From: Winogradskyella wandonensis
GTDB lineage: Bacteria > Bacteroidota > Bacteroidia > Flavobacteriales > Flavobacteriaceae
DNA length: 64,000 nt
NCBI RefSeq assembly: GCF_004346845.1
Contig: NZ_SMGI01000002.1
Location: forward strand, 806,001-870,000
Direction of reading: 5' to 3'
Part shown: in pieces, positions 1 through 64,000 of the stretch
Position numbering within the stretch: position 1 is the first letter of the stretch
Layout of the letters: each line of letters begins with the position of its first letter
Position numbers and translations under genes: made by a program
Notes under the pieces: model-generated
What the model was told of the DNA's origin: nothing
Seen by the model: only the letters and a program-made list of their open reading frames with translations
The model's database searches: none

Positions 1-581
1 GTGTTGAGGTCGTTACTAGAGTTTTTAAAGGAAATTTGGTTGATACTATAGGACTGGCCTGCAAGGCACTTAAAGTAGATCTAATCCTTTTAGAGCCGAG
101 AACAAACTCTATAAAAGAAGAAGTCTTTTTAGGTAAAACTTCTGGTAAGATTATAAAACAAACGCAAATACCAGCCTTAATTGTGCCAGAAGGTTATGCT
201 TATAAGCCAATTGTAAAAATACTTATGGCAGCAAAATCAGTGGCTTTAGAGAAAAGTGAAGCGTTACAGCCATTAAAGTCTATTAAAGAGCAGTTTAAAT
301 CAATTATAAATTTACTGCTTGTTAAAACACCATATTATAACGAAGGTGATTTTGAGGTTAATGAAGAACTTAAAGCGCTTATAACTAATGCTGAAAATGT
401 CGAAGCACCTACAACGTTCCAAGGTGTTTTAGAGCACTACAAAGACCACAATCCAGATTTACTTTGTGTCATAAGACGTAAGCGAGGATTTTTTAATAAG
501 CTGTGGGAAAAAAATACAATTCTTAAAAAAGATTTTCATAGCACAACAATGCCTGTATTGGTGTTAAGTGGTTTAAGATAA
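1..581 (+). CDS. Universal stress protein (UspA family), 5' end missing
   Basis: The reading frame is already open at base 3 and no convincing start lies inside the window, so the gene begins upstream. The visible part holds the end of one Usp domain (a GKTSGKII nucleotide-binding-type loop followed by IPALIVPEG) and then a second half ending TTMPVLVLSGLR, the usual last strand of a Usp fold. This fits the tandem two-domain Usp proteins common in Flavobacteriaceae. Usp proteins are cytoplasmic stress-response proteins, often ATP-binding. The TonB receptor gene converges on it, leaving only 7 bases and no hairpin terminator between them. Confidence 0.8.
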   Translation, partial: VEVVTRVFKGNLVDTIGLACKALKVDLILLEPRTNSIKEEVFLGKTSGKIIKQTQIPALIVPEGYAYKPIVKILMAAKSVALEKSEALQPLKSIKEQFKSIINLLLVKTPYYNEGDFEVNEELKALITNAENVEAPTTFQGVLEHYKDHNPDLLCVIRRKRGFFNKLWEKNTILKKDFHSTTMPVLVLSGLR

Positions 582-588
582 TTGTAGC

Positions 589-3093
589 CTAAAAGTAAAC
601 CCTCACAACAGCATTAGTCGTTAGCCCAAGAGAAAATCTCGAAAATTTGTCAACCACATCATTGTTGTTAATCCGATAATAATTGTTAATGGCGTTTTCT
701 CTATCGGAAATATTCCATACAGAAGCTCCAACCTCTGACCTTAAAGCGTTACTTATTTTAAATTTATATAAGGCGGAAGCATCTATTCTTAAATAGTCTA
801 GGAGCCTTTCATTATTAGCGATATCAAAATTTATGGCATCATCGACGATTTCGTTACCATCTAGCGGTACTGATGTTGGTTTTCCTACTCTATAATTAAC
901 GCCAGCAGAAATGTTCCAAGATTTGTTGCTGAATGTTGTACCTAGAGTAATTGAGTGGGTAATATCAAAATTACTTGGAAAAATTCTATCCTCAAGCGCT
1001 TCAAATGTATAGGTGTTATTGATGTAAGAGTAGCTTAGCCAACTATTAAAATTTCCGAATGATTTTCGGCATAAGAATTCCAATCCAAAGGCATCATAAT
1101 TGCCTTTTTCCTTTGCAAATTCGTATTTAGTGGTGAAGCTTTGGCTTTGTGTAGTTATACCATCTACCTTTTTAAAATAGCCAATAGCATCTAACAACCA
1201 GCCACTATTTTTATACGTTATTCCAAGAGAAACTTGTTTGCTCTGTAAGACAGGAATACTATCATTATCGGTTAATTGCCAACGTCTTTTTTCAACACCT
1301 AAAAAGTCGTTTTGAAAATTCACGATTTGCGACGTGCTTTGATGTTTAAATTCGCCTTGTGCTTCAATTTCAATGTTGTCTCCTAAGGATTGTCTGACGC
1401 TCAATCTTGGTTCGATAATTAGTTTTTGAAATTTGGATAAGTAATTTGCTCTTACGCCACCTCTTACAGAAAAATCATTACTTCTGTTTTTATACCACGC
1501 TTGGCCAAAAGCACTGTGCTCTCTTAGTATTTCTTCGTCGCGTCTTACAAAACGTGGCAAATCAATATCGTTTAAGTTTATAACTTCGGTTTCGGTAAAT
1601 TGATAACCAAGATTAAACTGCCATCGATTCCTTTTGTACATATTATTTAGCAGAATGCTTGATTCTGAAACGATATTTTCTTGTAATTGTAATTGATTAT
1701 TTAAAACGTCTGCATTAAGCGCCTCAAGTTTATATTCAGTGTTGTAAACATTAAGTGTTGTAGATAATCTTTTGTTCCACTGTCTTTGATAATTAAGACC
1801 AACTGCGAGACTATTTTGTGAAACGTTACTGCGTCTAGATTGAGGAGCGCCATTAATAGTTGCAGTTTCGTTAAACCCTAAATTGTTATTTATTACTATA
1901 AAATTTAGTCTAATTAAATCGTTGTCAGTAGGTTGATAAAGCCATCTAAGTGAAGCATCGTAAAAGTCGAACTCTTGATTAGAGTTTGTGACGTTTAGCA
2001 TATTACTTTCGGCCTCGGTGTCTTGCGTTACTCTATCAAAGTATACGTTATAGGTCGGTGTTCTTACGATATCGTCTAAAGATTTTCTAGATGCTACTTG
2101 AAGCGAAGATTTGTTTCCGATGGGAATATTAGAGAACAGTTCGGCATTTAAAAAATTAAGCCCTACAGTAGTACTGAATTTTGAATCGATTTGTTTGTTG
2201 GTCTGCATATGAATTGTACCAGAAACGCCATCTGTTAATGACACATCCGAGCCATTATTGATGACGCTCGCCGTTTGGGTCATAAGCGGATTGAAACTTG
2301 AAATTAAACCAAAAAAATGACCTGTTTGATACATTTTAATATCGTCCCATAGCATTAAATTTTGATCGTTAGAGCCGCCACGAATATTTATATTCGAAAC
2401 CGTTTCGTCCACACTTAAAATGCTCGGTAAAGCTTGTACCGTTTGCAAAACGTCTGACTCTATGAGTCCTGGTAAAAGACTAAATCTATTGTAATCTATC
2501 GATGTTGTCCAATCCTTCCGTTTATCGATACCTTTTACGATATACGTTTCAATAAGCACAGGAGCTATAAGCTCTTGCTGAATAAACATGGATATAGTAA
2601 AGCACTCCTTAAGATTAAAAAACTTTACTTGACGCTCAATGGTTTTAAAACCTAGATGTCTTATGGTTAAGAGTTCGTTTTTAGATTTAAGAGCTATTTC
2701 AAAATAGCCGTTTTCATCGGTAATGGCGTATGCATATTTGCTTTTTATTGTGGCTCCAGTAAGCGGTGTTTGTAATTCTGAATCTTTTATGTAACCACAA
2801 AGTTTTAAAGGCTTGGAAATGGAATAAACCATAGGACTAATTTGCTCGAAAACAAAACCTGTTTGATTTTCGAGATTCTTTATCTTGGCAGACAAACTTA
2901 ATGTTTCTGGAGGTGGTTTTATTTTTAAATTCTCTAATAGGCTAGTCTCGTAATTGAAGCTGATGGAGTGAATTTTAGAGATTTCGTCTAAAATCTTTGA
3001 AATGGAGACCTTCTGTTCTAAATTTTGTCCTTGTAGTTTGGATAAAAGACAGACAGACAGGCATATTAGTATATAATATTTAGTTTTCCCCAT
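589..3093 (-). CDS. TonB-dependent receptor with STN signalling domain
   Basis: 834 residues: a signal peptide (about 1-23), an STN (secretin/TonB N-terminal) domain at about 25-90, a carboxypeptidase-regulatory-like beta domain (GYIKDSELQTPLTGA...) at about 98-175, a plug domain with NINIRGGSNDQ at about 200-300, then a 22-strand-type outer-membrane barrel ending in the aromatic VYF. The STN domain is the part that FecA-type receptors use to pass a ligand signal to a FecR partner. Its start overlaps the end of fecR by 14 bases, so sigma factor, anti-sigma and receptor form one unit. No SusD partner is adjacent, so the ligand (siderophore, metal chelate, glycan or peptide) cannot be read from context. 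Confidence 0.92.
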   Translation of the reverse strand: MGKTKYYILICLSVCLLSKLQGQNLEQKVSISKILDEISKIHSISFNYETSLLENLKIKPPPETLSLSAKIKNLENQTGFVFEQISPMVYSISKPLKLCGYIKDSELQTPLTGATIKSKYAYAITDENGYFEIALKSKNELLTIRHLGFKTIERQVKFFNLKECFTISMFIQQELIAPVLIETYIVKGIDKRKDWTTSIDYNRFSLLPGLIESDVLQTVQALPSILSVDETVSNINIRGGSNDQNLMLWDDIKMYQTGHFFGLISSFNPLMTQTASVINNGSDVSLTDGVSGTIHMQTNKQIDSKFSTTVGLNFLNAELFSNIPIGNKSSLQVASRKSLDDIVRTPTYNVYFDRVTQDTEAESNMLNVTNSNQEFDFYDASLRWLYQPTDNDLIRLNFIVINNNLGFNETATINGAPQSRRSNVSQNSLAVGLNYQRQWNKRLSTTLNVYNTEYKLEALNADVLNNQLQLQENIVSESSILLNNMYKRNRWQFNLGYQFTETEVINLNDIDLPRFVRRDEEILREHSAFGQAWYKNRSNDFSVRGGVRANYLSKFQKLIIEPRLSVRQSLGDNIEIEAQGEFKHQSTSQIVNFQNDFLGVEKRRWQLTDNDSIPVLQSKQVSLGITYKNSGWLLDAIGYFKKVDGITTQSQSFTTKYEFAKEKGNYDAFGLEFLCRKSFGNFNSWLSYSYINNTYTFEALEDRIFPSNFDITHSITLGTTFSNKSWNISAGVNYRVGKPTSVPLDGNEIVDDAINFDIANNERLLDYLRIDASALYKFKISNALRSEVGASVWNISDRENAINNYYRINNNDVVDKFSRFSLGLTTNAVVRVYF

Positions 3094-3982
3094 TCTCTAT
3101 AATGACCATATTATTCGGTTCGATTATATAAGTCAAATTAAGAGGTTTTGAGATAGATTTTAGGGCATTTTCAAGATTATCATGTTCAAAAGCACCTGTA
3201 AATCGTAAACTTAGATTAGCTGGATATTGAATCTTGATATTATATTGCTTTTCTAGTTCTTTAACCACAGCATCGAAAGAGGCATTATCGAATACACTCA
3301 TATTTTTAAGCCAGTGCGGTTCTGTTATGGCAATATCCGATTTTACACCTTTTCCAGAAGACAACATAAACGCTGTTCCTGCTGGTAGTTTAATGCTGTT
3401 ATTGTTATAGCTTACCTGCACAAGACCTTCGTAACAAGCCACTTTAAATACGCTGTCTCGAGAAAAGACATTAAATTCTGTACCGAGCACACTTACGGTT
3501 CCAAATTCGGTGCGCACATCGAATCGTTTTCCTTTTTCTACATCAAAAAAGGCTTCTCCTTTTAAATCTAATGACCTAGTTTCTTGCCATTTAGATGTAT
3601 TGTATTTTAACTCGGATAGCTCATTAAGATTTACAGTTGAATTATCGGGTAAGACAATGACCTCATTTTGGGCCAACTCCGTATTAAATGTGTTGATATT
3701 GTCTCTATTAACCAGCGTAAATAAAGCAAAACCAACAACGAAAATTGCTGCTATTGCAGACACTGCTTTTGCCCAATTAATAGATTTGCCGCTTTTAGAA
3801 TCTAACTTTTTGTCTAATGCAGCAAAAGACTCAACTTTAGCATTAGTGTTCCCGCTAAAACGCTTAGATTCTTCAATAATTTCTTTATATAGGGCAGCAT
3901 CTTCCAACGCTGAAAAAGCTTCTGCTTCTTCGTTGGTAAGGTCATTAGTTAACCATTTTTTTACTAAGTATTCTTTATCCAT
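3080..3982 (-). CDS. FecR-family anti-sigma regulator
   Basis: 300 residues. A short cytoplasmic N-terminus (DLTNEEAEAFSAL) is followed by one membrane helix at about 70-90, a periplasmic FecR domain (LPDNSTVNLNELSELKYN, then GEAFFDVEKGKRFDVRTEFGTVSVLGTEFNV) and a C-terminal DUF4974-type domain (about 225-300). It is expected to sit in the inner membrane, hold or activate the adjacent ECF sigma factor, and read the STN domain of the receptor. It lies 55 bases downstream of the sigma gene and overlaps the receptor gene by 14 bases. Confidence 0.93.
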   Translation of the reverse strand: MDKEYLVKKWLTNDLTNEEAEAFSALEDAALYKEIIEESKRFSGNTNAKVESFAALDKKLDSKSGKSINWAKAVSAIAAIFVVGFALFTLVNRDNINTFNTELAQNEVIVLPDNSTVNLNELSELKYNTSKWQETRSLDLKGEAFFDVEKGKRFDVRTEFGTVSVLGTEFNVFSRDSVFKVACYEGLVQVSYNNNSIKLPAGTAFMLSSGKGVKSDIAITEPHWLKNMSVFDNASFDAVVKELEKQYNIKIQYPANLSLRFTGAFEHDNLENALKSISKPLNLTYIIEPNNMVIIENGEN

Positions 3983-4037
3983 AACGTGCTGTTATATAAC
4001 TAAAACAACTCAAGATGCTATTATCCCAAAATTATTT

Positions 4038-4556
4038 TCAATTTAATTCTTCAAGCTCATTTTTAAGTTTATTTAAAGCAGAGTAAATTCTGTGTTCCGC
4101 TACCTTTTTTGTAATTCCTAATAGTTCTGCCACCTCTTTTTGGGTCTTACCATCTACTTTATTTAGTAAAAAGGCAACGCGTTCATCTTCTTTTAGCCCA
4201 GCTAAAGCACGCTCAAAGCGCTTTAAAAATTCTTTTTTTCGTAATACAAATTCAGGTGACTCGTTAGTGTAGTCCTTTGGTTTTACGTTTTGGTACTTTA
4301 AAACCACCTTTTGATGCTTTACGGCATTTAACATCATATTATTAGCCGTTGTGTATAAATACGATTTCGCGGTCTCTGGTTTTATTTTAGAACAGTTTTC
4401 CCATAACTTGATAAAAGCCTCTTGGACCTTATCTGAGGGGTTTAATAAATCGCCATATTTATAAAAGAGAATATTACTTAAGGATTGCGCATACTTATCG
4501 TAAAGCTTTGAGAAGCGTACTTTATCACAAATATCCTTATGTAATGACTTTGACAA
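4038..4556 (-). CDS. ECF-type RNA polymerase sigma-70 factor
   Basis: 172 residues with region 2 (YGDLLNPSDKVQEAFIKLWENC, then TAKSYLYTTANNMMLNAVKHQ) and a region 4 helix-turn-helix (KTQKEVAELLGITKKVAEHRIYSAL). This is the FecI-like partner of the FecR protein and TonB receptor downstream, and probably drives their transcription. The only start that keeps region 2 complete is TTG at 4556; no in-frame ATG was found upstream. A TTG start may keep translation low. Confidence 0.92.
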   Translation of the reverse strand: MSKSLHKDICDKVRFSKLYDKYAQSLSNILFYKYGDLLNPSDKVQEAFIKLWENCSKIKPETAKSYLYTTANNMMLNAVKHQKVVLKYQNVKPKDYTNESPEFVLRKKEFLKRFERALAGLKEDERVAFLLNKVDGKTQKEVAELLGITKKVAEHRIYSALNKLKNELEELN

Positions 4557-4747
4557 AAATTATCGTATTGATGGATTACCAAGATAGAAAAAAATCTAAA
4601 TAGAAATTTGTTGGGAAGATTTAAGTTTTAGTTGTCTTAAGTATATAGAAGGCCATTTTCTGGTTATTAATTTGTAAAGTACTGAAACACTCAATGCAAC
4701 CTTTTTCTGTAAATAGAACAACAACATTTATTAAATCTATTTCATTA

Positions 4748-4942
4748 ATGAAACGAAAGGAGTTATTGCTTTGTGCGCAAAAGTTAAAGACTCTAGAAGC
4801 TATATTAGAAAAAGAGTATACAACAATAAACCTCTATAAATATCGCCAGGTAAATGACCGACTATATAATTTGAAAGCTATAATCTCTGATTTAGAAACA
4901 TTAGAATTAAAAATTTTAAAAAATTCTTGGGACAATCTATAA
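4748..4942 (+). CDS. Small helical hypothetical protein
   Basis: 64 residues if started at the ATG at 4748; the frame stays open upstream to 4694 but that extension has no protein-like character. The sequence is rich in K, L and E with heptad-like spacing (LLLCAQKLKTLEAIL, LKAIISDLETLELKILK), suggesting a helical hairpin or coiled coil. It lies between the divergent ECF sigma gene and the acidic lipoprotein gene, 74 bases before the latter. I do not recognise a family. It could be a real small protein or a chance ORF. Confidence 0.4.
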   Translation: MKRKELLLCAQKLKTLEAILEKEYTTINLYKYRQVNDRLYNLKAIISDLETLELKILKNSWDNL

Positions 4943-5016
4943 TTAAGTTGTTATAAGAATAAAGAAGGCTATTTAAAAGCCAATCAAAAAACGAACAGTA
5001 TATAAAATCACTAATT

Positions 5017-6804
5017 ATGAAAACATTAAAACCAATCTTACTATTAGTTCTAGGTGTTGTATTTACAATGACATCTTGTAGAACAGAAGACGACTTATCG
5101 ATTGATCCACCAGTCGAACAAACCATCGAAGCCAGTTCTATGGTTGCAAATCTAATGAGTAGAACAGCAACCAACGATGGCTCTAGCGATAATATCATAG
5201 ATAGCGCAAGTTGTTTAAGCGTGCAATTACCAGTTACAGTGACTGTAAACGGGATAGAGCTTGTTATAAATGACGACGATGGTTACGAGGATATAGAAGA
5301 CATCATTGATTTATTTGATGACGACGTGGATTCTGTAGTTGTTTCGTATCCTATAACAGTAATTCTTACAGATTATTCTACTGTCGTGGTTAATTCGGAT
5401 GCAGAATTAGAAGCTTTAGGAGAAAATTGTCTTGGTGAAAACGAAAACGATGATGATATAGAATGTATTGATTTTCAATACCCTATTACAGCTTCAGTTT
5501 TTAATGCAAACAACGATTTAATTGACACGATTGTTATCAATAACGATAACGAAATGTATGATTTTATAGATGATTTGGACGAGTTTGTAGCGGTTACTAT
5601 TAATTTCCCAATCACAGTAATTTTTGCTGACGGAAATACCCAAACCGTTAATAGTATTCAAGAATTAGAAAATGCTATAGAAACTGCAGATGATACTTGT
5701 GACGAGGATGATGATAATGATTTTGATGATGACGATTGTAACGATTGCACAACAAATGACCTTGAAACAGTTTTTGCAGATTGCGCAGAATGGACGGTTG
5801 ATAAACTAGAACGTAACGATAATGATTTAGAAGACAATTATGTGGGCTATACGTTTGAATTTAATAACGACGGAACCATTCTAGTAACTCAAGGCACCAA
5901 TACATTTAATGGTACGTGGAGCGCAATGGGCTCAGGAAATAACATTTCGGTTATGATTAATGTAACAGGCTTATCGGACTTTAATGATAACTGGAATTTA
6001 CACGAAATAGAACAAGAACCTGGAGAAGTAAAAGTTGACTTAAGATTGGGCGACGATAGACTTCGTTTTGAAAGTGATTGCACATCTGGAGGAACAACGG
6101 TAGATGATACAGCACTGGTAAATGCGTTAACCACTGGAGATTGGTATGTTACGTATTTCTTTGACGACACAGACGAAACCGCAGACTTTTCGGATTATGT
6201 TTTCAATTTTGCTTCTGATAATACAGCCACAGCAACAGACACAAACGGTTCTACTAATGGTATATGGTCAACAACATCTGGAGATGAGACTGTACTTGGA
6301 TTAAATTTAAATTTTGGCACAACAATTCCGCTTGACGAATTAGCAGATGATTGGGATGTGCTCGAAGTTACTAACGATATAATTAGACTAAAAGATATTA
6401 GTGGTGGCGACGGCTCTGAAGATTTTTTAACTTTTGAAAGAACACCTTTTAGTGGCGGAAACGGTAATGATAATCTCACTACCATTTTGTCTGACGGTCT
6501 TTGGGTTGTAGCATCCTACACAGAAGACACTGATGACCAAACGGCTAATTATTCAGGTTATCAATTAAATTTTGATTCAGGCGGAACAGTTTCAGCTTCA
6601 AATGGCACTAATACGAATAATGGTACCTGGTCTGTATTTAGTTCTGGGAATCAAATGGCTCTTAATTTTGGGACAGACATTCCGTTTAATGAGTTTAACG
6701 ATGACGATTGGGATGTAATTTCTGTATCGGACACACAAGTTGTAATTCAAGATGTAAGCGGCGGTGGCGGTGGCACAGACACGTTAACTCTTCAAAAAAT
6801 TTAA
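5017..6804 (+). CDS. Acidic repeat lipoprotein with three lipocalin-like repeats
   Basis: 595 residues. A lipoprotein signal ends at Cys21 (FTMTSC). The N-terminal half carries several short beta units around (L/Y/F)P(I/V)TV followed by an acidic loop and a VNS..EL segment, closing with Cys residues and a run rich in Asp. The C-terminal half holds three related 105-115-residue repeats with the pattern W..........DET..(F/Y)SGY.(F/L)NF..........NG.W....DWDV..(V/I)......DISGG.G...LTF, which resembles flavobacterial lipocalin-like domains. The next gene is a one-repeat relative. It is probably exposed on the cell surface or in the periplasm and may bind Ca2+ through its Asp-rich loops (inference). 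Function unknown. Confidence 0.8.
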   Translation: MKTLKPILLLVLGVVFTMTSCRTEDDLSIDPPVEQTIEASSMVANLMSRTATNDGSSDNIIDSASCLSVQLPVTVTVNGIELVINDDDGYEDIEDIIDLFDDDVDSVVVSYPITVILTDYSTVVVNSDAELEALGENCLGENENDDDIECIDFQYPITASVFNANNDLIDTIVINNDNEMYDFIDDLDEFVAVTINFPITVIFADGNTQTVNSIQELENAIETADDTCDEDDDNDFDDDDCNDCTTNDLETVFADCAEWTVDKLERNDNDLEDNYVGYTFEFNNDGTILVTQGTNTFNGTWSAMGSGNNISVMINVTGLSDFNDNWNLHEIEQEPGEVKVDLRLGDDRLRFESDCTSGGTTVDDTALVNALTTGDWYVTYFFDDTDETADFSDYVFNFASDNTATATDTNGSTNGIWSTTSGDETVLGLNLNFGTTIPLDELADDWDVLEVTNDIIRLKDISGGDGSEDFLTFERTPFSGGNGNDNLTTILSDGLWVVASYTEDTDDQTANYSGYQLNFDSGGTVSASNGTNTNNGTWSVFSSGNQMALNFGTDIPFNEFNDDDWDVISVSDTQVVIQDVSGGGGGTDTLTLQKI

Positions 6805-6837
6805 ATAAATAATTAAATTAATCTAAACACAAGTATT

Positions 6838-7320
6838 ATGAAAAAAGGATTTTATTATAGCGCAATAGTTATGTTAAGTCTAACCTTAATGTCAACACAA
6901 TGTTCTTCCGATGACGACGCAGGGCCATTTGATAACAGCCAAGAAATTGCTGAAATCGTAAGTACAGCGGAGTCAGGAACATGGAGAATAACAAATTTTA
7001 ATGACTCTGGACAAGATGAAACCTCGGATTTTAACGGCTACAATTTTAGTTTTAATTCTGATGGATCTTTAGTCGCTACCAACGGAACTAATACAGTATC
7101 AGGAACATGGTCTGTAACAGATGATAGTAATAGCAGTGACGATAGTAGCAGTAATGATGATATAGATTTTAATATTTTCTTTCCTGTACCAGAAACCAAT
7201 GATTTTGAAGATTTAAATGACGATTGGGATATCGTTTCAATATCAAATACTAGAATAGAGTTAATAGACGTCAGTGGCGGAAACGGAGGAACGGATTTAC
7301 TGACTTTCCAAAAAAACTAA
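6838..7320 (+). CDS. Single-repeat acidic lipoprotein, paralogue of the preceding gene
   Basis: 160 residues with a lipoprotein signal (Cys23 in MSTQCSSDDD) and one copy of the repeat found three times upstream: WRITNFNDSGQDETSDFNGYNFSF, GTWSV, DDWDIVSISNTRIELIDVSGG and DLLTFQK. A Ser/Asp tract interrupts the middle. It starts 33 bases after the end of the larger lipoprotein, so the two are probably co-transcribed, and a strong terminator follows. This looks like domain-unit duplication within one operon. Function unknown. Confidence 0.78.
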   Translation: MKKGFYYSAIVMLSLTLMSTQCSSDDDAGPFDNSQEIAEIVSTAESGTWRITNFNDSGQDETSDFNGYNFSFNSDGSLVATNGTNTVSGTWSVTDDSNSSDDSSSNDDIDFNIFFPVPETNDFEDLNDDWDIVSISNTRIELIDVSGGNGGTDLLTFQKN

Positions 7321-7387
7321 ACCAAAACAGAGAGACTATTTAATCAAATAGCTAAGTATAATTTTCCCCCAAGTGTTTGATTAAAGC

Positions 7388-7417
7388 AACCAGCCATTAA
7401 TAATGGCTGGTTTTGTT
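7388..7417 (+). terminator. Rho-independent terminator of the lipoprotein pair
   Basis: A perfect palindrome (AACCAGCCATTA / TAATGGCTGGTT around a central A) is followed by TTTTGTTTT, 67 bases after the stop of the second lipoprotein gene. Confidence 0.88.
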
Positions 7418-7465
7418 TTATGTTTATTTAGATAATTTATCTCAAAATATCTATTTAAAATTCTA

Positions 7466-7490
7466 TACATTTGCTTTGCTTATATGTTTG
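7466..7490 (+). promoter_or_regulatory. Probable promoter of tRNA-Ala
   Basis: Two matches to the Bacteroidota -7 element TAnnTTTG (TACATTTG at 7466 and TATGTTTG at 7483) stand 21-45 bases before the tRNA. The second is better placed for a start near the tRNA 5' end. No clear -33 TTTG is present at the right distance. Confidence 0.45.
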
Positions 7491-7510
7491 GTTTTTTATC
7501 AAACAAGTTA

Positions 7511-7584
7511 GGGGCATTAGCTCAGCTGGCTAGAGCGTTTGGCTGGCAGCCAAAAGGTCATCGGTTCGACTCCGATATGCTCCA
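7511..7584 (+). tRNA. tRNA-Ala (anticodon GGC)
   Basis: 74 bases fold as a full cloverleaf: acceptor GGGGCAT/ATGCTCC with one G-U pair, D arm GCTC...GAGC, anticodon stem TTTGG/CCAAA with loop CTGGCAG (anticodon GGC, reading GCC), and T arm ATCGG-TTCGACT-CCGAT. The discriminator is A and CCA is not encoded. Its 3' end is copied again 119 bases downstream. Confidence 0.96.
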
Positions 7585-7597
7585 CAGTATTTAAGAA

Positions 7598-7627
7598 GTC
7601 TTCAATTTTTGTTTGAAGGCTTTTTTT
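7598..7627 (+). terminator. Terminator of tRNA-Ala (first copy)
   Basis: Stem GTCTTCAA/TTGAAGGC (one G-U pair) with a 7-base loop, followed by seven T. The identical structure is repeated at about 7717-7747 as part of the duplicated segment. Confidence 0.88.
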
Positions 7628-7667
7628 GTTTTTGATATATAAAGTTTATTATCGGAGGAGAAGTTTA

Positions 7668-7687
7668 CCCTGAGCACGGTCGAAGGG
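7668..7687. repeat. REP-like palindrome, CCCTGAGC...GTCGAAGGG type
   Basis: A 20-base imperfect palindrome: CCCT/AGGG outer stem, inner GAGC/GTC around ACG, and an unpaired GA on the 3' side. The layout matches the two-stem, GA-bulge plan of the three paired palindromes elsewhere in the window, with a different inner sequence. Confidence 0.6.
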
Positions 7688-7754
7688 ACTCCGATATGCT
7701 CCACAGTATTTAAGAAGTCTTCAATTTTTGTTTGAAGGCTTTTTTTTGTTTTTT

Positions 7755-8594
7755 TTAAACAAGAAAATCTAAAGTAGATTTGATAACTTCTTCAAATTCA
7801 CTAGAAATATAGTCATGTGGCCATGGGTGGCTAATGTTAAAAACATGGTCAGCATTTTTAATTATTTCTAGTTGACTTTTTGGGTTCCAATTATTGATGC
7901 TTTCAGCTTCTTTTATAGAAATTGATGTGTCAGAGTTACCATGGATGATTAGCTGAGGTATTTTTATTTTTTGGCATGCTTTTTTAATATCCAAACGTTC
8001 TTTATTCTGAATGTAATCTTCGTAGAATTGATAATAATGCGGCATTTGCTGCTTTGTCCGACCGTTAGTTACATATTTTACACCATCTTTTTTCCATTGG
8101 TCTAAGTTACCAACGGTAGCGGTGCGTTTTCCAAAATCGCAAACGCTAGCCAATGTCACTAGTTTTTTAATTCTGTTATCCTCGGCAGCTTTTAAGATTG
8201 CAATTCCGCCACCGCGACTGTGACCAATGAGGTAGATTCTCGAAGTATCAACAAATGAATTATCCTTAAAATGTGTAATCGCCCAATCAATTACATCACC
8301 TAAGTCATTAAGTTCTTTAGAGTAATTATTATTCCCAAAAGCTTCTAAATCTGGGAAATCTATGGGTTGCTCAACCGTTCCTCCATTATGCGAAAAATTG
8401 AATTTTATAAAACAGAAACCATTTTTAGCTATACGTTTAGCCATAATATCCCATGCACCCCAATCTTTATAGCCCTTATAGCCATGACAAAATATTACTA
8501 TAGGACTAATTTTTAATCCTTCTTTACAATAAATATCAATAAGAATGGGTTTATTCTTTTCTCTTTTTAAAACTATATTTTTTTCAATGGTCAT
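7755..8594 (-). CDS. Alpha/beta hydrolase
   Basis: 279 residues with an oxyanion-region HGYKGYKDWG, the nucleophile elbow GHSRGGG (Ser near 125), the late acidic segment IHGNSDTSI and a catalytic-type His in NADHVFNISH. It has no signal peptide, so it is probably cytoplasmic. It resembles the dienelactone-hydrolase/peptidase-like group, but the substrate cannot be told. Its ATG shares one base with the TAA of the addB-like gene upstream (TAATG), which suggests translational coupling. Confidence 0.85.
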   Translation of the reverse strand: MTIEKNIVLKREKNKPILIDIYCKEGLKISPIVIFCHGYKGYKDWGAWDIMAKRIAKNGFCFIKFNFSHNGGTVEQPIDFPDLEAFGNNNYSKELNDLGDVIDWAITHFKDNSFVDTSRIYLIGHSRGGGIAILKAAEDNRIKKLVTLASVCDFGKRTATVGNLDQWKKDGVKYVTNGRTKQQMPHYYQFYEDYIQNKERLDIKKACQKIKIPQLIIHGNSDTSISIKEAESINNWNPKSQLEIIKNADHVFNISHPWPHDYISSEFEEVIKSTLDFLV

Positions 8595-11338
8595 TAATCG
8601 ATTTCTTTTTCTTTAAAGTGAATTTCTGGATTACATATTTCTAGAATTAATTTTTTCAATTGCATTTCAAAATCTTGAAGAATAGTCTCTGTAATTAGTT
8701 GCTCTTTGGTTCGGCTACTAAAAGATGGTTTTAATCCAAACTTTAAGAATCCTTGTTTTAAATTCTTAAAGGAAATAATTCCCGCTTCTACAGGTAAGTG
8801 TATTAAGCCTTGTTTTTGCATCATATAGACGTAACACAATACTTGAAAGGATTTACTATATTTCTTATAATCTGTAGTAAGAAGGCCCCAATCGAAAATT
8901 TCTACCTGATTTTGCTCTACCTTTCCAGATTTGTAATCTATGACTCGAACGATGCCATTTAACTCATCTACACGGTCTACTTTTCCTTTGAGCTTGATTG
9001 GAAAGTCTAATTCTCGAAGAGATATAGGAATTAAATTATCGACTTCTATAGCTATAATTTTTAATGTGTTTCCGCTTTGCAATAGTTCGATTTCAGAATC
9101 AATAAAATTTGTAACATATCGCTTAGCAATCTCGTAAATTATTAAATTTTTACCTGTAGCGATATCACCTTCCTTATATTCTTCTTTAAAGTGAAGGGAT
9201 ACGGTTTTAGTAATTAAAGACTTCATTTTAATTAAGTCCTCAACGCTTAGATAATGGCCTTCAAAAGTTTTATAAAAATCTTCTAGTGTGTTGTGGATAA
9301 CCGTTCCTAGTGTATTTGCTGCAACAGTTTCTTCTACATCTTCAGAATCTTTAACACCTAAGACTTTTTCCAAATAAAAATCTATGGGATTTCTTATGTA
9401 ATTTGTTAGCGATGACGGCGAAAATCCTTTTTCGGCAACTAACTTTAACTGAGTTATAACAGATTCATCTTTTTTTATTTCGATTAAGTTCTCTTCAACT
9501 TGAGGGATTTTTGGCGAGGCGACAACATGTTTTATATCATGCACACCGTCAACTTCTAATTGGGTAATAAAACGACTTTTTTCACCACCTTTTAAAGTGT
9601 CCACTTCTGTATTATATATAAGGTATATATGTTTTGCGCGTTGGATAAGATTGTAAAAATGGTAGGTGTAGACCGCATCTTTCTCTTTAAATGTAGGCAA
9701 TCCATTATCTATTTTAACATCAAACGGTATGAATGAATTATTTGTTTTACCACCTGGTAAAATACCTTCGTTTACGGAGCTAATGATAACTGTTTCGAAA
9801 TCTAAAACGCGTGACTCTAGCATACCCATAATTTGTAAGCCCTCCAAAGGTTCGCCTTTAAAATCTAGTGTTTCTGTATTTAATAGTTCTTTATACACTG
9901 CATATAAAGTTGAGACGTCTTTGATATAATTATATTTAGAATTTAGCGTAGAAAGCTCATTAAAGAGTGTATTAAACCTATAAAGATATTCCAGCTCTAA
10001 CTGTTTTTTAAGCTTATCCTCGCTTAGGGCAACTCTTAAATTTTGAATTAGTTTGTTACATACTTTAATAATTTCCGAGATTGAAACGTCCCAGTTACCA
10101 AACAACAGCTTAAGAATAGCCTCGTCTTTGGCATCTCCAAATTTAAGGATGTCAGAAACGCTTAAGTAAACGTGATTATTTTCTTGTATAGTGTTTATAA
10201 TGTGCTGACTTGACTTTAAAAGATAATTAACCATGGGGTCAGAGAGGATAGCGATTACTTCCTTGTAGTAAAATTTATGGCTATTTAAACGATGAAGATT
10301 AAATAATTGAATAAAAAGTGCATTAAGGGGAACATCCTTTAGAGGTAGGCCCATAGTAACATTGACTGATTCTACAGTTGCTGGTAGCGAGTTTAGAACT
10401 GGTGTTAGTAGTGTCTCGTCTCCTAATACTACGGCGGTGTTATTTAAGTCCGGATTATGGTCTGAAATATTCTTTAATAATTGCCCTATATACTTGCTTT
10501 GACCAATGGATTTTGGGCATCCAATCGCTTTTATTTGTTTTGGTTTTGAATAATTTTTTCCAATCCAATTAAAAGGATGCTTTTGGTAGTGATTCCAATG
10601 CTCTTTATATTTTCTTGCAAAACGACCAGCACTGTGCATAGTGTCATTATAGTAATGCGAATCTAAATCCCAATATATCTTGGCTTTATCATGTTTTAGA
10701 AGTGTTTGTATGATTTCACTTTCGCAACTGTTTAGAGCATTAAAACCAAGAAAAATATGAGTTTTAAAATTATTTTGAGCGTAGGATTCTATATGCTTAG
10801 TAGCCTCTTTATATATTAAGCCTTGATAGGCTATATTTTGCGATATTAAATCATTGGTGAGCTGATGATAATAGGCCTTTAGATTTCCCCAAAACCTCAG
10901 GTAATTGTTAATAAGCTCAGTCTTTTGGTTTTCTAAAGACCAATGATTAATTTCTTGTATAGCACTTAAATAATCAAATATTTCGTTTGGAGGAACCAAA
11001 TATCTGTCTACTTCATTAAAATCTTGTATTAGAATCTGCGCCCATTTCGAAAAAGTCTCAAAAGGTTCGGTACTATTTACTGGAGTTATTTTTTTATATG
11101 TACTGTAAAATTGAAATAAAAGCTCAATTCCAGAAATCTGTTTTAGCTCAGATAGTTCTTGAACAAAATCTTCGATACTAATAATATCCGGGGCGAAGCT
11201 TGTCTCTTTTAAATAATGATGCAGGTTGCTTTTTAGAAATACACCAGCTCTTTTACTAGGTAGAATAAAAACGCAATTAGCGAAGTTTACACTATTTTTT
11301 TCTAAATCTTGTAAAACATCCTGAATAAATATTTGCAT
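8594..11338 (-). CDS. AddB-like PD-(D/E)XK nuclease subunit
   Basis: 914 residues. The N-terminal two thirds resemble the inactive helicase-like body of AddB (early FILPSKRAGVFLKS; RVLDFETVIISSVNEGILPGG). The C-terminal part is a RecB-family nuclease with VIDYKSGKVEQNQ and a preceding LKGKVDRVDEL, giving the D...DYKSGK active-site set. It should act with the AddA-like helicase-nuclease encoded at 14140-17271 to resect double-strand breaks. The two genes are on the same strand but separated by ompA-like and kbl genes, whereas addAB pairs elsewhere are often adjacent. Confidence 0.85.
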   Translation of the reverse strand: MQIFIQDVLQDLEKNSVNFANCVFILPSKRAGVFLKSNLHHYLKETSFAPDIISIEDFVQELSELKQISGIELLFQFYSTYKKITPVNSTEPFETFSKWAQILIQDFNEVDRYLVPPNEIFDYLSAIQEINHWSLENQKTELINNYLRFWGNLKAYYHQLTNDLISQNIAYQGLIYKEATKHIESYAQNNFKTHIFLGFNALNSCESEIIQTLLKHDKAKIYWDLDSHYYNDTMHSAGRFARKYKEHWNHYQKHPFNWIGKNYSKPKQIKAIGCPKSIGQSKYIGQLLKNISDHNPDLNNTAVVLGDETLLTPVLNSLPATVESVNVTMGLPLKDVPLNALFIQLFNLHRLNSHKFYYKEVIAILSDPMVNYLLKSSQHIINTIQENNHVYLSVSDILKFGDAKDEAILKLLFGNWDVSISEIIKVCNKLIQNLRVALSEDKLKKQLELEYLYRFNTLFNELSTLNSKYNYIKDVSTLYAVYKELLNTETLDFKGEPLEGLQIMGMLESRVLDFETVIISSVNEGILPGGKTNNSFIPFDVKIDNGLPTFKEKDAVYTYHFYNLIQRAKHIYLIYNTEVDTLKGGEKSRFITQLEVDGVHDIKHVVASPKIPQVEENLIEIKKDESVITQLKLVAEKGFSPSSLTNYIRNPIDFYLEKVLGVKDSEDVEETVAANTLGTVIHNTLEDFYKTFEGHYLSVEDLIKMKSLITKTVSLHFKEEYKEGDIATGKNLIIYEIAKRYVTNFIDSEIELLQSGNTLKIIAIEVDNLIPISLRELDFPIKLKGKVDRVDELNGIVRVIDYKSGKVEQNQVEIFDWGLLTTDYKKYSKSFQVLCYVYMMQKQGLIHLPVEAGIISFKNLKQGFLKFGLKPSFSSRTKEQLITETILQDFEMQLKKLILEICNPEIHFKEKEID

Positions 11339-11345
11339 GCCTAAA

Positions 11346-11377
11346 AATAAAAAAAGCCTCGGATATCCGAGGCTTTT
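11346..11377 (-). terminator. Terminator after the OmpA-family gene
   Basis: A perfect palindrome AAAAGCCTCGG-AT-CCGAGGCTTTT, followed on the minus strand by a long T-rich run. It lies between the stop of the OmpA-family gene and the start of the addB-like gene, so it should insulate addB from the highly expressed outer-membrane gene. T residues also follow on the plus strand. Confidence 0.9.
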
Positions 11378-11400
11378 AAAAAAATTATATGTTCTACAAA

Positions 11401-12792
11401 TTAGTTAGCTAAGTTAATCTCAACTCTTCTATTTTGTTTTCTTCCTTCTCTTGTTTTGTTAGAAGCAATTGGCTTAGACTCACCAAAACCTTCAGCTGAC
11501 AATCTAAATTCATCAACACCGTTAGCAACTAAATAATCTTTTACAGATAAAGCTCTAGCATCAGATAATCTTAAGTTAAGTTTTTCTGAACCAACACTAT
11601 CTGTGTGACCTTCAACTGTAAATTTAGCAGAAGGATATTTATTAAGTATAGCAATAATGTCAGCTAATACTTGCTCAGATTCTTTTTTGATTGAAGATTT
11701 ACCAGTATCAAACAAAATAGTCTTAGCATATTCATTTAAAGTATCTTGAACTTCTTTAGTTACTTCTGGGCACCCTTTGTTAGCAACAGTACCAACAACA
11801 TCTGGACAGTCATCGTCTTTATCTAAAACACCGTCACCGTCTTTATCTTGGTATGGGCACCCTTTGTTAGCAGCAGGACCAGCTTCGTTAGGACATGCAT
11901 CGTCACCGTCAGCGATACCATCACCGTCAGCATCTGGACATCCAGCTAAATTTTTAAGACCAGGAACAGTAGGACATTTATCACTACCATCTACAACACC
12001 GTCACCATCAGAATCAGGACAACCATTAAACTCAGCTAAACCAGCTTCGTTAGGACAATCGTCTTTAGAATCCTCGATACCATCGTTATCAGAATCTGGA
12101 CAACCGTTGAACGCTTCTAAACCTGCAACTTCTGGACAAGCGTCTTCGTTATCGTAAATTCCGTCACCGTCTGTATCAGTTCCGCCAAATTTGAAGGTTA
12201 CACCTAGAGAATGCTGAAAGTGCTTTGGTAAAACATCTTCAAAAGAGTGCTTGTATGCAGATTGAGCATCTATTGCAACAAATTCATTTATCCAGAATTT
12301 TATACCTAAAGTACCGTTTAGTGTCCCAGCACCTACATCATCAACCCAAGTATATCCACCACCTACTCCAAGGTATGGGTCAAATACTTTTGAATTAACT
12401 AAATCTTTAAAACTGTAAGAAACCGTACCATCTAAAGCAAAATATGTCAAATCATCTACTTCATTTGTTGTTTCTGCACCAGTAACTAAATTAACATTTG
12501 ATCCAAACTTACTAATTCTGTTCAAACTTCCTGCGGCCGTAAAAGTAAAACCATCATCTAAATATCGTGAAACAGCTGCTCGAGATATGAATGGTAAAAT
12601 ATTCCAATGATCCTCAACGTTGAAATATTCATCAAAAAATTCACCTTGAGGAGTTGGCTCACCTACAGGGTAAACATCTACGGCATTTACACCAAGCGTA
12701 AAAGCCCAAGGGTTGTTCTTATCCTGAGCGTTAGCAGTGCTAAAGCTCGCTAAAAGCACAGCTACAAATAATAATCTGCTAAGATTTTTCAT
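11401..12792 (-). CDS. OmpA-family outer membrane protein with thrombospondin type 3 repeats
   Basis: 463 residues: a signal peptide ending near ANAQ, an N-terminal beta-barrel-like domain (about 25-205), five Asp-rich type 3 repeats with D.D.DG..D..D.CP spacing (about 208-335), then a C-terminal OmpA peptidoglycan-binding domain ([28 protein letters not shown]). The repeats are expected to bind Ca2+ and form a stiff linker between the barrel and the cell-wall anchor. It has its own canonical promoter and a strong terminator, so it is probably an abundant single-gene transcript. Confidence 0.94.
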
Positions 12793-12828
12793 ATTCTAAA
12801 TAATTTAATTTTAAGTGTTAATTGTTAG

Positions 12829-12859
12829 CAAATGTAAGTTGTTAAATATTATTAACAAA
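12829..12859 (-). promoter_or_regulatory. Canonical Bacteroidota promoter of the OmpA-family gene
   Basis: On the minus strand: TTTG, 19 bases, TACATTTG. This fits the -33/-7 consensus of the primary sigma factor of Bacteroidota. The start codon is 36 bases further on. Confidence 0.75.
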
Positions 12860-12915
12860 GACAAATATATAAAAATATTGATACAAAGCCTTTAAATATA
12901 GCCATTCTAAAGAAT

Positions 12916-14109
12916 TTATATGATTTCTAATCTTTGACCTACGTCAATAAAGGCTTCAATAGCTTTGTCTAGATGTTCCTTTTCGTGAGCTGCAGATAGC
13001 TGGACTCGTATTCTAGCTTTATCTTTTGGCACGACGGGATAAAAGAAGCCAATAACGTAAATGCCTTTCTCTAGAAGCATATTTGCCATTGTCTGAGATA
13101 GTTTTGCATCGTATAGCATAACAGGGACTATAGCAGAGTCACCATCAATGATATCAAAACCTGCGTTTTTTAGTCCAGTTTTAAAGTAATTCGTATTCCA
13201 TTCTAGTTTATCTCTAAGAGATGTATCACCAGAAAGCATATCAAATACTTTGATAGATGCTCCAACTATAGCTGGAGCAAGAGAGTTTGAAAATAAATAT
13301 GGTCTTGAGCGTTGTCTAAGGATTTCTATAATTTCTTTTTTTGCAGTTGTATAGCCACCCATGGCACCACCGAGAGCTTTACCAAGTGTTCCTGTTATAA
13401 TATCTATTCTACCTAAAACCCCTTTTTCTTCTAGCGTTCCTATTCCAGTTTCTCCAATAAAACCAGTGGCATGGCATTCGTCAATCATTACCATAGCATC
13501 ATATTTATCTGCTAAATCACAAATTTTATCTAATGGAGCAACTAAGCCATCCATAGAGAATACACCATCCGTAACAATTATTTTGTGGCGTGCACCATTT
13601 TTATTGGCTTCAACGAGTTGCACCTCTAAGTCTGCCATATCATTATTCTGATATCGATAGCGAGCTGCTTTACACAATCTAACACCGTCTATTATTGATG
13701 CATGGTTTAAAGAATCGGAAATAATTGCATCTTCCTTACCTAATAAAGGCTCAAAAACACCTCCATTTGCATCAAAAGCTGCAGCATAAAGTATGGTGTC
13801 TTCCGTTCCGTAGAAGTCTGCTATTTTTTGTTCTAATTTTTTATGGATGTCCTGTGTTCCGCAAATAAAACGTACCGAAGACATTCCAAAACCATGGGTA
13901 TCCATAGTATCCTGAGCAGCTTTTACGACCTCTGGATGGGAAGAAAGACCTAAATAATTATTAGCACAAAAGTTTAAAACTTTTTGCCCAGTACTTAATG
14001 TAATTTCTGGACCTTGTGCAGAAGTTATAATGCGTTCTTCTTTAAAAAGTCCAGCCTCTTTTATGTTTTCTATTTCTTGATTAAGATATTCTTTTATTGC
14101 TCCGTACAT
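12916..14109 (-). CDS. kbl: Glycine C-acetyltransferase (2-amino-3-ketobutyrate CoA ligase)
   Basis: 397 residues, the usual length of this PLP enzyme. Visible motifs are [31 protein letters not shown], the PLP-holding DECHATGF and the Schiff-base lysine segment [14 protein letters not shown]. It catalyses CoA-dependent cleavage of 2-amino-3-ketobutyrate to glycine and acetyl-CoA in threonine breakdown; related alpha-oxoamine synthases are less likely given the close match. No threonine dehydrogenase is adjacent. A TAACTTTG element stands 23-30 bases before the start without a clear -33 partner. Confidence 0.93.
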
Positions 14110-14139
14110 GCTTTGTTTTTTTTGAGTGTTACAAAGTTA

Positions 14140-17100
14140 CTATTTAACTTCTATAATTTTAATATCCTCATTAACGTAAACTAATAATTTTTTTTCGATT
14201 TTATAATTCATTTCCTCCAAAGCATCAGCATAAGTTTCTAGCTGATTTTGATGCGTATTGTCAATGGCGCCAGTTTTATAATCTATGAGTATTGCTGAAT
14301 TTTCATTTATTGCTATTCTATCTGGTCTTAAAAATTGCCCTTCCTTGGTAATGATGTCTTTTTCGTTTAAAATTTCATATGTTTTTGAGAAATAAGCGCT
14401 TATTTGTTGGTGTGTCACGACAGACAAAACAAGTTGTTTTAGATCCGTACTTTCCGAAGATTCTATATAGCCGTCACTAATCATTAAGCGTATGGCTTCT
14501 TCCACATCGTCAATAGTTTTAATTTTGGACATGACAAGATGGATAAGATTTCCATAATTAATAGCTTGTTCTTGTTCTGTTTCCCATAGTAATCCAGCTT
14601 TGGTAATCACTTTTAGATTATGAGATTCTTTAGGAGTTGAAATAAATTCTACATCTTCGATTAAATCGTCTGAAACTGTCCTATCAGTTAATCTAAATTT
14701 TTCCCCAAATGCGTAATTGGGTTTTTGGTCTTCCCATTGACCTTTTGCTTTTAAGTACTTAATAAAAAGACCTGCATAGGTTTTTTCATTGACTTCACCT
14801 TTAGAATTAATATCCTTTTTACTAACAACATATAGTTGTTCAACTGCTCTGGTTAGACTAACGTACAAAAGATTTATGCTGTCCAACTCTAGTTGCGACT
14901 GGTGATTGTTATAAATAACTTCGCCTGTTTCTCCGTAATCTGTAAAGTCTTTAGAGTAATTAATTAACGTATGGTTAAAGCCATTATAATCTTCAGGCTT
15001 TAAAGTAAACCATTCTTTAGGTTCTATCTCGCGATACATATCTAAATCTGCAAACGGAAAAATTACAATAGGGAACTCAAGGCCTTTAGACTTGTGTATG
15101 GTCATTACCGAAACGGCATCTAGATTACTTGGTGTGGCAATACCTAAGTTCTCTTTTTTTGAATCGAAATAATCCAAAAACCCTAAAATATCCGAAGCTT
15201 CTTTATTAGAATAATCTAACACGGTATCTAAGTAAAACTGAATGTATGCATCCGAGGTCGAGGTGCATAAATTTAAACCACGAATTAATTCTTCGGTCGC
15301 CTCGTAGAGTGGAAGTTGAATCAACCTTTTGTGATTTAAACTAAGACCAAATGCGCTTAAGTTTTCAAATAATTCTGGCGTCGAAAACTCTAAATAAGTA
15401 CTAAAAAAAGCATGCTTATTTTCAATAGTAAACACTTCTGACAAAGCACATAAAACATCAAGTTTTAGTTTTTGATTTTCGGGTTTAATTAATAGCGTTA
15501 GTAACAAATTAATTAGCCTAACTTTTGGTGAGTTGTTTAATAATAAGGTTTCAGAAGAAACTATGTTAATAGACTTACTCGTTAGATGTTTAGAAATGGC
15601 AATACCTTCCTTTTTCTTTCTTACCAAAACACAGATGTCTTTCAGACTGTATCCTAATTCGATGCACGAGTTAATAATCTCTAGAGTCTTTTGGATGTAA
15701 GCTTCTGTGCGTTCTTCGGCATTTTCAAACTCTAAGAACGAAAGATTAACATAACCATCTTGTTTTTTTAAAGTCTTTTGATGCGCATCTTCATAGAGCA
15801 TTTTAAAGTCTTCTTTTGTAAAGAAAGCATCTGATATAAAACTGAAAAATGAATTATTAAAATCAATAATTGCTTTGTAACTTCTGTAATTTGTATCCAG
15901 TTTTTTGACTTTTGCCTCTGCCTGAAATGGATTACCCACACCTTTATATAGATTTACAAATTGTTGGGCATCACCACCTCGCCAACGATAGATAGATTGT
16001 TTAGCGTCGCCAACAAGCATCGCAGAACCGTTGTTAGACGAAAGTGCATTATCCATTAAGGGCATCAGGTTTTCCCACTGCATTTTGGAGGTGTCTTGAA
16101 ATTCGTCTATAAAATAATGTTTAAATTTTTCGCCTAAACGTTCGTAAATAAAGGGCGTAGGTTGGTTTCTTATTTCTTTGCTTATAATAGTATTGAAATC
16201 TGAAATTAGTACTTTGTTTTCAGTTTCTTTTAACGTCTCTAATTCTTTTTGAAGGGCATTAATAACAGATAACGGCGTAATATTTTTATAAATGGCTTTG
16301 TTAAATTTTAACTCTATAAGCCAATCTTTGGTTTGTAAAAAAGCATCGGCCAAATCTTGCTGAATGCTATTTATAATTTGTGCAACATCTTCAGAGACAC
16401 GTTTAGGATATAGTGAACCGCCTTCCACAAGTGTAGTCTGCCATGCGGAATCTAAATTTAGATTATACTTTTTTTCTGAAAGACTTAGAAAATAATTAGG
16501 AAGTGATTTTCGATTAAAATCATCGAATTCAAGCCTAGCTTCACTAATTAAAGAGAGTGTTGTCTCGGCTTTTTCTTTAATTCTTTTTTCTAAGACAGTA
16601 ACTTTTTTAGTTATCTGCGTTTTAAGAATTCTAAAATCTTCAAGCGTTTTATCCTTTAATAATGCTATATACTCGCTATCGTTTTCGCTTAATAAGAGTT
16701 TGCTTATTTTTCTAAAATCGTTACTTATATCCCAACTTTTGTCGTCATCTGCTTTTTCGATGGCAAAATCAACAAGTAGTTTTGTTAGTTTTTCGTCTGT
16801 TCCGGCTCTATCAATTAAGTTATCTACGGCTTTTGTTAGAAAATAGTCTTGGTCTAATTCGACTTCAAAATTTACAGGTAGTTTAAGGTCAAAGGCAAAA
16901 GTTCTAATAACTCGGTGAGTAAAGGCATCAATCGTAGAAATATCAAAAGCACCATAATTATGTATAATCTTTTTTAAGACAATCTTTGATTTTTGATGAA
17001 GTTCCTCTGCTGAAATTAAAAGTTCGCTACAAATATCTCTAAACATCGAGTCGGGATGTTTTTTGTAGTCTTCAGAAGAAAAGGCCTTAAGCTTATCAAT

Positions 17101-17271
17101 AATTCTTGATTTCATTTCACCGACTGACTTATTGGTAAACGTAATAGCAAGAATATTCTTAAAATGCTCATAGTTTTTAGAGCGGATTAGAAGCTTTATG
17201 TAAGACTTAGCTAGCGTGTAGGTTTTACCACTTCCTGCGGATGCACTATATATTTCAAAAGTCGAGTTCAA
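14140..17271 (-). CDS. AddA-like UvrD-family helicase-nuclease
   Basis: 1043 residues with the superfamily 1A helicase motifs in order: SASAGSGKTYTLAK (Walker A, about 9-22), ITFTNKSVGEMKSRI, YFIDEFQDTSKMQW (motif II), LVGDAKQSIYRWRGGD (III), VMTIHKSKGLEFPIVIFPF (V) and LLYVSLTRAVEQLYVV (VI). A C-terminal nuclease block follows (ILIDYKTGAIDNTHQNQLETYADAL). It should pair with the AddB-like protein for double-strand break repair. The N-terminus falls at a TTG codon at 17271; no in-frame ATG lies close upstream, so TTG is the likely start. Confidence 0.9.
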   Translation of the reverse strand: MNSTFEIYSASAGSGKTYTLAKSYIKLLIRSKNYEHFKNILAITFTNKSVGEMKSRIIDKLKAFSSEDYKKHPDSMFRDICSELLISAEELHQKSKIVLKKIIHNYGAFDISTIDAFTHRVIRTFAFDLKLPVNFEVELDQDYFLTKAVDNLIDRAGTDEKLTKLLVDFAIEKADDDKSWDISNDFRKISKLLLSENDSEYIALLKDKTLEDFRILKTQITKKVTVLEKRIKEKAETTLSLISEARLEFDDFNRKSLPNYFLSLSEKKYNLNLDSAWQTTLVEGGSLYPKRVSEDVAQIINSIQQDLADAFLQTKDWLIELKFNKAIYKNITPLSVINALQKELETLKETENKVLISDFNTIISKEIRNQPTPFIYERLGEKFKHYFIDEFQDTSKMQWENLMPLMDNALSSNNGSAMLVGDAKQSIYRWRGGDAQQFVNLYKGVGNPFQAEAKVKKLDTNYRSYKAIIDFNNSFFSFISDAFFTKEDFKMLYEDAHQKTLKKQDGYVNLSFLEFENAEERTEAYIQKTLEIINSCIELGYSLKDICVLVRKKKEGIAISKHLTSKSINIVSSETLLLNNSPKVRLINLLLTLLIKPENQKLKLDVLCALSEVFTIENKHAFFSTYLEFSTPELFENLSAFGLSLNHKRLIQLPLYEATEELIRGLNLCTSTSDAYIQFYLDTVLDYSNKEASDILGFLDYFDSKKENLGIATPSNLDAVSVMTIHKSKGLEFPIVIFPFADLDMYREIEPKEWFTLKPEDYNGFNHTLINYSKDFTDYGETGEVIYNNHQSQLELDSINLLYVSLTRAVEQLYVVSKKDINSKGEVNEKTYAGLFIKYLKAKGQWEDQKPNYAFGEKFRLTDRTVSDDLIEDVEFISTPKESHNLKVITKAGLLWETEQEQAINYGNLIHLVMSKIKTIDDVEEAIRLMISDGYIESSESTDLKQLVLSVVTHQQISAYFSKTYEILNEKDIITKEGQFLRPDRIAINENSAILIDYKTGAIDNTHQNQLETYADALEEMNYKIEKKLLVYVNEDIKIIEVK

Positions 17272-17338
17272 CAGATTAATTTTATACCAAAATAGGTAAT
17301 CTTAATATTTTATTTAGATTTTCTTTAACTCAAAATCG

Positions 17339-17346
17339 TAAATTTG
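17339..17346 (+). promoter_or_regulatory. Probable -7 promoter element of the superoxide dismutase gene
   Basis: TAAATTTG matches the TAnnTTTG element and lies 37 bases before the ATG. No good -33 TTTG is visible. Confidence 0.5.
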
Positions 17347-17382
17347 TTAAAATATAATTATAAACATTTAAACAAAAATATT

Positions 17383-17991
17383 ATGGCTTTTGAATTACCA
17401 AAATTAAAATACGCATACGACGCATTAGAACCACACATCGATGCTCGTACAATGGAAATCCATCATTCTAAGCATCACAATGGATATACCACAAAACTTA
17501 ATGCTGCAATCGAAGGAACAGATTTAGAAGGAAAATCTATCGAGAATATTTTAACTAATCTAGATATGTCTAACGCTGCTGTGAGAAATAACGGTGGTGG
17601 TTTTTATAATCACTCATTATTTTGGGATGTCATGAATCCAGAAGACAGAGGATATTTATCAGGAGAATTAAAAGATGCTATCGAAGCTAAATTTGGTTCT
17701 AAAGACGCATTTGTAGAAGCTTTTAGTAAAGCAGCAGCTACACAATTTGGTTCTGGCTGGGCTTGGTTGTGTGTACATGATGGCGGAAAAGTAGAAGTAT
17801 GCTCTACACCAAACCAGGATAATCCATTAATGCCAGGTGTAGGTTGCGGAGGAACACCAATTTTAGGATTAGATGTATGGGAGCATGCGTACTACTTAAA
17901 CTACCAAAACAGAAGACCAGATTATATAGATGCTTTCTTTAAAGTAATTAACTGGAATGAAGTAGAAAGACGCTACGCTGAGGCGAAGTAA
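17383..17991 (+). CDS. sodA: Superoxide dismutase, Mn/Fe family (Mn-type signature)
   Basis: 202 residues from the ATG at 17383; the open frame runs further up but the family begins at [18 protein letters not shown]. Metal ligands are seen in order: His in HHSKHH, His in NHSLFW, then Asp and His in [18 protein letters not shown]. The [13 protein letters not shown] segment and the NQDNPL segment (second-shell Gln position) are Mn-type, but many Bacteroidota enzymes work with either metal. It has no signal peptide, so it is cytoplasmic. It removes superoxide. A GAAA-tetraloop terminator follows. Confidence 0.94.
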
Positions 17992-18014
17992 AATTTTATA
18001 ATCATGAAATATGA

Positions 18015-18047
18015 AGCCCAAGTCGAAAGATTTGGGTTTTTTGTTTT
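18015..18047 (+). terminator. Terminator of superoxide dismutase
   Basis: Eight-pair stem CCCAAGTC/GATTTGGG closed by a GAAA tetraloop and followed by six T, 25 bases after the stop codon. Confidence 0.88.
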
Positions 18048-18080
18048 TCGAGATTCTCCGTACTCAAAGGAATAAAATTG

Positions 18081-18109
18081 AAAAAGGTGAACGAGATGTT
18101 CACCTTTTT
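18081..18109. terminator. Second, symmetric hairpin terminator
   Basis: GGTGAAC/GTTCACC around GAGAT, bordered by AAAAA on the left and TTTTT on the right, so it can work in both directions. It lies 45 bases past the first terminator and is not attached to an obvious gene. Confidence 0.75.
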
Positions 18110-18340
18110 GCCCCAAATCTACCATAAACTTAACCTACTTATGTTATGGTAGAAACAAATATATATTAAGACTTACAAACTTGAAGCAAAACTTAGACGA
18201 AACGCTTAAATATCGGTCTAAACGATTTTATGAGGTTGTATCTTTCTGAAAACAAGGTAGTTAAAAGATTGTTAAAATCATCTGATTAGTGATTTGTAAT
18301 ACACAAAGTGGCTGTAAATCAAACCATTATGGGAAAATTA
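18110..18340. other. Intergenic stretch with two inverted repeats, no gene seen
   Basis: About 230 bases with no credible ORF on either strand. Two spaced inverted repeats can be read: CTACCATAA/TTATGGTAG (about 18119-18151) and TTAGAC/GTCTAA (about 18200-18230). With a hairpin terminator at each edge, a small RNA is possible, but no convincing promoter or family match is visible. Confidence 0.4.
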
Positions 18341-18372
18341 TAAAAAGAGCTATTAATTTTAATAAGCTCTTT
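18338..18372 (-). terminator. Terminator overlapping the stop codon of purF
   Basis: Stem AAAGAGCT/AGCTCTTT with the purF stop codon in its AT-rich loop, followed on the minus strand by a T run. The last codons of purF form the 5' arm. Confidence 0.75.
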
Positions 18373-20257
18373 CGTTGTTACCTTCATAAAAATTAATGAA
18401 TGCTCGGTTAACCACACGATTTCCGCCAACAGTTGGATAGTCTCCTGTAAAATACCAGTCGCCTAGATTTTTCGGACATGCCTTGTGTAAGTTATCTACT
18501 GGCTGAAATATAATTTTAACCTCTGCATTTACATCGTCGTCACTTAATAGTTCAGATATTTTATCAGATATTTCTTCGTCTGTAAAGTTGTCGTAGATTT
18601 CTTTTACAAAATTCTTTACATCCTTGTCTTTTAAATTCTCTTGTGCCTTACATTTTTTGTAAACTTCTTCGACGATATGATAATTATTTGTGTCTTTTAA
18701 TAATTCTAAGGCGGCTCTAAAGGCTACTAAACCTTCTAGATTGGCCATATCAATTCCGTAACAATCTGGATACCTAATCTGCGGAGCAGAAGAGACCACG
18801 ACTATTTTTTTAGGATTAAGACGATCCATCATTTTAATGATACTTTTCTTTAAGGTTGTACCACGTACAATACTATCGTCTATAATTACTAGGTTATCGT
18901 TGGGTTTTATAACGCCATAGGTTACATCATAAACATGCGCCACTAAGTCGTCGCGACTACTGTCCTCGGTTATAAAGGTTCTAAGCTTAACGTCTTTAAT
19001 TGCAATTTTTTCTATTCTAGGTCTTTCCGATAATATTTCGGTAACTCTCTCGGCAGAAAGTTTTCCTTCGCCATCCAAAATCGCTTTTGTTTTACGCTGA
19101 TTTAGATGTTCTTCAACGGTATCTATCATTCCAAAAAATGACGTTTCTGCAGTATTTGGGATAAATGAGAATACAGAGTTTTTAGTGTCATAATTAATGG
19201 CTTCAAGTACTTTTGGCATTAAAAGGCGCCCAAGCTCTTTTCGTTCTTTATAAATTTCAGCGTCACTTCCTCTAGAAAAGTAGATGCGCTCAAAAGAACA
19301 GGCCTTTCGTTCTAGTGGCTCTAGAATTTGTTTTATTGCTGTTTCACCTGATTTTTTAGTGATAATGGCGTGTCCTGGTTCTAATTCGATAACATCATCA
19401 AAACCTACATTAAAGACGGTCTGTATAACTGGACGTTCTGATGCCACTACGACAACTTCGTCATCTTTATAATAATAAGCAGGTCTAATTCCCGCAGGGT
19501 CTCTTAGCACAAAAGAGTCACCATGCCCTAATAAACCGGCCATAGCATAACCACCATCCCAGTTTTTTGCGGCTTTTTTAAGAATTTTAGCAACATTAAG
19601 ACGTTCTGCAATTAAAGGCGAACATTCTGCTTTACTATAGCCTTCTTTTTTTAAATTCTTGTAAATTTTTGAAACGGCATCATCTAAAAAATGACCGATT
19701 TTTTCCATTATAGTAATGGTATCGGCTTTTTCTTTTGGATGCTGACCTATCTGTACCAAGTTGTTGAATAGCTCGGTTACATTAGTCATATTAAAATTAC
19801 CCGCAACAATAAGATTTCTGTGCATCCAATTATTTTGTCTTAGAAAAGGATGTACACTTTCTACACTATTTTTGCCAAATGTACCGTAACGGACATGTCC
19901 AAGAAGCAGCTCCCCAATGTAAGGAATATGCTTTTTCTGTGCATCCACGTCGTTTTGATATTCTGGATGGTTTGTGAGCTCTTCGTTAATACGCTCGTTA
20001 ATTTGAGAGAAAATATCCTGTATAGGCTGTTGTGCGATAGACCTTACGCGACTAATGTATCGCTCTCCTGGATGCGTATCTAATTTTATACTTGCAAAAC
20101 CTGCACCATCCTGTCCACGATTGTGCTGCTTCTCCATCATGAGGTACATTTTATTTACCCCGTAAAATGCACTGCCATACTTTTTTTTGTAATAGTCTAA
20201 AGGTTTTAAAAGCCTAATCAATGCTATACCGCATTCGTGTTTTAAAGCATCACTCAT
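18359..20257 (-). CDS. purF: Amidophosphoribosyltransferase-like protein (long Bacteroidota form)
   Basis: 632 residues, longer than the usual 470-510. The N-terminus MSDALKHECGIAL places a Cys at position 9 as the likely glutamine amidotransferase nucleophile after processing, and HNRGQDGAGFASI and LLGHVRYGTFG follow. The PRPP-binding loop is VIIDDSIVRGTTLKKS. It should catalyse the first committed step of purine synthesis (PRPP plus glutamine to phosphoribosylamine). Extra segments in the C-terminal third are typical of this long type, and I cannot exclude a related function if a standard PurF exists elsewhere in the genome. It has its own promoter, and its terminator overlaps its stop. Confidence 0.85.
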   Translation of the reverse strand: MSDALKHECGIALIRLLKPLDYYKKKYGSAFYGVNKMYLMMEKQHNRGQDGAGFASIKLDTHPGERYISRVRSIAQQPIQDIFSQINERINEELTNHPEYQNDVDAQKKHIPYIGELLLGHVRYGTFGKNSVESVHPFLRQNNWMHRNLIVAGNFNMTNVTELFNNLVQIGQHPKEKADTITIMEKIGHFLDDAVSKIYKNLKKEGYSKAECSPLIAERLNVAKILKKAAKNWDGGYAMAGLLGHGDSFVLRDPAGIRPAYYYKDDEVVVVASERPVIQTVFNVGFDDVIELEPGHAIITKKSGETAIKQILEPLERKACSFERIYFSRGSDAEIYKERKELGRLLMPKVLEAINYDTKNSVFSFIPNTAETSFFGMIDTVEEHLNQRKTKAILDGEGKLSAERVTEILSERPRIEKIAIKDVKLRTFITEDSSRDDLVAHVYDVTYGVIKPNDNLVIIDDSIVRGTTLKKSIIKMMDRLNPKKIVVVSSAPQIRYPDCYGIDMANLEGLVAFRAALELLKDTNNYHIVEEVYKKCKAQENLKDKDVKNFVKEIYDNFTDEEISDKISELLSDDDVNAEVKIIFQPVDNLHKACPKNLGDWYFTGDYPTVGGNRVVNRAFINFYEGNNERAY

Positions 20258-20292
20258 TATTGTTGTACAAGTAGTTTATGTTGTGTTATATT

Positions 20293-20322
20293 CAAAAATA
20301 CTGAATTAAAAAACGCGCCAAA
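20293..20322 (-). promoter_or_regulatory. Promoter of purF, overlapping the upstream terminator
   Basis: On the minus strand: TTTG, 18 bases, TATTTTTG, ending 36 bases before the purF ATG. The TTTG lies in the loop of the terminator of the PfkB-family kinase gene. Confidence 0.7.
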
Positions 20323-20331
20323 AAAGGCGCG
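20308..20331 (-). terminator. Terminator of the PfkB-family kinase gene
   Basis: Stem CGCGCC/GGCGCG with a six-base loop and a T run on the minus strand, immediately after the kinase stop codon. Confidence 0.85.
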
Positions 20332-20338
20332 CTATATT

Positions 20339-21265
20339 TTACGTTAATTCTATGTCGAATTGTGTTAGTTGCTGAAACTGTCTCAAGCGTCTCTGGACCT
20401 CTTCAGAATCTAGGTTTAACATTCGTTCCGTACCGAATTTTTCGACACAAAACGACGCTAAAGCAGAACCGTGAATGACTGCATTTTTCATGTTTTCAAA
20501 AGAAAAATCTTCGGTTTTTGCTAAATAGCCAGTAAAACCTCCTGCAAATGTATCCCCAGCTCCTGTTGGGTCAAATACTTCTTCTAGTGGTAAAGCTGGA
20601 GCATAAAATACATTGTCGTCATGAAACAATAATGCACCATGCTCTCCTTTTTTAATAACTACATATTTTGGACCCATCTCATGAATCTTACGCGCTGCCA
20701 CGACTAAAGAATACTCTCCAGTAAGTTGTCGAGCTTCTTCATCATTGATGGTAATAACATCGATATGTTTTATAGTTTTGTGTAGTTCTTCTAAAGCACA
20801 ATCCATCCAAAAGTTCATAGTGTCTAGAACCACTAATTTTGGTTTCTTATTCATTTGCTTTAAAACGCTCATTTGTACCGATGGATGTAAATTACCTAAC
20901 ATTACAACCTCGGCATCTTTATAAATTTCAGGAACTACTGGATTAAAGTGTTCTAAAACATTAAGTTCTGTAGCTAAAGTATCACGAGAATTCATATCGT
21001 TATGGTACTTGCCACTCCAGAAAAAGGTTTTACCGTCTTCTACAATTTCAATACCCGAAACATCAATATTTCTTTCTTTTAATAAATCTAGGTAAGTTTG
21101 AGGAAAATCGCCTCCCACAATCGATACAATAGCAGAGTCCACCTGAAAATTAGAAGCGGCGAGACCAATAAAAGTACCTGCACCTCCAAGAATTTTATCG
21201 GTTTTCCCGAAAGGTGTCTCAATAGCATCGAAAGCTACCGTACCAACAATTACTAATTTACTCAT
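20339..21265 (-). CDS. PfkB-family sugar/nucleoside kinase
   Basis: 308 residues with a ribokinase-fold N-terminus (GGAGTFIGLAASNF) and the C-terminal signature DPTGAGDTFAGGFTGYL containing the catalytic Asp and anion hole. It phosphorylates a sugar or nucleoside hydroxyl with ATP. The specific substrate cannot be read; it sits upstream of purF on the same strand but is separated from it by a terminator. It is probably cytoplasmic. Confidence 0.9.
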   Translation of the reverse strand: MSKLVIVGTVAFDAIETPFGKTDKILGGAGTFIGLAASNFQVDSAIVSIVGGDFPQTYLDLLKERNIDVSGIEIVEDGKTFFWSGKYHNDMNSRDTLATELNVLEHFNPVVPEIYKDAEVVMLGNLHPSVQMSVLKQMNKKPKLVVLDTMNFWMDCALEELHKTIKHIDVITINDEEARQLTGEYSLVVAARKIHEMGPKYVVIKKGEHGALLFHDDNVFYAPALPLEEVFDPTGAGDTFAGGFTGYLAKTEDFSFENMKNAVIHGSALASFCVEKFGTERMLNLDSEEVQRRLRQFQQLTQFDIELT

Positions 21266-21344
21266 TACAGTAATTTAAATTAAGCAGCAAATTTACGTAA
21301 AATATATTCCTTACAAAACAACATAAAAACTTATGAGAGCTAGA

Positions 21345-21986
21345 TTATTTTCTGCCAAAATCCGCTGGGATTTCTCCCCAAGCTTTGGTTTCCCATTTCA
21401 CAATTGTAGTGCTGTAAGTGTTTTCTTTTAGCCATTTTACGGCACGATCTACAAGCTCAAAAACAGGTTTGTTTTTTTCGTTACGTTGAAGTTTACTATT
21501 ACAGGCTTTTTTCCGTACCCAACTCATTGCAGTTTTAGAGTCTGTGTAGATAATTCGATTGCTATTCTGTTGTTTTAGAAATGCTAATCCATGAACAATG
21601 GCTAAAAACTCTCCGATATTATTAGTGCCTTCTTCAAAAGGCCCTTGAATAAAGATTTGTTTTTTTGTTTTAGTATCTACGCCACGGTATTCCATTTTAC
21701 CTGGATTCCCGCTAGAAGCTGCATCTACAGAAATAGAATTATAATTAGGTTGTCCAATTTTTTTAAGTTGTGCTTCTGAAAGTTCGCTTTTAAAGGTTTT
21801 GGATTTACCTACATAGTCTTTGTAATTACCCTTAAGTGCTTTTTTTGCAGCTTCAAAAGTTAAAAACGATTTATATTGCGCACCTTTAAAATCTTTGATT
21901 TGCGCTTTGCAGTCATCCCAAGTTTCAAAAACACCAGTATGATGACCTTTCCAAACGGTGTAATATTTCTTTTTCTTTTTGCTCAT
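21345..21986 (-). CDS. rnhA: Ribonuclease H1 with N-terminal hybrid-binding (viroplasmin-like) domain
   Basis: 213 residues. The first 50 form the caulimovirus viroplasmin-like RNA/DNA hybrid-binding domain (YYTVWKGHHTGVFETWDDC ... YKSFLTFEAAKKAL). The rest is RNase H with the catalytic set Asp in SVDAASSGNPG, Glu in NIGEFLA, Asp in IYTDSKTA and Asp in PADFGRK. It removes RNA from RNA-DNA hybrids. It lies just downstream of purN, separated by a REP-like palindrome pair. Confidence 0.92.
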   Translation of the reverse strand: MSKKKKKYYTVWKGHHTGVFETWDDCKAQIKDFKGAQYKSFLTFEAAKKALKGNYKDYVGKSKTFKSELSEAQLKKIGQPNYNSISVDAASSGNPGKMEYRGVDTKTKKQIFIQGPFEEGTNNIGEFLAIVHGLAFLKQQNSNRIIYTDSKTAMSWVRKKACNSKLQRNEKNKPVFELVDRAVKWLKENTYSTTIVKWETKAWGEIPADFGRK

Positions 21987-22008
21987 TGATATTGGTGGCT
22001 GAGGTGTT

Positions 22009-22079
22009 TAGTGAGGTTCTCGAACTACCGAAGCCACATTTAGTTTTTCTTTTTGGACACTTCGAGAGCCTCAGTGCCC
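22009..22079. repeat. Paired REP-like palindromes, copy A (in part inside purN)
   Basis: Left unit 22009-22027: TAGT-GAG-gtt-CTC-GA-ACTA, with a further outer stem GTGGCT/AGCCAC around it. Right unit 22055-22079: GGACACT-tc-GAG-agc-CTC-AGTGCCC. The two units face each other. The GAG/CTC inner stem, three-base loop and two-base bulge are the same as in copies B (35285-35350) and C (41052-41117). The right unit lies within the last codons of purN. Confidence 0.8.
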
Positions 22080-22636
22080 AAAAGTTTTGCTACAACCTTC
22101 GGAAAATGCTCCATCTCTAACTCATGAATTTTCTTCGCTACATCTTCTGCTGTATCTGTTTCTAAAACCTCGCATTTGGCTTGAAATATTATAGCACCTT
22201 CGTCATAATGTTCATTTACATAATGGATGGTTATACCTGTTTCGGTTTCGTTATTTTCTACAACTGCCTTATGCACATGCATACCATACATGCCTTTTCC
22301 GCCAAACTTTGGAAGTAAAGCAGGATGCACATTAATCACTTTATCTGGAAAATGGTCTAAAATAGGTTCTGGAAATTTCCATAAAAAGCCTGCCAAAACA
22401 ATAAGGTCTGGCTTATTAGATTTTAATAAACTAAGCACATCGTTTGTTTCCGTAAAAGCAATTTTATTAAAAGAAAACGCACTGACACCTAAGCGTTTGG
22501 CGCGTTCTAGCACTTTGGCACGCGGATTGTTAGTCAGTACTTGAATAACAGACGCAGAGTCACTGTTTTGAAAAAACTTTATCAAATTTTCAGCATTACT
22601 TCCCGAGCCGGACGCAAAAATTACAATTCGTTTCAT
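22040..22636 (-). CDS. purN: Phosphoribosylglycinamide formyltransferase
   Basis: 198 residues with the N-terminal FASGSGSNAENLIKFF phosphate-binding segment and the active-site region VINVHPALLPKFGGKGMYGMHVHKAV, then GITIHYVNEHYDEGAII with the catalytic His and Asp. It transfers a formyl group from 10-formyl-THF to GAR in purine synthesis. The C-terminal residues GTEALEVS are encoded by one REP-like palindrome unit (22055-22079), so the tail appears to have been rewritten by a repeat. It is divergent from acpP. Confidence 0.94.
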   Translation of the reverse strand: MKRIVIFASGSGSNAENLIKFFQNSDSASVIQVLTNNPRAKVLERAKRLGVSAFSFNKIAFTETNDVLSLLKSNKPDLIVLAGFLWKFPEPILDHFPDKVINVHPALLPKFGGKGMYGMHVHKAVVENNETETGITIHYVNEHYDEGAIIFQAKCEVLETDTAEDVAKKIHELEMEHFPKVVAKLLGTEALEVSKKKN

Positions 22637-22780
22637 AAACAGTTATTAATGTCTAAATTTATTCAAACAAAAAAAAGAATAATAATTAACAATTAGGCTC
22701 AAAAATTAAATACTTATTTCTATTTTTATCTGTAAGTAGCACATTTTGCAGGTAAAACTATTTTTTAAAATAAAGTTTTT

Positions 22781-22788
22781 TATTTTTG
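22781..22788 (+). promoter_or_regulatory. Probable -7 element of the acpP-fabF-rnc operon
   Basis: TATTTTTG fits TAnnTTTG and is 31 bases before the acpP ATG. No matching -33 TTTG is found, although a TTTTG stands further up at 22744. Confidence 0.5.
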
Positions 22789-22819
22789 CCCTCTAATTAA
22801 AACTTAAAACTAAAAGATT

Positions 22820-23053
22820 ATGTCAGACATTGCATCAAGAGTAAAAGCGATTATCGTAGACAAATTAGGTGTTGATGAAAACGAAGTAGTAACGGAAGCA
22901 AGCTTCACTAACGACTTAGGAGCAGATTCATTAGACACTGTGGAGTTAATCATGGAGTTTGAAAAAGAATTTGATATTCAAATCCCAGACGATCAGGCTG
23001 AAAACATTGCAACAGTTGGTCAAGCTATCTCTTATATAGAAGAAGCAAAATAA
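22820..23053 (+). CDS. acpP: Acyl carrier protein
   Basis: 77 residues, acidic and helical. The phosphopantetheine attachment motif is [15 protein letters not shown], with Ser near position 36. It carries growing acyl chains in fatty-acid synthesis. fabF follows after 11 bases and rnc after that, the conserved acpP-fabF-rnc order. Confidence 0.98.
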
Positions 23054-23064
23054 GAAGTTAATTT

Positions 23065-24315
23065 ATGGAATTAAAGCGAGTTGTAGTTACCGGATTAGGT
23101 GCACTAACCCCTATTGGCAATACCAAAGATGAATATTGGGACGGTCTTGTTAGCGGAAAAAGTGGCGCTGCACCAGTTACACATTTTGATGCGTCAAAAT
23201 TTAAAACACAATTTGCTTGCGAAGTAAAAAACTTTAACGTTACTGACTTTATTGACAGAAAGTTAGCAAGGCAGATGGATAAGTTTTCGCAGTATGCTAT
23301 GGTTGCTTCTGATGAGGCGATTGCAGACTCAAAACTAGATTTAGATGCCCTAAACAAATACCGTGTAGGTGTAATCTGGGGAGCTGGAATAGGCGGTTTA
23401 GAAACATTTCAAGAAGAGGTGTTAAACTTTGCCGAAGGCGATGGCACTCCAAGATTTAGCCCACGATTTATTCCCAAAATGATTGCCGATATAGCTCCAG
23501 GAAACATTTCCATTAAATATGGATTTATGGGACCTAACTATACTACGGTATCTGCTTGTGCCTCTTCAGCCAATTCTATGATTGATGCACTAAACAATAT
23601 ACGTTTAGGGCATTGTGATGTTGTAATTACTGGAGGTAGTGAAGCTGCTGTTACCATTGCTGGTATGGGTGGTTTTAACGCCATGCACGCTATGAGTACT
23701 CGTAATGAAAGCCCTGAAACAGCCTCTAGACCTTTCGATGCAAATCGAGATGGTTTTGTATTAGGTGAAGGTGCTGGTGCTATTGTTTTAGAAGAGTACG
23801 AACATGCCAAAGCAAGAGGTGCAAAAATATATGCAGAGGTTGTTGGTGGCGGATTGTCTTCTGATGCTTATCATATGACAGCACCACACCCAGACGGGAT
23901 AGGCGTTGTCGCGGTAATGAAAAATTGTTTAGAAAATGCAGGTTTAAGTCCTGAAGATGTAGATCACATTAACACACACGGAACATCAACACCATTAGGA
24001 GATGTTGCAGAGCTAAAAGCTATATCTGAAGTATTTGGAGACCATGCAAAGACTATAAGTATTAATTCTACCAAGTCTATGACTGGTCATTTGTTGGGCG
24101 CTGCTGGCGCCATAGAAGCTATCGCTTCAATCTTAGCATTAGAGCACGGAATTATTCCGCCAACAATTAATCACGAAACAGTTGACGAAAACATAGACCC
24201 AGAATTAAACCTAACGCTTAATAAAGCGCAGAAACGTGATATTAAAGTAGCAATGAGTAATACATTTGGATTTGGCGGACACAACGCTTGTGTATTATTC
24301 AAGAAATTAGATTAA
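23065..24315 (+). CDS. fabF: Beta-ketoacyl-ACP synthase II
   Basis: 416 residues with the thiolase-fold catalytic triad: Cys in STVSACASSANSM, His in DHINTHGTSTPLGD and His in KSMTGHLLGAAGAIEAI. It starts VVVTGLGALTPIGN, as the family does. It extends acyl-ACP with malonyl-ACP. It follows acpP by 11 bases and precedes rnc by 7. Confidence 0.98.
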   Translation: MELKRVVVTGLGALTPIGNTKDEYWDGLVSGKSGAAPVTHFDASKFKTQFACEVKNFNVTDFIDRKLARQMDKFSQYAMVASDEAIADSKLDLDALNKYRVGVIWGAGIGGLETFQEEVLNFAEGDGTPRFSPRFIPKMIADIAPGNISIKYGFMGPNYTTVSACASSANSMIDALNNIRLGHCDVVITGGSEAAVTIAGMGGFNAMHAMSTRNESPETASRPFDANRDGFVLGEGAGAIVLEEYEHAKARGAKIYAEVVGGGLSSDAYHMTAPHPDGIGVVAVMKNCLENAGLSPEDVDHINTHGTSTPLGDVAELKAISEVFGDHAKTISINSTKSMTGHLLGAAGAIEAIASILALEHGIIPPTINHETVDENIDPELNLTLNKAQKRDIKVAMSNTFGFGGHNACVLFKKLD

Positions 24316-24322
24316 ATCCCGA

Positions 24323-25066
24323 ATGAGCTTCATTCGTAACATATTAAAAAATTCCCGTTCTCAAGAAGACGGGAATTTTTTTTTACAGCTTCAGCAAACC
24401 TTAGGATTTAAGCCCAAAAAGAAAAACCTCTACAGAAAGGCTTTTACCCACAGGTCAATGAATATTAAAGACGAAAAAGGTAATCCTATAAATTACGAGC
24501 GTTTAGAGTTTGTCGGAGATGCCATGTTGGGTTCGGTTATAGCATCGTATTTATACGGAGAAGTACCTCATGGAGACGAAGGTTATTTAACTAAAATGCG
24601 CTCTAAAGTAGTAAGTAGAGAACACTTAAACGAACTAGGTAAGGAGCTAAACCTTATAGATTTAGTGATTAGTAGAATCCCAAAGGATAATTTTGGAGAT
24701 AACATTCACGGAAATTTGTTCGAAGCGTTAGTTGGTGCAATTTATCTAGACAAAGGCTATAAATTTTGTGAGTCGTTTATTTATAAGAGAGTGATTAATC
24801 CTCATGTAGATATTGAGAAACTAGAAGGAAAGGTAATTAGCTACAAAAGTTTGCTTATAGAATGGTGCCAGAAAGAGAAAAAGACATTTGATTACGAAAT
24901 TTACGAAGATACAGGCAACGATGCTCTAAAACATTTTGCGGTTAAACTAAGTATTGACGGTAAAGTTGTTTCAAAAGGTAGAGCAACTTCAAAAAAGAAA
25001 GCAGAAGAAAAAGCATCCAAGCGTGCCTTTTTTGCATTTCAAACTCAGATGGCAAAGCATTCTTAA
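24323..25066 (+). CDS. rnc: Ribonuclease III
   Basis: 247 residues. The RNase III signature NYERLEFVGDAMLGSVIASYLY (Mg2+ site with Glu and Asp) is at about 52-75, the second acidic cluster is in NLFEALVGAIYLDKG, and a C-terminal double-stranded RNA-binding domain covers about 170-240 (GKVVSKGRATSKKKAEEKASKRAF). It processes rRNA and structured mRNAs. It is the third gene of the acpP-fabF-rnc operon. Confidence 0.97.
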   Translation: MSFIRNILKNSRSQEDGNFFLQLQQTLGFKPKKKNLYRKAFTHRSMNIKDEKGNPINYERLEFVGDAMLGSVIASYLYGEVPHGDEGYLTKMRSKVVSREHLNELGKELNLIDLVISRIPKDNFGDNIHGNLFEALVGAIYLDKGYKFCESFIYKRVINPHVDIEKLEGKVISYKSLLIEWCQKEKKTFDYEIYEDTGNDALKHFAVKLSIDGKVVSKGRATSKKKAEEKASKRAFFAFQTQMAKHS

Positions 25067-25190
25067 TTTCTCTTAAAAAGAGGTGTTTTTCGCAAACGTT
25101 TTCGTAGTAATTTAAGGTTAAGTTTGATATAAACTTCATCAAAATCATACGATTATACCTTATATTTACCTCAAATTTGTGCGATTTTAT

Positions 25191-25670
25191 ATGGCATTAC
25201 ATAAGCTTTTAGTAGATGATTTTTACGATGAAACTTATACGCTTATAGCTATTCATTGTAGACTAGAAGATTACCGTTTAGCCTACATGATAAACAAGTT
25301 CTTAAGCATAAACTTAGAGCGAAAAGAAAAGGATTTAGATTTAAACTACACAGCATCATCCTATGCTATCTACCATTGGTATAACAAGGCCAATGATGTT
25401 ACGTGGAATCTAATTACAAATATTTGTAAAAAGGAAGAGGAAGGTCTTTCAAGTAGTGGTGTATTATTCAGCGAGGACAGAAAAGTAACAAAAACATATA
25501 ATCTTATTCCAGAGTTAAAACAGGTTGATTATTTTATAAAAATTACTTCCGATACATACGTTGTAAACGAAAAAATGATAATGGATACTCTGCAGAGTAT
25601 TCCTCAAATTATAACAAGCTATACTGTGGATTTATCAAAAATTAAATCCAAAGAACATTTAATTTTTTAG
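25191..25670 (+). CDS. IPExxxVDY-family protein
   Basis: 159 residues from the ATG at 25191 (a GTG four codons earlier is possible). It contains the family signature as IPELKQVDYFIKI near the C-terminus. The family is confined to Bacteroidota and has no known biochemical role. It has no signal peptide. It ends 5 bases before the pyruvate kinase gene, so the two are probably co-transcribed. Confidence 0.85.
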   Translation: MALHKLLVDDFYDETYTLIAIHCRLEDYRLAYMINKFLSINLERKEKDLDLNYTASSYAIYHWYNKANDVTWNLITNICKKEEEGLSSSGVLFSEDRKVTKTYNLIPELKQVDYFIKITSDTYVVNEKMIMDTLQSIPQIITSYTVDLSKIKSKEHLIF

Positions 25671-25675
25671 AATTA

Positions 25676-27115
25676 ATGAACAATAAAAAAACAAAGATAG
25701 TAGCGACATTAGGTCCTGCAACTAGCAATAAAGAGGTGTTAAAACAAATGTTAGACGAGGGTGCTAATGTGTTTAGAATAAATTTCTCTCATGCCGATTA
25801 TGATGGTGTAAAAGAACGAATAAAAATGATACGCGAACTCAACGAAGAGTTTGGTTACAATGCAGCAATTTTAGGAGATTTACAAGGTCCAAAATTGCGC
25901 GTAGGCACGATGAAAGAAGAGGTCGTTGTAAATCCTGGAGATGAAATTGTTTTCGCTACAGGAGAACGTTTTGAAGGCACAAAGGAGCGCGTTTATATGA
26001 CTTATGAGCGTTTTCCTCAAGATGCCAAACCAGGTGAGCGTATTCTATTAGATGACGGGAAACTAATTTTTGAAGTCGTTTCTACAGATGGCAAATCTGA
26101 AGTTGTAGCAAAGGTTATTCAAGGTGGACCATTAAAATCTAAAAAAGGAGTTAATCTTCCTAATACGAATATTTCTCAGCCAGCATTAACTGAAAAAGAT
26201 ATCGAAGATGCCATTTTTGCTATTAATCAGCAAGTGGATTGGATTGCTTTATCGTTTGTGCGTCATGCCGAGGATTTAATGCAACTACAAAACTTAATTA
26301 GTGAACACAGCGAACACAAAATTCCAATTATCGCAAAAATTGAAAAGCCTGAAGCGGTAGCAAATATCGATAAGATTGTTGCCTATTGCGACGGTCTTAT
26401 GGTAGCTCGTGGTGACTTAGGTGTAGAGATTCCTGCGGAAGAAGTGCCATTAGTACAAAAGCAATTAGTGCATAGAGCAAAGCGTGCGCGTATTCCTGTA
26501 ATTATCGCTACACAGATGATGGAAACTATGATTTCTAGCCTTACACCAACACGTGCAGAGGTTAACGACGTTGCTAACTCTGTTATGGATGGTGCAGATG
26601 CTGTGATGCTTTCTGGAGAAACCTCTGTTGGTAAATATCCTGTTCAGGTAATTAAACAAATGGCAAATATCATTCGTAGTGTTGAGGATTCTTCTTTAAT
26701 AGAAGTGCCGCAATTACCACCACATATTCGCACTAATAGATACATTACAAAGTCTATTTGTTATCACGCGGCAAAAATGGCAAATGAAATTGATGCAAAA
26801 GCCATTTCTACACTAACAAATAGTGGATATACGGCGTTTCAGATATCTGCATGGCGACCATCGGCACATATTTTAGTATTTACATCTAACAAGCGTATTT
26901 TAACGCAGTTAAGTTTGCTTTGGGGCGTTACCGCATTTCATTACGATAAGTTTGTAAGTACTGATGAAACGATTGAAGACGTAAACGCTATAGCTTGTAA
27001 AAAAGGTTATCTAGATGTTGGTGATATGCTAATTAGTTTAGCAGCGATGCCAATACAAGATAAAGGTATGGTTAATACGTTGCGAGTTACAGAGATAGAG
27101 ACGTGTAGTTTTTAG
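25676..27115 (+). CDS. pyk: Pyruvate kinase
   Basis: 479 residues starting KTKIVATLGPATSN and including RINFSHADY, the active-site segment IIAKIEKPEAVANID and GLMVARGDLGVEIP, IIATQMMETMI, and a C-terminal allosteric-type domain (AISTLTNSGYTAFQISAWRPSAHILVFTSN). It makes pyruvate and ATP from phosphoenolpyruvate. It lies 5 bases after the IPExxxVDY gene and converges on dinB. Confidence 0.98.
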   Translation: MNNKKTKIVATLGPATSNKEVLKQMLDEGANVFRINFSHADYDGVKERIKMIRELNEEFGYNAAILGDLQGPKLRVGTMKEEVVVNPGDEIVFATGERFEGTKERVYMTYERFPQDAKPGERILLDDGKLIFEVVSTDGKSEVVAKVIQGGPLKSKKGVNLPNTNISQPALTEKDIEDAIFAINQQVDWIALSFVRHAEDLMQLQNLISEHSEHKIPIIAKIEKPEAVANIDKIVAYCDGLMVARGDLGVEIPAEEVPLVQKQLVHRAKRARIPVIIATQMMETMISSLTPTRAEVNDVANSVMDGADAVMLSGETSVGKYPVQVIKQMANIIRSVEDSSLIEVPQLPPHIRTNRYITKSICYHAAKMANEIDAKAISTLTNSGYTAFQISAWRPSAHILVFTSNKRILTQLSLLWGVTAFHYDKFVSTDETIEDVNAIACKKGYLDVGDMLISLAAMPIQDKGMVNTLRVTEIETCSF

Positions 27116-27127
27116 AATATAAATAGT

Positions 27128-28249
27128 TTAGAACTCAAACTTTAATTGTACACTAACCGTTTTCTTTTTATCCTCTACTGAGATTTTAGATACTGCTTTT
27201 TTTGAAGTATCTGTGTTTAGGTTAGACATGGATATGCCCAGAAGCCGAACAGAATTATTCAACTTTTCTTGGTACAATAAGCTTTTTGCAGTTTCTAGAA
27301 TTATCGCTTTATCGCTAATAAAATAGGGCAATGTTTTGCTACGTGTCTGAAGCGTAAAGTCACTATATTTTATCTTTAGTGTCACTGTTTTACCAGCAAC
27401 ATTACTTTTAGATAAACGTCGCGAAACTTCATCGGCAATATGCTCTAGTTTTTCAAGCATAAATATTTCTGAAGATAGATTTTCGCTAAAGGTGCGTTCT
27501 GCGGCTAAGGATTTCCGAATGCGATTTGGTTTCACTTCACTGTTATGAATGCCCCGAACAATATAGTAATAATAGCTTCCGGATTTTCCGAAATGTTCAG
27601 ACAGGTATTCCAAGCTTTTCGATTTTAAATCCTTTCCAGTAAAAATCCCTTTTTGGTACATCTTTTCGGCAGTGACTTTACCAACACCATAGAATTTTCG
27701 GATGTCTAAATCCTCTAAAAATTGTAAAACATCCTCTGGGTTAACTGTTTTCTGGCCATTGGGTTTATTGTAATCACTCGCCACCTTGGCCACAAATTTA
27801 TTAATAGAAATTCCTGCTGAAGCCGTTAATCCTGTTTCATCAAAAATTCGTTGTCTAATTTGTTGAGCAATTATTGAAGCACTAGGCATCCCAATTTTAT
27901 TTTCGGTCACATCAAGGTATGCCTCATCTAGCGAAAGCGGCTCAACCAAATCGGTATAGTCATGAAAAATTTTTCTAATTTGAGAAGATACTTCTTTGTA
28001 TCGATCAAAATTGGTTCTCACAAAAATTAAATCTGGGCACAGCTTTTCTGCTAGCCGACCAGACATAGCGCTTTTAACACCAAATTTACGTGCTTCGTAA
28101 CTTGCAGCACTGATTACACCGCGCTTTCCGCCACCACCAACAGCTATGGGTTTTCCTCTTAATTCAGGATTGTCTAACTGCTCAACAGACGCATAAAATG
28201 CATCCATATCTACATGAATTATTTTTCGGATTGGTAAATCGTTAGACAT
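27128..28249 (-). CDS. dinB: DNA polymerase IV (Y family)
   Basis: 373 residues with the palm motifs HVDMDAFYASVEQ and PLSLDEAYLDVTE carrying the catalytic acidic residues, a helix-hairpin-helix region (FYGVGKVTAEKMYQKGIFT) and a C-terminal little-finger domain. It lacks an evident C-terminal clamp-binding extension beyond VQLKFEF, which could itself act as a short QLxF-type clamp motif. It carries out translesion synthesis. It is divergent from the CYTH gene by 42 bases. Confidence 0.96.
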   Translation of the reverse strand: MSNDLPIRKIIHVDMDAFYASVEQLDNPELRGKPIAVGGGGKRGVISAASYEARKFGVKSAMSGRLAEKLCPDLIFVRTNFDRYKEVSSQIRKIFHDYTDLVEPLSLDEAYLDVTENKIGMPSASIIAQQIRQRIFDETGLTASAGISINKFVAKVASDYNKPNGQKTVNPEDVLQFLEDLDIRKFYGVGKVTAEKMYQKGIFTGKDLKSKSLEYLSEHFGKSGSYYYYIVRGIHNSEVKPNRIRKSLAAERTFSENLSSEIFMLEKLEHIADEVSRRLSKSNVAGKTVTLKIKYSDFTLQTRSKTLPYFISDKAIILETAKSLLYQEKLNNSVRLLGISMSNLNTDTSKKAVSKISVEDKKKTVSVQLKFEF

Positions 28250-28291
28250 ACTGTAAATTTAGACATTAAATGTCTTTTGTAAGACCAAATT

Positions 28292-28780
28292 ATGGCTGTA
28301 GAAATAGAACGTAAATTTTTAGTAACATCTGATGCTTTTAAAACTGATACATTCAACTCTTACCATATTAAACAAGGGTTTTTAAATAGCAATCCAGAAC
28401 GCACGGTTAGGATAAGAATTAAAAAAGATAAAGGGATTTTAACCGTAAAAGGAAAATCATCTTCTAACGGTTTAAGCCGTTTTGAGTGGGAAAAAGATAT
28501 TACTTTGGATGAAGCGGAATCTCTTTTAAAACTTTGTGAAAAAGGGATTATTAATAAAACCAGATACGAAGTTAAAGCTGGTAGCCATATTTTTGAAATT
28601 GATGAATTTTACGGTGAAAATGAGGGTTTAATCATTGCCGAAATCGAGTTAAAATCTGAAACCGAAACTTTTGAAAAACCACGTTGGCTGGGTGAAGAAG
28701 TTACGGGAGATGTTAAATATTATAATTCAAATTTGAGTAAACTTCCCTTTAAACAATGGGAACTAAAAAAACCGAGGTGA
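28292..28780 (+). CDS. CYTH-domain triphosphate tunnel protein
   Basis: 162 residues beginning AVEIERKFLV, the ExExK signature of the CYTH superfamily. Further paired charged strands follow (TVRIRIKKDKGILTVKGK, RFEWEKDI, EIDEFYGENEGLIIAEIEL). Bacterial members are mostly inorganic triphosphatases; adenylate cyclase activity is a less common alternative. Its last 18 bases overlap the end of the converging PorP/SprF-like gene. Confidence 0.9.
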   Translation: MAVEIERKFLVTSDAFKTDTFNSYHIKQGFLNSNPERTVRIRIKKDKGILTVKGKSSSNGLSRFEWEKDITLDEAESLLKLCEKGIINKTRYEVKAGSHIFEIDEFYGENEGLIIAEIELKSETETFEKPRWLGEEVTGDVKYYNSNLSKLPFKQWELKKPR

Positions 28781-29668
28781 TTTTATTCGACGGGCTTTTT
28801 CAGCGAAATTATATCTGATAATAAACTCGTGAGAAGACGCTGAAAATTCTCTAATATCGGATGTTATGGCATCATAAGCATAACCAATATTTAATTGTTG
28901 TGTTATTGCAAAATTCACTAATCCAGAAAACGAATCGTCATAACGATAAGATACGCCTAATTCCAATACATCATATAATAATACATTGGTATTTAAATCA
29001 AAAGAGAGCGGTGCTTCAAATGCAGATTTCACTAAAAATGAAGGTTTCAATTTTACGTTTTTTGATAATTGGAAAACATAACCACCAGTGACAAAAAAGT
29101 GCTGTGTTTCAGAACCTAATTTATTTCCATTTGCGTTAAGGTGAACAGAGTTTAACATATTAGGAACTGAAATCCCAGCATAATAGTTGTCTGTAAAATA
29201 GAATAATCCAGCTCCAATATTGGGTGTAGTGCTATTTATGTTTTGACTAAAAAAAGGGTCGTTTGGGTCAAAAACTGTTAAATTATTAAGTCCAATATCA
29301 TGAAAGGTTGCGCCAATCTTTAATCCGAAAGCGAGCTTGTGATTGTTTTTCAAATTAATGCTGTAAGCAATATCAGCGTAAACATTTGTTTCTCTTACAG
29401 GTCCGAGTTGGTCGGCAATTACAGAAATACCTGTACCCATATTTTCAGAAAGTTTAAAATTTCCAAAAAAGGTGCTGGTTTGTGGAGCACCATCAATTTT
29501 TGTCCATTGGTCTCGGTAAAGTAGTCCTAGATTTACATTTTCTGTAGCACCAACATAAGCAGGGTTTATAACAGGTAAATTGTACATGTAAAGTGAGTAT
29601 TGTGGGTCTTGTTGCGAAAAGCTAGACAGACAAAACAAACTTAAGATTGTACAATAAAAAATCTTCAT
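28763..29668 (-). CDS. PorP/SprF-family type IX secretion-associated membrane protein
   Basis: 301 residues with a signal peptide (ends near SFSQQ) and the hallmark opening DPQYSLYMYNLPVINPAYVGA, followed by alternating strands of an outer-membrane barrel. Family members work with the type IX secretion machinery, often paired with one large secreted adhesin. None is adjacent here. Its start lies 2 bases after the end of the phosphodiesterase gene, so they are probably co-transcribed. Confidence 0.92.
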   Translation of the reverse strand: MKIFYCTILSLFCLSSFSQQDPQYSLYMYNLPVINPAYVGATENVNLGLLYRDQWTKIDGAPQTSTFFGNFKLSENMGTGISVIADQLGPVRETNVYADIAYSINLKNNHKLAFGLKIGATFHDIGLNNLTVFDPNDPFFSQNINSTTPNIGAGLFYFTDNYYAGISVPNMLNSVHLNANGNKLGSETQHFFVTGGYVFQLSKNVKLKPSFLVKSAFEAPLSFDLNTNVLLYDVLELGVSYRYDDSFSGLVNFAITQQLNIGYAYDAITSDIREFSASSHEFIIRYNFAEKARRIKSPRFF

Positions 29669-29670
29669 AC

Positions 29671-30612
29671 TTAATCTTCCTTCAATTCTATATATACGGG
29701 AAAGTGGTCACTGTATCCACCTTTGTAACGCTTGCCCACATAAGTTCTAAAGGGTTGCCCTTTATACTTACCATGGTATTGCGTAAGAAATTGTGAATTA
29801 AACACATCGGCCTTAGACAAGTTAAATTGTGTGGATTTGGCATCAAAAAAGTTAGTAGAAATTAAAATCTGGTCAAATAAATGCCACTCAAAATCATGAT
29901 TTAAACTTCCTTTATCATACGTAGCTATTTTTTTAAATGGATTATAAAGCTTAGATTTTTCTTCTAAAGAAAGTAGGCTGTTATTTTGAGGTGTATCATT
30001 AAAATCACCCATAACTATAACCTTTGGGTCATCATAGTTCTTTTGTAAGACTTCAATGATACGGTTTACAGTATCTGCCGCTGCTAAGCGTTTATGCTCA
30101 GTTTCTTTTTCACCTTGTCTGCGTGAAGACCAATGATTTACAATAACATGTATTTGTTCACCATTTAATCGTCCTGTGACTAGTAAAACATCACGAGTGT
30201 AATCTCTGCTCCCATCTTCTTTGGTGAGATAGACTGAAAAAGGTTCGGAATGTGAAACTTCAAAAACGTTTTTATCGTAGATTAAAGCGACATCGATTCC
30301 GCGTTCATCAGAGGAGTCGTAATGTACAATGTCGTAGTTGTAATGCTTTAGATATTTACTTTCTATTAAATCTTTAACGACGTGCCTGTTTTCCACTTCC
30401 GCAAGACCAACAATAGACGGAGGCATATCCACATCGTCTTCGCCAATTTGCGAAATAACCTGACCTAATTTCCGGAGTTTATTTTCGTAGCGCTTGGTCG
30501 TCCAACGCTTAGCCGAAAAGGGCAAAAAATCATCATCATTAGTGTGCTCGTCATCTTTTGTGTCAAAAAGATTTTCGATATTATAAAATGCTATAGTGTA
30601 TTTCTTACTCAT
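29671..30612 (-). CDS. Endonuclease/exonuclease/phosphatase-family protein
   Basis: 313 residues with the fold's motifs: IAFYNIENLFDTKDD, GLAEVENRHVV (catalytic Glu), NHWSSRRQGEKETEH (catalytic His), IVMGDFNDTPQN (Asp and Asn) and YSDHFPVYIEL (Asp-His). It has no signal peptide. It should cleave a phosphodiester or phosphomonoester; the substrate is unknown. It lies 2 bases upstream of the PorP/SprF-like gene and is divergent from hflX. Confidence 0.88.
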   Translation of the reverse strand: MSKKYTIAFYNIENLFDTKDDEHTNDDDFLPFSAKRWTTKRYENKLRKLGQVISQIGEDDVDMPPSIVGLAEVENRHVVKDLIESKYLKHYNYDIVHYDSSDERGIDVALIYDKNVFEVSHSEPFSVYLTKEDGSRDYTRDVLLVTGRLNGEQIHVIVNHWSSRRQGEKETEHKRLAAADTVNRIIEVLQKNYDDPKVIVMGDFNDTPQNNSLLSLEEKSKLYNPFKKIATYDKGSLNHDFEWHLFDQILISTNFFDAKSTQFNLSKADVFNSQFLTQYHGKYKGQPFRTYVGKRYKGGYSDHFPVYIELKED

Positions 30613-30711
30613 ACCGCTAAAGATATAATTAATATAGATAATGGGATATAGCGTAAATGCCTAAATTTGCAACGTGTTATTCTGAAACGAATCAGAGACA
30701 TTAGATAATAT

Positions 30712-31923
30712 ATGCTAGAGAAAAAAGATATAAGCCTAGAAAAAGTTGTACTCATAGGTGTAGTGACAAGAGAGCAGGACGAAGACATGTCTAAAGAATA
30801 TTTAGATGAGCTAGAGTTTTTAACCTATACAGCTGGAGGCGAAGTGGTAAAACGGTTTACCCAAAAGTTAGATATGCCTAATCCTAAAACTTTTATTGGT
30901 ACAGGTAAGATGAATGACGTACAAGAGTACGTAAAAGAGCATGAGGTAGGTACAGTTATTTTTGACGATGAGTTATCGCCAGCGCAAGAGCGAAATATTA
31001 GTAAAATACTCAATTGTAAAATTCTAGATAGAACTAATCTCATTCTAGATATTTTTGCACAACGCGCACAAACCAGTTATGCACGAACGCAAGTCGAATT
31101 GGCACAATGTCAATACTTATTACCACGGCTAAAAGGAATGTGGACACACCTTGAACGCCAAAAAGGTGGTATAGGAATGCGCGGGCCAGGTGAAACAGAG
31201 ATTGAAACTGATAGACGTATTGTCCGTGATAAAATTGCCCTTTTAAAGGAGAAAATAAAAACCATAGATAAGCAAATGGCGGTTCAGCGAGGCAATCGTG
31301 GAAAGATGGTGCGTGTAGCTTTGGTTGGATATACCAATGTTGGTAAATCTACATTGATGAATGTGATTAGCAAATCTCAAGTATTTGCCGAAAACAAATT
31401 ATTTGCAACTCTAGACACTACAGTTCGTAAAGTAGTTATTGGGAATTTGCCTTTTTTGGTAAGTGATACGGTAGGTTTTATTAGAAAATTACCGACTCAA
31501 TTGGTAGAGTCGTTTAAGAGCACTTTAGATGAGGTTAGAGAAGCCGATTTACTATTGCACGTTGTAGATATTTCACACTCAAATTTTGAAGAGCATATAG
31601 ACTCTGTTAACCAAATTTTAGACGAGATTGAGAGTAAAGATAAACCTACCATAATGGTTTTTAATAAGATTGATGCTTATGAACCTGAACCTTATGACGA
31701 AGACGATTTAGTCGTTGAACGCACTAAGGCCAATTACTCTATAGATGAGTGGAAGAAAACTTGGATGTCTAAAATAGGAGATAATGCCTTGTTTATTTCG
31801 GCATTGAATAAAGATAACTTAGACGAATTTAGAAAACGTGTTTACAAAGAAGTACGTGACATACACGTTACACGTTTTCCATACAATCACTTTTTGTATC
31901 CTGATGTCGAGGATATAGAATAA
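30712..31923 (+). CDS. hflX: Ribosome-associated GTPase HflX
   Basis: 403 residues: an N-terminal HflX domain with the glycine-rich GGIGMRGPGETEIETDRR, then a G domain with ALVGYTNVGKSTLMN (G1), DTVGFIRKLP (G3) and VFNKIDAY (G4). It splits stalled ribosomes in stress in other bacteria. A -7-like TAAATTTG lies 43 bases before the ATG. A symmetric hairpin separates it from the converging DUF3078 gene. Confidence 0.97.
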   Translation: MLEKKDISLEKVVLIGVVTREQDEDMSKEYLDELEFLTYTAGGEVVKRFTQKLDMPNPKTFIGTGKMNDVQEYVKEHEVGTVIFDDELSPAQERNISKILNCKILDRTNLILDIFAQRAQTSYARTQVELAQCQYLLPRLKGMWTHLERQKGGIGMRGPGETEIETDRRIVRDKIALLKEKIKTIDKQMAVQRGNRGKMVRVALVGYTNVGKSTLMNVISKSQVFAENKLFATLDTTVRKVVIGNLPFLVSDTVGFIRKLPTQLVESFKSTLDEVREADLLLHVVDISHSNFEEHIDSVNQILDEIESKDKPTIMVFNKIDAYEPEPYDEDDLVVERTKANYSIDEWKKTWMSKIGDNALFISALNKDNLDEFRKRVYKEVRDIHVTRFPYNHFLYPDVEDIE

Positions 31924-31951
31924 AAAAAGGTCTCAATTAGAGACCTTTTTT
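31923..31951. terminator. Bidirectional terminator between hflX and the DUF3078 gene
   Basis: GGTCTC/GAGACC around AATTA, bordered by A and T runs, between two converging genes. Confidence 0.92.
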
Positions 31952-31969
31952 AGTTATGACTATTTCTTA

Positions 31970-32881
31970 TTAAAATTTATAGCTTATACCAAGCGTAGAA
32001 TAGGTTTGTAAGTCGTTGTCTGCAGCTTCAAGAGTTGTTCCTTGAAAATTAGCAGCTTCTTGACGGTTACTACGTAAACCAAATTCTGCACCAACACCTA
32101 TGTTTTTAAATAGAGAATAACTAAAAGAGTTTATCCATGTCCAGTTAGATAAATCGCCATCTTCGTAACTTTGAAACGCAGACAAATTACTTCTAAACTG
32201 AATGTCACTGAATAATTTTCCAGTATAATCTGCAACGATTTTTGCACCTAACGACGATTGAAATATCGCATCGTTGTCCGCAAAAACAAAATTATAGTTA
32301 GCCGGATGAATAACCACTACCAAATTAGTAATTGGTGTCCATGTAAAACCAACACCGACATCTAAATAGCCTGGGTCATTAAAGTTATTTAATATAGTCG
32401 TTCTGTATTCTGCAAGACCAGATACCGCCCATTTATCACTCAGTTTTCTACCATATAAAGAACTTATATTAAACACGTCTGTAGCCTCACGGAAACTGTC
32501 ATCATCCGTAGGGTCATCTTTATCATCAAACTTAACCCAGCTAAGATTAGTGTTTAATGAATTTCTCCAGAAATATTTGTCTTCAATTTTATTGGCAAAA
32601 GCATTTAAGGTAAACCCTATTGTACCAGAAGAGTTATTAGGTGTGCCTTGTGCATACCAGTTATTAAATCCTGAGAAACTACCTCCAATCGTTCCAAAAG
32701 CGCCTACACGCCAACCTGGTAAAGCGTCAATTTGCGCCTGAATTTCATTAGCTTCTGCTTGATATTTATCAGCCTCAGCTTGTTTTTCTGCTTTTTGTTT
32801 TTGCAATTCTTCTTTGGTCTGAGAGAAGCCTATACCGACTGCAAATACGAGTAATAGTGATAAAATAAATCTAGTTTTCAT
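31970..32881 (-). CDS. DUF3078 outer-envelope protein
   Basis: 303 residues. A signal peptide (ends near GIGFSQ) is followed by a coiled coil of K/E/Q-rich heptads (about 22-52), then a barrel-like series of strands to the end (YKF). DUF3078 proteins are typical of Bacteroidota and often lie near the suf genes, as here; function unknown. It lies 97 bases after the DUF2480 gene on the same strand. Confidence 0.85.
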   Translation of the reverse strand: MKTRFILSLLLVFAVGIGFSQTKEELQKQKAEKQAEADKYQAEANEIQAQIDALPGWRVGAFGTIGGSFSGFNNWYAQGTPNNSSGTIGFTLNAFANKIEDKYFWRNSLNTNLSWVKFDDKDDPTDDDSFREATDVFNISSLYGRKLSDKWAVSGLAEYRTTILNNFNDPGYLDVGVGFTWTPITNLVVVIHPANYNFVFADNDAIFQSSLGAKIVADYTGKLFSDIQFRSNLSAFQSYEDGDLSNWTWINSFSYSLFKNIGVGAEFGLRSNRQEAANFQGTTLEAADNDLQTYSTLGISYKF

Positions 32882-32978
32882 GTTTTGAGAGATTTAAAAT
32901 TGAATTACAAAGATAGGGATTGTAGGAAATCTTCTTCGATTTTAATTTAAACTAATTTATTTCCGTTTAATGATTCAA

Positions 32979-33494
32979 CTATTTTGTTACTTTTTTCTTG
33001 TAAAGAGGTACAGAGGAGCAAGCCTCACCAAACATAATAGATTTTGCAATTGGCTTTAGTTTCTGTGCTAATAAAACTAAGGCATTTGCAGGTACAGGTT
33101 TATTAGAGCAGCCTTTAATGATTATAGGTGCATTCTTATATTCTGAAAGGTCTAATCCAGAAATAATATCAGTGTAAAGAATAGATTCTAATTGATTAAG
33201 GTTACCAATGACAGTAAGTTTGGCTACATCTTGAAGCTGGATTGAAATTAGCATGTACGCCCAATCTGGGACAATAGCATCCTTTGAGCAATAAAGAGCA
33301 ACATAAGCATCTTTGTATTGCGACCAATCGTGCTCATTTACGTAAGCTCTAAACTCTTTTTCCCGCAACACTAAGCCTTCCCAAAGCCAATCTTTGATGT
33401 CAAAAGACACACGTTTTCCTTCAGGATAGAAGTCTTCTAAATCAACAACTTTAAGTTTGCTGTTGGCAACCCTATTTACGATTTCGTCTGCCAT
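32979..33494 (-). CDS. DUF2480-family protein
   Basis: 171 residues, matching the Bacteroidota DUF2480 family (KVVDLEDFYPEGKRVSFDIKDWL at the start, then EFRAYVNEHDWSQY). It has conserved Cys in IIKGCSNK and GEACSSVPLYK that could hold a metal or Fe-S cluster; this is inference from its suf-cluster context. Its ATG shares a base with the TAA of the HMG-CoA synthase gene (TAATG). It is the usual tail gene of flavobacterial suf regions. Confidence 0.85.
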   Translation of the reverse strand: MADEIVNRVANSKLKVVDLEDFYPEGKRVSFDIKDWLWEGLVLREKEFRAYVNEHDWSQYKDAYVALYCSKDAIVPDWAYMLISIQLQDVAKLTVIGNLNQLESILYTDIISGLDLSEYKNAPIIIKGCSNKPVPANALVLLAQKLKPIAKSIMFGEACSSVPLYKKKVTK

Positions 33495-34936
33495 TATTTA
33501 TTGACTTTGTAACGTCTTAACCCGTAATTGGTATCTTCTTTTTCAACAAAATTTAAAGCAATCTTACTACCATCTAAAACGGGCTTATCGAGTTTAGAGG
33601 TATGAATTTTTTCGTAAGTATCTACGGTAATCGATGTCCGGGTTTCTAGATATTCAAAAAGCTTTATGTCTTTTAATTTTGAAGCCCAATTTGGTTGAAC
33701 TGTACCTTCAAAAACCTTAGACTTAGAACCACTTCCGTAACCGATAAAACCAATCGTTTTTCCAGAGATGTCTTTAGAATTGTTGAAGCTATCTGACAAA
33801 TAACTTAAAAGCGACATAAAAATAGAAGCGGTGTACATGTTTCCGATTTCTGAAGACGCTAATTCACCAGCAGCTATATTTTGCGTTATAAAATCACTAT
33901 ATAATTTTGATTTGTAAGCCGATTTTTGCCAAGTTTTAGCGTCAGTGTCTTCAGGTTTGCCTACTTCCTCAATTAAAGTGTTGTATGCGTCAGAGTCTTT
34001 AATCCAGTTGAGCCAATTATTAAAAATAATACGGCGTCCGTGGTAAGCGTATGGCAAATGAAACACAAACTGATTCCAAGTATTTACAAAATTTGTTTGC
34101 TTCTGATTATTGAAATGCTCTAAAGCTTCTGTAATTCTGTCTTCGTAGCAAGCATTAGAAAACTGCCCATCAAAGACAGGTTCTTCTTTAAACACTTCAA
34201 CCATCTCATTACTATCTGACCAGAATTCTGAATTTGTAGACTTTATAAAAGTGTCGATTGTTTCTTTAGAAGCATCGATTTTAAGCTCTTTTAAAACAGA
34301 TTTAAGTAGTTCTGCTTTTTTATAAGTACGACGCGGTTTAAAGAAATCGCCCTCACTTTTTGATGCCACACCCCATGTATCATTTATTGATAGAATAGAT
34401 GGATTATGACTTACCAAAACGGCTACAGCTCCGGCACCTTGCGTATATTCTCCTGTTGAGTTAATATCGTATTTAGATAAATCTGAAGCGATAACAACCG
34501 CCTTTCTTTTAGCATCTTGTTTTACCCAATCTAAACTGTTATGAAGCGCATCTACCGCACCAACACAAGCAAAGGTCATGTCTAGAATATCACAGTTCTT
34601 AAAACTACGCTCACCAAAGGTTTTAGCTAATTCCTTTTCTACAATCTCAACAGCATAGGTCGCTGTGGGTTTTGAGCCATCAACAGCACTTTCGGTACCT
34701 AAATATACACGTCCAATGTCTTTTGGATTAATGTTGTTCTGTGTAATTAAGTTGAGAAGAGCATTTGCTGCAAACGTGGCAGCATCTTCCCCAATATTTG
34801 GAACCGCCATTTTTTGCAGTCCAAGTCCGCGTTTTAATTTTTCGGCAGGAATACCTCTGGCTTCAGCCAAATTATCCATTGAAACATAAAGTTGTGGTAC
34901 ATAAAAGGCTATAGCATCTATTCCTGTGGTATTCAT
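33494..34936 (-). CDS. Hydroxymethylglutaryl-CoA synthase family protein
   Basis: 480 residues of thiolase fold: an early GIDAIAFYVPQLYVSMDNLA, the general-base Glu in YLGTESAVDGSKP (Glu82), the nucleophile in DMTFACVGAVDAL (Cys124), and FHLPYAYHGR with a His in the expected region. It should condense acetyl-CoA and acetoacetyl-CoA to HMG-CoA for the mevalonate route. It lies inside the suf tail, 10 bases after the DUF59 gene and overlapping the DUF2480 gene by one base, so it is expressed with Fe-S genes. Confidence 0.9.
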   Translation of the reverse strand: MNTTGIDAIAFYVPQLYVSMDNLAEARGIPAEKLKRGLGLQKMAVPNIGEDAATFAANALLNLITQNNINPKDIGRVYLGTESAVDGSKPTATYAVEIVEKELAKTFGERSFKNCDILDMTFACVGAVDALHNSLDWVKQDAKRKAVVIASDLSKYDINSTGEYTQGAGAVAVLVSHNPSILSINDTWGVASKSEGDFFKPRRTYKKAELLKSVLKELKIDASKETIDTFIKSTNSEFWSDSNEMVEVFKEEPVFDGQFSNACYEDRITEALEHFNNQKQTNFVNTWNQFVFHLPYAYHGRRIIFNNWLNWIKDSDAYNTLIEEVGKPEDTDAKTWQKSAYKSKLYSDFITQNIAAGELASSEIGNMYTASIFMSLLSYLSDSFNNSKDISGKTIGFIGYGSGSKSKVFEGTVQPNWASKLKDIKLFEYLETRTSITVDTYEKIHTSKLDKPVLDGSKIALNFVEKEDTNYGLRRYKVNK

Positions 34937-34946
34937 AATCGTGGAG

Positions 34947-35273
34947 TTATAACATTCCTAATTCTAATTTGGCTTCTTCGCTCATTAAATCTTGAGACCA
35001 AGGTGGATCAAAGGTAATTTCAACCTCAGCATCTTTTACTTCGTTGATAGATTTTACCTTTTCTTCTACTTCAAGAGGTAATGTTTCGGCAACTGGGCAG
35101 TTAGGTGATGTTAATGTCATAAGTATTTTAACTTCGTAGTCCTCATTAACAAACACATCGTAAATCAACCCTAGTTCGTAGATGTCTACAGGAATTTCTG
35201 GGTCGTATATGGTTTTTACAACTTTAACGATTTTATCGCCAAGTGCGGCTGTATCTATTGTGGTTTCGCTCAT
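34947..35273 (-). CDS. SufT-like DUF59 (MIP18-family) Fe-S assembly protein
   Basis: 108 residues with the DUF59 core IYDPEIPVDIYELGLIYDV, a reactive Cys in TSPNCPVAETLP and FDPPW.QDLMSEEA at the end. Members help mature Fe-S proteins. It follows sufE across an intergenic stretch carrying paired REP-like palindromes; the nearest palindrome ends 12 bases from the start codon. Confidence 0.9.
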   Translation of the reverse strand: MSETTIDTAALGDKIVKVVKTIYDPEIPVDIYELGLIYDVFVNEDYEVKILMTLTSPNCPVAETLPLEVEEKVKSINEVKDAEVEITFDPPWSQDLMSEEAKLELGML

Positions 35274-35284
35274 CTCTTATTTCG

Positions 35285-35350
35285 GACACTGAGGCACTCG
35301 AAGTGTCTTTGCATTAAGGTTAGAAGGTCATTTCGAGTGCCTCAATGACC
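35285..35350. repeat. Paired REP-like palindromes, copy B (sufE / DUF59 gap)
   Basis: Left unit 35285-35307: GACACT-GAG-gca-CTC-GA-AGTGTC. Right unit 35326-35350: GGTCATT-tc-GAG-tgc-CTC-AATGACC. They are oriented head to head. The outer stem of the left unit differs from copy C by a compensating pair change (GACACT/AGTGTC against GGCACT/AGTGCC). Confidence 0.88.
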
Positions 35351-35359
35351 AAGTATTTT

Positions 35360-35782
35360 TTAGTTTAATTGTGTTTGGTATGCAATAGCATACATTTTTA
35401 ACTGTTTTATCATACTTACCAAGCCATTGGCTCTGGTAGGTGATAAGTGTTCTTTCAGCCCGATTTTATCAATAAAATCTGTATTCGCCTCTATGATGTC
35501 TTTTGGATGTTGATTAGAGAACGCTCTAATTAAGATGGCTATTATTCCTTTTGTGATAATAGCGTCACTGTCTGCGGTAAATTCCACCTTGTCGTCATTC
35601 ATATTGGCATGAACCCACACCTTACTTTGGCAACCTTTAATAATATTATCATCCGTTTTGTGAGCTTCGTCAATTAATGGCAAGGTTTTACCTAAATCTA
35701 TCATGTATTGGTAACGCTCTTCCCAATCGTCAAACATAGAGAATTCGTCAATAATTTCGTTCTGTATTTCTTCAATCGTCAT
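35360..35782 (-). CDS. sufE: SufE sulfur acceptor
   Basis: 140 residues with the sulfur-accepting Cys51 in IIKGCQSKVWV and the helix-rich fold of SufE (LIDLGKTLPLIDEA, TIGIIAILIRAFSNQHP). It takes persulfide from SufS and passes it to SufBCD. It is in the same gene string, although a lipoprotein and a protease gene lie between it and sufS. Confidence 0.95.
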   Translation of the reverse strand: MTIEEIQNEIIDEFSMFDDWEERYQYMIDLGKTLPLIDEAHKTDDNIIKGCQSKVWVHANMNDDKVEFTADSDAIITKGIIAILIRAFSNQHPKDIIEANTDFIDKIGLKEHLSPTRANGLVSMIKQLKMYAIAYQTQLN

Positions 35783-35806
35783 AGTAAATTCTTTGAGACA
35801 AAATTA

Positions 35807-36325
35807 CTACTGTTTTTTAACTTTCTCTGCTATTGCTAACACTTTATTAACGAGTTTTTCTATCTCTTTAGGTGGAAATCCATCATCAAAACTAGGTGTC
35901 ATATAAACAACATCACCTTGTTTAATGGATAATGTCGCATGGGCAGCTCCGTCGTACAACCTTTTGTCAGTCGGTGCTTTTAGAGTTTGAAAGGTCTTTC
36001 TTTCAATACTATTCAGTAACTGCTCTATTTCCTCCCAATCGCTTTTATCGCATTTATATTCTTGCATGTTTTGTAAGCCACGGTCATTTGATAATTTAAT
36101 TTTTGCTTCTGATATGTATGCATACTTCGCAAAACCTCTAGAGCGTGCTTCGTATATTACAGCAACATCATAATTTTGACCAATTGCTTTTTGTTTATCT
36201 GTCATCATTTGTTTTTGGGCTATTGGTTCTGCGTCAGATGCTTTAGAATTTGTTGAGGCTTGTTTTTGCGAATTACATGAGCCTGTTAAAAAGACTAACG
36301 TCACTAAACTGAATAAAAACTTCAT
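35807..36325 (-). CDS. Hypothetical lipoprotein
   Basis: 172 residues with a lipoprotein signal (LTGSCNSQK, Cys17), a low-complexity linker and then a small alpha/beta domain (VAVIYEARSRGFAKYAYISEAKIKLSNDRG, LYDGAAHATLSIKQGD). It looks like a flavobacterial envelope family I cannot name. It lies 24 bases upstream of sufE on the same strand. Function unknown. Confidence 0.75.
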   Translation of the reverse strand: MKFLFSLVTLVFLTGSCNSQKQASTNSKASDAEPIAQKQMMTDKQKAIGQNYDVAVIYEARSRGFAKYAYISEAKIKLSNDRGLQNMQEYKCDKSDWEEIEQLLNSIERKTFQTLKAPTDKRLYDGAAHATLSIKQGDVVYMTPSFDDGFPPKEIEKLVNKVLAIAEKVKKQ

Positions 36326-36375
36326 AAATAATAATTTTTAATAAAGATACAATATAATATATCACTTATAGTGCC

Positions 36376-36404
36376 AAAAAAAAGAGCATCTTGGGATGCT
36401 CTTT
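36376..36404 (-). terminator. Terminator of the M43-type protease gene
   Basis: Stem AAAGAGCATC/GATGCTCTTT around TTGG, followed by a T run on the minus strand. Confidence 0.9.
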
Positions 36405-36427
36405 AATTATAATTTATTCTTGAAAAT

Positions 36428-37498
36428 TTAGTTTCCTACATAAGAAGCTCTTGGTCCTCCTGGAGCAAATATAGCACGCATTCTATTGCGCTGACCATCT
36501 GTAAACATGTACATGCAAGCATCATTTACGTAATCCATGTAATTCATTGTCATATCTGCCGATTTACAGTTAACAGTAGGATAGCTTGGACAACCATAGT
36601 TTGGTCCATCAGATGAAGGTGTATCTGCCACAAAATCATCTTGACGACATCTGCCATCTCCCCAAATATGACGTAAGTTTAACCAATGTCCCACTTCATG
36701 AGTCATAGTTCTTCCTAAACCAAAAGGACCGCTTGTATTTCCAAAATATGCAGGGTCAACAACTACACCATCTGTAGAAGCGTTTCCTCCTGGAAATTGC
36801 GCATAACCTAAGATTCCACCACCAATAGGGCACACCCACATTGTTAGATGCGTGTCTCTGGTTGCAGGGTCTGATGGATAAGCAGATTTTACAGCATTGT
36901 TAGTTCCCCAAGATGTTCTAGAGTCATCAAATCTAGTAACATTAGCTAGCGTAAAAGAGAACCCAGCATCTGTAGCGTCGTTAGCAAAAGTAGTTCCAGA
37001 AGGTAATTGGTTAACGTTAGTGTTTCTGAAATCTGCATTTAAAGTTGCTATTTGGCTATTTACTTGCTGAGAAGAAACAGAACTAGAATTTGGCGCAACA
37101 ATAATAACATTTACTGGAATATTGATTACTCCCAAATTATCGCTTACAGGTAAAACATCGACATCTCCATCACCAGAACCGCCGCCACCGCCAGGTCCGC
37201 CGCCATTACCACCTTTTGGTCTAGCATTAGCCATAAATTGTCTTGAGTTTAATTCTATATCATACATGCGCTGATAAAGTCCAGGGTTTTCATTGAGTTG
37301 ACGATTAAGTACTTCCATAGACGCACAAGTTTTGCCGTTTGCAACTCTGCTTGTAGAGCCATTATCAGTAGCATCTGTGTAAAGATAAAAATCACTCATG
37401 TCAACTTTTGATTGCTCTTGCTCTAGATTGTTACTGTCATCGTTACAACCAGTAAAAAGAAGAGCCATAGCAGCTAATCCTAAAATTGTTTTTTTCAT
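36428..37498 (-). CDS. Secreted zinc metalloprotease, M43 (cytophagalysin/pappalysin) type
   Basis: 356 residues. A lipoprotein signal (LLFTGCNDD, Cys18) and a linker with a Gly-rich stretch (about 95-110) precede the protease domain. The zinc site is HEVGHWLNLRHIWGDG, and the Met-turn is MTMNYMDY. Paired Cys around CRQDDF and CPSYPTVNC suit an exported enzyme. No type IX C-terminal sorting domain is seen, so anchoring is by lipid. It lies inside the suf region between sufS and sufE, bounded by hairpin terminators, and is probably an independent transcript. Confidence 0.92.
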   Translation of the reverse strand: MKKTILGLAAMALLFTGCNDDSNNLEQEQSKVDMSDFYLYTDATDNGSTSRVANGKTCASMEVLNRQLNENPGLYQRMYDIELNSRQFMANARPKGGNGGGPGGGGGSGDGDVDVLPVSDNLGVINIPVNVIIVAPNSSSVSSQQVNSQIATLNADFRNTNVNQLPSGTTFANDATDAGFSFTLANVTRFDDSRTSWGTNNAVKSAYPSDPATRDTHLTMWVCPIGGGILGYAQFPGGNASTDGVVVDPAYFGNTSGPFGLGRTMTHEVGHWLNLRHIWGDGRCRQDDFVADTPSSDGPNYGCPSYPTVNCKSADMTMNYMDYVNDACMYMFTDGQRNRMRAIFAPGGPRASYVGN

Positions 37499-37604
37499 TT
37501 TTGTTAAGGCTTTTAATTAAAATTTTGACGAATATAAAAGAATTTGTTAAAAATTTCACAAAATCCGAAAAAATTTGCCCACAAATCGATGAAATGCATT
37601 TTAG

Positions 37605-37632
37605 AAATAAAAAAGCACCTCATTTGAGATGC
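37605..37632 (-). terminator. Terminator of sufS
   Basis: On the minus strand GCATCTC/GAGGTGC (one G-U pair) around AAAT, followed by TTTTTTATTT, 29 bases after the stop of sufS. Confidence 0.82.
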
Positions 37633-37660
37633 TTTTAATTATGATAATTAATGAGAAAAA

Positions 37661-38887
37661 TTACGATAACATCAATACCGCTTTTTTTAATCCAGCAATA
37701 AAAGTGTCTATTTCTTCTTTTGTATTGTAAAACATGAATGAAGCACGAACAGTACCCGGAATTTTATAAAAATCCATTATAGGTTGTGCGCAATGATGAC
37801 CAGTACGCACAGCTATTCCCATTTTATCTAGAATTGTTCCGATATCATAAGGGTGAATATTACCGACGTTAAAGGAAATTACAGAAGTTTTGTTTTTTGC
37901 TCCCGAAGCTTCGGGACCGTAAATTTTTAAATCTTCTATTTGAAGCATTTGCGCCGTGGCATATTCTAAAAGCTCATTTTCGTAAGCAGCGATAGCTTCA
38001 AATCCTATGGCATTCATATAATCTAAAGCTGCTCCAAAAGCAATACCGCCGCAAACATTTGGTGTTCCTGCTTCAAACTTATGAGGTAAATCTGCATACG
38101 ATGTTTTTTCGAAAGACACTTCAGAAATCATTTCGCCACCACCTTGATATGGTGGTAATTTTTTTAGCCATTCTTCCTTACCATAAAGCATACCAACACC
38201 TGTTGGGCCACATATTTTGTGAGCAGAACAGACATAGAAATCTACATCTAGGGCTTGCATATCTGGTTTAAGGTGAGGACAAGACTGTGCACCATCAACT
38301 AGAACCGCTGCACCAACAGCATGGGCTTTTTCTATTATGGTTTCAATAGGGTTTATAGTTCCTAAAGCATTAGATATGTGGTTAACAAAGACCAGTTTGG
38401 TGTTTGTATTTAATAGTGTATCGTATTCACTTAAAATCAATTCCCCATTAGTATTCATGGGAATAACTTTAAGCGTTGCGCCTGTGCGTTCGCATAACAT
38501 TTGCCAAGGCACAATATTACTATGGTGTTCTAGTGCCGAAACAATGATTTCATCATCTTTTTTCAATAAAGATGAAAACCCACTAGCAACAAGATTAATT
38601 CCATGCGTAGTCCCAGATGTATAAATTATCTCATAGCTGTGTTTTGCATTAAAATGCTTTTGAATTTTTATACGCGCTTGCTCATAAGCATCAGTAGCTT
38701 CTTGACTCAACGCATGTACACCACGATGAATATTTGCGTTGTAATTACTGTAATAATCAACGATAACATCAATGACCTGTTTTGGTGTTTGTGATGTTGC
38801 CGCGTTATCCAAATATATAAGTGGTTTCCCATTAACCTTACGATTAAGTATCGGAAAATCTTTTCTGATTTTTTGTACGTCTAGCAT
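37661..38887 (-). CDS. sufS: Cysteine desulfurase SufS
   Basis: 408 residues from the Met of MLDVQKIRKDFPIL (38887); a start 7 codons earlier is open but atypical. PLP lysine in CSAHKICGPTGVG, active-site Cys in RTGHHCAQPIM, and the class signature IYLDNAATSQTPKQV are visible. It removes sulfur from cysteine for the SufBCD scaffold. A head-on pair of small plus-strand genes separates it from sufD. Confidence 0.95.
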   Translation of the reverse strand: MLDVQKIRKDFPILNRKVNGKPLIYLDNAATSQTPKQVIDVIVDYYSNYNANIHRGVHALSQEATDAYEQARIKIQKHFNAKHSYEIIYTSGTTHGINLVASGFSSLLKKDDEIIVSALEHHSNIVPWQMLCERTGATLKVIPMNTNGELILSEYDTLLNTNTKLVFVNHISNALGTINPIETIIEKAHAVGAAVLVDGAQSCPHLKPDMQALDVDFYVCSAHKICGPTGVGMLYGKEEWLKKLPPYQGGGEMISEVSFEKTSYADLPHKFEAGTPNVCGGIAFGAALDYMNAIGFEAIAAYENELLEYATAQMLQIEDLKIYGPEASGAKNKTSVISFNVGNIHPYDIGTILDKMGIAVRTGHHCAQPIMDFYKIPGTVRASFMFYNTKEEIDTFIAGLKKAVLMLS

Positions 38888-39003
38888 AGTTTTCAATTCC
38901 ATATGCAAAGGTACGAAGCATTGCGGTTATTGTAAAACTTATAACAAGGCTTTAAGACTAAGTTCATTACATCGTTAATATCTTTGTGGCTTTAACTTCA
39001 AAT

Positions 39004-39078
39004 ATGAATTTAAGTAAATCACCCAAACCTTGGGTTAATATTTCTTTTGTTGAAAACGAAGCGACTAAGAAAAGGTAA
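39004..39078 (+). CDS. Possible 24-residue peptide coupled to the zinc-ribbon gene
   Basis: An ATG at 39004 opens a 24-codon frame (MNLSKSPKPWVNISFVENEA...) whose TAA shares its last base with the ATG of the next gene (TAATG). The overlap is the same as at true gene junctions in this window, so it may be a real small protein or a leader peptide that controls the next gene. No homology can be judged by eye. Confidence 0.45.
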   Translation: MNLSKSPKPWVNISFVENEATKKR

Positions 39079-39374
39079 TGGCAAAAATTATAAAATGTAG
39101 TAAATGTGGCACTTACAATAAAAATAAAGATTATTGCGACAATTGCGGTGCTCTAATTTCCTATAAGAAAAAGCGAGAACAACGTATTGAGGAAGAAAAA
39201 ACAATAAGATTTGAAAAGGCAAAGAAAAAACCGCCAAATTTCATCGAAAAATTACGCGCTCATCAAAATTTAGCTTATCGTATTCTGGGGTGGATTTTAT
39301 ATTCTGGTTTCGCGGTGGTGAGTGCAATCGGAGCTTTTATAGCATGGTTAGTTTTTGCAATTGCAGCTGGATAA
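39078..39374 (+). CDS. Small zinc-ribbon membrane protein
   Basis: 98 residues. An N-terminal zinc ribbon has two CxxC pairs (IKCSKCGTYNKNKDYCDNCG), a Lys/Glu-rich middle follows, and a hydrophobic helix ends the protein (ILYSGFAVVSAIGAFIAWLVFAIAAG). The ribbon should face the cytoplasm. It is probably co-transcribed with the downstream membrane protein, whose ATG follows its stop by one base. Function unknown. Confidence 0.8.
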   Translation: MAKIIKCSKCGTYNKNKDYCDNCGALISYKKKREQRIEEEKTIRFEKAKKKPPNFIEKLRAHQNLAYRILGWILYSGFAVVSAIGAFIAWLVFAIAAG

Positions 39375-39375
39375 T

Positions 39376-39747
39376 ATGAATAGAACACTAAGTATCTATA
39401 TTACAGTTTCATCCGTAATAGGGACTTCAATTTATATTGCCCAAAAATGTAGTATTTCGCTCCCGATATTCGTCAATAATTATATCAACGATTTTATAAT
39501 TGTCCCTATCTGCTTAACCGCAAGTCTTTATATTTTAAGACATACGAAGAGCGATAAAAACTACGTTATACCGCTCTATCTTATTTTGTACTTATGCGCT
39601 TTTTATAGTATTCTTTTTGAAGTAATACTACCAAGATTTTATGCCAGATACACTGCAGACTTAATCGATGTTGTTCTTTATTTTTTAAGTGGTTTTTTGT
39701 TCTATTGGCTACAACAACCTAAAATTACAAATCGAACCCAATATTAA
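39376..39747 (+). CDS. Small integral membrane protein
   Basis: 123 residues from the ATG at 39376, with four likely membrane segments (about 5-22, 32-55, 63-85, 100-118) and few charged residues. It lies directly after the zinc-ribbon protein gene. Its last 23 bases overlap the 3' end of the converging sufD gene. I do not recognise the family. Confidence 0.72.
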   Translation: MNRTLSIYITVSSVIGTSIYIAQKCSISLPIFVNNYINDFIIVPICLTASLYILRHTKSDKNYVIPLYLILYLCAFYSILFEVILPRFYARYTADLIDVVLYFLSGFLFYWLQQPKITNRTQY

Positions 39748-41038
39748 CACCTAGTTTTTGAGCAATTAGCTTCGTAATTCTACTCTTAATTTCTGGGATG
39801 GTTACTGAATCTAAAACGTTATTACTGAAGGCGTACATCAGTAATCCACGTGCTTCTTTTTCAGGAATACCTCTTGAGCGTAAGTAAAACATGGCACTTT
39901 CGTCGAGCTGACCAATTGTACAACCGTGAGAACACTTAACATCATCTGCAAAAATTTCAAGCTGAGGTTTCGTGTTTATAGTCGCTTTATCACTGACTAA
40001 AATGTTGTTATTAGCCTGAAATGCGTTTGTTTTTTGTGCTTCTTTCTCAACTACGACTTTACCATTAAACACGCCTGTAGAATTCGCATCAAAAATACCC
40101 TTGTAATCTTGATGAGATTCACAATTTGGCTCTATATGATGTACTAGTGTATTATGGTCAACATGCTGTTTATCGCCAATGATGGTAATGCCTTTCATGG
40201 TGGAGTCGATACGCTCGCCGTTCTGGTAAAAATTAAGGTTGTTACGCGTTAATTTTCCACCAAAAGAAAAAGTGTGCACTTTGGCAATACTCTCTTGCTT
40301 TTGGTTAATAAATGTATTGTCTATTAACGATGCGGACTGTTTGTCATTCTGAATTTTATAGTAATCGACAATAGCACGCTTATTTGCAAAAATCTCTGTA
40401 ACAGAGTTGGTTAACGTTGGATTGTCAGTTAAACTCTGGTGACGTTCTATAATTTGCACATGCGAATTTTCTCCTACAACAATTAGGTTTCTTGGTTGAA
40501 GCATTAAAGCCGCTTCATTACCTGTTGAAAAATGAATGATTTGTATCGGTTTTTCAACAACTTTATTCTTAGGAATATGAATGTAAGCACCTTCTGCTGA
40601 GAATGCCGTATTTAAAGAGGATAAGCCGTCTTTTGTTGCTATTTTATTGAAGTAATTATCAATTACAAGTTTATATTTAGGCTTGTTTAATGCGGCAGAC
40701 ATTAAGCAAACATCGATACCATCATGAGTTGTTGCAGATAGGTGAGACGAATACTTTCCATCTATAAATATGATTTTATAAGAGTCGATATCATGGATAA
40801 AGTATTGCTTTACATCTTTATAATCTAAAGCACCTGTTTCTTTAGGAAATACGCTAAAATCATTTTTCAAAACCGAATTCAGTGAGGTGTATTTCCACGC
40901 CTCTTGTTTTTTAGTAGGAAAACCTACAGCTTCAAAATTCTTTATAGCGTCAACTCGTATATCATGAACAGATGAATCTACGTTAACCGTATTTTCAAAA
41001 GCCATAAACGATGATACTAATTTTTCTTTTAAATCCAT
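39725..41038 (-). CDS. sufD: Fe-S assembly scaffold protein SufD
   Basis: 437 residues from the ATG at 41038 (MDLKEKLVSSF). The frame stays open upstream only because it reads through the REP-like palindromes of copy C. The right-handed beta-helix core with repeated strands ends in the family segment CSHGCTIGQLDESAMFYLRSRGI, followed by ARGLLMYAFSNNVLD. It acts with SufB and SufC. It lies 99 bases after sufC. Confidence 0.95.
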   Translation of the reverse strand: MDLKEKLVSSFMAFENTVNVDSSVHDIRVDAIKNFEAVGFPTKKQEAWKYTSLNSVLKNDFSVFPKETGALDYKDVKQYFIHDIDSYKIIFIDGKYSSHLSATTHDGIDVCLMSAALNKPKYKLVIDNYFNKIATKDGLSSLNTAFSAEGAYIHIPKNKVVEKPIQIIHFSTGNEAALMLQPRNLIVVGENSHVQIIERHQSLTDNPTLTNSVTEIFANKRAIVDYYKIQNDKQSASLIDNTFINQKQESIAKVHTFSFGGKLTRNNLNFYQNGERIDSTMKGITIIGDKQHVDHNTLVHHIEPNCESHQDYKGIFDANSTGVFNGKVVVEKEAQKTNAFQANNNILVSDKATINTKPQLEIFADDVKCSHGCTIGQLDESAMFYLRSRGIPEKEARGLLMYAFSNNVLDSVTIPEIKSRITKLIAQKLGVNIGFDL

Positions 41039-41051
41039 TTTTATGTTTCTG

Positions 41052-41117
41052 GGCACTGAGGTACTCGAAGTGCCATTAAACTTTAGTTTCAAGGTCATTT
41101 CGAGAGCCTCAATGACC
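41052..41117. repeat. Paired REP-like palindromes, copy C (sufC / sufD gap)
   Basis: Left unit 41052-41074: GGCACT-GAG-gta-CTC-GA-AGTGCC. Right unit 41093-41117: GGTCATT-tc-GAG-agc-CTC-AATGACC. They are head to head, 13 bases upstream of the sufD start and 20 bases after the sufC stop. In the mRNA both could fold as bulged hairpins within the operon. Confidence 0.9.
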
Positions 41118-41137
41118 AATCTAACGACGATAACGTC

Positions 41138-41890
41138 TTATGCGCCAATTTCTTCTTTAATCCAATCGTAACCTTTAGCTTCTAATTCGTGAGCTAATTC
41201 TTTAGTTCCTGACTTTACAATACGCCCATTGTATAAAACATGCACATAATCTGGCACGATGTAATCTAACAAACGCTGATAGTGCGTAATTACAATTGTA
41301 GCATTGTCTTTAGATTTTAATTTGTTTACTCCATTTGCTACGATACGTAACGCATCAATATCCAAACCAGAATCTGTTTCGTCTAGGATAGCTAATTTTG
41401 GTTCTAGCATGGCCATCTGAAAAATCTCATTACGCTTTTTCTCACCACCAGAAAAGCCTTCGTTTAAAGAACGTGATAAAAACTTACGGTCAATCTCTAA
41501 AAGTTCAGACTTTTCTCGGATTAATTTCAACATCTCGTTAGCAGGCATATCCTCTAAGCCTTTTGCTTTACGAGTTTCGTTTATGGCCGTTTTCATAAAG
41601 TTTGTTACGGTCACTCCTGGTATCTCTACAGGATACTGAAATGATAAAAACACGCCCTTATGAGCACGTTCCTCGGCACTTAACTCTTCTATGTCTTCAC
41701 CATTCAAAATTATTTCGCCTTCTTCTACTTCGTATTCTTCCTTTCCTGCAATTACAGAAGCAAGTGTGCTTTTTCCCGACCCATTAGGCCCCATGATTGC
41801 ATGAACTTCACCTGGCTTTACTTCAAGGTTGATACCCTTAAGAATAGCTTTATCTTCTACACTGGCGTGTAAGTTATTTATCTTTAACAT
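41138..41890 (-). CDS. sufC: SufC ATPase
   Basis: 250 residues of ABC ATPase: Walker [10 protein letters not shown], signature [15 protein letters not shown], Walker [13 protein letters not shown] and the switch His in [12 protein letters not shown]. It powers cluster assembly on SufBD. Two envelope genes separate it from sufB upstream, which is unusual because sufB and sufC are adjacent in most suf operons. Confidence 0.97.
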
Positions 41891-41894
41891 GGCA

Positions 41895-42311
41895 TTAGTT
41901 TTCTATTTTTATAACGTCGTTTTGCTCTGGATTAGGTGCTTCGACCTTAATCGTTTCTTTAATTTCTAGTCTAAATGGCCAACCTTCTTCACCTTCAGGT
42001 TTGGCAAAGCGTTTTGCTCTTACGGTTACAGGCACCATATCGGTTGACTCTTTTTTGTAAGCTTTCACTTTTTCATTTAAAGCTTTCATATTGTCGTCTA
42101 TAACAACACCGTAAATGCTATTTGCAGTCTGAATAACAGCTGCATTTTGACTTTCGTCATAGATAAAATCGCCTTTAAGCGTAATTAAACCATCATTTTG
42201 GTCGTATGATTTTGATGCGGCTTGTTCTTCTTCTACGGAATTAGTTTTAGTGTCATTTTTGCATGAAACAAAAAGACTTATACAAAATATTAAGGCAAAT
42301 ACTTTTTTCAT
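41895..42311 (-). CDS. Hypothetical lipoprotein inside the suf operon
   Basis: 138 residues with a lipoprotein signal (LFVSCKND, Cys17) and a small beta-rich domain ([20 protein letters not shown]...[17 protein letters not shown]) that could be an OB-like barrel. One base separates it from the lactonase-like gene before it and 4 bases from sufC after it, so it is a true operon member. Function unknown. Confidence 0.75.
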
Positions 42312-42312
42312 A

Positions 42313-43218
42313 TTAGTCTAAGTACTTTGGGTATTTTGGTAATCTATTAAAGTCGTCCTGGCTATGCTGAATGTATACATCGGCATTGTTTTCTTTAGCA
42401 AACTTTTCGAAAGCGTCCATGCTTTTTAAAGTCATATCTACATCGTAGTTAAAGATTGGAACACCTTTGTTGTCTCTATTTTCTTGAAAATGATATAAAT
42501 CACCTGTAAGAAGAATATTTCCTGCGTTTTCTAACTTTAAAAATAACACTTGATGTCCTGGTGTATGTCCTGGCATGGATTTAATGATTACTGTACCATC
42601 TCCAAAGACATCAAAATCACCTTTAATTTTTTCCACTTTTGTTAAATCAGCAATAGCTTTGTAATTATCCCCTGCCTTCTGCTCTTCGCTTGTGATAAAG
42701 TTGTATTCTGTTTCTTGAACCAACCATATAGCATTCTTAAATTTTGAAGCGGAACCTGTATGGTCAAAATGCGTATGAGATACGGCTATAAAATCGAAAT
42801 CTCTTGGCGTTAATTTTAATTGCGCTAGTTGAGAAACTACAGAATCTTTTCGAGATACCGTAAATGCGCCATCTGGTGTTGTAAAGGGTTCTTGCCCTAC
42901 TAAACCTTCGCCAAGACCCGCATCCCACAATAATCTACCTTTTTGGTGCTCTATGATATAAAAAGCATCTGCAAAGGTTTTAGTTTGCCCAATGTACGTG
43001 GTATCCTGAGAAAATAGCTCAAGCATATTTACTTTTACTGTTCCGCCATCTAAGGCGTATAACTTTACTTTTGATTTAGTGTCAGCTTCTGTTTCAATTT
43101 CATTTTTAGCTTCAGCTTCTTCCTTGGCTTGGTTATAGCCATCTTTATACCCTTCTTTAAAGTCTTTGCAGGATGTAAATAATAAAGCAAGCGATAGTAT
43201 AGTTAATACTCTTTTCAT
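42313..43218 (-). CDS. Metallo-beta-lactamase-fold lipoprotein, AHL-lactonase-like
   Basis: 301 residues with a lipoprotein signal (LLFTSCKDF, Cys17), a charged linker, then the lactonase fold: LLWDAGLGE, the di-metal motif SHTHFDHTGSA, MPGHTPGHQVLF, LLTGDLYHF and a late His in YIQHSQDD. This is the pattern of the AiiA-type lactonase family, though the substrate is not shown and other periplasmic esters are possible. It is placed between sufB and the small lipoprotein, 12 bases after sufB. Confidence 0.88.
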   Translation of the reverse strand: MKRVLTILSLALLFTSCKDFKEGYKDGYNQAKEEAEAKNEIETEADTKSKVKLYALDGGTVKVNMLELFSQDTTYIGQTKTFADAFYIIEHQKGRLLWDAGLGEGLVGQEPFTTPDGAFTVSRKDSVVSQLAQLKLTPRDFDFIAVSHTHFDHTGSASKFKNAIWLVQETEYNFITSEEQKAGDNYKAIADLTKVEKIKGDFDVFGDGTVIIKSMPGHTPGHQVLFLKLENAGNILLTGDLYHFQENRDNKGVPIFNYDVDMTLKSMDAFEKFAKENNADVYIQHSQDDFNRLPKYPKYLD

Positions 43219-43230
43219 GGTTGATTGTTT

Positions 43231-44679
43231 TTATCCAACAGAGCCTTCTAGAGAAATTTCTAGAAGTTTTTGAGCTTCTACAGCAAATTCCATTGGTAAT
43301 TTATTTAAGACGTCTTTACTAAATCCGTTAACGATTAGTGCTATGGCTTTTTCGGTATCGATACCACGTTGATTACAGTAGAAAATTTGGTCTTCACCAA
43401 TTTTACTGGTCGTAGCTTCGTGCTCTATCTGGGCAGATTTATTTTTTGCTTCGATGTACGGAAACGTATGTGCACCACACTCGTTGCCCATTAAAAGGCT
43501 ATCGCATTGCGAAAAGTTACGTGCATTCTCGGCACGCGAATTTATTTGTACTAAACCTCGATAAGAATTCTGAGATTTACCAGCAGAAATACCTTTAGAA
43601 ATGATGGTTGACTTGGTATTTTTTCCAAGGTGAATCATCTTTGTTCCGGTATCTGCCTGCTGATAGTTGTTGGTTACGGCAATAGAGTAAAACTCACCGA
43701 TGGAGTTGTCACCTTTAAGTACGCATGACGGGTATTTCCAGGTGACTGCACTACCAGTTTCTACTTGTGTCCAAGAAATTTTTGCATTCTTTTCGCAAAG
43801 GCCACGCTTGGTAACAAAATTGTAAACACCACCTTTACCATCTGCAGTTCCTGGGAACCAGTTTTGTACGGTACTGTATTTAATCTCAGCATTATCAAGC
43901 GCAATTAGTTCTACAACTGCAGCATGTAGTTGATTTTCGTCGCGGCTAGGTGCAGTGCATCCTTCTAAATAAGAGACATAACTGCCTTCATCGGCAATGA
44001 CTAATGTGCGTTCAAATTGACCTGTTCCAGCTTGATTAATACGGAAGTAGGTTGACAATTCCATTGGGCAACGAACGCCTTTAGGAATGTAACAGAAACT
44101 ACCGTCGCTAAACACTGCGGAGTTTAAGGCTGCGTAAAAATTGTCTTTTTGAGGCACAACGGTACCAATATATTTTTTAACAAGTTCAGGATGCTCTTTA
44201 ATTGCTTCAGAAATACTCATAAAAATGATGCCTTTCTCGGCTAAAGTCTCTTTAAATGTTGTGGCAACAGATACAGAATCCACAACAACATCCATAGCTA
44301 CTCCTGCGAGTTTTTTCTGCTCATCTAGGGAAATTCCTAGTTTTTCGAAAGTGGCTAATAATTCTGGGTCAACCTCATCGATACTATCGTACTTAGGTTT
44401 GCTGTTTGGTGCAGAATAATATGATATGGCCTGAAAATCTGGTTTTTCATAATTTACATTCGCCCATTCTGGTTCAGTCATTTCTTTCCAAAATTTAAAG
44501 GCTTCTAAACGCCATTCTGTCATCCATTCTGGCTCTTCTTTTTTCTTGGAAATGGCTCTAACAATATCTTCATTTAGTCCAACAGGAAACGTATCAGACT
44601 CAATATCTGTGTAAAAACCATATTCGTATTCTTTGGTTTTAAGTTCTTCCCTTAAATCGTCTTCGGTATATTTTGACAT
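43231..44679 (-). CDS. sufB: Fe-S cluster scaffold SufB
   Basis: 482 residues. Visible are the opening segment [27 protein letters not shown], the conserved [21 protein letters not shown] as [18 protein letters not shown], and near the C-terminus [22 protein letters not shown]. The protein is the scaffold on which SufS-derived sulfur and iron form clusters, with SufC and SufD. It lies 12 bases after the sufA-like gene. Confidence 0.97.
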
Positions 44680-44691
44680 CTTTCTTTGTCT

Positions 44692-45021
44692 TTAAAGTGA
44701 AAATGATTCGCCACAACCACAAGTTCTATTGGCATTAGGATTGTTAAACACAAAACCAGTACCGTTTAGACCACCAGAATATTCTAGTGTGGTACCGATA
44801 AGGTATAGGAAGCTTTTTTTATCGACAATAATTTTTACGCCATTATCCTCAAATACTTTGTCACCTTCTTGTTGTGTTTTGTCGAATTTTAAATCGTAAG
44901 ATAAACCAGAGCAACCGCCGCTTTTTACGCCTACTCTTATGTAATCTGTAGCTGCATTAAAGCCATCTTCTTGCATAAGTTGAATGACTTTTTGCTTTGC
45001 TGTCTCAGAAACCTTTATCAT
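44692..45021 (-). CDS. sufA: A-type Fe-S carrier (SufA/IscA/ErpA family)
   Basis: 109 residues with the three cluster-binding Cys of A-type carriers: one in VGVKSGGCSGLSYDL and two in ANRTCGCGESFSL. It transfers clusters to client proteins. It is the first gene of the suf operon and has a canonical promoter. The gene symbol is by context. Confidence 0.92.
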   Translation of the reverse strand: MIKVSETAKQKVIQLMQEDGFNAATDYIRVGVKSGGCSGLSYDLKFDKTQQEGDKVFEDNGVKIIVDKKSFLYLIGTTLEYSGGLNGTGFVFNNPNANRTCGCGESFSL

Positions 45022-45051
45022 ATCTTATATAGATTTTTTCTAAATAGAGTG

Positions 45052-45081
45052 CAAAGATACGATATAGCAAGCTTCTTACAA
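45052..45081 (-). promoter_or_regulatory. Canonical promoter of the suf operon
   Basis: Minus strand: TTG, 19 bases, TATCTTTG, ending 30 bases before the sufA-like ATG. It fits the Bacteroidota -33/-7 consensus. Confidence 0.75.
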
Positions 45082-45111
45082 CATTTACTAACATTATATT
45101 AAGATATGATT

Positions 45112-45130
45112 TAATAGGTTAAGCCTATTA
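45112..45130. promoter_or_regulatory. Palindrome upstream of the suf promoter, possible operator
   Basis: TAATAGG-N5-CCTATTA, seven-base arms, centred about 40 bases before the -33 element. No T run follows on either strand, so it does not look like a terminator. A transcription-factor site is likely by position; the protein is unknown. Confidence 0.5.
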
Positions 45131-45167
45131 CGATATTAATTTGGTAATGTGAAAAAAAGTTATTTGT

Positions 45168-45386
45168 TTAAACTAATTTTCGCTTTAATAGAAAAAATTT
45201 TCGGAGAGTAGTTTCGAAGTTTTTGTCTTTGGCAGCACTAGTGTCAATGTCGCCATTAGAATCTATTAACATTTGTGTGCCGCAATTCTTGCAAATTACT
45301 TCGTCTGTTAATTTGTTTAAATGGTCTTTTTTATAAAAGTTGTGTCCAAGCAAAAGACAGGTCATGTTATCCGTTGTCGATTTCAT
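45168..45386 (-). CDS. Small CxxC protein with LxGHN motif
   Basis: 72 residues: MTCLLLGHNFYKK at the start, then VICKNCGTQM and a basic tail. Cys near 9, His and the CxxC may form one zinc site. A related protein is encoded at 51629-51892 (CDLFGHNYK, CACCKREL). Such proteins resemble short zinc-ribbon families with LFGH motifs, but no function can be given. It is upstream of the suf operon with a gap that carries the suf promoter. Confidence 0.7.
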   Translation of the reverse strand: MKSTTDNMTCLLLGHNFYKKDHLNKLTDEVICKNCGTQMLIDSNGDIDTSAAKDKNFETTLRKFFLLKRKLV

Positions 45387-45494
45387 GTGTTAAGATTTGG
45401 GGGACTACCAATATAAATAAATTACCATCTAAAACAAGTTGAAATACATATTTTTTCGATGAAATACATCATTTATTGAGTTATGTCAATAAAA

Positions 45495-46571
45495 TCAGTT
45501 CTGAAAATCAGGATTTGAAACGAATGTTGGGTCAGACAAGGTCAATAGAAAAGCCTTTAAATCCGCTTTGTCTTGGTCAGAGAGCTGAACGCCACCTTGA
45601 GCGACGTTTTTCATCAATGGGTCAATTGTTGGAGAGTTTTGTAATCCTTCGCTGTAGAAATCGATAACCTCTTCTAAGGTTTCGAATCTACCATCGTGCA
45701 TGTATGGCGCTGTGTAAGCTAAATTTCTTAAAGAAGGTGTTCTAAATCTGCCATTATCGTTTGGGTCGCCAGTTACACCACCTAGTCCTAAATCCGTAAA
45801 TGTTGCGTCTAATCCATTATTATGGAATTCATTATTTGTCCAAAGCGGATTATTGGGGTTTCCATGGCAATGAAAACAATCGCCTTTATCTTCTCTGAGA
45901 AAAACATCTAGTCCGTTGAGTTCTTGTGGCGTTAAATTAGCTTGACCAAGTGAATATCTATCGAACTTAGAGTCTGCGGAAATCAACGTGCGCTCGAATT
46001 GTGCAATAGCCTTGGCGAGGAGTTCCTTAGTAATTATATTAGTCTCGAAAGCAGCATTAAATAACTCTGGATAATCTGGATGATTTTGCAAGCGTTGTAC
46101 AACGATTTCTATATCGCTATTCATTTCTATAGGATTTTCTATAGGCTCTAGGGCTTGACGTTCTAGGCTTAATTCTTTACCATCCCAAGCAAATCGTTCG
46201 CCGTAGTTCCATGCTAGATTAAATAAAGGCATTGAGTTTCTATTCCCCAGAACTCCGCTAACACCAGCGCTCGTTGGGGTATTATTTGTAAATGCACTGG
46301 ATGGCGCGTGACAACTGGCGCAGGAAATCGTTTCATCTTCAGACAGTATATTATCGAAAAATAGTCGTTTGCCAAGCGCTACGCCTTCTTTGGTTAAAGG
46401 GTTGTCTGTAGGAATAACAGGAGCAAGAATGTTGTCTCTAAACAATTGAGGAATTTCTAAAGCAATAGGATTGGGCGTTTCTTCTGTGACTACAGGGACA
46501 AGAGTATCGTCATTTCCTGAACATGAAATGCAACTAATAATTAGTGATAGTATGATTCCTGTTTTTTTCAA
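45495..46571 (-). CDS. Diheme cytochrome c peroxidase, MbnH/MauG-like lipoprotein
   Basis: 358 residues with a lipoprotein signal (ISCISCSGN) and two heme-attachment motifs, C84ASCH88 and C232FHCH236. A MauG/CcpA-type segment FNLAWNYGERFAWDGK lies between the hemes, and MHDGRFETLEEVIDFY near the C-terminus. It is immediately downstream (4 bases) of the MbnP-like gene. In characterised pairs the diheme enzyme MbnH oxidises a tryptophan of MbnP to kynurenine to build a copper site; the same job is inferred here. A plain H2O2 peroxidase is the alternative. Confidence 0.9.
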   Translation of the reverse strand: MKKTGIILSLIISCISCSGNDDTLVPVVTEETPNPIALEIPQLFRDNILAPVIPTDNPLTKEGVALGKRLFFDNILSEDETISCASCHAPSSAFTNNTPTSAGVSGVLGNRNSMPLFNLAWNYGERFAWDGKELSLERQALEPIENPIEMNSDIEIVVQRLQNHPDYPELFNAAFETNIITKELLAKAIAQFERTLISADSKFDRYSLGQANLTPQELNGLDVFLREDKGDCFHCHGNPNNPLWTNNEFHNNGLDATFTDLGLGGVTGDPNDNGRFRTPSLRNLAYTAPYMHDGRFETLEEVIDFYSEGLQNSPTIDPLMKNVAQGGVQLSDQDKADLKAFLLTLSDPTFVSNPDFQN

Positions 46572-46575
46572 AGTT

Positions 46576-47349
46576 TTATTGCGAAACAGATTTTAAACGA
46601 AAAGCATTTTGGCCATTACGAAACATTTGTATTTGTGCCGCAGAATTACGCATTAAATCAGTATTTAATTGATTTAAGTCCCAATCAATAGGATTTGTAA
46701 ACCACTCTGCGATATTCATTTCTACATTAAATATAGTGTCTTCAGATAGATTTATAGAACCTAAATTAACAGTAAAAAAAGTGTCCTGTGGGAACGTTGG
46801 ATTTGGTCCTGGATTATCCACGGCTCTTATTGCATGATAGTTATAATTTGCCTCTTGATTGTTATTATCGATATATTTACCGTCCATTTGCATGTAGTGG
46901 TAACCGCCACCAAGCATTGCTGGAACATTAAAAGATGCCGAATTTAAATCTAGATAATTTTCAGCATTGTCTTCATTATCAAAACCAAAGGTAAAAGATA
47001 CGTTTCGGTAATCTCCAGGAGGAATCTGAGAACCAATATTAAAACTTAGATTAGCATTGTTGGTAACATCTATAAGATTATAAATGTCTAGTTCAAAAAT
47101 CTCGTTATTAGATGCGGTAAAGGTAATATCGGAAATGACATAGCGTAAGCGCTCTATGCTTAATTGGTCTCCTAAGGCATTTGTAAACTGTATAGTACCA
47201 AAATCTGCACTCGTTACAGGCGTCCCATTCCAAGTATGCGAAAAATTAAAGGTAGTATTTATATTTAGTGGAGCATTACCATCATCATCACTACAAGCAT
47301 AAAAGCTAAAGAGTATAAAAAAGATGGGAGCGAAAAATTTGGATTTCAT
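46576..47349 (-). CDS. MbnP-like copper-binding lipoprotein
   Basis: 257 residues from the ATG at 47349 (MKSKFFAP); an open extension upstream has no signal-peptide character. Lipoprotein Cys near 19 (FYACSDDD). MbnP-type features are the early NFSHTWNGTPV, the LRYVISDI strand, GGGYHYMQMDGKY and NVEMNIAEWFTNP. It should bind copper in the periplasm or on the outer membrane after maturation by the diheme enzyme. It begins 1 base after the propeller gene ends, so it is tightly coupled. Confidence 0.86.
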   Translation of the reverse strand: MKSKFFAPIFFILFSFYACSDDDGNAPLNINTTFNFSHTWNGTPVTSADFGTIQFTNALGDQLSIERLRYVISDITFTASNNEIFELDIYNLIDVTNNANLSFNIGSQIPPGDYRNVSFTFGFDNEDNAENYLDLNSASFNVPAMLGGGYHYMQMDGKYIDNNNQEANYNYHAIRAVDNPGPNPTFPQDTFFTVNLGSINLSEDTIFNVEMNIAEWFTNPIDWDLNQLNTDLMRNSAAQIQMFRNGQNAFRLKSVSQ

Positions 47350-47350
47350 T

Positions 47351-48691
47351 TTAATTGATTTTAAATATGAGTAGGTCTGTAAATCCTTTGTTTTCTTCGA
47401 TATCACCCTCATTACTGCTAGTGTCACCGACGGTAATAACTGATTGGTCGTTTAACTCAGTAACGCCATAAGCAAAGTCAATATTGCTTCCGCCAACCGA
47501 TACTTCCCAAAGTAAATCTCCGTTAGCATTAACTTTAAGTGCCCAAGCATCATTCTGACCTTTATTTTCTGAGACATCACCATCACTACTGCGTGAGCTT
47601 CCTGCTAATAAAAAGCTATTATCTCTTGTGATGCTAATATCTCTTGCTACATCAAAACTGGTGCCTCCTAAAGTTTTTTCCCAAATAAGATTACCCTCAG
47701 ATGAAATTTTTATAAGCCACAAGTCCGCGGCACCATTATTTCCAGAGACATCGCCATCACTACTTCTGGTATCTCCAACAATTACAAAATTGCCGTCCGT
47801 TGCTTTAACAATGGCTCTAGCTTCATCAATCTCGTTACCTCCAAAAGATTTTTCCCAAATTAAATCGCCATTAGCGTTAATCTTAACAATCCAAAAATCG
47901 TAAGTTCCTTTATTGTTGGATATATCTGTATCTTCACTATCTGATCCACCAGCGATAATAAATCCGCCGTCATCTGTCTCTGCGACGCCTTCTGCGGTAT
48001 CTGTAAAATTTCCTCCAAAATAACGACTCCACTGAAGATCTCCGGTTTCATTAATTTTTACGGCCCAGTAGTCACCACCTGCATGTCGAAAGGTAGACCG
48101 TGAGGTATTACCTTGCCCACCGGAAGCTGTTACGTCTAAAACACCAGTCATCAAGTAACCTAAATCCGATGTTTGTATGAGTGAAATACCAGAATCGTTT
48201 CCTTGAAAACCAAATGATTTTTGCCATGAGATGTTTCCTTGGCTATCCAGTTTAGATATCCAGTAATCTTGTGCGCCGTTGTTCCCAGAAACATCACCAT
48301 CATTACTTTGACTAGTTCCTAAAATGGCAAATCCTCCGTCTTGGGTTTGAATAATTTTTCGCCCTCTATCGTCTTCAGAGCCTCCATAGGTTTTTTGCCA
48401 CTCTAAAGTATCTTGTGCATTAAATTTTAACACCCAATAATCAAAACTAGAGTCTTGCTTATCCGTAATGTCACCGTCATTACTTTGTGTAAATCCTAAG
48501 ATGGCGTAGCCGCCATCAGACGTAGCAACAACAGACTGTGCACTATCGTTAAGACTTCCTCCAAATGTAGAAATTGACGTAGTCTCTGTAGGTGCAATTA
48601 TAGAAACACCGCCAGTAGATAGGTCTTCAAGTTTGGAGCAACTTAAAGTACAAAAACCAAGACTTATAAATAAAAGATGTGTTAGTCGCAT
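47351..48691 (-). CDS. Seven-repeat beta-propeller lipoprotein
   Basis: 446 residues with a lipoprotein signal (TLSCSKLED, Cys18). Seven repeats of about 55 residues are visible, each with G(G/F).....D....I..T.DGG(Y/F).(I/L)(A/L)G.S.S.DGD......D.W..K....G...W. This number suits a seven-bladed propeller, with Asp/Asn loops (SNDGDVSGNNG) that may bind Ca2+. It is the second gene of the operon ending with MbnP and the diheme peroxidase, with 14 bases to the gene upstream. Its role in copper handling or surface binding is inference. Confidence 0.85.
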   Translation of the reverse strand: MRLTHLLFISLGFCTLSCSKLEDLSTGGVSIIAPTETTSISTFGGSLNDSAQSVVATSDGGYAILGFTQSNDGDITDKQDSSFDYWVLKFNAQDTLEWQKTYGGSEDDRGRKIIQTQDGGFAILGTSQSNDGDVSGNNGAQDYWISKLDSQGNISWQKSFGFQGNDSGISLIQTSDLGYLMTGVLDVTASGGQGNTSRSTFRHAGGDYWAVKINETGDLQWSRYFGGNFTDTAEGVAETDDGGFIIAGGSDSEDTDISNNKGTYDFWIVKINANGDLIWEKSFGGNEIDEARAIVKATDGNFVIVGDTRSSDGDVSGNNGAADLWLIKISSEGNLIWEKTLGGTSFDVARDISITRDNSFLLAGSSRSSDGDVSENKGQNDAWALKVNANGDLLWEVSVGGSNIDFAYGVTELNDQSVITVGDTSSNEGDIEENKGFTDLLIFKIN

Positions 48692-48705
48692 TTGTCATCT
48701 ATTAT

Positions 48706-50469
48706 CTATTGACTTTTTCTAACAACGAATAAACCGCCTTCGATATCACTAATCACTATATTTCCGCTAGCGAAATAAGGATAAACACTCCAAACACCAT
48801 TAAACGCGGCACTATCGCTAGGGATAAAGGTATCTATAAAATGTGTTTCTGTCATAGGGTTTGTTGACGAGCTAATATTAGAAATATCCAAAATTCGCAT
48901 TCCTGCTCGATAATTTGCCAAGTAATACTCGTTGCCGAGAACATAACCATTATGATCTATAGCTGGGGTTGTACCAAAATAGGTAGATGAAAGCGTAGGA
49001 TTATCTAAATCCGAAAAATCGAAAACTAAGGTTTTGGTATTAAACCCAAACGCTTGTTCGTCAGTTTCATCTCCTAATATAAAATAACGTTGGTCATCCG
49101 TAAACCAGCCTTGATGGGCATATGACGTTTGTGGATATGTAAACTCGCTAATAGGCACCACATTATTTTTATCGGTTACGTCTAAAACAACAACTTTATC
49201 TGTATTTCCATTACTGCCCACATAGATTTCTCTGTTAGCATAATCGGTATCAGGTCCATTATAAGTAATCACTTGTGCATCGTGAGAATAGCCTCCAGCT
49301 GTATAATCGTTTATAAATGTAGGATTAAGTGGATTAGAAATATCGACAAAAATTGGTCCGCCACCATTTGTTGAAGAACAGCCTACGAGGTAAGCCACAG
49401 CTTCACTTTCGTTAATAACTATGTTGTGACAGCTACCTACACCCGTGTAAATAGCATCCGCAGTAAAAGTTTCAGGAGCATTGCTTACATTTCGCAGACG
49501 CGTTAAATCAAAAACTTGCATACCATGCGCTCCAACACCATCTGCTACTATAAAGGCATAGTTGTTGTAAACTTTAACATCACGCCAAAAGTTGGTACCA
49601 GCATTAGTATTAAGCCTTCCTAAAAATAAGGGATTTAATGGGTCTGAAATATCTACAAAAGCAGTAGAATTTGTTAGAGCAATAAGTGCAATTTCATTTC
49701 CATTTGAAGGATCTGTCCAGCCCCAGATATCACTACCTTCTATATTAGAAGCGGTGCTTCCTCCAAGTGTATTTACATCAATAACAGATAAAACATCAAT
49801 CTTATCACAAGGATATGGCCCTGCCATACCATCAACGCACGATGCATTTACCGTGTAAGGACTTGGGTCGCAAGCATCACCAACGCCATCATTATCAACA
49901 TCTTCTTGTGTTGGATTAGCATTATTAGGGCAATTATCACACGCATCTCCTATACCGTCACTATCTGAGTCCTCTTGGTTAGGATTTGGTATTAAAGGAC
50001 AATTATCATCCACATCGGCAACGCCATCACCATCATCATCAGTATCACAAACATCACCAATGCCATCATTGTCTGTATCTAGCTGGTCAGGATTTGGAAT
50101 TAAAGGACAATTATCGTCCACGTCTGCAATGCCATCTTCATCATCGTCAGTATCACAAACGTCACCATCTCCATCGCTATCTGTATCTATTTGATCTGGA
50201 TTAGGAATAGTAGGACAATTATCTTCTACGTCTAAAACACCATCGCCATCATCATCGGTATCGCAAGCATCACCTATGCCGTCATTATTCGAATCGACTT
50301 GACTACTATTAGATGTGTTTGGGCAGTTGTCCTCATCATCGTTTATACCGTCATTATCTGTATCTACATTTACCACAGGAGGCGGAGGCGCTTCTTCATC
50401 TTTACATCCATTAATCAAAAAAATAGATAGACATAGGAGTAGTCTGAGTGTAAGTTTGGTAAAATTCAT
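48706..50469 (-). CDS. Choice-of-anchor B (LVIVD-repeat) lipoprotein with type 3 repeats
   Basis: 587 residues from the ATG at 50469 (MNFTKLTL), with lipoprotein signal FLINGCKDE. An Asp-rich stretch of six or so thrombospondin type 3 repeats (D.D.DG..D..D.CP, about 35-200) follows, then a large propeller-like domain with LVIVD-type strands: [76 protein letters not shown] and LFVVRKSQ. It ends without an evident sorting domain. It is the first gene of the MbnP/MbnH operon and divergent from thiL. Confidence 0.88.
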
Positions 50470-50557
50470 TTGGGTATTTTTTTGCAATTTAACCATTCAT
50501 CTTAATACTTAACTAAAATTAGATGAATAAATTACATGTAATATGAGAAAAGCATAA

Positions 50558-50565
50558 TATTTTTG
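50558..50565 (+). promoter_or_regulatory. -7-like element directly before thiL
   Basis: TATTTTTG lies only 4 bases before the thiL ATG. If used, transcription would start at or near the ATG, giving a leaderless message. No -33 TTTG is seen, so this is tentative. Confidence 0.35.
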
Positions 50566-50569
50566 CAGC

Positions 50570-51628
50570 ATGATAGAAGATAAGAATCCACAGCGTACGC
50601 CATTGAGTGAACTCGGTGAGTTTAAGCTAATTGAGCATTTAACGGAGCATTTTAAGATAAACCATAAGTCAACTGTTTTAGGAATTGGTGATGACGCAGC
50701 CATTTTAAGTCCATCAAAAAAACAGATAGTAGTTACTACAGATTTACTAGTAGAAGGTGTGCATTTCGATTTAAGCTATGTGCCACTAAAACACCTAGGT
50801 TACAAAGCTGTAATGGTCAATGTTTCTGATGTTTGTGCTATGAATGCTAATCCTACTCAGATAACAGTGTCTATTGCTGTTTCTAATAGATTTCCTGTGG
50901 AAGCTTTAGAAGAATTATATGCTGGTATCGAAACGGCCTCGCGACTATATAATGTAGATGTCGTTGGCGGCGATACAACTTCTTCGACTTCCGGACTCAT
51001 TATATCTATTACTGCTATTGGCGAGGTTGAAGAAGATAAAGTTGTAAAACGTTCAGGCGCAAAACCAAATGATTTGGTTGTTGTTACGGGAGATTTAGGA
51101 GGTGCCTATATGGGGCTTCAGGTTTTAGAACGTGAAAAGGCCGTTTTTAAAGTCAATCCTCAAAATCAACCAGATTTATCGATGTATACTTACATTGTAG
51201 AACGACAACTTAAACCAGAGGCACGGAAAGACATCGTAGATTTATTAAAACAATTAGAGGTGAAACCAACTAGCATGATAGATATCAGTGACGGACTATC
51301 ATCAGAAATTATCCATATCTGTAAGCAAAGCAATGTTGGCGTAGATTTATACGAAAATAAGATTCCGCTAGACCCTCAAGTTATTGGTACTTGCGAAGAA
51401 TTTAATATAGACAGTACTACGATAGCTCTCAATGGTGGCGAAGATTATGAGTTGCTTATGACAATAGCACAAGAGGATTATCCTAAAATAAAGGGCAATC
51501 CAAACTTAACCGTTATTGGCTACATTACAGAAGCAGAACGAGGTATGCATTTAGTAACAAGAGCCGAAACAAAAATCCCGATTATTGCTAAAGGCTGGAA
51601 AAGTTTTAATGAAAATGAGCAGCAGTAA
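50570..51628 (+). CDS. thiL: Thiamine-phosphate kinase
   Basis: 352 residues with the PurM/ThiL fold: RTPLSELGEFKLIEHL at the start, LGIGDDAAIL, VTTDLLVEGVHFDLSY, NVSDVCAMNANPTQITVSIAV, DTTSSTSGLIISITAIGEV, and SMIDISDGLSSEIIHI. It phosphorylates thiamine phosphate to thiamine diphosphate. Its stop touches the stop of the small converging CxxC gene (TAATTA), with no base between. Confidence 0.96.
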   Translation: MIEDKNPQRTPLSELGEFKLIEHLTEHFKINHKSTVLGIGDDAAILSPSKKQIVVTTDLLVEGVHFDLSYVPLKHLGYKAVMVNVSDVCAMNANPTQITVSIAVSNRFPVEALEELYAGIETASRLYNVDVVGGDTTSSTSGLIISITAIGEVEEDKVVKRSGAKPNDLVVVTGDLGGAYMGLQVLEREKAVFKVNPQNQPDLSMYTYIVERQLKPEARKDIVDLLKQLEVKPTSMIDISDGLSSEIIHICKQSNVGVDLYENKIPLDPQVIGTCEEFNIDSTTIALNGGEDYELLMTIAQEDYPKIKGNPNLTVIGYITEAERGMHLVTRAETKIPIIAKGWKSFNENEQQ

Positions 51629-51892
51629 TTAAGCTGCCGAAGTTTCGAAGCGTCGCGCTCTCATACGTGCTAGCTTGTTCGAATATATTCTGGCTAAAGT
51701 CGCATTAATTTCTCTGAACTTTGGTGTAAGCTCTGTTAATCTCCCATTGCCATTAGTCGTTAACTCACGCTTACAACATGCACAGGTGTACTCTTTTACA
51801 TGCTCTGTAACATCTTTTGTCACCTTGTAATTGTGGCCAAATAAATCGCAATAAAAGCGCTGTGGTAAATTAGGTCGAGTAGATGATTTCAT
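51629..51892 (-). CDS. Small CxxC protein, paralogue of the gene at 45168
   Basis: 87 residues: RFYCDLFGHNYKVTKD, then YTCACCKREL and a basic C-terminus (LARMRARRFE). The order MKS-T, C-L-GHN, CxxC is shared with the protein at 45168-45386. A zinc site is likely. It converges on thiL with no gap. Function unknown. Confidence 0.7.
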   Translation of the reverse strand: MKSSTRPNLPQRFYCDLFGHNYKVTKDVTEHVKEYTCACCKRELTTNGNGRLTELTPKFREINATLARIYSNKLARMRARRFETSAA

Positions 51893-51953
51893 AATTAGCT
51901 AGATTTGAGACAACTAACATAGCCAAAAAAATTATCTGAAACGCTAAAACGTA

Positions 51954-52730
51954 TTATTTTTCGACAAAACGCTTTAAAAAGTAAGATAATTCTTTTTTAT
52001 TTTCAATATGACTCATGTGTCCTTCTGAAAAAATTACAGTTTCAATGTCTGTGTTTTTTGTCTTTTTTAATACTAATTCCTTATCGACAATCCAATCCTT
52101 CTCGCCAATTATAATTACTTTTTTTCCGTTTATGGATTTAAAAACATCATATCTATTAGGTCTTATAGCCATTCCTTTGTGTCCAGCGATAAAGCCTTGC
52201 ACGGGTGTTTTTAAACCAATATCGAGCGCTTTTTTTATTTCGGAAGCAAAAGGCACTTTACTTTCTGGAGCAAAAAGATTCACAAAAGACATGCGGACTA
52301 AGCTTTCGTAATTCGTGGTGGCCATTTGTGCGGCGCGAGCTCTAAGTATTTTTCGTTCGTTATCATCAGCCTCAAAAGTAGAATTCATCAGACAAAGGTC
52401 ATTAACTAAATTAGGATGCTTCTCTGCTAAAGCTAATGCCACATAACCACCCATAGAATGACCTACACAGCTAATTTCTTCAATCTGTAAATGCTTCAAA
52501 ACGGCAAAAACGGCTTCTGCCATATCATCCATAGAATGTATATAACCTAAGCATTCGGTCTTTCCATGCCCAAGAAGATCAATGCAAATAACTTTTCGGG
52601 TCTTGGAGAGCTCCGGCACAAAATCGGTCCACATATCAATAGTTTCCAAAAAACCATGTAGTAAAACAAGCACTTTACCTTGACCTTTAACGGTATAATT
52701 AATCGAAATATTCTTGTAATTCAGTGTCAT
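51954..52730 (-). CDS. Alpha/beta hydrolase
   Basis: 258 residues from the ATG at 52730 (MTLNYKNISINYTVKG); the upstream open extension lacks domain character. It has VLLHGFLETIDMW, the nucleophile elbow GHSMGGYVAL, IIGEKDWIVD and a final catalytic His in EGHMSHIE. It has the MhpC/proline-iminopeptidase-like layout; the substrate is unknown. It is divergent from the serine hydrolase gene. Confidence 0.87.
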   Translation of the reverse strand: MTLNYKNISINYTVKGQGKVLVLLHGFLETIDMWTDFVPELSKTRKVICIDLLGHGKTECLGYIHSMDDMAEAVFAVLKHLQIEEISCVGHSMGGYVALALAEKHPNLVNDLCLMNSTFEADDNERKILRARAAQMATTNYESLVRMSFVNLFAPESKVPFASEIKKALDIGLKTPVQGFIAGHKGMAIRPNRYDVFKSINGKKVIIIGEKDWIVDKELVLKKTKNTDIETVIFSEGHMSHIENKKELSYFLKRFVEK

Positions 52731-52815
52731 ACTGCAAATATAAATTTTGAAAACTGATGTCGCTCCTATCGTTTTCACATTTATTATATTTACTGACGAC
52801 TAAAATCAATGTCTT

Positions 52816-54366
52816 ATGATACTAAATCGCTTTTTAGCTCTTTTGCTTTGTATTGTTTCGCTATCACTTTCGGCGCAAATTGAAGCAGAGAAACTGGATA
52901 AACTCATCCAAGAAACATTAACCACTTTTGATGTTCCAGGGATTTCTGTGGGTATTCTAAAAGATAACCAGATTATTTACTCTCGAGGATTTGGAGTTCG
53001 TTCTTTGGAAACCAAAAGAAAAATGAATGCAGAAACCAAAGTCGGTGTAGCCTCTAATAGTAAGGGCTTTACCTGCTTTGCTTTAGCTATGCTTATAGAC
53101 GAAGGAAAACTAAATTGGGATGATAAAGTGAGAAAGTACATACCAGAGTTTCAATTGTATGACCCATACATTACCGAAGCTTTTACCATTAGAGATTTGG
53201 TGACGCACAGAAGTGGATTAGGATTAGGGTCTGGCGATTTAATGTTTTTTCCAGAAGGAAGTGATTTTACGATTCAAGATATTATAGATAACCAAAAATA
53301 TATAAAACCACAAAGTCAGTTTCGTACAGATTTTAGATACAATAACAACATGTACATCGTAGCTGGTGAAGTTTTGAAGCGCGTTAGTGGTATGTCTTGG
53401 GAAGACTTTATCGAAACTCGAATTATGCGCCCTGTTGGCATGGTAAACAGTAAGGCATCTTATAACAGAGTTACAGACAAGTCTAATATTATTGAAGCGC
53501 ACACGAGAACAGAAGGAAAGGTGATTCAGATTCCTCATGATTGGAGTCCAACAGCCAATGCAGCTGGAGGTATTGTAAGTAATGTTAGAGATATGCTCAC
53601 TTGGGCTCAGTTTTTAATGAATGATGCTGTAACGGTAGACGGTACGCGATTATTAAGTTCAGAACAATTTCATGAGCTATGGCAATTGCAAACGCCTCTT
53701 AAAGTCCGAAAAGGCGATTGGTACGATTCTAATTTTAGAGGTTACGGATTGGGTTGGTTTGTTACAGATGTTAAAGGTGGACACAAACAAGTTTATCATA
53801 CCGGAGGTTTGTTAGGAACAGTGACTCAATTCACTATGATTCCTGATTTAAATTTAGCAATAGTCGTTTTGACCAATCAAATGAATGGTCGCGCTTTTAA
53901 TACCATTACAAATACTATTAAAGACGCATATCTAGGTTACGAGAATAGAGATTGGCTAAAAAACTATGGAAGCAGCCATGTCAGAAATTTGAAATATAAC
54001 GATAGTATAAAAGCGTCGGTTTTTGCTCAAGTAGATAGAATGAATGACAGTAAATTACTGCCTCAGCCAAAGCAGATTGTTGGGACATACAAAGACGCTT
54101 GGTTTGGAAATATTAGTATTAGCCATGACGGTAAGAACTACACCATTAAAAGTGAACGTTCTTCTCAGCTTGTAGGCGAATTACTGCCTTATAGTCCTAC
54201 AACCTATGTGGCCAAATGGAATAACAGAAGTTTCGATGCTGATGTGTTTGTTAATTTCACTTTTGATAAAGACGGAAAAGCCCAGTCAGCTACAATGAAA
54301 TTTGTAGCACCAATCACCGATTTTAGCTTCGATTTTGAAGATTTAGAACTTAAACGTATAGACTAA
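52816..54366 (+). CDS. Serine hydrolase, class C beta-lactamase family
   Basis: 516 residues with a signal peptide (LCIVSLSLSAQ) and the penicillin-binding motifs: SxxK as SNSK, YxN as YNN in RFRYNNNMYIVAGEV-type context, and HTG in QVYHTGGLLGT. A C-terminal DUF3471-like beta domain follows (about 410-516). It is probably a periplasmic peptidase or esterase. Its TAA shares a base with the brnQ ATG (TAATG), linking the two. Confidence 0.9.
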   Translation: MILNRFLALLLCIVSLSLSAQIEAEKLDKLIQETLTTFDVPGISVGILKDNQIIYSRGFGVRSLETKRKMNAETKVGVASNSKGFTCFALAMLIDEGKLNWDDKVRKYIPEFQLYDPYITEAFTIRDLVTHRSGLGLGSGDLMFFPEGSDFTIQDIIDNQKYIKPQSQFRTDFRYNNNMYIVAGEVLKRVSGMSWEDFIETRIMRPVGMVNSKASYNRVTDKSNIIEAHTRTEGKVIQIPHDWSPTANAAGGIVSNVRDMLTWAQFLMNDAVTVDGTRLLSSEQFHELWQLQTPLKVRKGDWYDSNFRGYGLGWFVTDVKGGHKQVYHTGGLLGTVTQFTMIPDLNLAIVVLTNQMNGRAFNTITNTIKDAYLGYENRDWLKNYGSSHVRNLKYNDSIKASVFAQVDRMNDSKLLPQPKQIVGTYKDAWFGNISISHDGKNYTIKSERSSQLVGELLPYSPTTYVAKWNNRSFDADVFVNFTFDKDGKAQSATMKFVAPITDFSFDFEDLELKRID

Positions 54367-55652
54367 TGAATCGAACTAAAGAAATTTGGATGAGTGGCTT
54401 TGCGCTGTTCTCAATGTTTTTCGGTGCTGGAAATCTTATTTTGCCACCGCTTTTGGGTTTTAATGCGTTGGATCAATGGCTCATTGTAGCTTTAGGTTTT
54501 GCGATAACGGCCGTAGTTATTCCCATAATGGCCATTTACGCTCATGCTAAACTTCAAGGGACTCTGTACGACTTTGGTAAAAAAGTATCGCCAATTTTTA
54601 GTACAGTGTATTGTGTATTGATATACATTATAGCCATAGCTTTACCAGCACCACGTACGGCATCGGTGACCCATGAAATGGCAATTCAACCTTTTTTTGA
54701 AACACCAACATTGCTCACGAGTGCTATTTATTTTTTATTGGTGTTGGTCTTTGTGCTCAACCGTTCTAAAGTGCTAAGTATCATTGGTAAATTTCTAACA
54801 CCACTGATTGTACTTATTCTATTGCTAATTATTAGTATTGGTATATTTTCTGATGCTTCTATTGCTAACTCTGGTGTGTCTTCCGCACCATTAGTAGATG
54901 GTATTTTAGAAGGCTATCAGACCTTTGATGCCATTGGTGGTGTTGTGGTTGGTGCTGTTCTTATAATATCTCTTAACCTTAGAGGACATCATGGTTTTGA
55001 GGATAAAAAGGAGCTCATCAAAAAATCGGGACTTATCGCAGGAACAGGTCTATTTGTTATTTATGCTGGATTAATTGTGGTTGGCGCTTTGTATAGCAGT
55101 TATTTTCCTTCGGATATAGACCGTACAGCATTATTAGCAGGTCTTAGTCTAGAGACATTGGGAAGTATCGGACGTACTTTTTTAAGTGTTTTGGTAGCCT
55201 TGGCATGTTTTACGACGGCTGTTGGGATTATTACAGGTACAGCGGATTATTTTAAAGGCCTATTTGGCAATTCGCAAAAAGCTTACATCATCACAGGAGT
55301 TATAGGTTGTGTTATAGGTGTAATTGTCGGAAGCTATAATGTTGGCTTTATTATCGATATTGCTTTACCAGCATTAATGTTTATTTACCCAATAACTATT
55401 ATTCTTATTTTGCTCAATACGGTACCTTCAAAATGGGCGTCGCCTTTGGTATTTAAGATTGTGGTTTTAGCCACGTTTATATTTAGTATTCCAGATTTTT
55501 TGAAGTTTTTAGTGAATCCTGAACAACTAGAATCCATTGTAAATAGCATACCATTAGCAAAACATAGTTTGGGTTGGGTATTGCCAGCTTTGGCAGCTTT
55601 TATTCTTACAAATTTGTTTCAGAAAACGACTACTGCGCGTTCAAATTCTTAA
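54366..55652 (+). CDS. brnQ: Branched-chain amino acid carrier BrnQ
   Basis: 428 residues, about twelve membrane helices, starting SGFALFSMFFGAGNLILPPLLG, which is typical of the LIVCS family. It moves Leu, Ile and Val with Na+ or H+. It overlaps the serine hydrolase by one base, so uptake of amino acids may be linked to peptide turnover (inference). Its last 23 bases overlap the ACT-domain gene on the other strand. Confidence 0.95.
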   Translation: MNRTKEIWMSGFALFSMFFGAGNLILPPLLGFNALDQWLIVALGFAITAVVIPIMAIYAHAKLQGTLYDFGKKVSPIFSTVYCVLIYIIAIALPAPRTASVTHEMAIQPFFETPTLLTSAIYFLLVLVFVLNRSKVLSIIGKFLTPLIVLILLLIISIGIFSDASIANSGVSSAPLVDGILEGYQTFDAIGGVVVGAVLIISLNLRGHHGFEDKKELIKKSGLIAGTGLFVIYAGLIVVGALYSSYFPSDIDRTALLAGLSLETLGSIGRTFLSVLVALACFTTAVGIITGTADYFKGLFGNSQKAYIITGVIGCVIGVIVGSYNVGFIIDIALPALMFIYPITIILILLNTVPSKWASPLVFKIVVLATFIFSIPDFLKFLVNPEQLESIVNSIPLAKHSLGWVLPALAAFILTNLFQKTTTARSNS

Positions 55653-56283
55653 TAGCCGAAAAGGCCTGGTCTACAAGATGGCTTTCCACTAAAACCGTAA
55701 ATTCGTTAGTGGTAGAAATGACTTCGTAAAGCGAAATACCTTCCCATGCAAAGCGTTTAAAAATCTGATAGTATAATCCCGAAATCCGAGAATTATTTTT
55801 GGGGAGACGAATACTTATGGCGGATAAGTTATCTTGCGAATCAATCATTTTTTCACCCTGAAAACTTTCAAGAACAACACGTTTTTCAGATTCTGAAACA
55901 ACGATGTTACTCTCGTAAATACCTCTAGAAAACCCGTAAAAAGATTTTATATCTAAAGTTTCGATAAGCTTGGTATGGCTTTTAATCAAGGTGTCCGAAT
56001 TCTGAAATGTATAATCAATTAAATTAGACCTAACGGTAATGTCACCCAACTGTTTTAGTACCGCTTTTAATTGATGTGATTGTCGTAAATGCACAGGTGG
56101 CGCATAACGACGTAACGCCATCATAATAGCACCTGTTTTTACAGGTTTACCCAACATTTTGCTTACAGGGTCTTGAAGTTCTTCGGATAATGCTGAAAAG
56201 TTTATGATTTCCCTAAAAAGCGCCTCTTCCAAAAAGGGCTGTTTAATTAAAATATCTTCAACGCATGAGGCTATCGTTTTCAT
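55630..56283 (-). CDS. ACT-domain protein beside aspartate kinase
   Basis: 217 residues, with no kinase motifs. The N-terminal 100 residues are helical (VEDILIKQPFLEEAL, PVKTGAIMMALRRYAPPV). The C-terminus has an ACT-like unit (ISGLYYQIFKRFAWEGISLYEVISTTNEFTVLVE). It is divergent from the aspartate kinase gene. A regulatory role in the aspartate pathway is possible by context and fold; it is not proved by sequence. Confidence 0.68.
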   Translation of the reverse strand: MKTIASCVEDILIKQPFLEEALFREIINFSALSEELQDPVSKMLGKPVKTGAIMMALRRYAPPVHLRQSHQLKAVLKQLGDITVRSNLIDYTFQNSDTLIKSHTKLIETLDIKSFYGFSRGIYESNIVVSESEKRVVLESFQGEKMIDSQDNLSAISIRLPKNNSRISGLYYQIFKRFAWEGISLYEVISTTNEFTVLVESHLVDQAFSAIKNLNAQ

Positions 56284-56431
56284 TTTTAATTGTTTTTGTA
56301 TTCAGTTTAATGTATCTGACTTGATGGAGTAACAAAGCTCATCTTCAATTTTCATTATGTTATATAATTAACATGATGTGCAAAAATAAACTATTTTTTC
56401 TAATAATTAGCAACACAGCATCTTACAAATC

Positions 56432-56439
56432 TATTTTTG
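56432..56439 (+). promoter_or_regulatory. Probable -7 element of the aspartate kinase gene
   Basis: TATTTTTG is 20 bases before the ATG, with an A/G-rich stretch (AAAAAGAAAAG) between them. No -33 TTTG is evident. Confidence 0.45.
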
Positions 56440-56459
56440 CACTATAAAAAGAAAAGAAT

Positions 56460-57800
56460 ATGTTAGTATATAAATTTGGAGGAACGTCTGTGGGTTCTGT
56501 AGTAAATATGAACCACGTAAAAGACATTATTAACACCAAAGACCAGAAAATAGTGGTGCTCTCTGCCATGTCAGGAACTACAAACGCTTTGGTTACAATT
56601 TCAGAACACATACAAGCTGGTCGAATTGATGAAGCGCAAGAACAGATTAATAGACTTAACGAAACCTACAACACTACCGTTTACAATTTACTTCATGACG
56701 AAAGGTTAAGGCAAGAGGTTAGTGATTATGTCAACGGTATTTTTAAAAATCTGGTTCAAGCGTCAACACGTCAATTTAATATACAATTACATAATAGTAT
56801 TGTGGCTAATGGCGAGTTGTTATCGACGTTTATGTTCAGCCGATTTTTACAACAAGAAGGCTTTAATGTACAGTTATTACCAGCATTAGACTTTATGCGT
56901 TTAAATCGCAGTAACGAGCCTGACAATTTTTATATTAAACAAAACATCTTTAGAGCAATTGATAGTCAACCATCGGCCGATATATACATCACTCAAGGGT
57001 TTATAAGTTTAGACGCCGATGGTGCTATTACCAATTTACAGCGTGGCGGTAGCGATTATACGGCTACCATTATCGGTGCAGCTATTGAAGCGGATGAGGT
57101 GCAAATCTGGACAGATATCGATGGGTTTCATAACAACGACCCACGTTATGTAAACGATACCAAAGCCTTGTCGCATTTGTCTTATGACGAAGCGGCGGAG
57201 TTGGCCTACTTTGGTGCAAAGATTCTGCATCCGCAAACCGTGATGCCTGTACGTAGTTTAGATATTCCGTTACGTCTTAAAAACACCATGGCACCAGATG
57301 CACATGGCACATTGATTACCAATAAAATTCATGGCGAAGGCATTAAAGCCATTGCCGCCAAAGATGGTATTACGGCTATAAAAATAAAATCGGTTAGGAT
57401 GCTATTGGCGCACGGTTTTTTAAAGAAAGTTTTTGAGATTTTCGAGACTTTTGAAACACCAATAGACATGATTACCACGTCCGAAATTGCCGTATCGCTA
57501 ACCATTGACGACGCACGACATTTAGATGCTATTGTTTTAGAACTTCAAAAATTTGCTGAGGTCGAGGTGCAAGATTATATGAGTATTGTGTGTTTGGTAG
57601 GTAACCAAATTATTTACCATCCTGATACGCCAGAACTCTTCCAAGTGTTGCAAGATGTTAATGTACGTATGATTGCCTATGGCGGCAGCAACAACAATAT
57701 TTCCTTACTCGTAAACACGAGCGATAAGTTAGAGACGCTTCAAAAACTACAACGCTACGTGTTCGAAGATTCTTCAGTTCCGATATCCGTCGGAGTTTAG
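56460..57800 (+). CDS. lysC: Aspartate kinase
   Basis: 446 residues: the start VYKFGGTSVGS, SRFLQQEGFNVQLLPALDF, GFISLDADGAITNLQRGGSDYTATIIGAAIEADEVQIWTDIDGF (catalytic and nucleotide segment), and two ACT units in the C-terminal part. It makes aspartyl phosphate, the entry to Lys, Thr and Met synthesis. The gene symbol is by type; feedback specificity cannot be read. It is transcribed away from the ACT-domain protein. Confidence 0.93.
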   Translation: MLVYKFGGTSVGSVVNMNHVKDIINTKDQKIVVLSAMSGTTNALVTISEHIQAGRIDEAQEQINRLNETYNTTVYNLLHDERLRQEVSDYVNGIFKNLVQASTRQFNIQLHNSIVANGELLSTFMFSRFLQQEGFNVQLLPALDFMRLNRSNEPDNFYIKQNIFRAIDSQPSADIYITQGFISLDADGAITNLQRGGSDYTATIIGAAIEADEVQIWTDIDGFHNNDPRYVNDTKALSHLSYDEAAELAYFGAKILHPQTVMPVRSLDIPLRLKNTMAPDAHGTLITNKIHGEGIKAIAAKDGITAIKIKSVRMLLAHGFLKKVFEIFETFETPIDMITTSEIAVSLTIDDARHLDAIVLELQKFAEVEVQDYMSIVCLVGNQIIYHPDTPELFQVLQDVNVRMIAYGGSNNNISLLVNTSDKLETLQKLQRYVFEDSSVPISVGV

Positions 57801-57815
57801 TTAATTAGTTTAGTT

Positions 57816-57845
57816 AAAAAAAGCACCGAAAAGGTGCTTTTTTTT
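57816..57845. terminator. Bidirectional terminator after aspartate kinase
   Basis: GCACC/GGTGC around GAAAA, bordered by A7 and T8, between two converging genes. A similar hairpin lies at 58596-58618. Confidence 0.92.
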
Positions 57846-57864
57846 AATTCATTGATGCGATGTA

Positions 57865-58518
57865 TTAATTACCTAATCCCATATTTTTCATGTCTTCCAA
57901 TTTCTGGATCTTCACATCTGCTGGGATTTCTAGTTTATAATCAGCCATTTGCGCATTATCATTAAACTCAACAGCTTTATAAGTCATTAAGAAGCCTTCA
58001 CCTTTAACTGAAAATTCTAAGCAAAGTCCAGGAACGTTGGTTGGCATCTGCTCCATACCTTCTGGACGCTTAAAGTTTTCTGTATACCAAAAGGTAGATG
58101 TATTTCCAGAATCGTCTTTAGAAATGGCTTTTTTACAGGTTATACCAAGGATATCTTTGGTTTCGTTGATAAATTGTATTTCTGGTGCGCCTTCGTCTTC
58201 GTCGTTATCTTTTAGAGTTTCGGGGTCTCCTCTGTAGGCCAGTTTGCCTACCATTCCTGTTAGGTATATAGTGGCCTCGCTTTGTTTTACATCCATTTCT
58301 AGAGTCATGGTCATCATGGTGCCCATATTGGTTTGTATCCACGATTTATCCGCGTTTGCAGCAACCTCTATGGTAGAACCTTGCATCATGGCTGCTACCA
58401 TTTCTGCATCTTCATCACTAGATTGGATGTCTGTGTTGTATTTAACATAAAACCCGGTTTGCGCTAGTCCTGCAAAGGTAAAACAAGCGGTAAGTATAAG
58501 GCTGTAAATTAGTTTCAT
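57865..58518 (-). CDS. DUF4412/GLPGLI-like exported protein
   Basis: 217 residues with a signal peptide (CFTFAGLAQ) and mostly beta strands. The segment NVPGLCLEF sits at the place of the GLPGLI motif of related flavobacterial proteins, with a preceding ILGITCKKAISKDDSGNTSTFWYTENF. Met-rich patches (MVAAMMQG, GTMMTMTLEM) are notable. It is probably periplasmic or outer-membrane associated. Function unknown. It is the last core-type gene before the defence operon. Confidence 0.75.
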   Translation of the reverse strand: MKLIYSLILTACFTFAGLAQTGFYVKYNTDIQSSDEDAEMVAAMMQGSTIEVAANADKSWIQTNMGTMMTMTLEMDVKQSEATIYLTGMVGKLAYRGDPETLKDNDEDEGAPEIQFINETKDILGITCKKAISKDDSGNTSTFWYTENFKRPEGMEQMPTNVPGLCLEFSVKGEGFLMTYKAVEFNDNAQMADYKLEIPADVKIQKLEDMKNMGLGN

Positions 58519-58595
58519 GTGTTATATTTATTGATAAGACTCAAATATACGATAACTACTGTAACTGTGTAAGTTGTTGTTTTTAGTTGAAGAAA

Positions 58596-58618
58596 GCGCC
58601 GAAAGGCACTTTTTTTTT
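58596..58618 (+). terminator. Second hairpin similar to the aspartate kinase terminator
   Basis: GCGCC-GAAA-GGCAC (one mismatch) followed by T9. The surrounding text (AGTTGAAGAAAGC..CCGAAA) matches that around 57816-57845. No plus-strand gene ends here, so it looks like a duplicated terminator. Confidence 0.5.
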
Positions 58619-58653
58619 AGATTGTTATTCAGTGTTGGCAGAAGACATACTCT

Positions 58654-58696
58654 TTTGCAATTTTCGGATTTAGCGTTGGTTGGTGCGAATTGCAAA
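58654..58696. other. Inverted repeat at the end of the defence operon
   Basis: TTTGCAATT...AATTGCAAA with inner CG/CG and a two-base bulge; a 19-base apical loop. A GCGTTGGT octamer occurs in the loop (58673) and again at 58712, within the last codons of the HEPN-motif gene. It lacks a T run. It could be a terminator relic or a recombination site; nothing proves either. Confidence 0.45.
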
Positions 58697-58707
58697 TGTG
58701 TATGGCT

Positions 58708-59433
58708 TTAAGCGTTGGTTTCTTCCTGAGCGTATTCCGTTTTCAATTCCTCAAATATTTTTTCAATCTCAACATAATTCGGCTGTCCAGATAGTTGCGT
58801 AATGTCATAATCCAAACAAAATTCAATGTCCTTTTGTGACATATAGTGTTCGTGTATTAATTCCTCATTTATTTGCTCTTCAATGTTAATGTAACGTCTT
58901 TCTTCTTCGTCTTGACTTTCTATTAAAAACTTCGCAAAACCATCTTGAATTGCTGATTTTGTTTTTTCTTGAATTTCGTCAGCGAATTTTAATATTTCAG
59001 TGATTTTTTCGTCTACGGTTTCTTGTGCTTTGAAAAAGATATTTCCGTTACTGTGGGCAATATCATTTCTCAAAGAAACAATTTTTTTGTATTTACCAAT
59101 TTGGTCTTTTCTAAGGCCGAAAAATGTAAAAAGTAGAAAAACTCTGCTTTCATTTTCTTCACTAAATGTAAAAGGTGATGAAGCACCAACAAAACAATCT
59201 TTGAAGCCTAAAGTTATCTTGTCGTAATCTTCTTGATGTATTTTCTTGATTTGCCAAACATTAAAATACACGAAACTCATAAACAGCATATGATAAGCCA
59301 TAAATGAAAATTGATACTTTTCATTTGAATAATTACTTTCAAAAGAATCCCACAAAAACTCTATGTATTCTTGCTCTGTTCGGTTTTTAAATCGAATAGG
59401 TAAGTAGTTTAATATTTCGTAAGCTTCCTCCAT
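58708..59433 (-). CDS. HEPN-motif hypothetical protein of the restriction operon
   Basis: 241 residues, almost wholly helical. It contains R122NDIAH127, an Rx4H motif as in HEPN ribonucleases, within the helix IVSLRNDIAHSNGNI, and an acidic C-terminal half (DEEERRYINIEEQINEEL). HEPN proteins are often RNases in toxin-antitoxin and abortive-infection systems. Its ATG shares one base with the stop of the AbiC-like gene (TAATG), so it is the last gene of the hsd operon. Catalytic activity is inference. Confidence 0.65.
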   Translation of the reverse strand: MEEAYEILNYLPIRFKNRTEQEYIEFLWDSFESNYSNEKYQFSFMAYHMLFMSFVYFNVWQIKKIHQEDYDKITLGFKDCFVGASSPFTFSEENESRVFLLFTFFGLRKDQIGKYKKIVSLRNDIAHSNGNIFFKAQETVDEKITEILKFADEIQEKTKSAIQDGFAKFLIESQDEEERRYINIEEQINEELIHEHYMSQKDIEFCLDYDITQLSGQPNYVEIEKIFEELKTEYAQEETNA

Positions 59434-60614
59434 TAGTTATAGTCAATTTCGTAGTTTACTTCTGGGTAATAATCTCGATATTTTATCCCGAAAATACTTT
59501 GAGAAGGAAGGTTTGTAATTAGATTATAATTGGTTATCAGTCTTTTGCTTTTTAATCTTTTATCGAAAAATGGGTCAATTTTATACTTCTTAATTTGAGG
59601 TGATAAATCCCAAACTAAACCTAAATGAGAGATACTGTTAATAAACAGTAAAGACTGTTCAGCAGTTGACAACTGTGCCCTTAAAGTTTTAGCATAAAAG
59701 TATTTTTCTTCTTTATTCAGTTTTTTATGTTCGTTAATAAAAGTATAGGTTTGAAATAAGTGCCTGAAATAATGACCTAATTTATATTGATGACCTCCAT
59801 AGTATTTAATGTAGTTATTTGGGTATTTACTTTTTATTGCTTTCTCAACTACATTTGGATATTCTTCACTTTGAAAATTTGGATTATTCCTCAGTTCTCT
59901 TACAATCTCAAAAGCCTTTATTCTATTTTTTTTGTTAGCTATTTTATGAAGTGATTTCCAGTTTTTGTAATATTTACTTTGCTTAATTGGTTTCATAGAA
60001 AGAAACTCCAATATTGGCTCGTAAAATTCAGGTTTGTATTTATTTGCAAATTGGTCTTTTATGGTTTCTTTTCCTTCAGCACCCACTCCATAAAATATTA
60101 TTAAATAAGGAATGTTAAGTTTTGCCAGAGCTACAGCATCAATTGTTGAGTTGGTTGCAATTAAGGACTCTTTTAGTTTAATTAGATACTCATCTTGATA
60201 AATATGCGACTCCTTCTTCTTTTTGAAAAAGAGAATCATTTCTTGTCTACATTTTAGAAATTGTGAAAATATATCGTGCAATTCTTTTCGACCACTTCTA
60301 GAATCTGTTTCCATTTCCTTAATATTTTCTCTATGCAGTTTGAGTAAATCAAAAAACTTACTTTCAAATCGTTCTTTTGTAGCAAATTTGGTCTGCTCAT
60401 TTAAGGTTAGAATTAATATTAAGAAACCTGCTAAAGAGAAAAAGGTACCAACTACACCACCAATAAAATCACCAACTTGACCAGTTTCTGCCATTAAGGT
60501 TGGTTTGTTCAGTTCATAAGTATATTCTAATGAAAGTTTATGGAAGAAATACCAACTCACATAAATTCCTCCTAGAATACAAGCAATGGACAATATTTTT
60601 AGTAGTAACTTCAT
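59433..60614 (-). CDS. Putative AbiC-like phage abortive-infection membrane protein
   Basis: 393 residues from the ATG at 60614; an ATG four codons earlier is open, but 60614 gives the TAATG overlap with hsdMS. Two N-terminal membrane helices (about 3-23 and 48-71) are followed by FESKFFDLLKLHRENIKEM and a long helical cytoplasmic part with YYGGHQYKLGHYFRHLFQTYTFI. This layout fits the putAbiC family of phage-exclusion proteins. It would add a cell-suicide or replication-arrest layer to the restriction system (inference). Confidence 0.72.
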   Translation of the reverse strand: MKLLLKILSIACILGGIYVSWYFFHKLSLEYTYELNKPTLMAETGQVGDFIGGVVGTFFSLAGFLILILTLNEQTKFATKERFESKFFDLLKLHRENIKEMETDSRSGRKELHDIFSQFLKCRQEMILFFKKKKESHIYQDEYLIKLKESLIATNSTIDAVALAKLNIPYLIIFYGVGAEGKETIKDQFANKYKPEFYEPILEFLSMKPIKQSKYYKNWKSLHKIANKKNRIKAFEIVRELRNNPNFQSEEYPNVVEKAIKSKYPNNYIKYYGGHQYKLGHYFRHLFQTYTFINEHKKLNKEEKYFYAKTLRAQLSTAEQSLLFINSISHLGLVWDLSPQIKKYKIDPFFDKRLKSKRLITNYNLITNLPSQSIFGIKYRDYYPEVNYEIDYN

Positions 60615-63124
60615 TATTCTCCCCAAACTTTTGCAATTCTATTTTTTATTTTTTGTTCAAAAATTTCAATTAGTTCTTTATTAGCATTTACTAATTTCTG
60701 CTCATTTTCAATTCTTGCTACAATTTCATTTTGCGTTTCAATTGGTGGATTCGGAATTGGAATTTTTTTCAAATCTGTAATTGATAGATTTGGTTGCATA
60801 AGTGAACGAGATTGCTCCTCCACATATTTGTAAACTACATCAGAACACAGGTAATGATATATAAAATTTAAATTTGCATTCTCTTTAGGTTTTAAACCTG
60901 CAACTCGTTGGTTCACTAGTGTATTATTCCAAGCTTCCGGAACTACTGCAACCTTAAGACCAGTAGAAATTATTGTACGAGTAAGTGATATAACAAGGTC
61001 ACCTGTGTTTACTAGGTATTTGGAATATTCTTTTAAGTAAGTTTCTGGTAAGCGACTTGAATCATTATCAACAAATTCACGAACACCTACATTTGTTATT
61101 TTTATGCACTTTATAAGGTTTTCTTCTTTGAAATCTGAACTACTAAAACCATAACCACTTATAACTTCTGCTAGAGTATTTAATTCTGCTTTGTCCCAAT
61201 CAGGGTCAATATCAATATTTGGTTTATAATTGTCTACCACCATTTTTGCTCCATCAATTATTTTTTGATAGTCTTCTATTTCGGAAACAATTTCTTCTTG
61301 AATAGATATGGGTGGAAGCGGTATTTTTACACCTTTAATATCTGGATTGTTTATTAATGCAATTCCTGCTGAATTTGATATACTCTTTAGGTCAAATTGC
61401 CTCATAAAGGAAAAGAGATATCTTGGATTCAGTATTTTTTCGTCATTTACGGTAATACCCATACAATTATTGTCAATAAGACAAGGTATTCTTGTAAACC
61501 TTTTTTTGTTTGTTGCTATTGCTGCTCCTCTTTTTGGGAAAACAATAGAGTTAATAGGTAGTAGTGAATATGACGTTTCTTTTATCCAATGTGAAGTTGT
61601 TACAATTTCATTTAAATTTTCTGGTAAGTTCATATCACTTACCTTAACACAAGCAATTTCGCCATCCTCTTGAAACTCTGTTAATACTCGACCATTATCT
61701 ACTTTGATATAATCACCTAATTCTACAATAGGATAACTAGACAATCTAACCTCAATTAATTTATATCTTTCACCACTCAAATTATAATCTCCATTCTTCC
61801 CAATTTCTTTTTTATCTACTGAATGCGCAATTGTGGTATTTTCAAATTCCGTTCCTTGTGTAATAGAATATTTAAATGCTTTTGCGGTTTCAATAGCTTG
61901 CTCCAATTGTCCACCCTTTATTTCTCCTCTTTGTGAACCTAAACTGTAGCCATCATTGTCAATTTTAATAAATAGAATCTCATTACTTTTTTTAGCTAGT
62001 TCTTTGTCCAATAAAATGATTGAAGTTTTTACACCACTGTATGGATTAAAAACGCCAGCAGGTAAACTAACAACTGCATACAAATAGTTTTCAACAAGCA
62101 TTTTTCTTAAATCTTTATAAGCGGTACCACCTTGAAAAATGATACCTTCAGGAACTATTATTCCAGCTCTTCCTTTTGGATTTAAATGCTCTGCGATATA
62201 ATCTACAAAAAGCACTTCACTACGTTTACTATTGATTGTGAATTTTTTATGTGGTCTTATACCGCCTTTCGGACTCATAAAAGGTGGATTTGCTAAAATC
62301 ACATCAAAATTTTCATTCCAACGTTCTTCACTGCTTAATGTGTCATATTCAAAAATGTGTGGTTCAGAAAAACCGTGTAAGTATAAATTAACCAAACTCA
62401 ATCGCACCATATCTGGCGAAATATCATAACCTACAAAGTTTTGTATAAGTTTTTTGCGTTGGTCGGGTGTTAATTCGTTATTGTTTTTCTCTTTTATATA
62501 CTTAAAAGCAGAAATTAAAAAACCAGCAGTTCCACAAGCTGGGTCCATAACAGTATCGGTTTTACTTGGGTCAACAATTGCTACCAAGAAATCAATAATG
62601 TGTCTCGGTGTTCTAAATTGACCTGCATCACCTTGCGAACCCATTACTGAGAGCAAATATTCAAACGCATCACCTAATTTCTCACTATGCGTGTATTCAA
62701 ATTCACCTATTGTTTTTAAAAATAGTTTTAAAGTTTCTGGGTCACGATATGGTAAATATGCATTATTGAAAATATCTCTAAACAATTGAGGAATGTTAGG
62801 ATTCTTTTCCATACTCTCAATAGCTTCCGAATACAAACGCAACATTTCAGATGCGGTTACTTTAGTATCAAAAAGTCTATCCCAACTATAATTTGAAAAA
62901 GGAATTGTGATTTCTTTTTCTTCATCTTTTGGGTCTGGAATTGTATAGTCCGAAAAGAATTTTGCTTTTCCACCTAAATCAATTGCTTCTTTATCCATAT
63001 CAGCCATAAACTTGTAAATTAAGCCTATGGTGATTTGCTCTATTTGAGCTTTTGGGTCAGGAAGTTTACCTACTAAAATGTCTCGGCAGTCGTCAATTCT
63101 TTTTTTTGTTATAGTATCTAACAT
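60614..63124 (-). CDS. Type I restriction-modification methylase-specificity fusion (HsdM-HsdS)
   Basis: 836 residues in one frame. Residues 1 to about 450 are HsdM: N-terminal helical domain, then SAM motif I DPACGTAGFLISAF (194-207) and the adenine methylase motif NPPF (279-282). The rest is HsdS with two target-recognition domains (about 462-640 and 655-836), each followed by a coiled helix (IQEEIVSEIEDYQKIID; IETQNEIVARIENEQKLV). In classical type I systems M and S are separate chains in a 2:1 ratio. No frameshift is needed to read through. It begins 9 bases after hsdR ends. Confidence 0.92.
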   Translation of the reverse strand: MLDTITKKRIDDCRDILVGKLPDPKAQIEQITIGLIYKFMADMDKEAIDLGGKAKFFSDYTIPDPKDEEKEITIPFSNYSWDRLFDTKVTASEMLRLYSEAIESMEKNPNIPQLFRDIFNNAYLPYRDPETLKLFLKTIGEFEYTHSEKLGDAFEYLLSVMGSQGDAGQFRTPRHIIDFLVAIVDPSKTDTVMDPACGTAGFLISAFKYIKEKNNNELTPDQRKKLIQNFVGYDISPDMVRLSLVNLYLHGFSEPHIFEYDTLSSEERWNENFDVILANPPFMSPKGGIRPHKKFTINSKRSEVLFVDYIAEHLNPKGRAGIIVPEGIIFQGGTAYKDLRKMLVENYLYAVVSLPAGVFNPYSGVKTSIILLDKELAKKSNEILFIKIDNDGYSLGSQRGEIKGGQLEQAIETAKAFKYSITQGTEFENTTIAHSVDKKEIGKNGDYNLSGERYKLIEVRLSSYPIVELGDYIKVDNGRVLTEFQEDGEIACVKVSDMNLPENLNEIVTTSHWIKETSYSLLPINSIVFPKRGAAIATNKKRFTRIPCLIDNNCMGITVNDEKILNPRYLFSFMRQFDLKSISNSAGIALINNPDIKGVKIPLPPISIQEEIVSEIEDYQKIIDGAKMVVDNYKPNIDIDPDWDKAELNTLAEVISGYGFSSSDFKEENLIKCIKITNVGVREFVDNDSSRLPETYLKEYSKYLVNTGDLVISLTRTIISTGLKVAVVPEAWNNTLVNQRVAGLKPKENANLNFIYHYLCSDVVYKYVEEQSRSLMQPNLSITDLKKIPIPNPPIETQNEIVARIENEQKLVNANKELIEIFEQKIKNRIAKVWGE

Positions 63125-63133
63125 AAATTTCTT

Positions 63134-64000
63134 TTAAGCAGCAAACTGCTCTAGTTTTATATAATCTTTAATGTACACTGGAATCACTTCACGATATTTT
63201 GTTGCAACTGCCTTAAATTGTGAAATGGTCAATGTAGGATTGGTTTGTAATGCTTGAAAATCTTTCGTTTCTATTATTTTTCTAATGTCTTGGTCAACGA
63301 TATAGGCTTTAAAAAAATATTTCAAAGCTCTAATATTAATGTCATTTTCTTCTGGTGGATAAATAGAAATGAATTTATCAAATTCTTCTTCTAATAATTC
63401 ATCCTTTGATTTGAATTTTGGAATAATACCAAATACCTTTTCTACAACTTCACGAATAGAAACTTTTCTGTCAATTTTGGCTGCTTTTCGCAGTTTTTCT
63501 AAATTGAAATATTCTTCTGGTTTATCAAATATTTCTGCTTGAATATGGCTCACAACGTGTTCCCAATTTCCAAGTTCTACGTTCTTTTTTATGATATCAT
63601 CCATTGCGATTCTGTCTTCGAACTTCTTGAAAAGTTCTCTGTCAATTCGCATTCCTTCATACCCAATTTGTTCTTCATTAACCGTTAAAATTGGGTCTGG
63701 TCTTAAACTGTTGTATTTATCAATATCAATTCCGCCACCACAATTTTCACCTTTTCCGCTTTTAGGTTTTGGTAGTTTTAGTTTTTCGTCATAATCAAAT
63801 TTTTCTTCGAAATATTCGCAATTAGCAAAGAAGTCGAATAGTTTAAATACTTCTTTTTCTTCTTTTATTATTTCTACTTCGTTGAGTTCGTTTTTAAACT
63901 TGTGTGTAAACGTATGTTTACGAGTACCACGACCTTTTATTTGTACAAAATCAGCAGGACTAAATATTGGTCGCATCATACATAAATTAAGTAAATCAGG
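63134..64000 (-). CDS. hsdR: Type I restriction endonuclease HsdR, C-terminal part (runs off the window)
   Basis: The frame is open to base 64000, so the N-terminal nuclease and most of the helicase are outside. The visible part starts in helicase motif VI (NLCMMRPIFSPADFVQIKGRGTRKHTF), then shows the EcoEI-type C-terminal domain (FDYDEKLKLPKPKSG, IDIDKYNSLRPDPIL, about 280 residues). It should translocate DNA and cut it far from the recognition site when the site is unmethylated. It is the first gene of the operon in this view. Confidence 0.9.
   Translation of the reverse strand, partial: PDLLNLCMMRPIFSPADFVQIKGRGTRKHTFTHKFKNELNEVEIIKEEKEVFKLFDFFANCEYFEEKFDYDEKLKLPKPKSGKGENCGGGIDIDKYNSLRPDPILTVNEEQIGYEGMRIDRELFKKFEDRIAMDDIIKKNVELGNWEHVVSHIQAEIFDKPEEYFNLEKLRKAAKIDRKVSIREVVEKVFGIIPKFKSKDELLEEEFDKFISIYPPEENDINIRALKYFFKAYIVDQDIRKIIETKDFQALQTNPTLTISQFKAVATKYREVIPVYIKDYIKLEQFAA

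Follow-up and report, generated by a model that had tools for sequence, protein, structure and literature searches.

An HEPN-type gene tied to a fused HsdMS type I restriction operon with an exchangeable cargo slot in Winogradskyella wandonensis

Genes that trail a restriction-modification operon may belong to it, to each other, or to neither. This question is raised by an operon at the end of the window, the 64,000-nucleotide stretch of Winogradskyella wandonensis contig NZ_SMGI01000002.1 (positions 806,001 to 870,000) that was analysed. The original prediction read the minus-strand order hsdR, hsdMS, AbiC-like gene and RNxxxH gene as a restriction operon whose last two genes may form a new back-up suicide module. 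The order, the short gap and the two stop/start overlaps were confirmed from the open reading frames (ORFs) and the sequence (Table 1). The window contains 288 of the 843 amino acids of HsdR (whole gene, L002:8134-10665), an HsdMS product of 836 amino acids with the motifs NPPF and DPACGTA, an AbiC-like product of 393 amino acids if ATG is the start (the alternative is a TTG at 60626), and an HEPN-type product of 241 amino acids in which RNDIAH occupies residues 122-127. Stop/start overlaps of the TAATG kind are common in bacteria; it is the conservation of the operon order in other phyla that is above chance, not the overlaps themselves. The G+C content in 1-kb steps is approximately 0.29-0.35 in the operon and 0.34-0.40 in both flanks, a modest contrast. 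A scan for promoters and terminators yielded about as much as shuffled sequence, and conservation of the flanking genes across 60 genomes of the genus was too low to reveal an empty site.

Table 1. Features of the restriction operon in the window
Feature	Coordinates	Strand	Basis
hsdR, C-terminal third	63134..64000	-	ORF runs past window end; HSDR_N_2 and ResIII in full protein
Gap, hsdR stop to hsdMS start	63125..63133	-	9 bases, sequence
hsdMS, methylase-specificity fusion, two specificity stretches	60614..63124	-	N6_Mtase 1.7e-57, Methylase_S 1.8e-27
TAATG overlap, hsdMS stop / putAbiC start	60612..60616	-	sequence
putAbiC protein, cargo slot of hsdMS-HEPN interval	59433..60614	-	PF16872 E 7.1e-20; PADLOC AbiP 3.8e-7; AF2 pLDDT 74
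putAbiC N-terminal membrane hairpin, residues 1-72	60399..60614	-	hydropathy; two long helices in AF2 model
TAATG overlap, putAbiC stop / HEPN start	59431..59435	-	sequence
HEPN-type protein, conserved final operon gene	58708..59433	-	75/78 homologue loci with hsdM/S upstream; fold
RNDIAH, predicted RNase active-site motif (R122, N123, H127)	59053..59070	-	R, N, H invariant in 65/65

The core is a type I restriction-modification system by its domains (HSDR_N_2, ResIII, N6_Mtase and Methylase_S) and its nuclease and translocase motifs, with HsdM and HsdS combined in one chain. Among full-length homologues from the fetched loci, the methylase motifs are kept in 62 of 62, and HsdR retains Walker A in 59 of 59 and the nuclease motif in 57 of 59. 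Judged by these motifs, the DNA-cutting system of these operons looks intact.

The true partner of restriction is the final HEPN-type protein. A search of 84,980 species genomes by HEPN sequence alone retrieved 78 loci. In 75 of them hsdM/S homologues precede the HEPN gene on its own strand, and in 65 of these 75 hsdR is present as well; the three loci without hsdM/S start near contig ends, at distances of 12, 24 and 1,023 bases. Methylase-specificity genes also adjoin seven further HEPN homologues, which share 28-44% identity with the window protein (L011, L015, L094, L131, L168, L169 and L170); L011 is a compact hsdR-hsdMS-HEPN operon on pPZ02 of Paracoccus zhejiangensis. The start codon of the HEPN gene overlaps the stop codon of hsdMS in 18 of the 49 loci where the two are directly adjacent. 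Two HEPN homologues follow one polypeptide that combines HSDR_N, methylase and specificity domains and has no helicase match, so the partner shared by both architectures is the methylase-specificity part. Homologues of the family occur in 13 phylum-level groups. Across 47 loci, HEPN distances correlate with those of HsdR (Mantel r 0.80) and HsdM (r 0.75), with none of 2000 permutations as high, a signal of which host kinship alone could be the source in part. Parts of the operon can be exchanged, since in L030 HsdR and HsdM are 84% and 78% identical to those of the window while the HEPN-type protein is only 47% identical. The HEPN gene is split over two ORFs in L054, L080, L083 and L084, and these copies look broken. 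A HEPN scan of 296 genomes of the order found the window alone; a scan of the phylum yielded the window and four genomes more, each with hsdMS upstream, of which three were taken as L076, L027 and L078 and not counted as new. The distant HEPN of L131 had no match in 198 genomes, in a scan run without a positive control, and single-sequence scans of viral contigs with the HEPN-type and putAbiC proteins led nowhere.

Restriction cores of this kind also exist without the HEPN gene. Within 395 genomes of the class, a close HsdR occurs at 12 other loci, and the HEPN gene is absent from all of them; ten are informative, an HsdM homologue being present in the sequence fetched, and two are broken or at a contig edge. 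The idea that such a core always includes the HEPN gene is therefore rejected. The genes found behind hsdMS in HEPN-less loci include a DUF6602 gene (L108), an AAA_13 gene (L116) and an SMC-like ATPase below the Pfam cut-off (L109; L110 is similar by eye). The TrlF/Ppl anti-phage ATPase locus of an E. coli IncF plasmid (L014) has the same core (HsdR 58%, HsdM 53%), but a different defence gene, TrlF/Ppl, behind hsdMS and no HEPN gene.

The HEPN-type protein is probably an RNA-cutting enzyme. The residues of the Arg-(Asn)-x(3-5)-His motif of HEPN proteins (R122, N123 and H127) are the same in all 65 full-length homologues, in agreement with the conserved Rx4H motif foreseen for it, and the scan patterns by which the HEPN loci were fetched did not contain RNxxxH. 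Conservation is strong along the whole protein, also far from the motif, and part of it, at residues 23-29 and 56-62, is a consequence of these patterns. The AF2 model is nearly all helical (pLDDT 92.2, pTM 0.90). Six of its eight best structural matches (VIA, 692 chains) are HEPN-type, with Z scores of 4.5-6.6 (2hsb 6.6, 9oij 6.2, 7bxo 5.0, 6kcr 5.0, 5yep 4.6 and 1jog 4.5) that lie below the trust level of the tool for helical bundles. A Foldseek search with the model gave nothing significant, a BFVD fold search gave no match at E up to 0.001, and a PDB sequence search with the HEPN profile gave no match. The HEPN_RiboL-PSP profile (PF18735) scores 19.8 bits on the window protein, below its cut-off of 28.4, and matches 16 of 35 aligned family members at E 0.01 or lower, with a best value of 6.9e-6. 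In PADLOC the window protein weakly matches a CRISPR-linked protein of the CARF-HEPN type (E 6.5e-5). None of three profile libraries names the family of the window protein, and a literature search, with most subscription papers and preprints outside its scope, met no description of this HEPN family or of the slot that precedes it.

This slot, located after hsdMS and before the HEPN gene, is a fixed place for the exchange of cargo genes. It is empty in 49 loci and occupied in 26, in 25 of these by cargo other than putAbiC, and many of its varied contents belong to defence families: SIR2, SIR2-HerA, PrrC-like AAA_13 (L023, L024, L041, L089 and L091), reverse transcriptase, DUF4917 and Mrr. With a PADLOC threshold of E 1e-3, eight of ten chosen cargo proteins had a match, versus four of ten flanking genes from mostly the same loci; with a threshold of 1e-20 the counts were six and two. 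The enrichment is only suggestive, because the ten cargo proteins were chosen as cluster representatives and others were left out. The flanks of these loci also hold defence genes. A Mrr-like ORF of the slot type, judged by eye, is present at the exceptional HEPN locus 1,023 bases from a contig end.

In the window the slot holds a putAbiC gene. Of the two Pfam assignments that had been expected, that of the AbiC-like protein is clear (PF16872, 71.7 bits versus a cut-off of 22, E 7e-20), whereas that of the HEPN-type protein stays below the cut-off. Two hydrophobic segments (approximately residues 1-25 and 47-73) back the two-helix reading of the protein, which shares a membrane hairpin and a RAQLS block with PF16872; a fold search with its model (pLDDT 74) gave nothing at E up to 0.001. 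In the window this protein is coupled within a restriction operon, whereas 38 of 39 other putAbiC loci examined, in flanks of up to 8 kb (shorter at contig ends), have no HEPN and hsdM/S genes near, a setting that is biased because 33 of the 39 were drawn from a viral collection. The single exception, L131, is one of these 33 viral or proviral loci, and its HEPN and hsdM/S genes lie on the opposite strand; no HEPN or hsd genes were found near putAbiC in four other genomes of the genus (one of which, G054, has no AbiC ORF above the cut-off) or at two plasmid loci. Besides the window, putAbiC is inside the slot in one of the 78 HEPN loci (L046, a Verrucomicrobia bin), and L016 and L017, with HsdR 98-99% identical to that of the window, lack it. 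Because the slot is mostly empty or otherwise filled, restriction with HEPN is the module and AbiC with HEPN is not; the putAbiC protein is exchangeable cargo in the window operon. The steady company with HsdMS that was predicted for both genes thus exists for the HEPN-type gene, which does not occur at random beside unrelated genes, but not for its AbiC-like partner, and AbiC with HEPN as one module was rejected on the HEPN loci and the putAbiC contexts alike.

An RNase in a restriction locus has a precedent in PrrC of the EcoPrrI type Ic locus, an HEPN-type RNase encoded in a type I locus, with a proposed back-up role under restriction inhibition (available text of PMC12707154 and PMC3710099). 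Both genes lie inside a type I hsd locus, but the PrrC chain includes an ABC ATPase domain of its own, whereas the HEPN-type protein of the window has no ATPase match and is encoded behind a fused HsdMS. The AAA_13 gene of L116 lies behind hsdMS without HEPN. HEPN RNases linked to restriction-modification, in at least 16 clades and with a proposed suicide role, were described in 2013 (PMC3710099, as far as its available text goes), and these too lie in conserved restriction-modification neighbourhoods. In the available part of that source, none of the clades matches the window family by name, and the HEPN domains are fused to endonucleases, helicases or ATPases, not to methylases; here there is coupling, not fusion, to the methylase-specificity chain, including the two loci without a helicase match. 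BREX and BREX-related loci resemble this operon in having varied nuclease effectors, HEPN among them, within a core operon (PMC12839542, in the text available), but they are built on BREX, whereas the core of this operon is HsdR-HsdMS, a single HEPN family comes last and much of the exchange takes place in the preceding slot. To call the module new was too strong for the concept, since the coupling of restriction and HEPN was already proposed in 2013; the HEPN family and the slot are the parts for which no description was met.

We are inclined, with slightly more belief than doubt, to read the locus as a type I restriction-modification operon with a dedicated HEPN guardian RNase controlled by HsdMS and with exchangeable slot effectors, putAbiC forming a separate layer. 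The HEPN RNase would be made together with the methylase-specificity chain, and HsdMS would bind it and keep it silent until a phage disables or overwhelms the restriction complex; the RNase, freed or switched on, would then cut RNA, and the infected cell would stop growing. The putAbiC membrane protein is probably a separate abortive-infection layer. A PrrC-type back-up role of the HEPN-type protein is thus the best reading of the predicted suicide module, which loses its AbiC-like half.

It is possible, though unlikely, that recognition itself activates the HEPN-type protein, HsdMS switching it on upon meeting unmodified foreign DNA, so that RNA cutting would be a normal arm of restriction instead of a back-up. 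The position of the HEPN gene behind hsdMS, not behind hsdR, favours this, as does the sharing of the methylase-specificity chain, the reader of methylation state, by both architectures, one of them a single nuclease-methylase-specificity chain with no helicase match; but PrrC, the nearest studied case, responds to restriction inhibition (PMC12707154, available text). A still broader proposal, that HsdR-HsdMS-[slot]-HEPN forms a modular immune chassis in which the methylation-reading HsdMS would be the common sensor gating both the HEPN RNase and the slot effector, with effectors regulated simply by translationally coupled insertion, is speculative and rather unlikely.

The remaining alternatives alter what the HEPN-type protein does or with whom. 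It is improbable that the protein is no toxin and instead serves the restriction complex as a structural or RNA-binding subunit, or trims the mRNA of its own operon: non-catalytic HEPN proteins exist (PMC3710099, in its available part) and conservation extends over the whole protein, partly owing to the scan patterns, but a purely structural role does not demand an invariant R, N and H in the predicted active site, and related cores do without the gene. The persistence of those cores also makes it quite improbable that HsdMS serves as the antitoxin of an HEPN toxin, chiefly to ensure that the operon is inherited, phage defence coming second; tight translational coupling fits such addiction, and a G+C content lower than that of the flanks, together with scattered occurrence (one genome of the 296 in the order), suggests transfer, but repeated uptake of other slot genes from many defence families is not predicted by addiction alone. 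A single two-gene suicide module of AbiC-like and HEPN-type proteins attached to restriction agrees with the two overlaps in the window, with the same order in L046 and with the convergent putAbiC gene adjoining HEPN in L131, but is highly improbable given the rarity of the pair in both sets of loci and its absence beside the nearly identical HsdR of L016 and L017.

Silencing of a toxic RNase by a restriction complex has been studied so far mainly with PrrC. If HsdMS does hold the HEPN RNase in check, this operon would provide a case with a small protein that has no ATPase domain of its own. The slot is a practical hunting ground for unknown defence genes, and the HEPN-type family that follows it is widespread and, with few exceptions, associated with a single kind of type I restriction system.

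On the minus strand of the window, the sequence bears out the predicted gene order (hsdR, hsdMS, putAbiC and a gene for an RNxxxH protein). The first two of these genes are 9 bases apart, the two later junctions are TAATG overlaps, and the A+T content of the operon is somewhat above that of its flanks. The hsdR gene is truncated at the window end; on the genome contig it encodes 843 residues that match the Pfam families HSDR_N_2 and ResIII. The hsdM and hsdS genes are fused, and their single product matches N6_Mtase and has two Methylase_S stretches. The putAbiC product is a true member of PF16872, as had been predicted, with a hydrophobic hairpin at the N-terminus; no known fold matched its predicted structure. 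The assignment of the last protein (241 residues, with RNDIAH at 122-127) fared less well in Pfam, where it matches HEPN_RiboL-PSP only below the cut-off. Its PADLOC matches are weak and are to CRISPR-linked HEPN proteins (CARF-HEPN Csx20, 6.5e-5; Csx1, 0.026), and an NCBIfam search with it returned nothing relevant.

The predicted structure of this last protein is a confident model, and six of its eight best structural matches in a second-look alignment are HEPN-type (archaeal HEPN, prophage HepS, a HEPN toxin-antitoxin pair, MtlR, SO_3166 and HI0074), with modest Z scores of 4.5-6.6; Foldseek alone gave no significant match. HEPN proteins include HepS, SO_3166, HI0074 and the 7bxo toxin. MtlR is counted as HEPN in PMC3710099. 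The R, N and H of the motif are invariant in all 65 full-length sequences (window, 61 of 78 scanned loci, L011, L015 and L094; 17 of the 78 omitted as partial or split). This invariance is not a search artefact because the scan patterns covered other parts of the protein, whereas conservation at residues 23-29 and 56-62 is partly due to those patterns. The homologues split across two ORFs (see table) may reflect inactivation or sequencing error.

A plasmid of Paracoccus zhejiangensis, pPZ02 (L011), carries hsdR, hsdMS and a HEPN homologue of 42% identity, with 4 bases of overlap; putAbiC is missing there, and a DUF6602 gene is annotated right after the HEPN gene, on the opposite strand. An alignment of the window and Paracoccus HEPN proteins, scanned against 84,980 species genomes, yielded 78 loci. 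The proposed association with HsdM/S holds for the HEPN gene: hsdM/S homologues lie upstream on the same strand in 75 of these, joined by hsdR in 65, and for the other three the start lies 12, 24 or 1,023 bases away from a contig end. Plasmid, phage and viral collections gave seven more HEPN homologues with 28-44% identity to the window protein, and these too adjoin hsdM/S-type genes. Two of them (L015, L131) have as partner a single chain that combines HSDR_N, N6_Mtase and Methylase_S, without a helicase match. In either architecture HEPN is coupled to the methylase-specificity chain. In 49 of the 78 loci HEPN comes straight after hsdMS, no more than 150 bases from the matched start, and 18 of these have a 1- or 4-base overlap between its start codon and the stop codon of hsdMS. 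The 65-row HEPN tree represents 13 phylum-level groups, taken from submitters' titles, with four rows in no group. HEPN distances track the HsdR and HsdM distances except in L030, where the HEPN gene was likely exchanged inside a conserved core, judging from sequence identities.

The link is one-way: HEPN implies HsdMS, but HsdMS does not imply HEPN, because such cores occur without it. None of 12 other loci with the same kind of core (10 informative) has the HEPN gene, and other genes occupy its place. A related core on a conjugative IncF Escherichia coli plasmid (L014) carries TrlF/Ppl there. That TrlF recurs at 99% identity or more in 53 plasmid records.

Between hsdMS and HEPN lies a slot that holds one to three genes in 26 of the 78 loci, with all gaps at most 60 bases in 21 of the 26. 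Cargo was identified from Pfam or PADLOC matches, or from membership of a cluster in which another protein had been tested; cargo of L025 clusters with that of L026, and L051 with L061. Filled and empty states change at least 15 times on the HEPN tree (63 rows, two contig-edge loci that could not be judged being omitted or not full-length). A supported group of four has putAbiC in the window, an empty slot in L016 and L017, and SIR2 in L022; the HsdR proteins of the latter three are 95-99% identical to that of the window. These changes and the differing cargo of close relatives indicate frequent gain, loss or exchange between stable borders.

The original prediction of a fixed AbiC-HEPN pair is not supported, as putAbiC fills the slot in just one of the 78 loci, a Verrucomicrobia bin. 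Among putAbiC homologue loci (33 viral or proviral, four from genomes of the genus, one of them without an AbiC ORF above cut-off, and two from plasmids), the fetched stretches contain HEPN and hsdM/S genes nearby only in L131, where putAbiC is on the opposite strand and converges on HEPN. Thus putAbiC belongs to the cargo and is not tied to HEPN as a constant partner.

Features of the compared loci (L-numbers; positions are those inside each locus).
Feature	Number of loci	Loci
AAA_13, PrrC-like cargo	5	L023, L024, L041, L089, L091
DUF4917 cargo	3	L031, L069, L085
SIR2_2 cargo	2	L018, L022
SIR2 + HerA cargo	2	L040, L087
Mrr cargo	2	L028, L055
ABC-3C pair cargo	1	L026
Ppl/TrlF-like ATPase cargo	1	L038
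Reverse transcriptase cargo, UG13b group	1	L082
PIN protein cargo	1	L092
putAbiC cargo	1	L046
DEAD helicase cargo	1	L090
GHKL-like ATPase cargo, below Pfam's cut-off	1	L079
Cargo with weak or no family match	5, and first gene of L092	L020, L025, L051, L061, L084
Related gene between hsdR and hsdMS	9	L025, L051, L061, L081, L082, L084, L087, L088, L091
hsdMS fusion of 627-681 residues (others about 800-870)		L016, L017, L032, L044, L049, L068, L072, L074, L077
HEPN homologue split across two ORFs		L054, L080, L083, L084
HEPN directly after single chain, type IIG-like form		L015:3871-7586; L131:8935-12688
HsdR 84%, HsdM 78%, HEPN only 47% identical to window		L030:3886-9732
Related hsdR-hsdMS, then TrlF/Ppl		L014:4406-11954
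DUF6602 gene behind hsdMS in place of HEPN; HsdR 96% identical to window		L108:4732-5421

The interval between hsdR and hsdMS is a second variable site, where the inserted genes are related by clustering and the one tested contains KilA-N; RhuM-like genes adjoin PrrC-type restriction-modification loci (PMC3710099). The shorter hsdMS fusions do not seem long enough to hold two full specificity domains, and forms with one and with two such domains apparently occur side by side.

To call the concept new, as the original proposal did, goes too far. At least 16 HEPN clades had been linked to restriction-modification systems, with the back-up idea, in 2013 (PMC3710099), and back-up effectors within BREX loci were described in 2026 (PMC12839542), but a literature search found no description of this HEPN family or of the hsdMS-HEPN slot.

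Nearly every full-length core enzyme retains its motifs (methylase 62 of 62, Walker A 59 of 59, nuclease 57 of 59), and restriction is therefore presumably active, with the predicted RNase an addition. The main rival reading is that this RNase would be activated when unmodified DNA is recognised. The favoured alternative, by analogy, is that the HEPN-type protein may be a guardian RNase (a 2025 review, PMC12707154, uses the term R-M guardians), because of its coupling to the methylase-specificity chain and the precedent of PrrC, the studied RNase that is kept silent by its type Ic restriction system until the phage peptide Stp releases it (PMC12707154, PMC3710099). As such a guardian, the putative RNase would be held by HsdMS.
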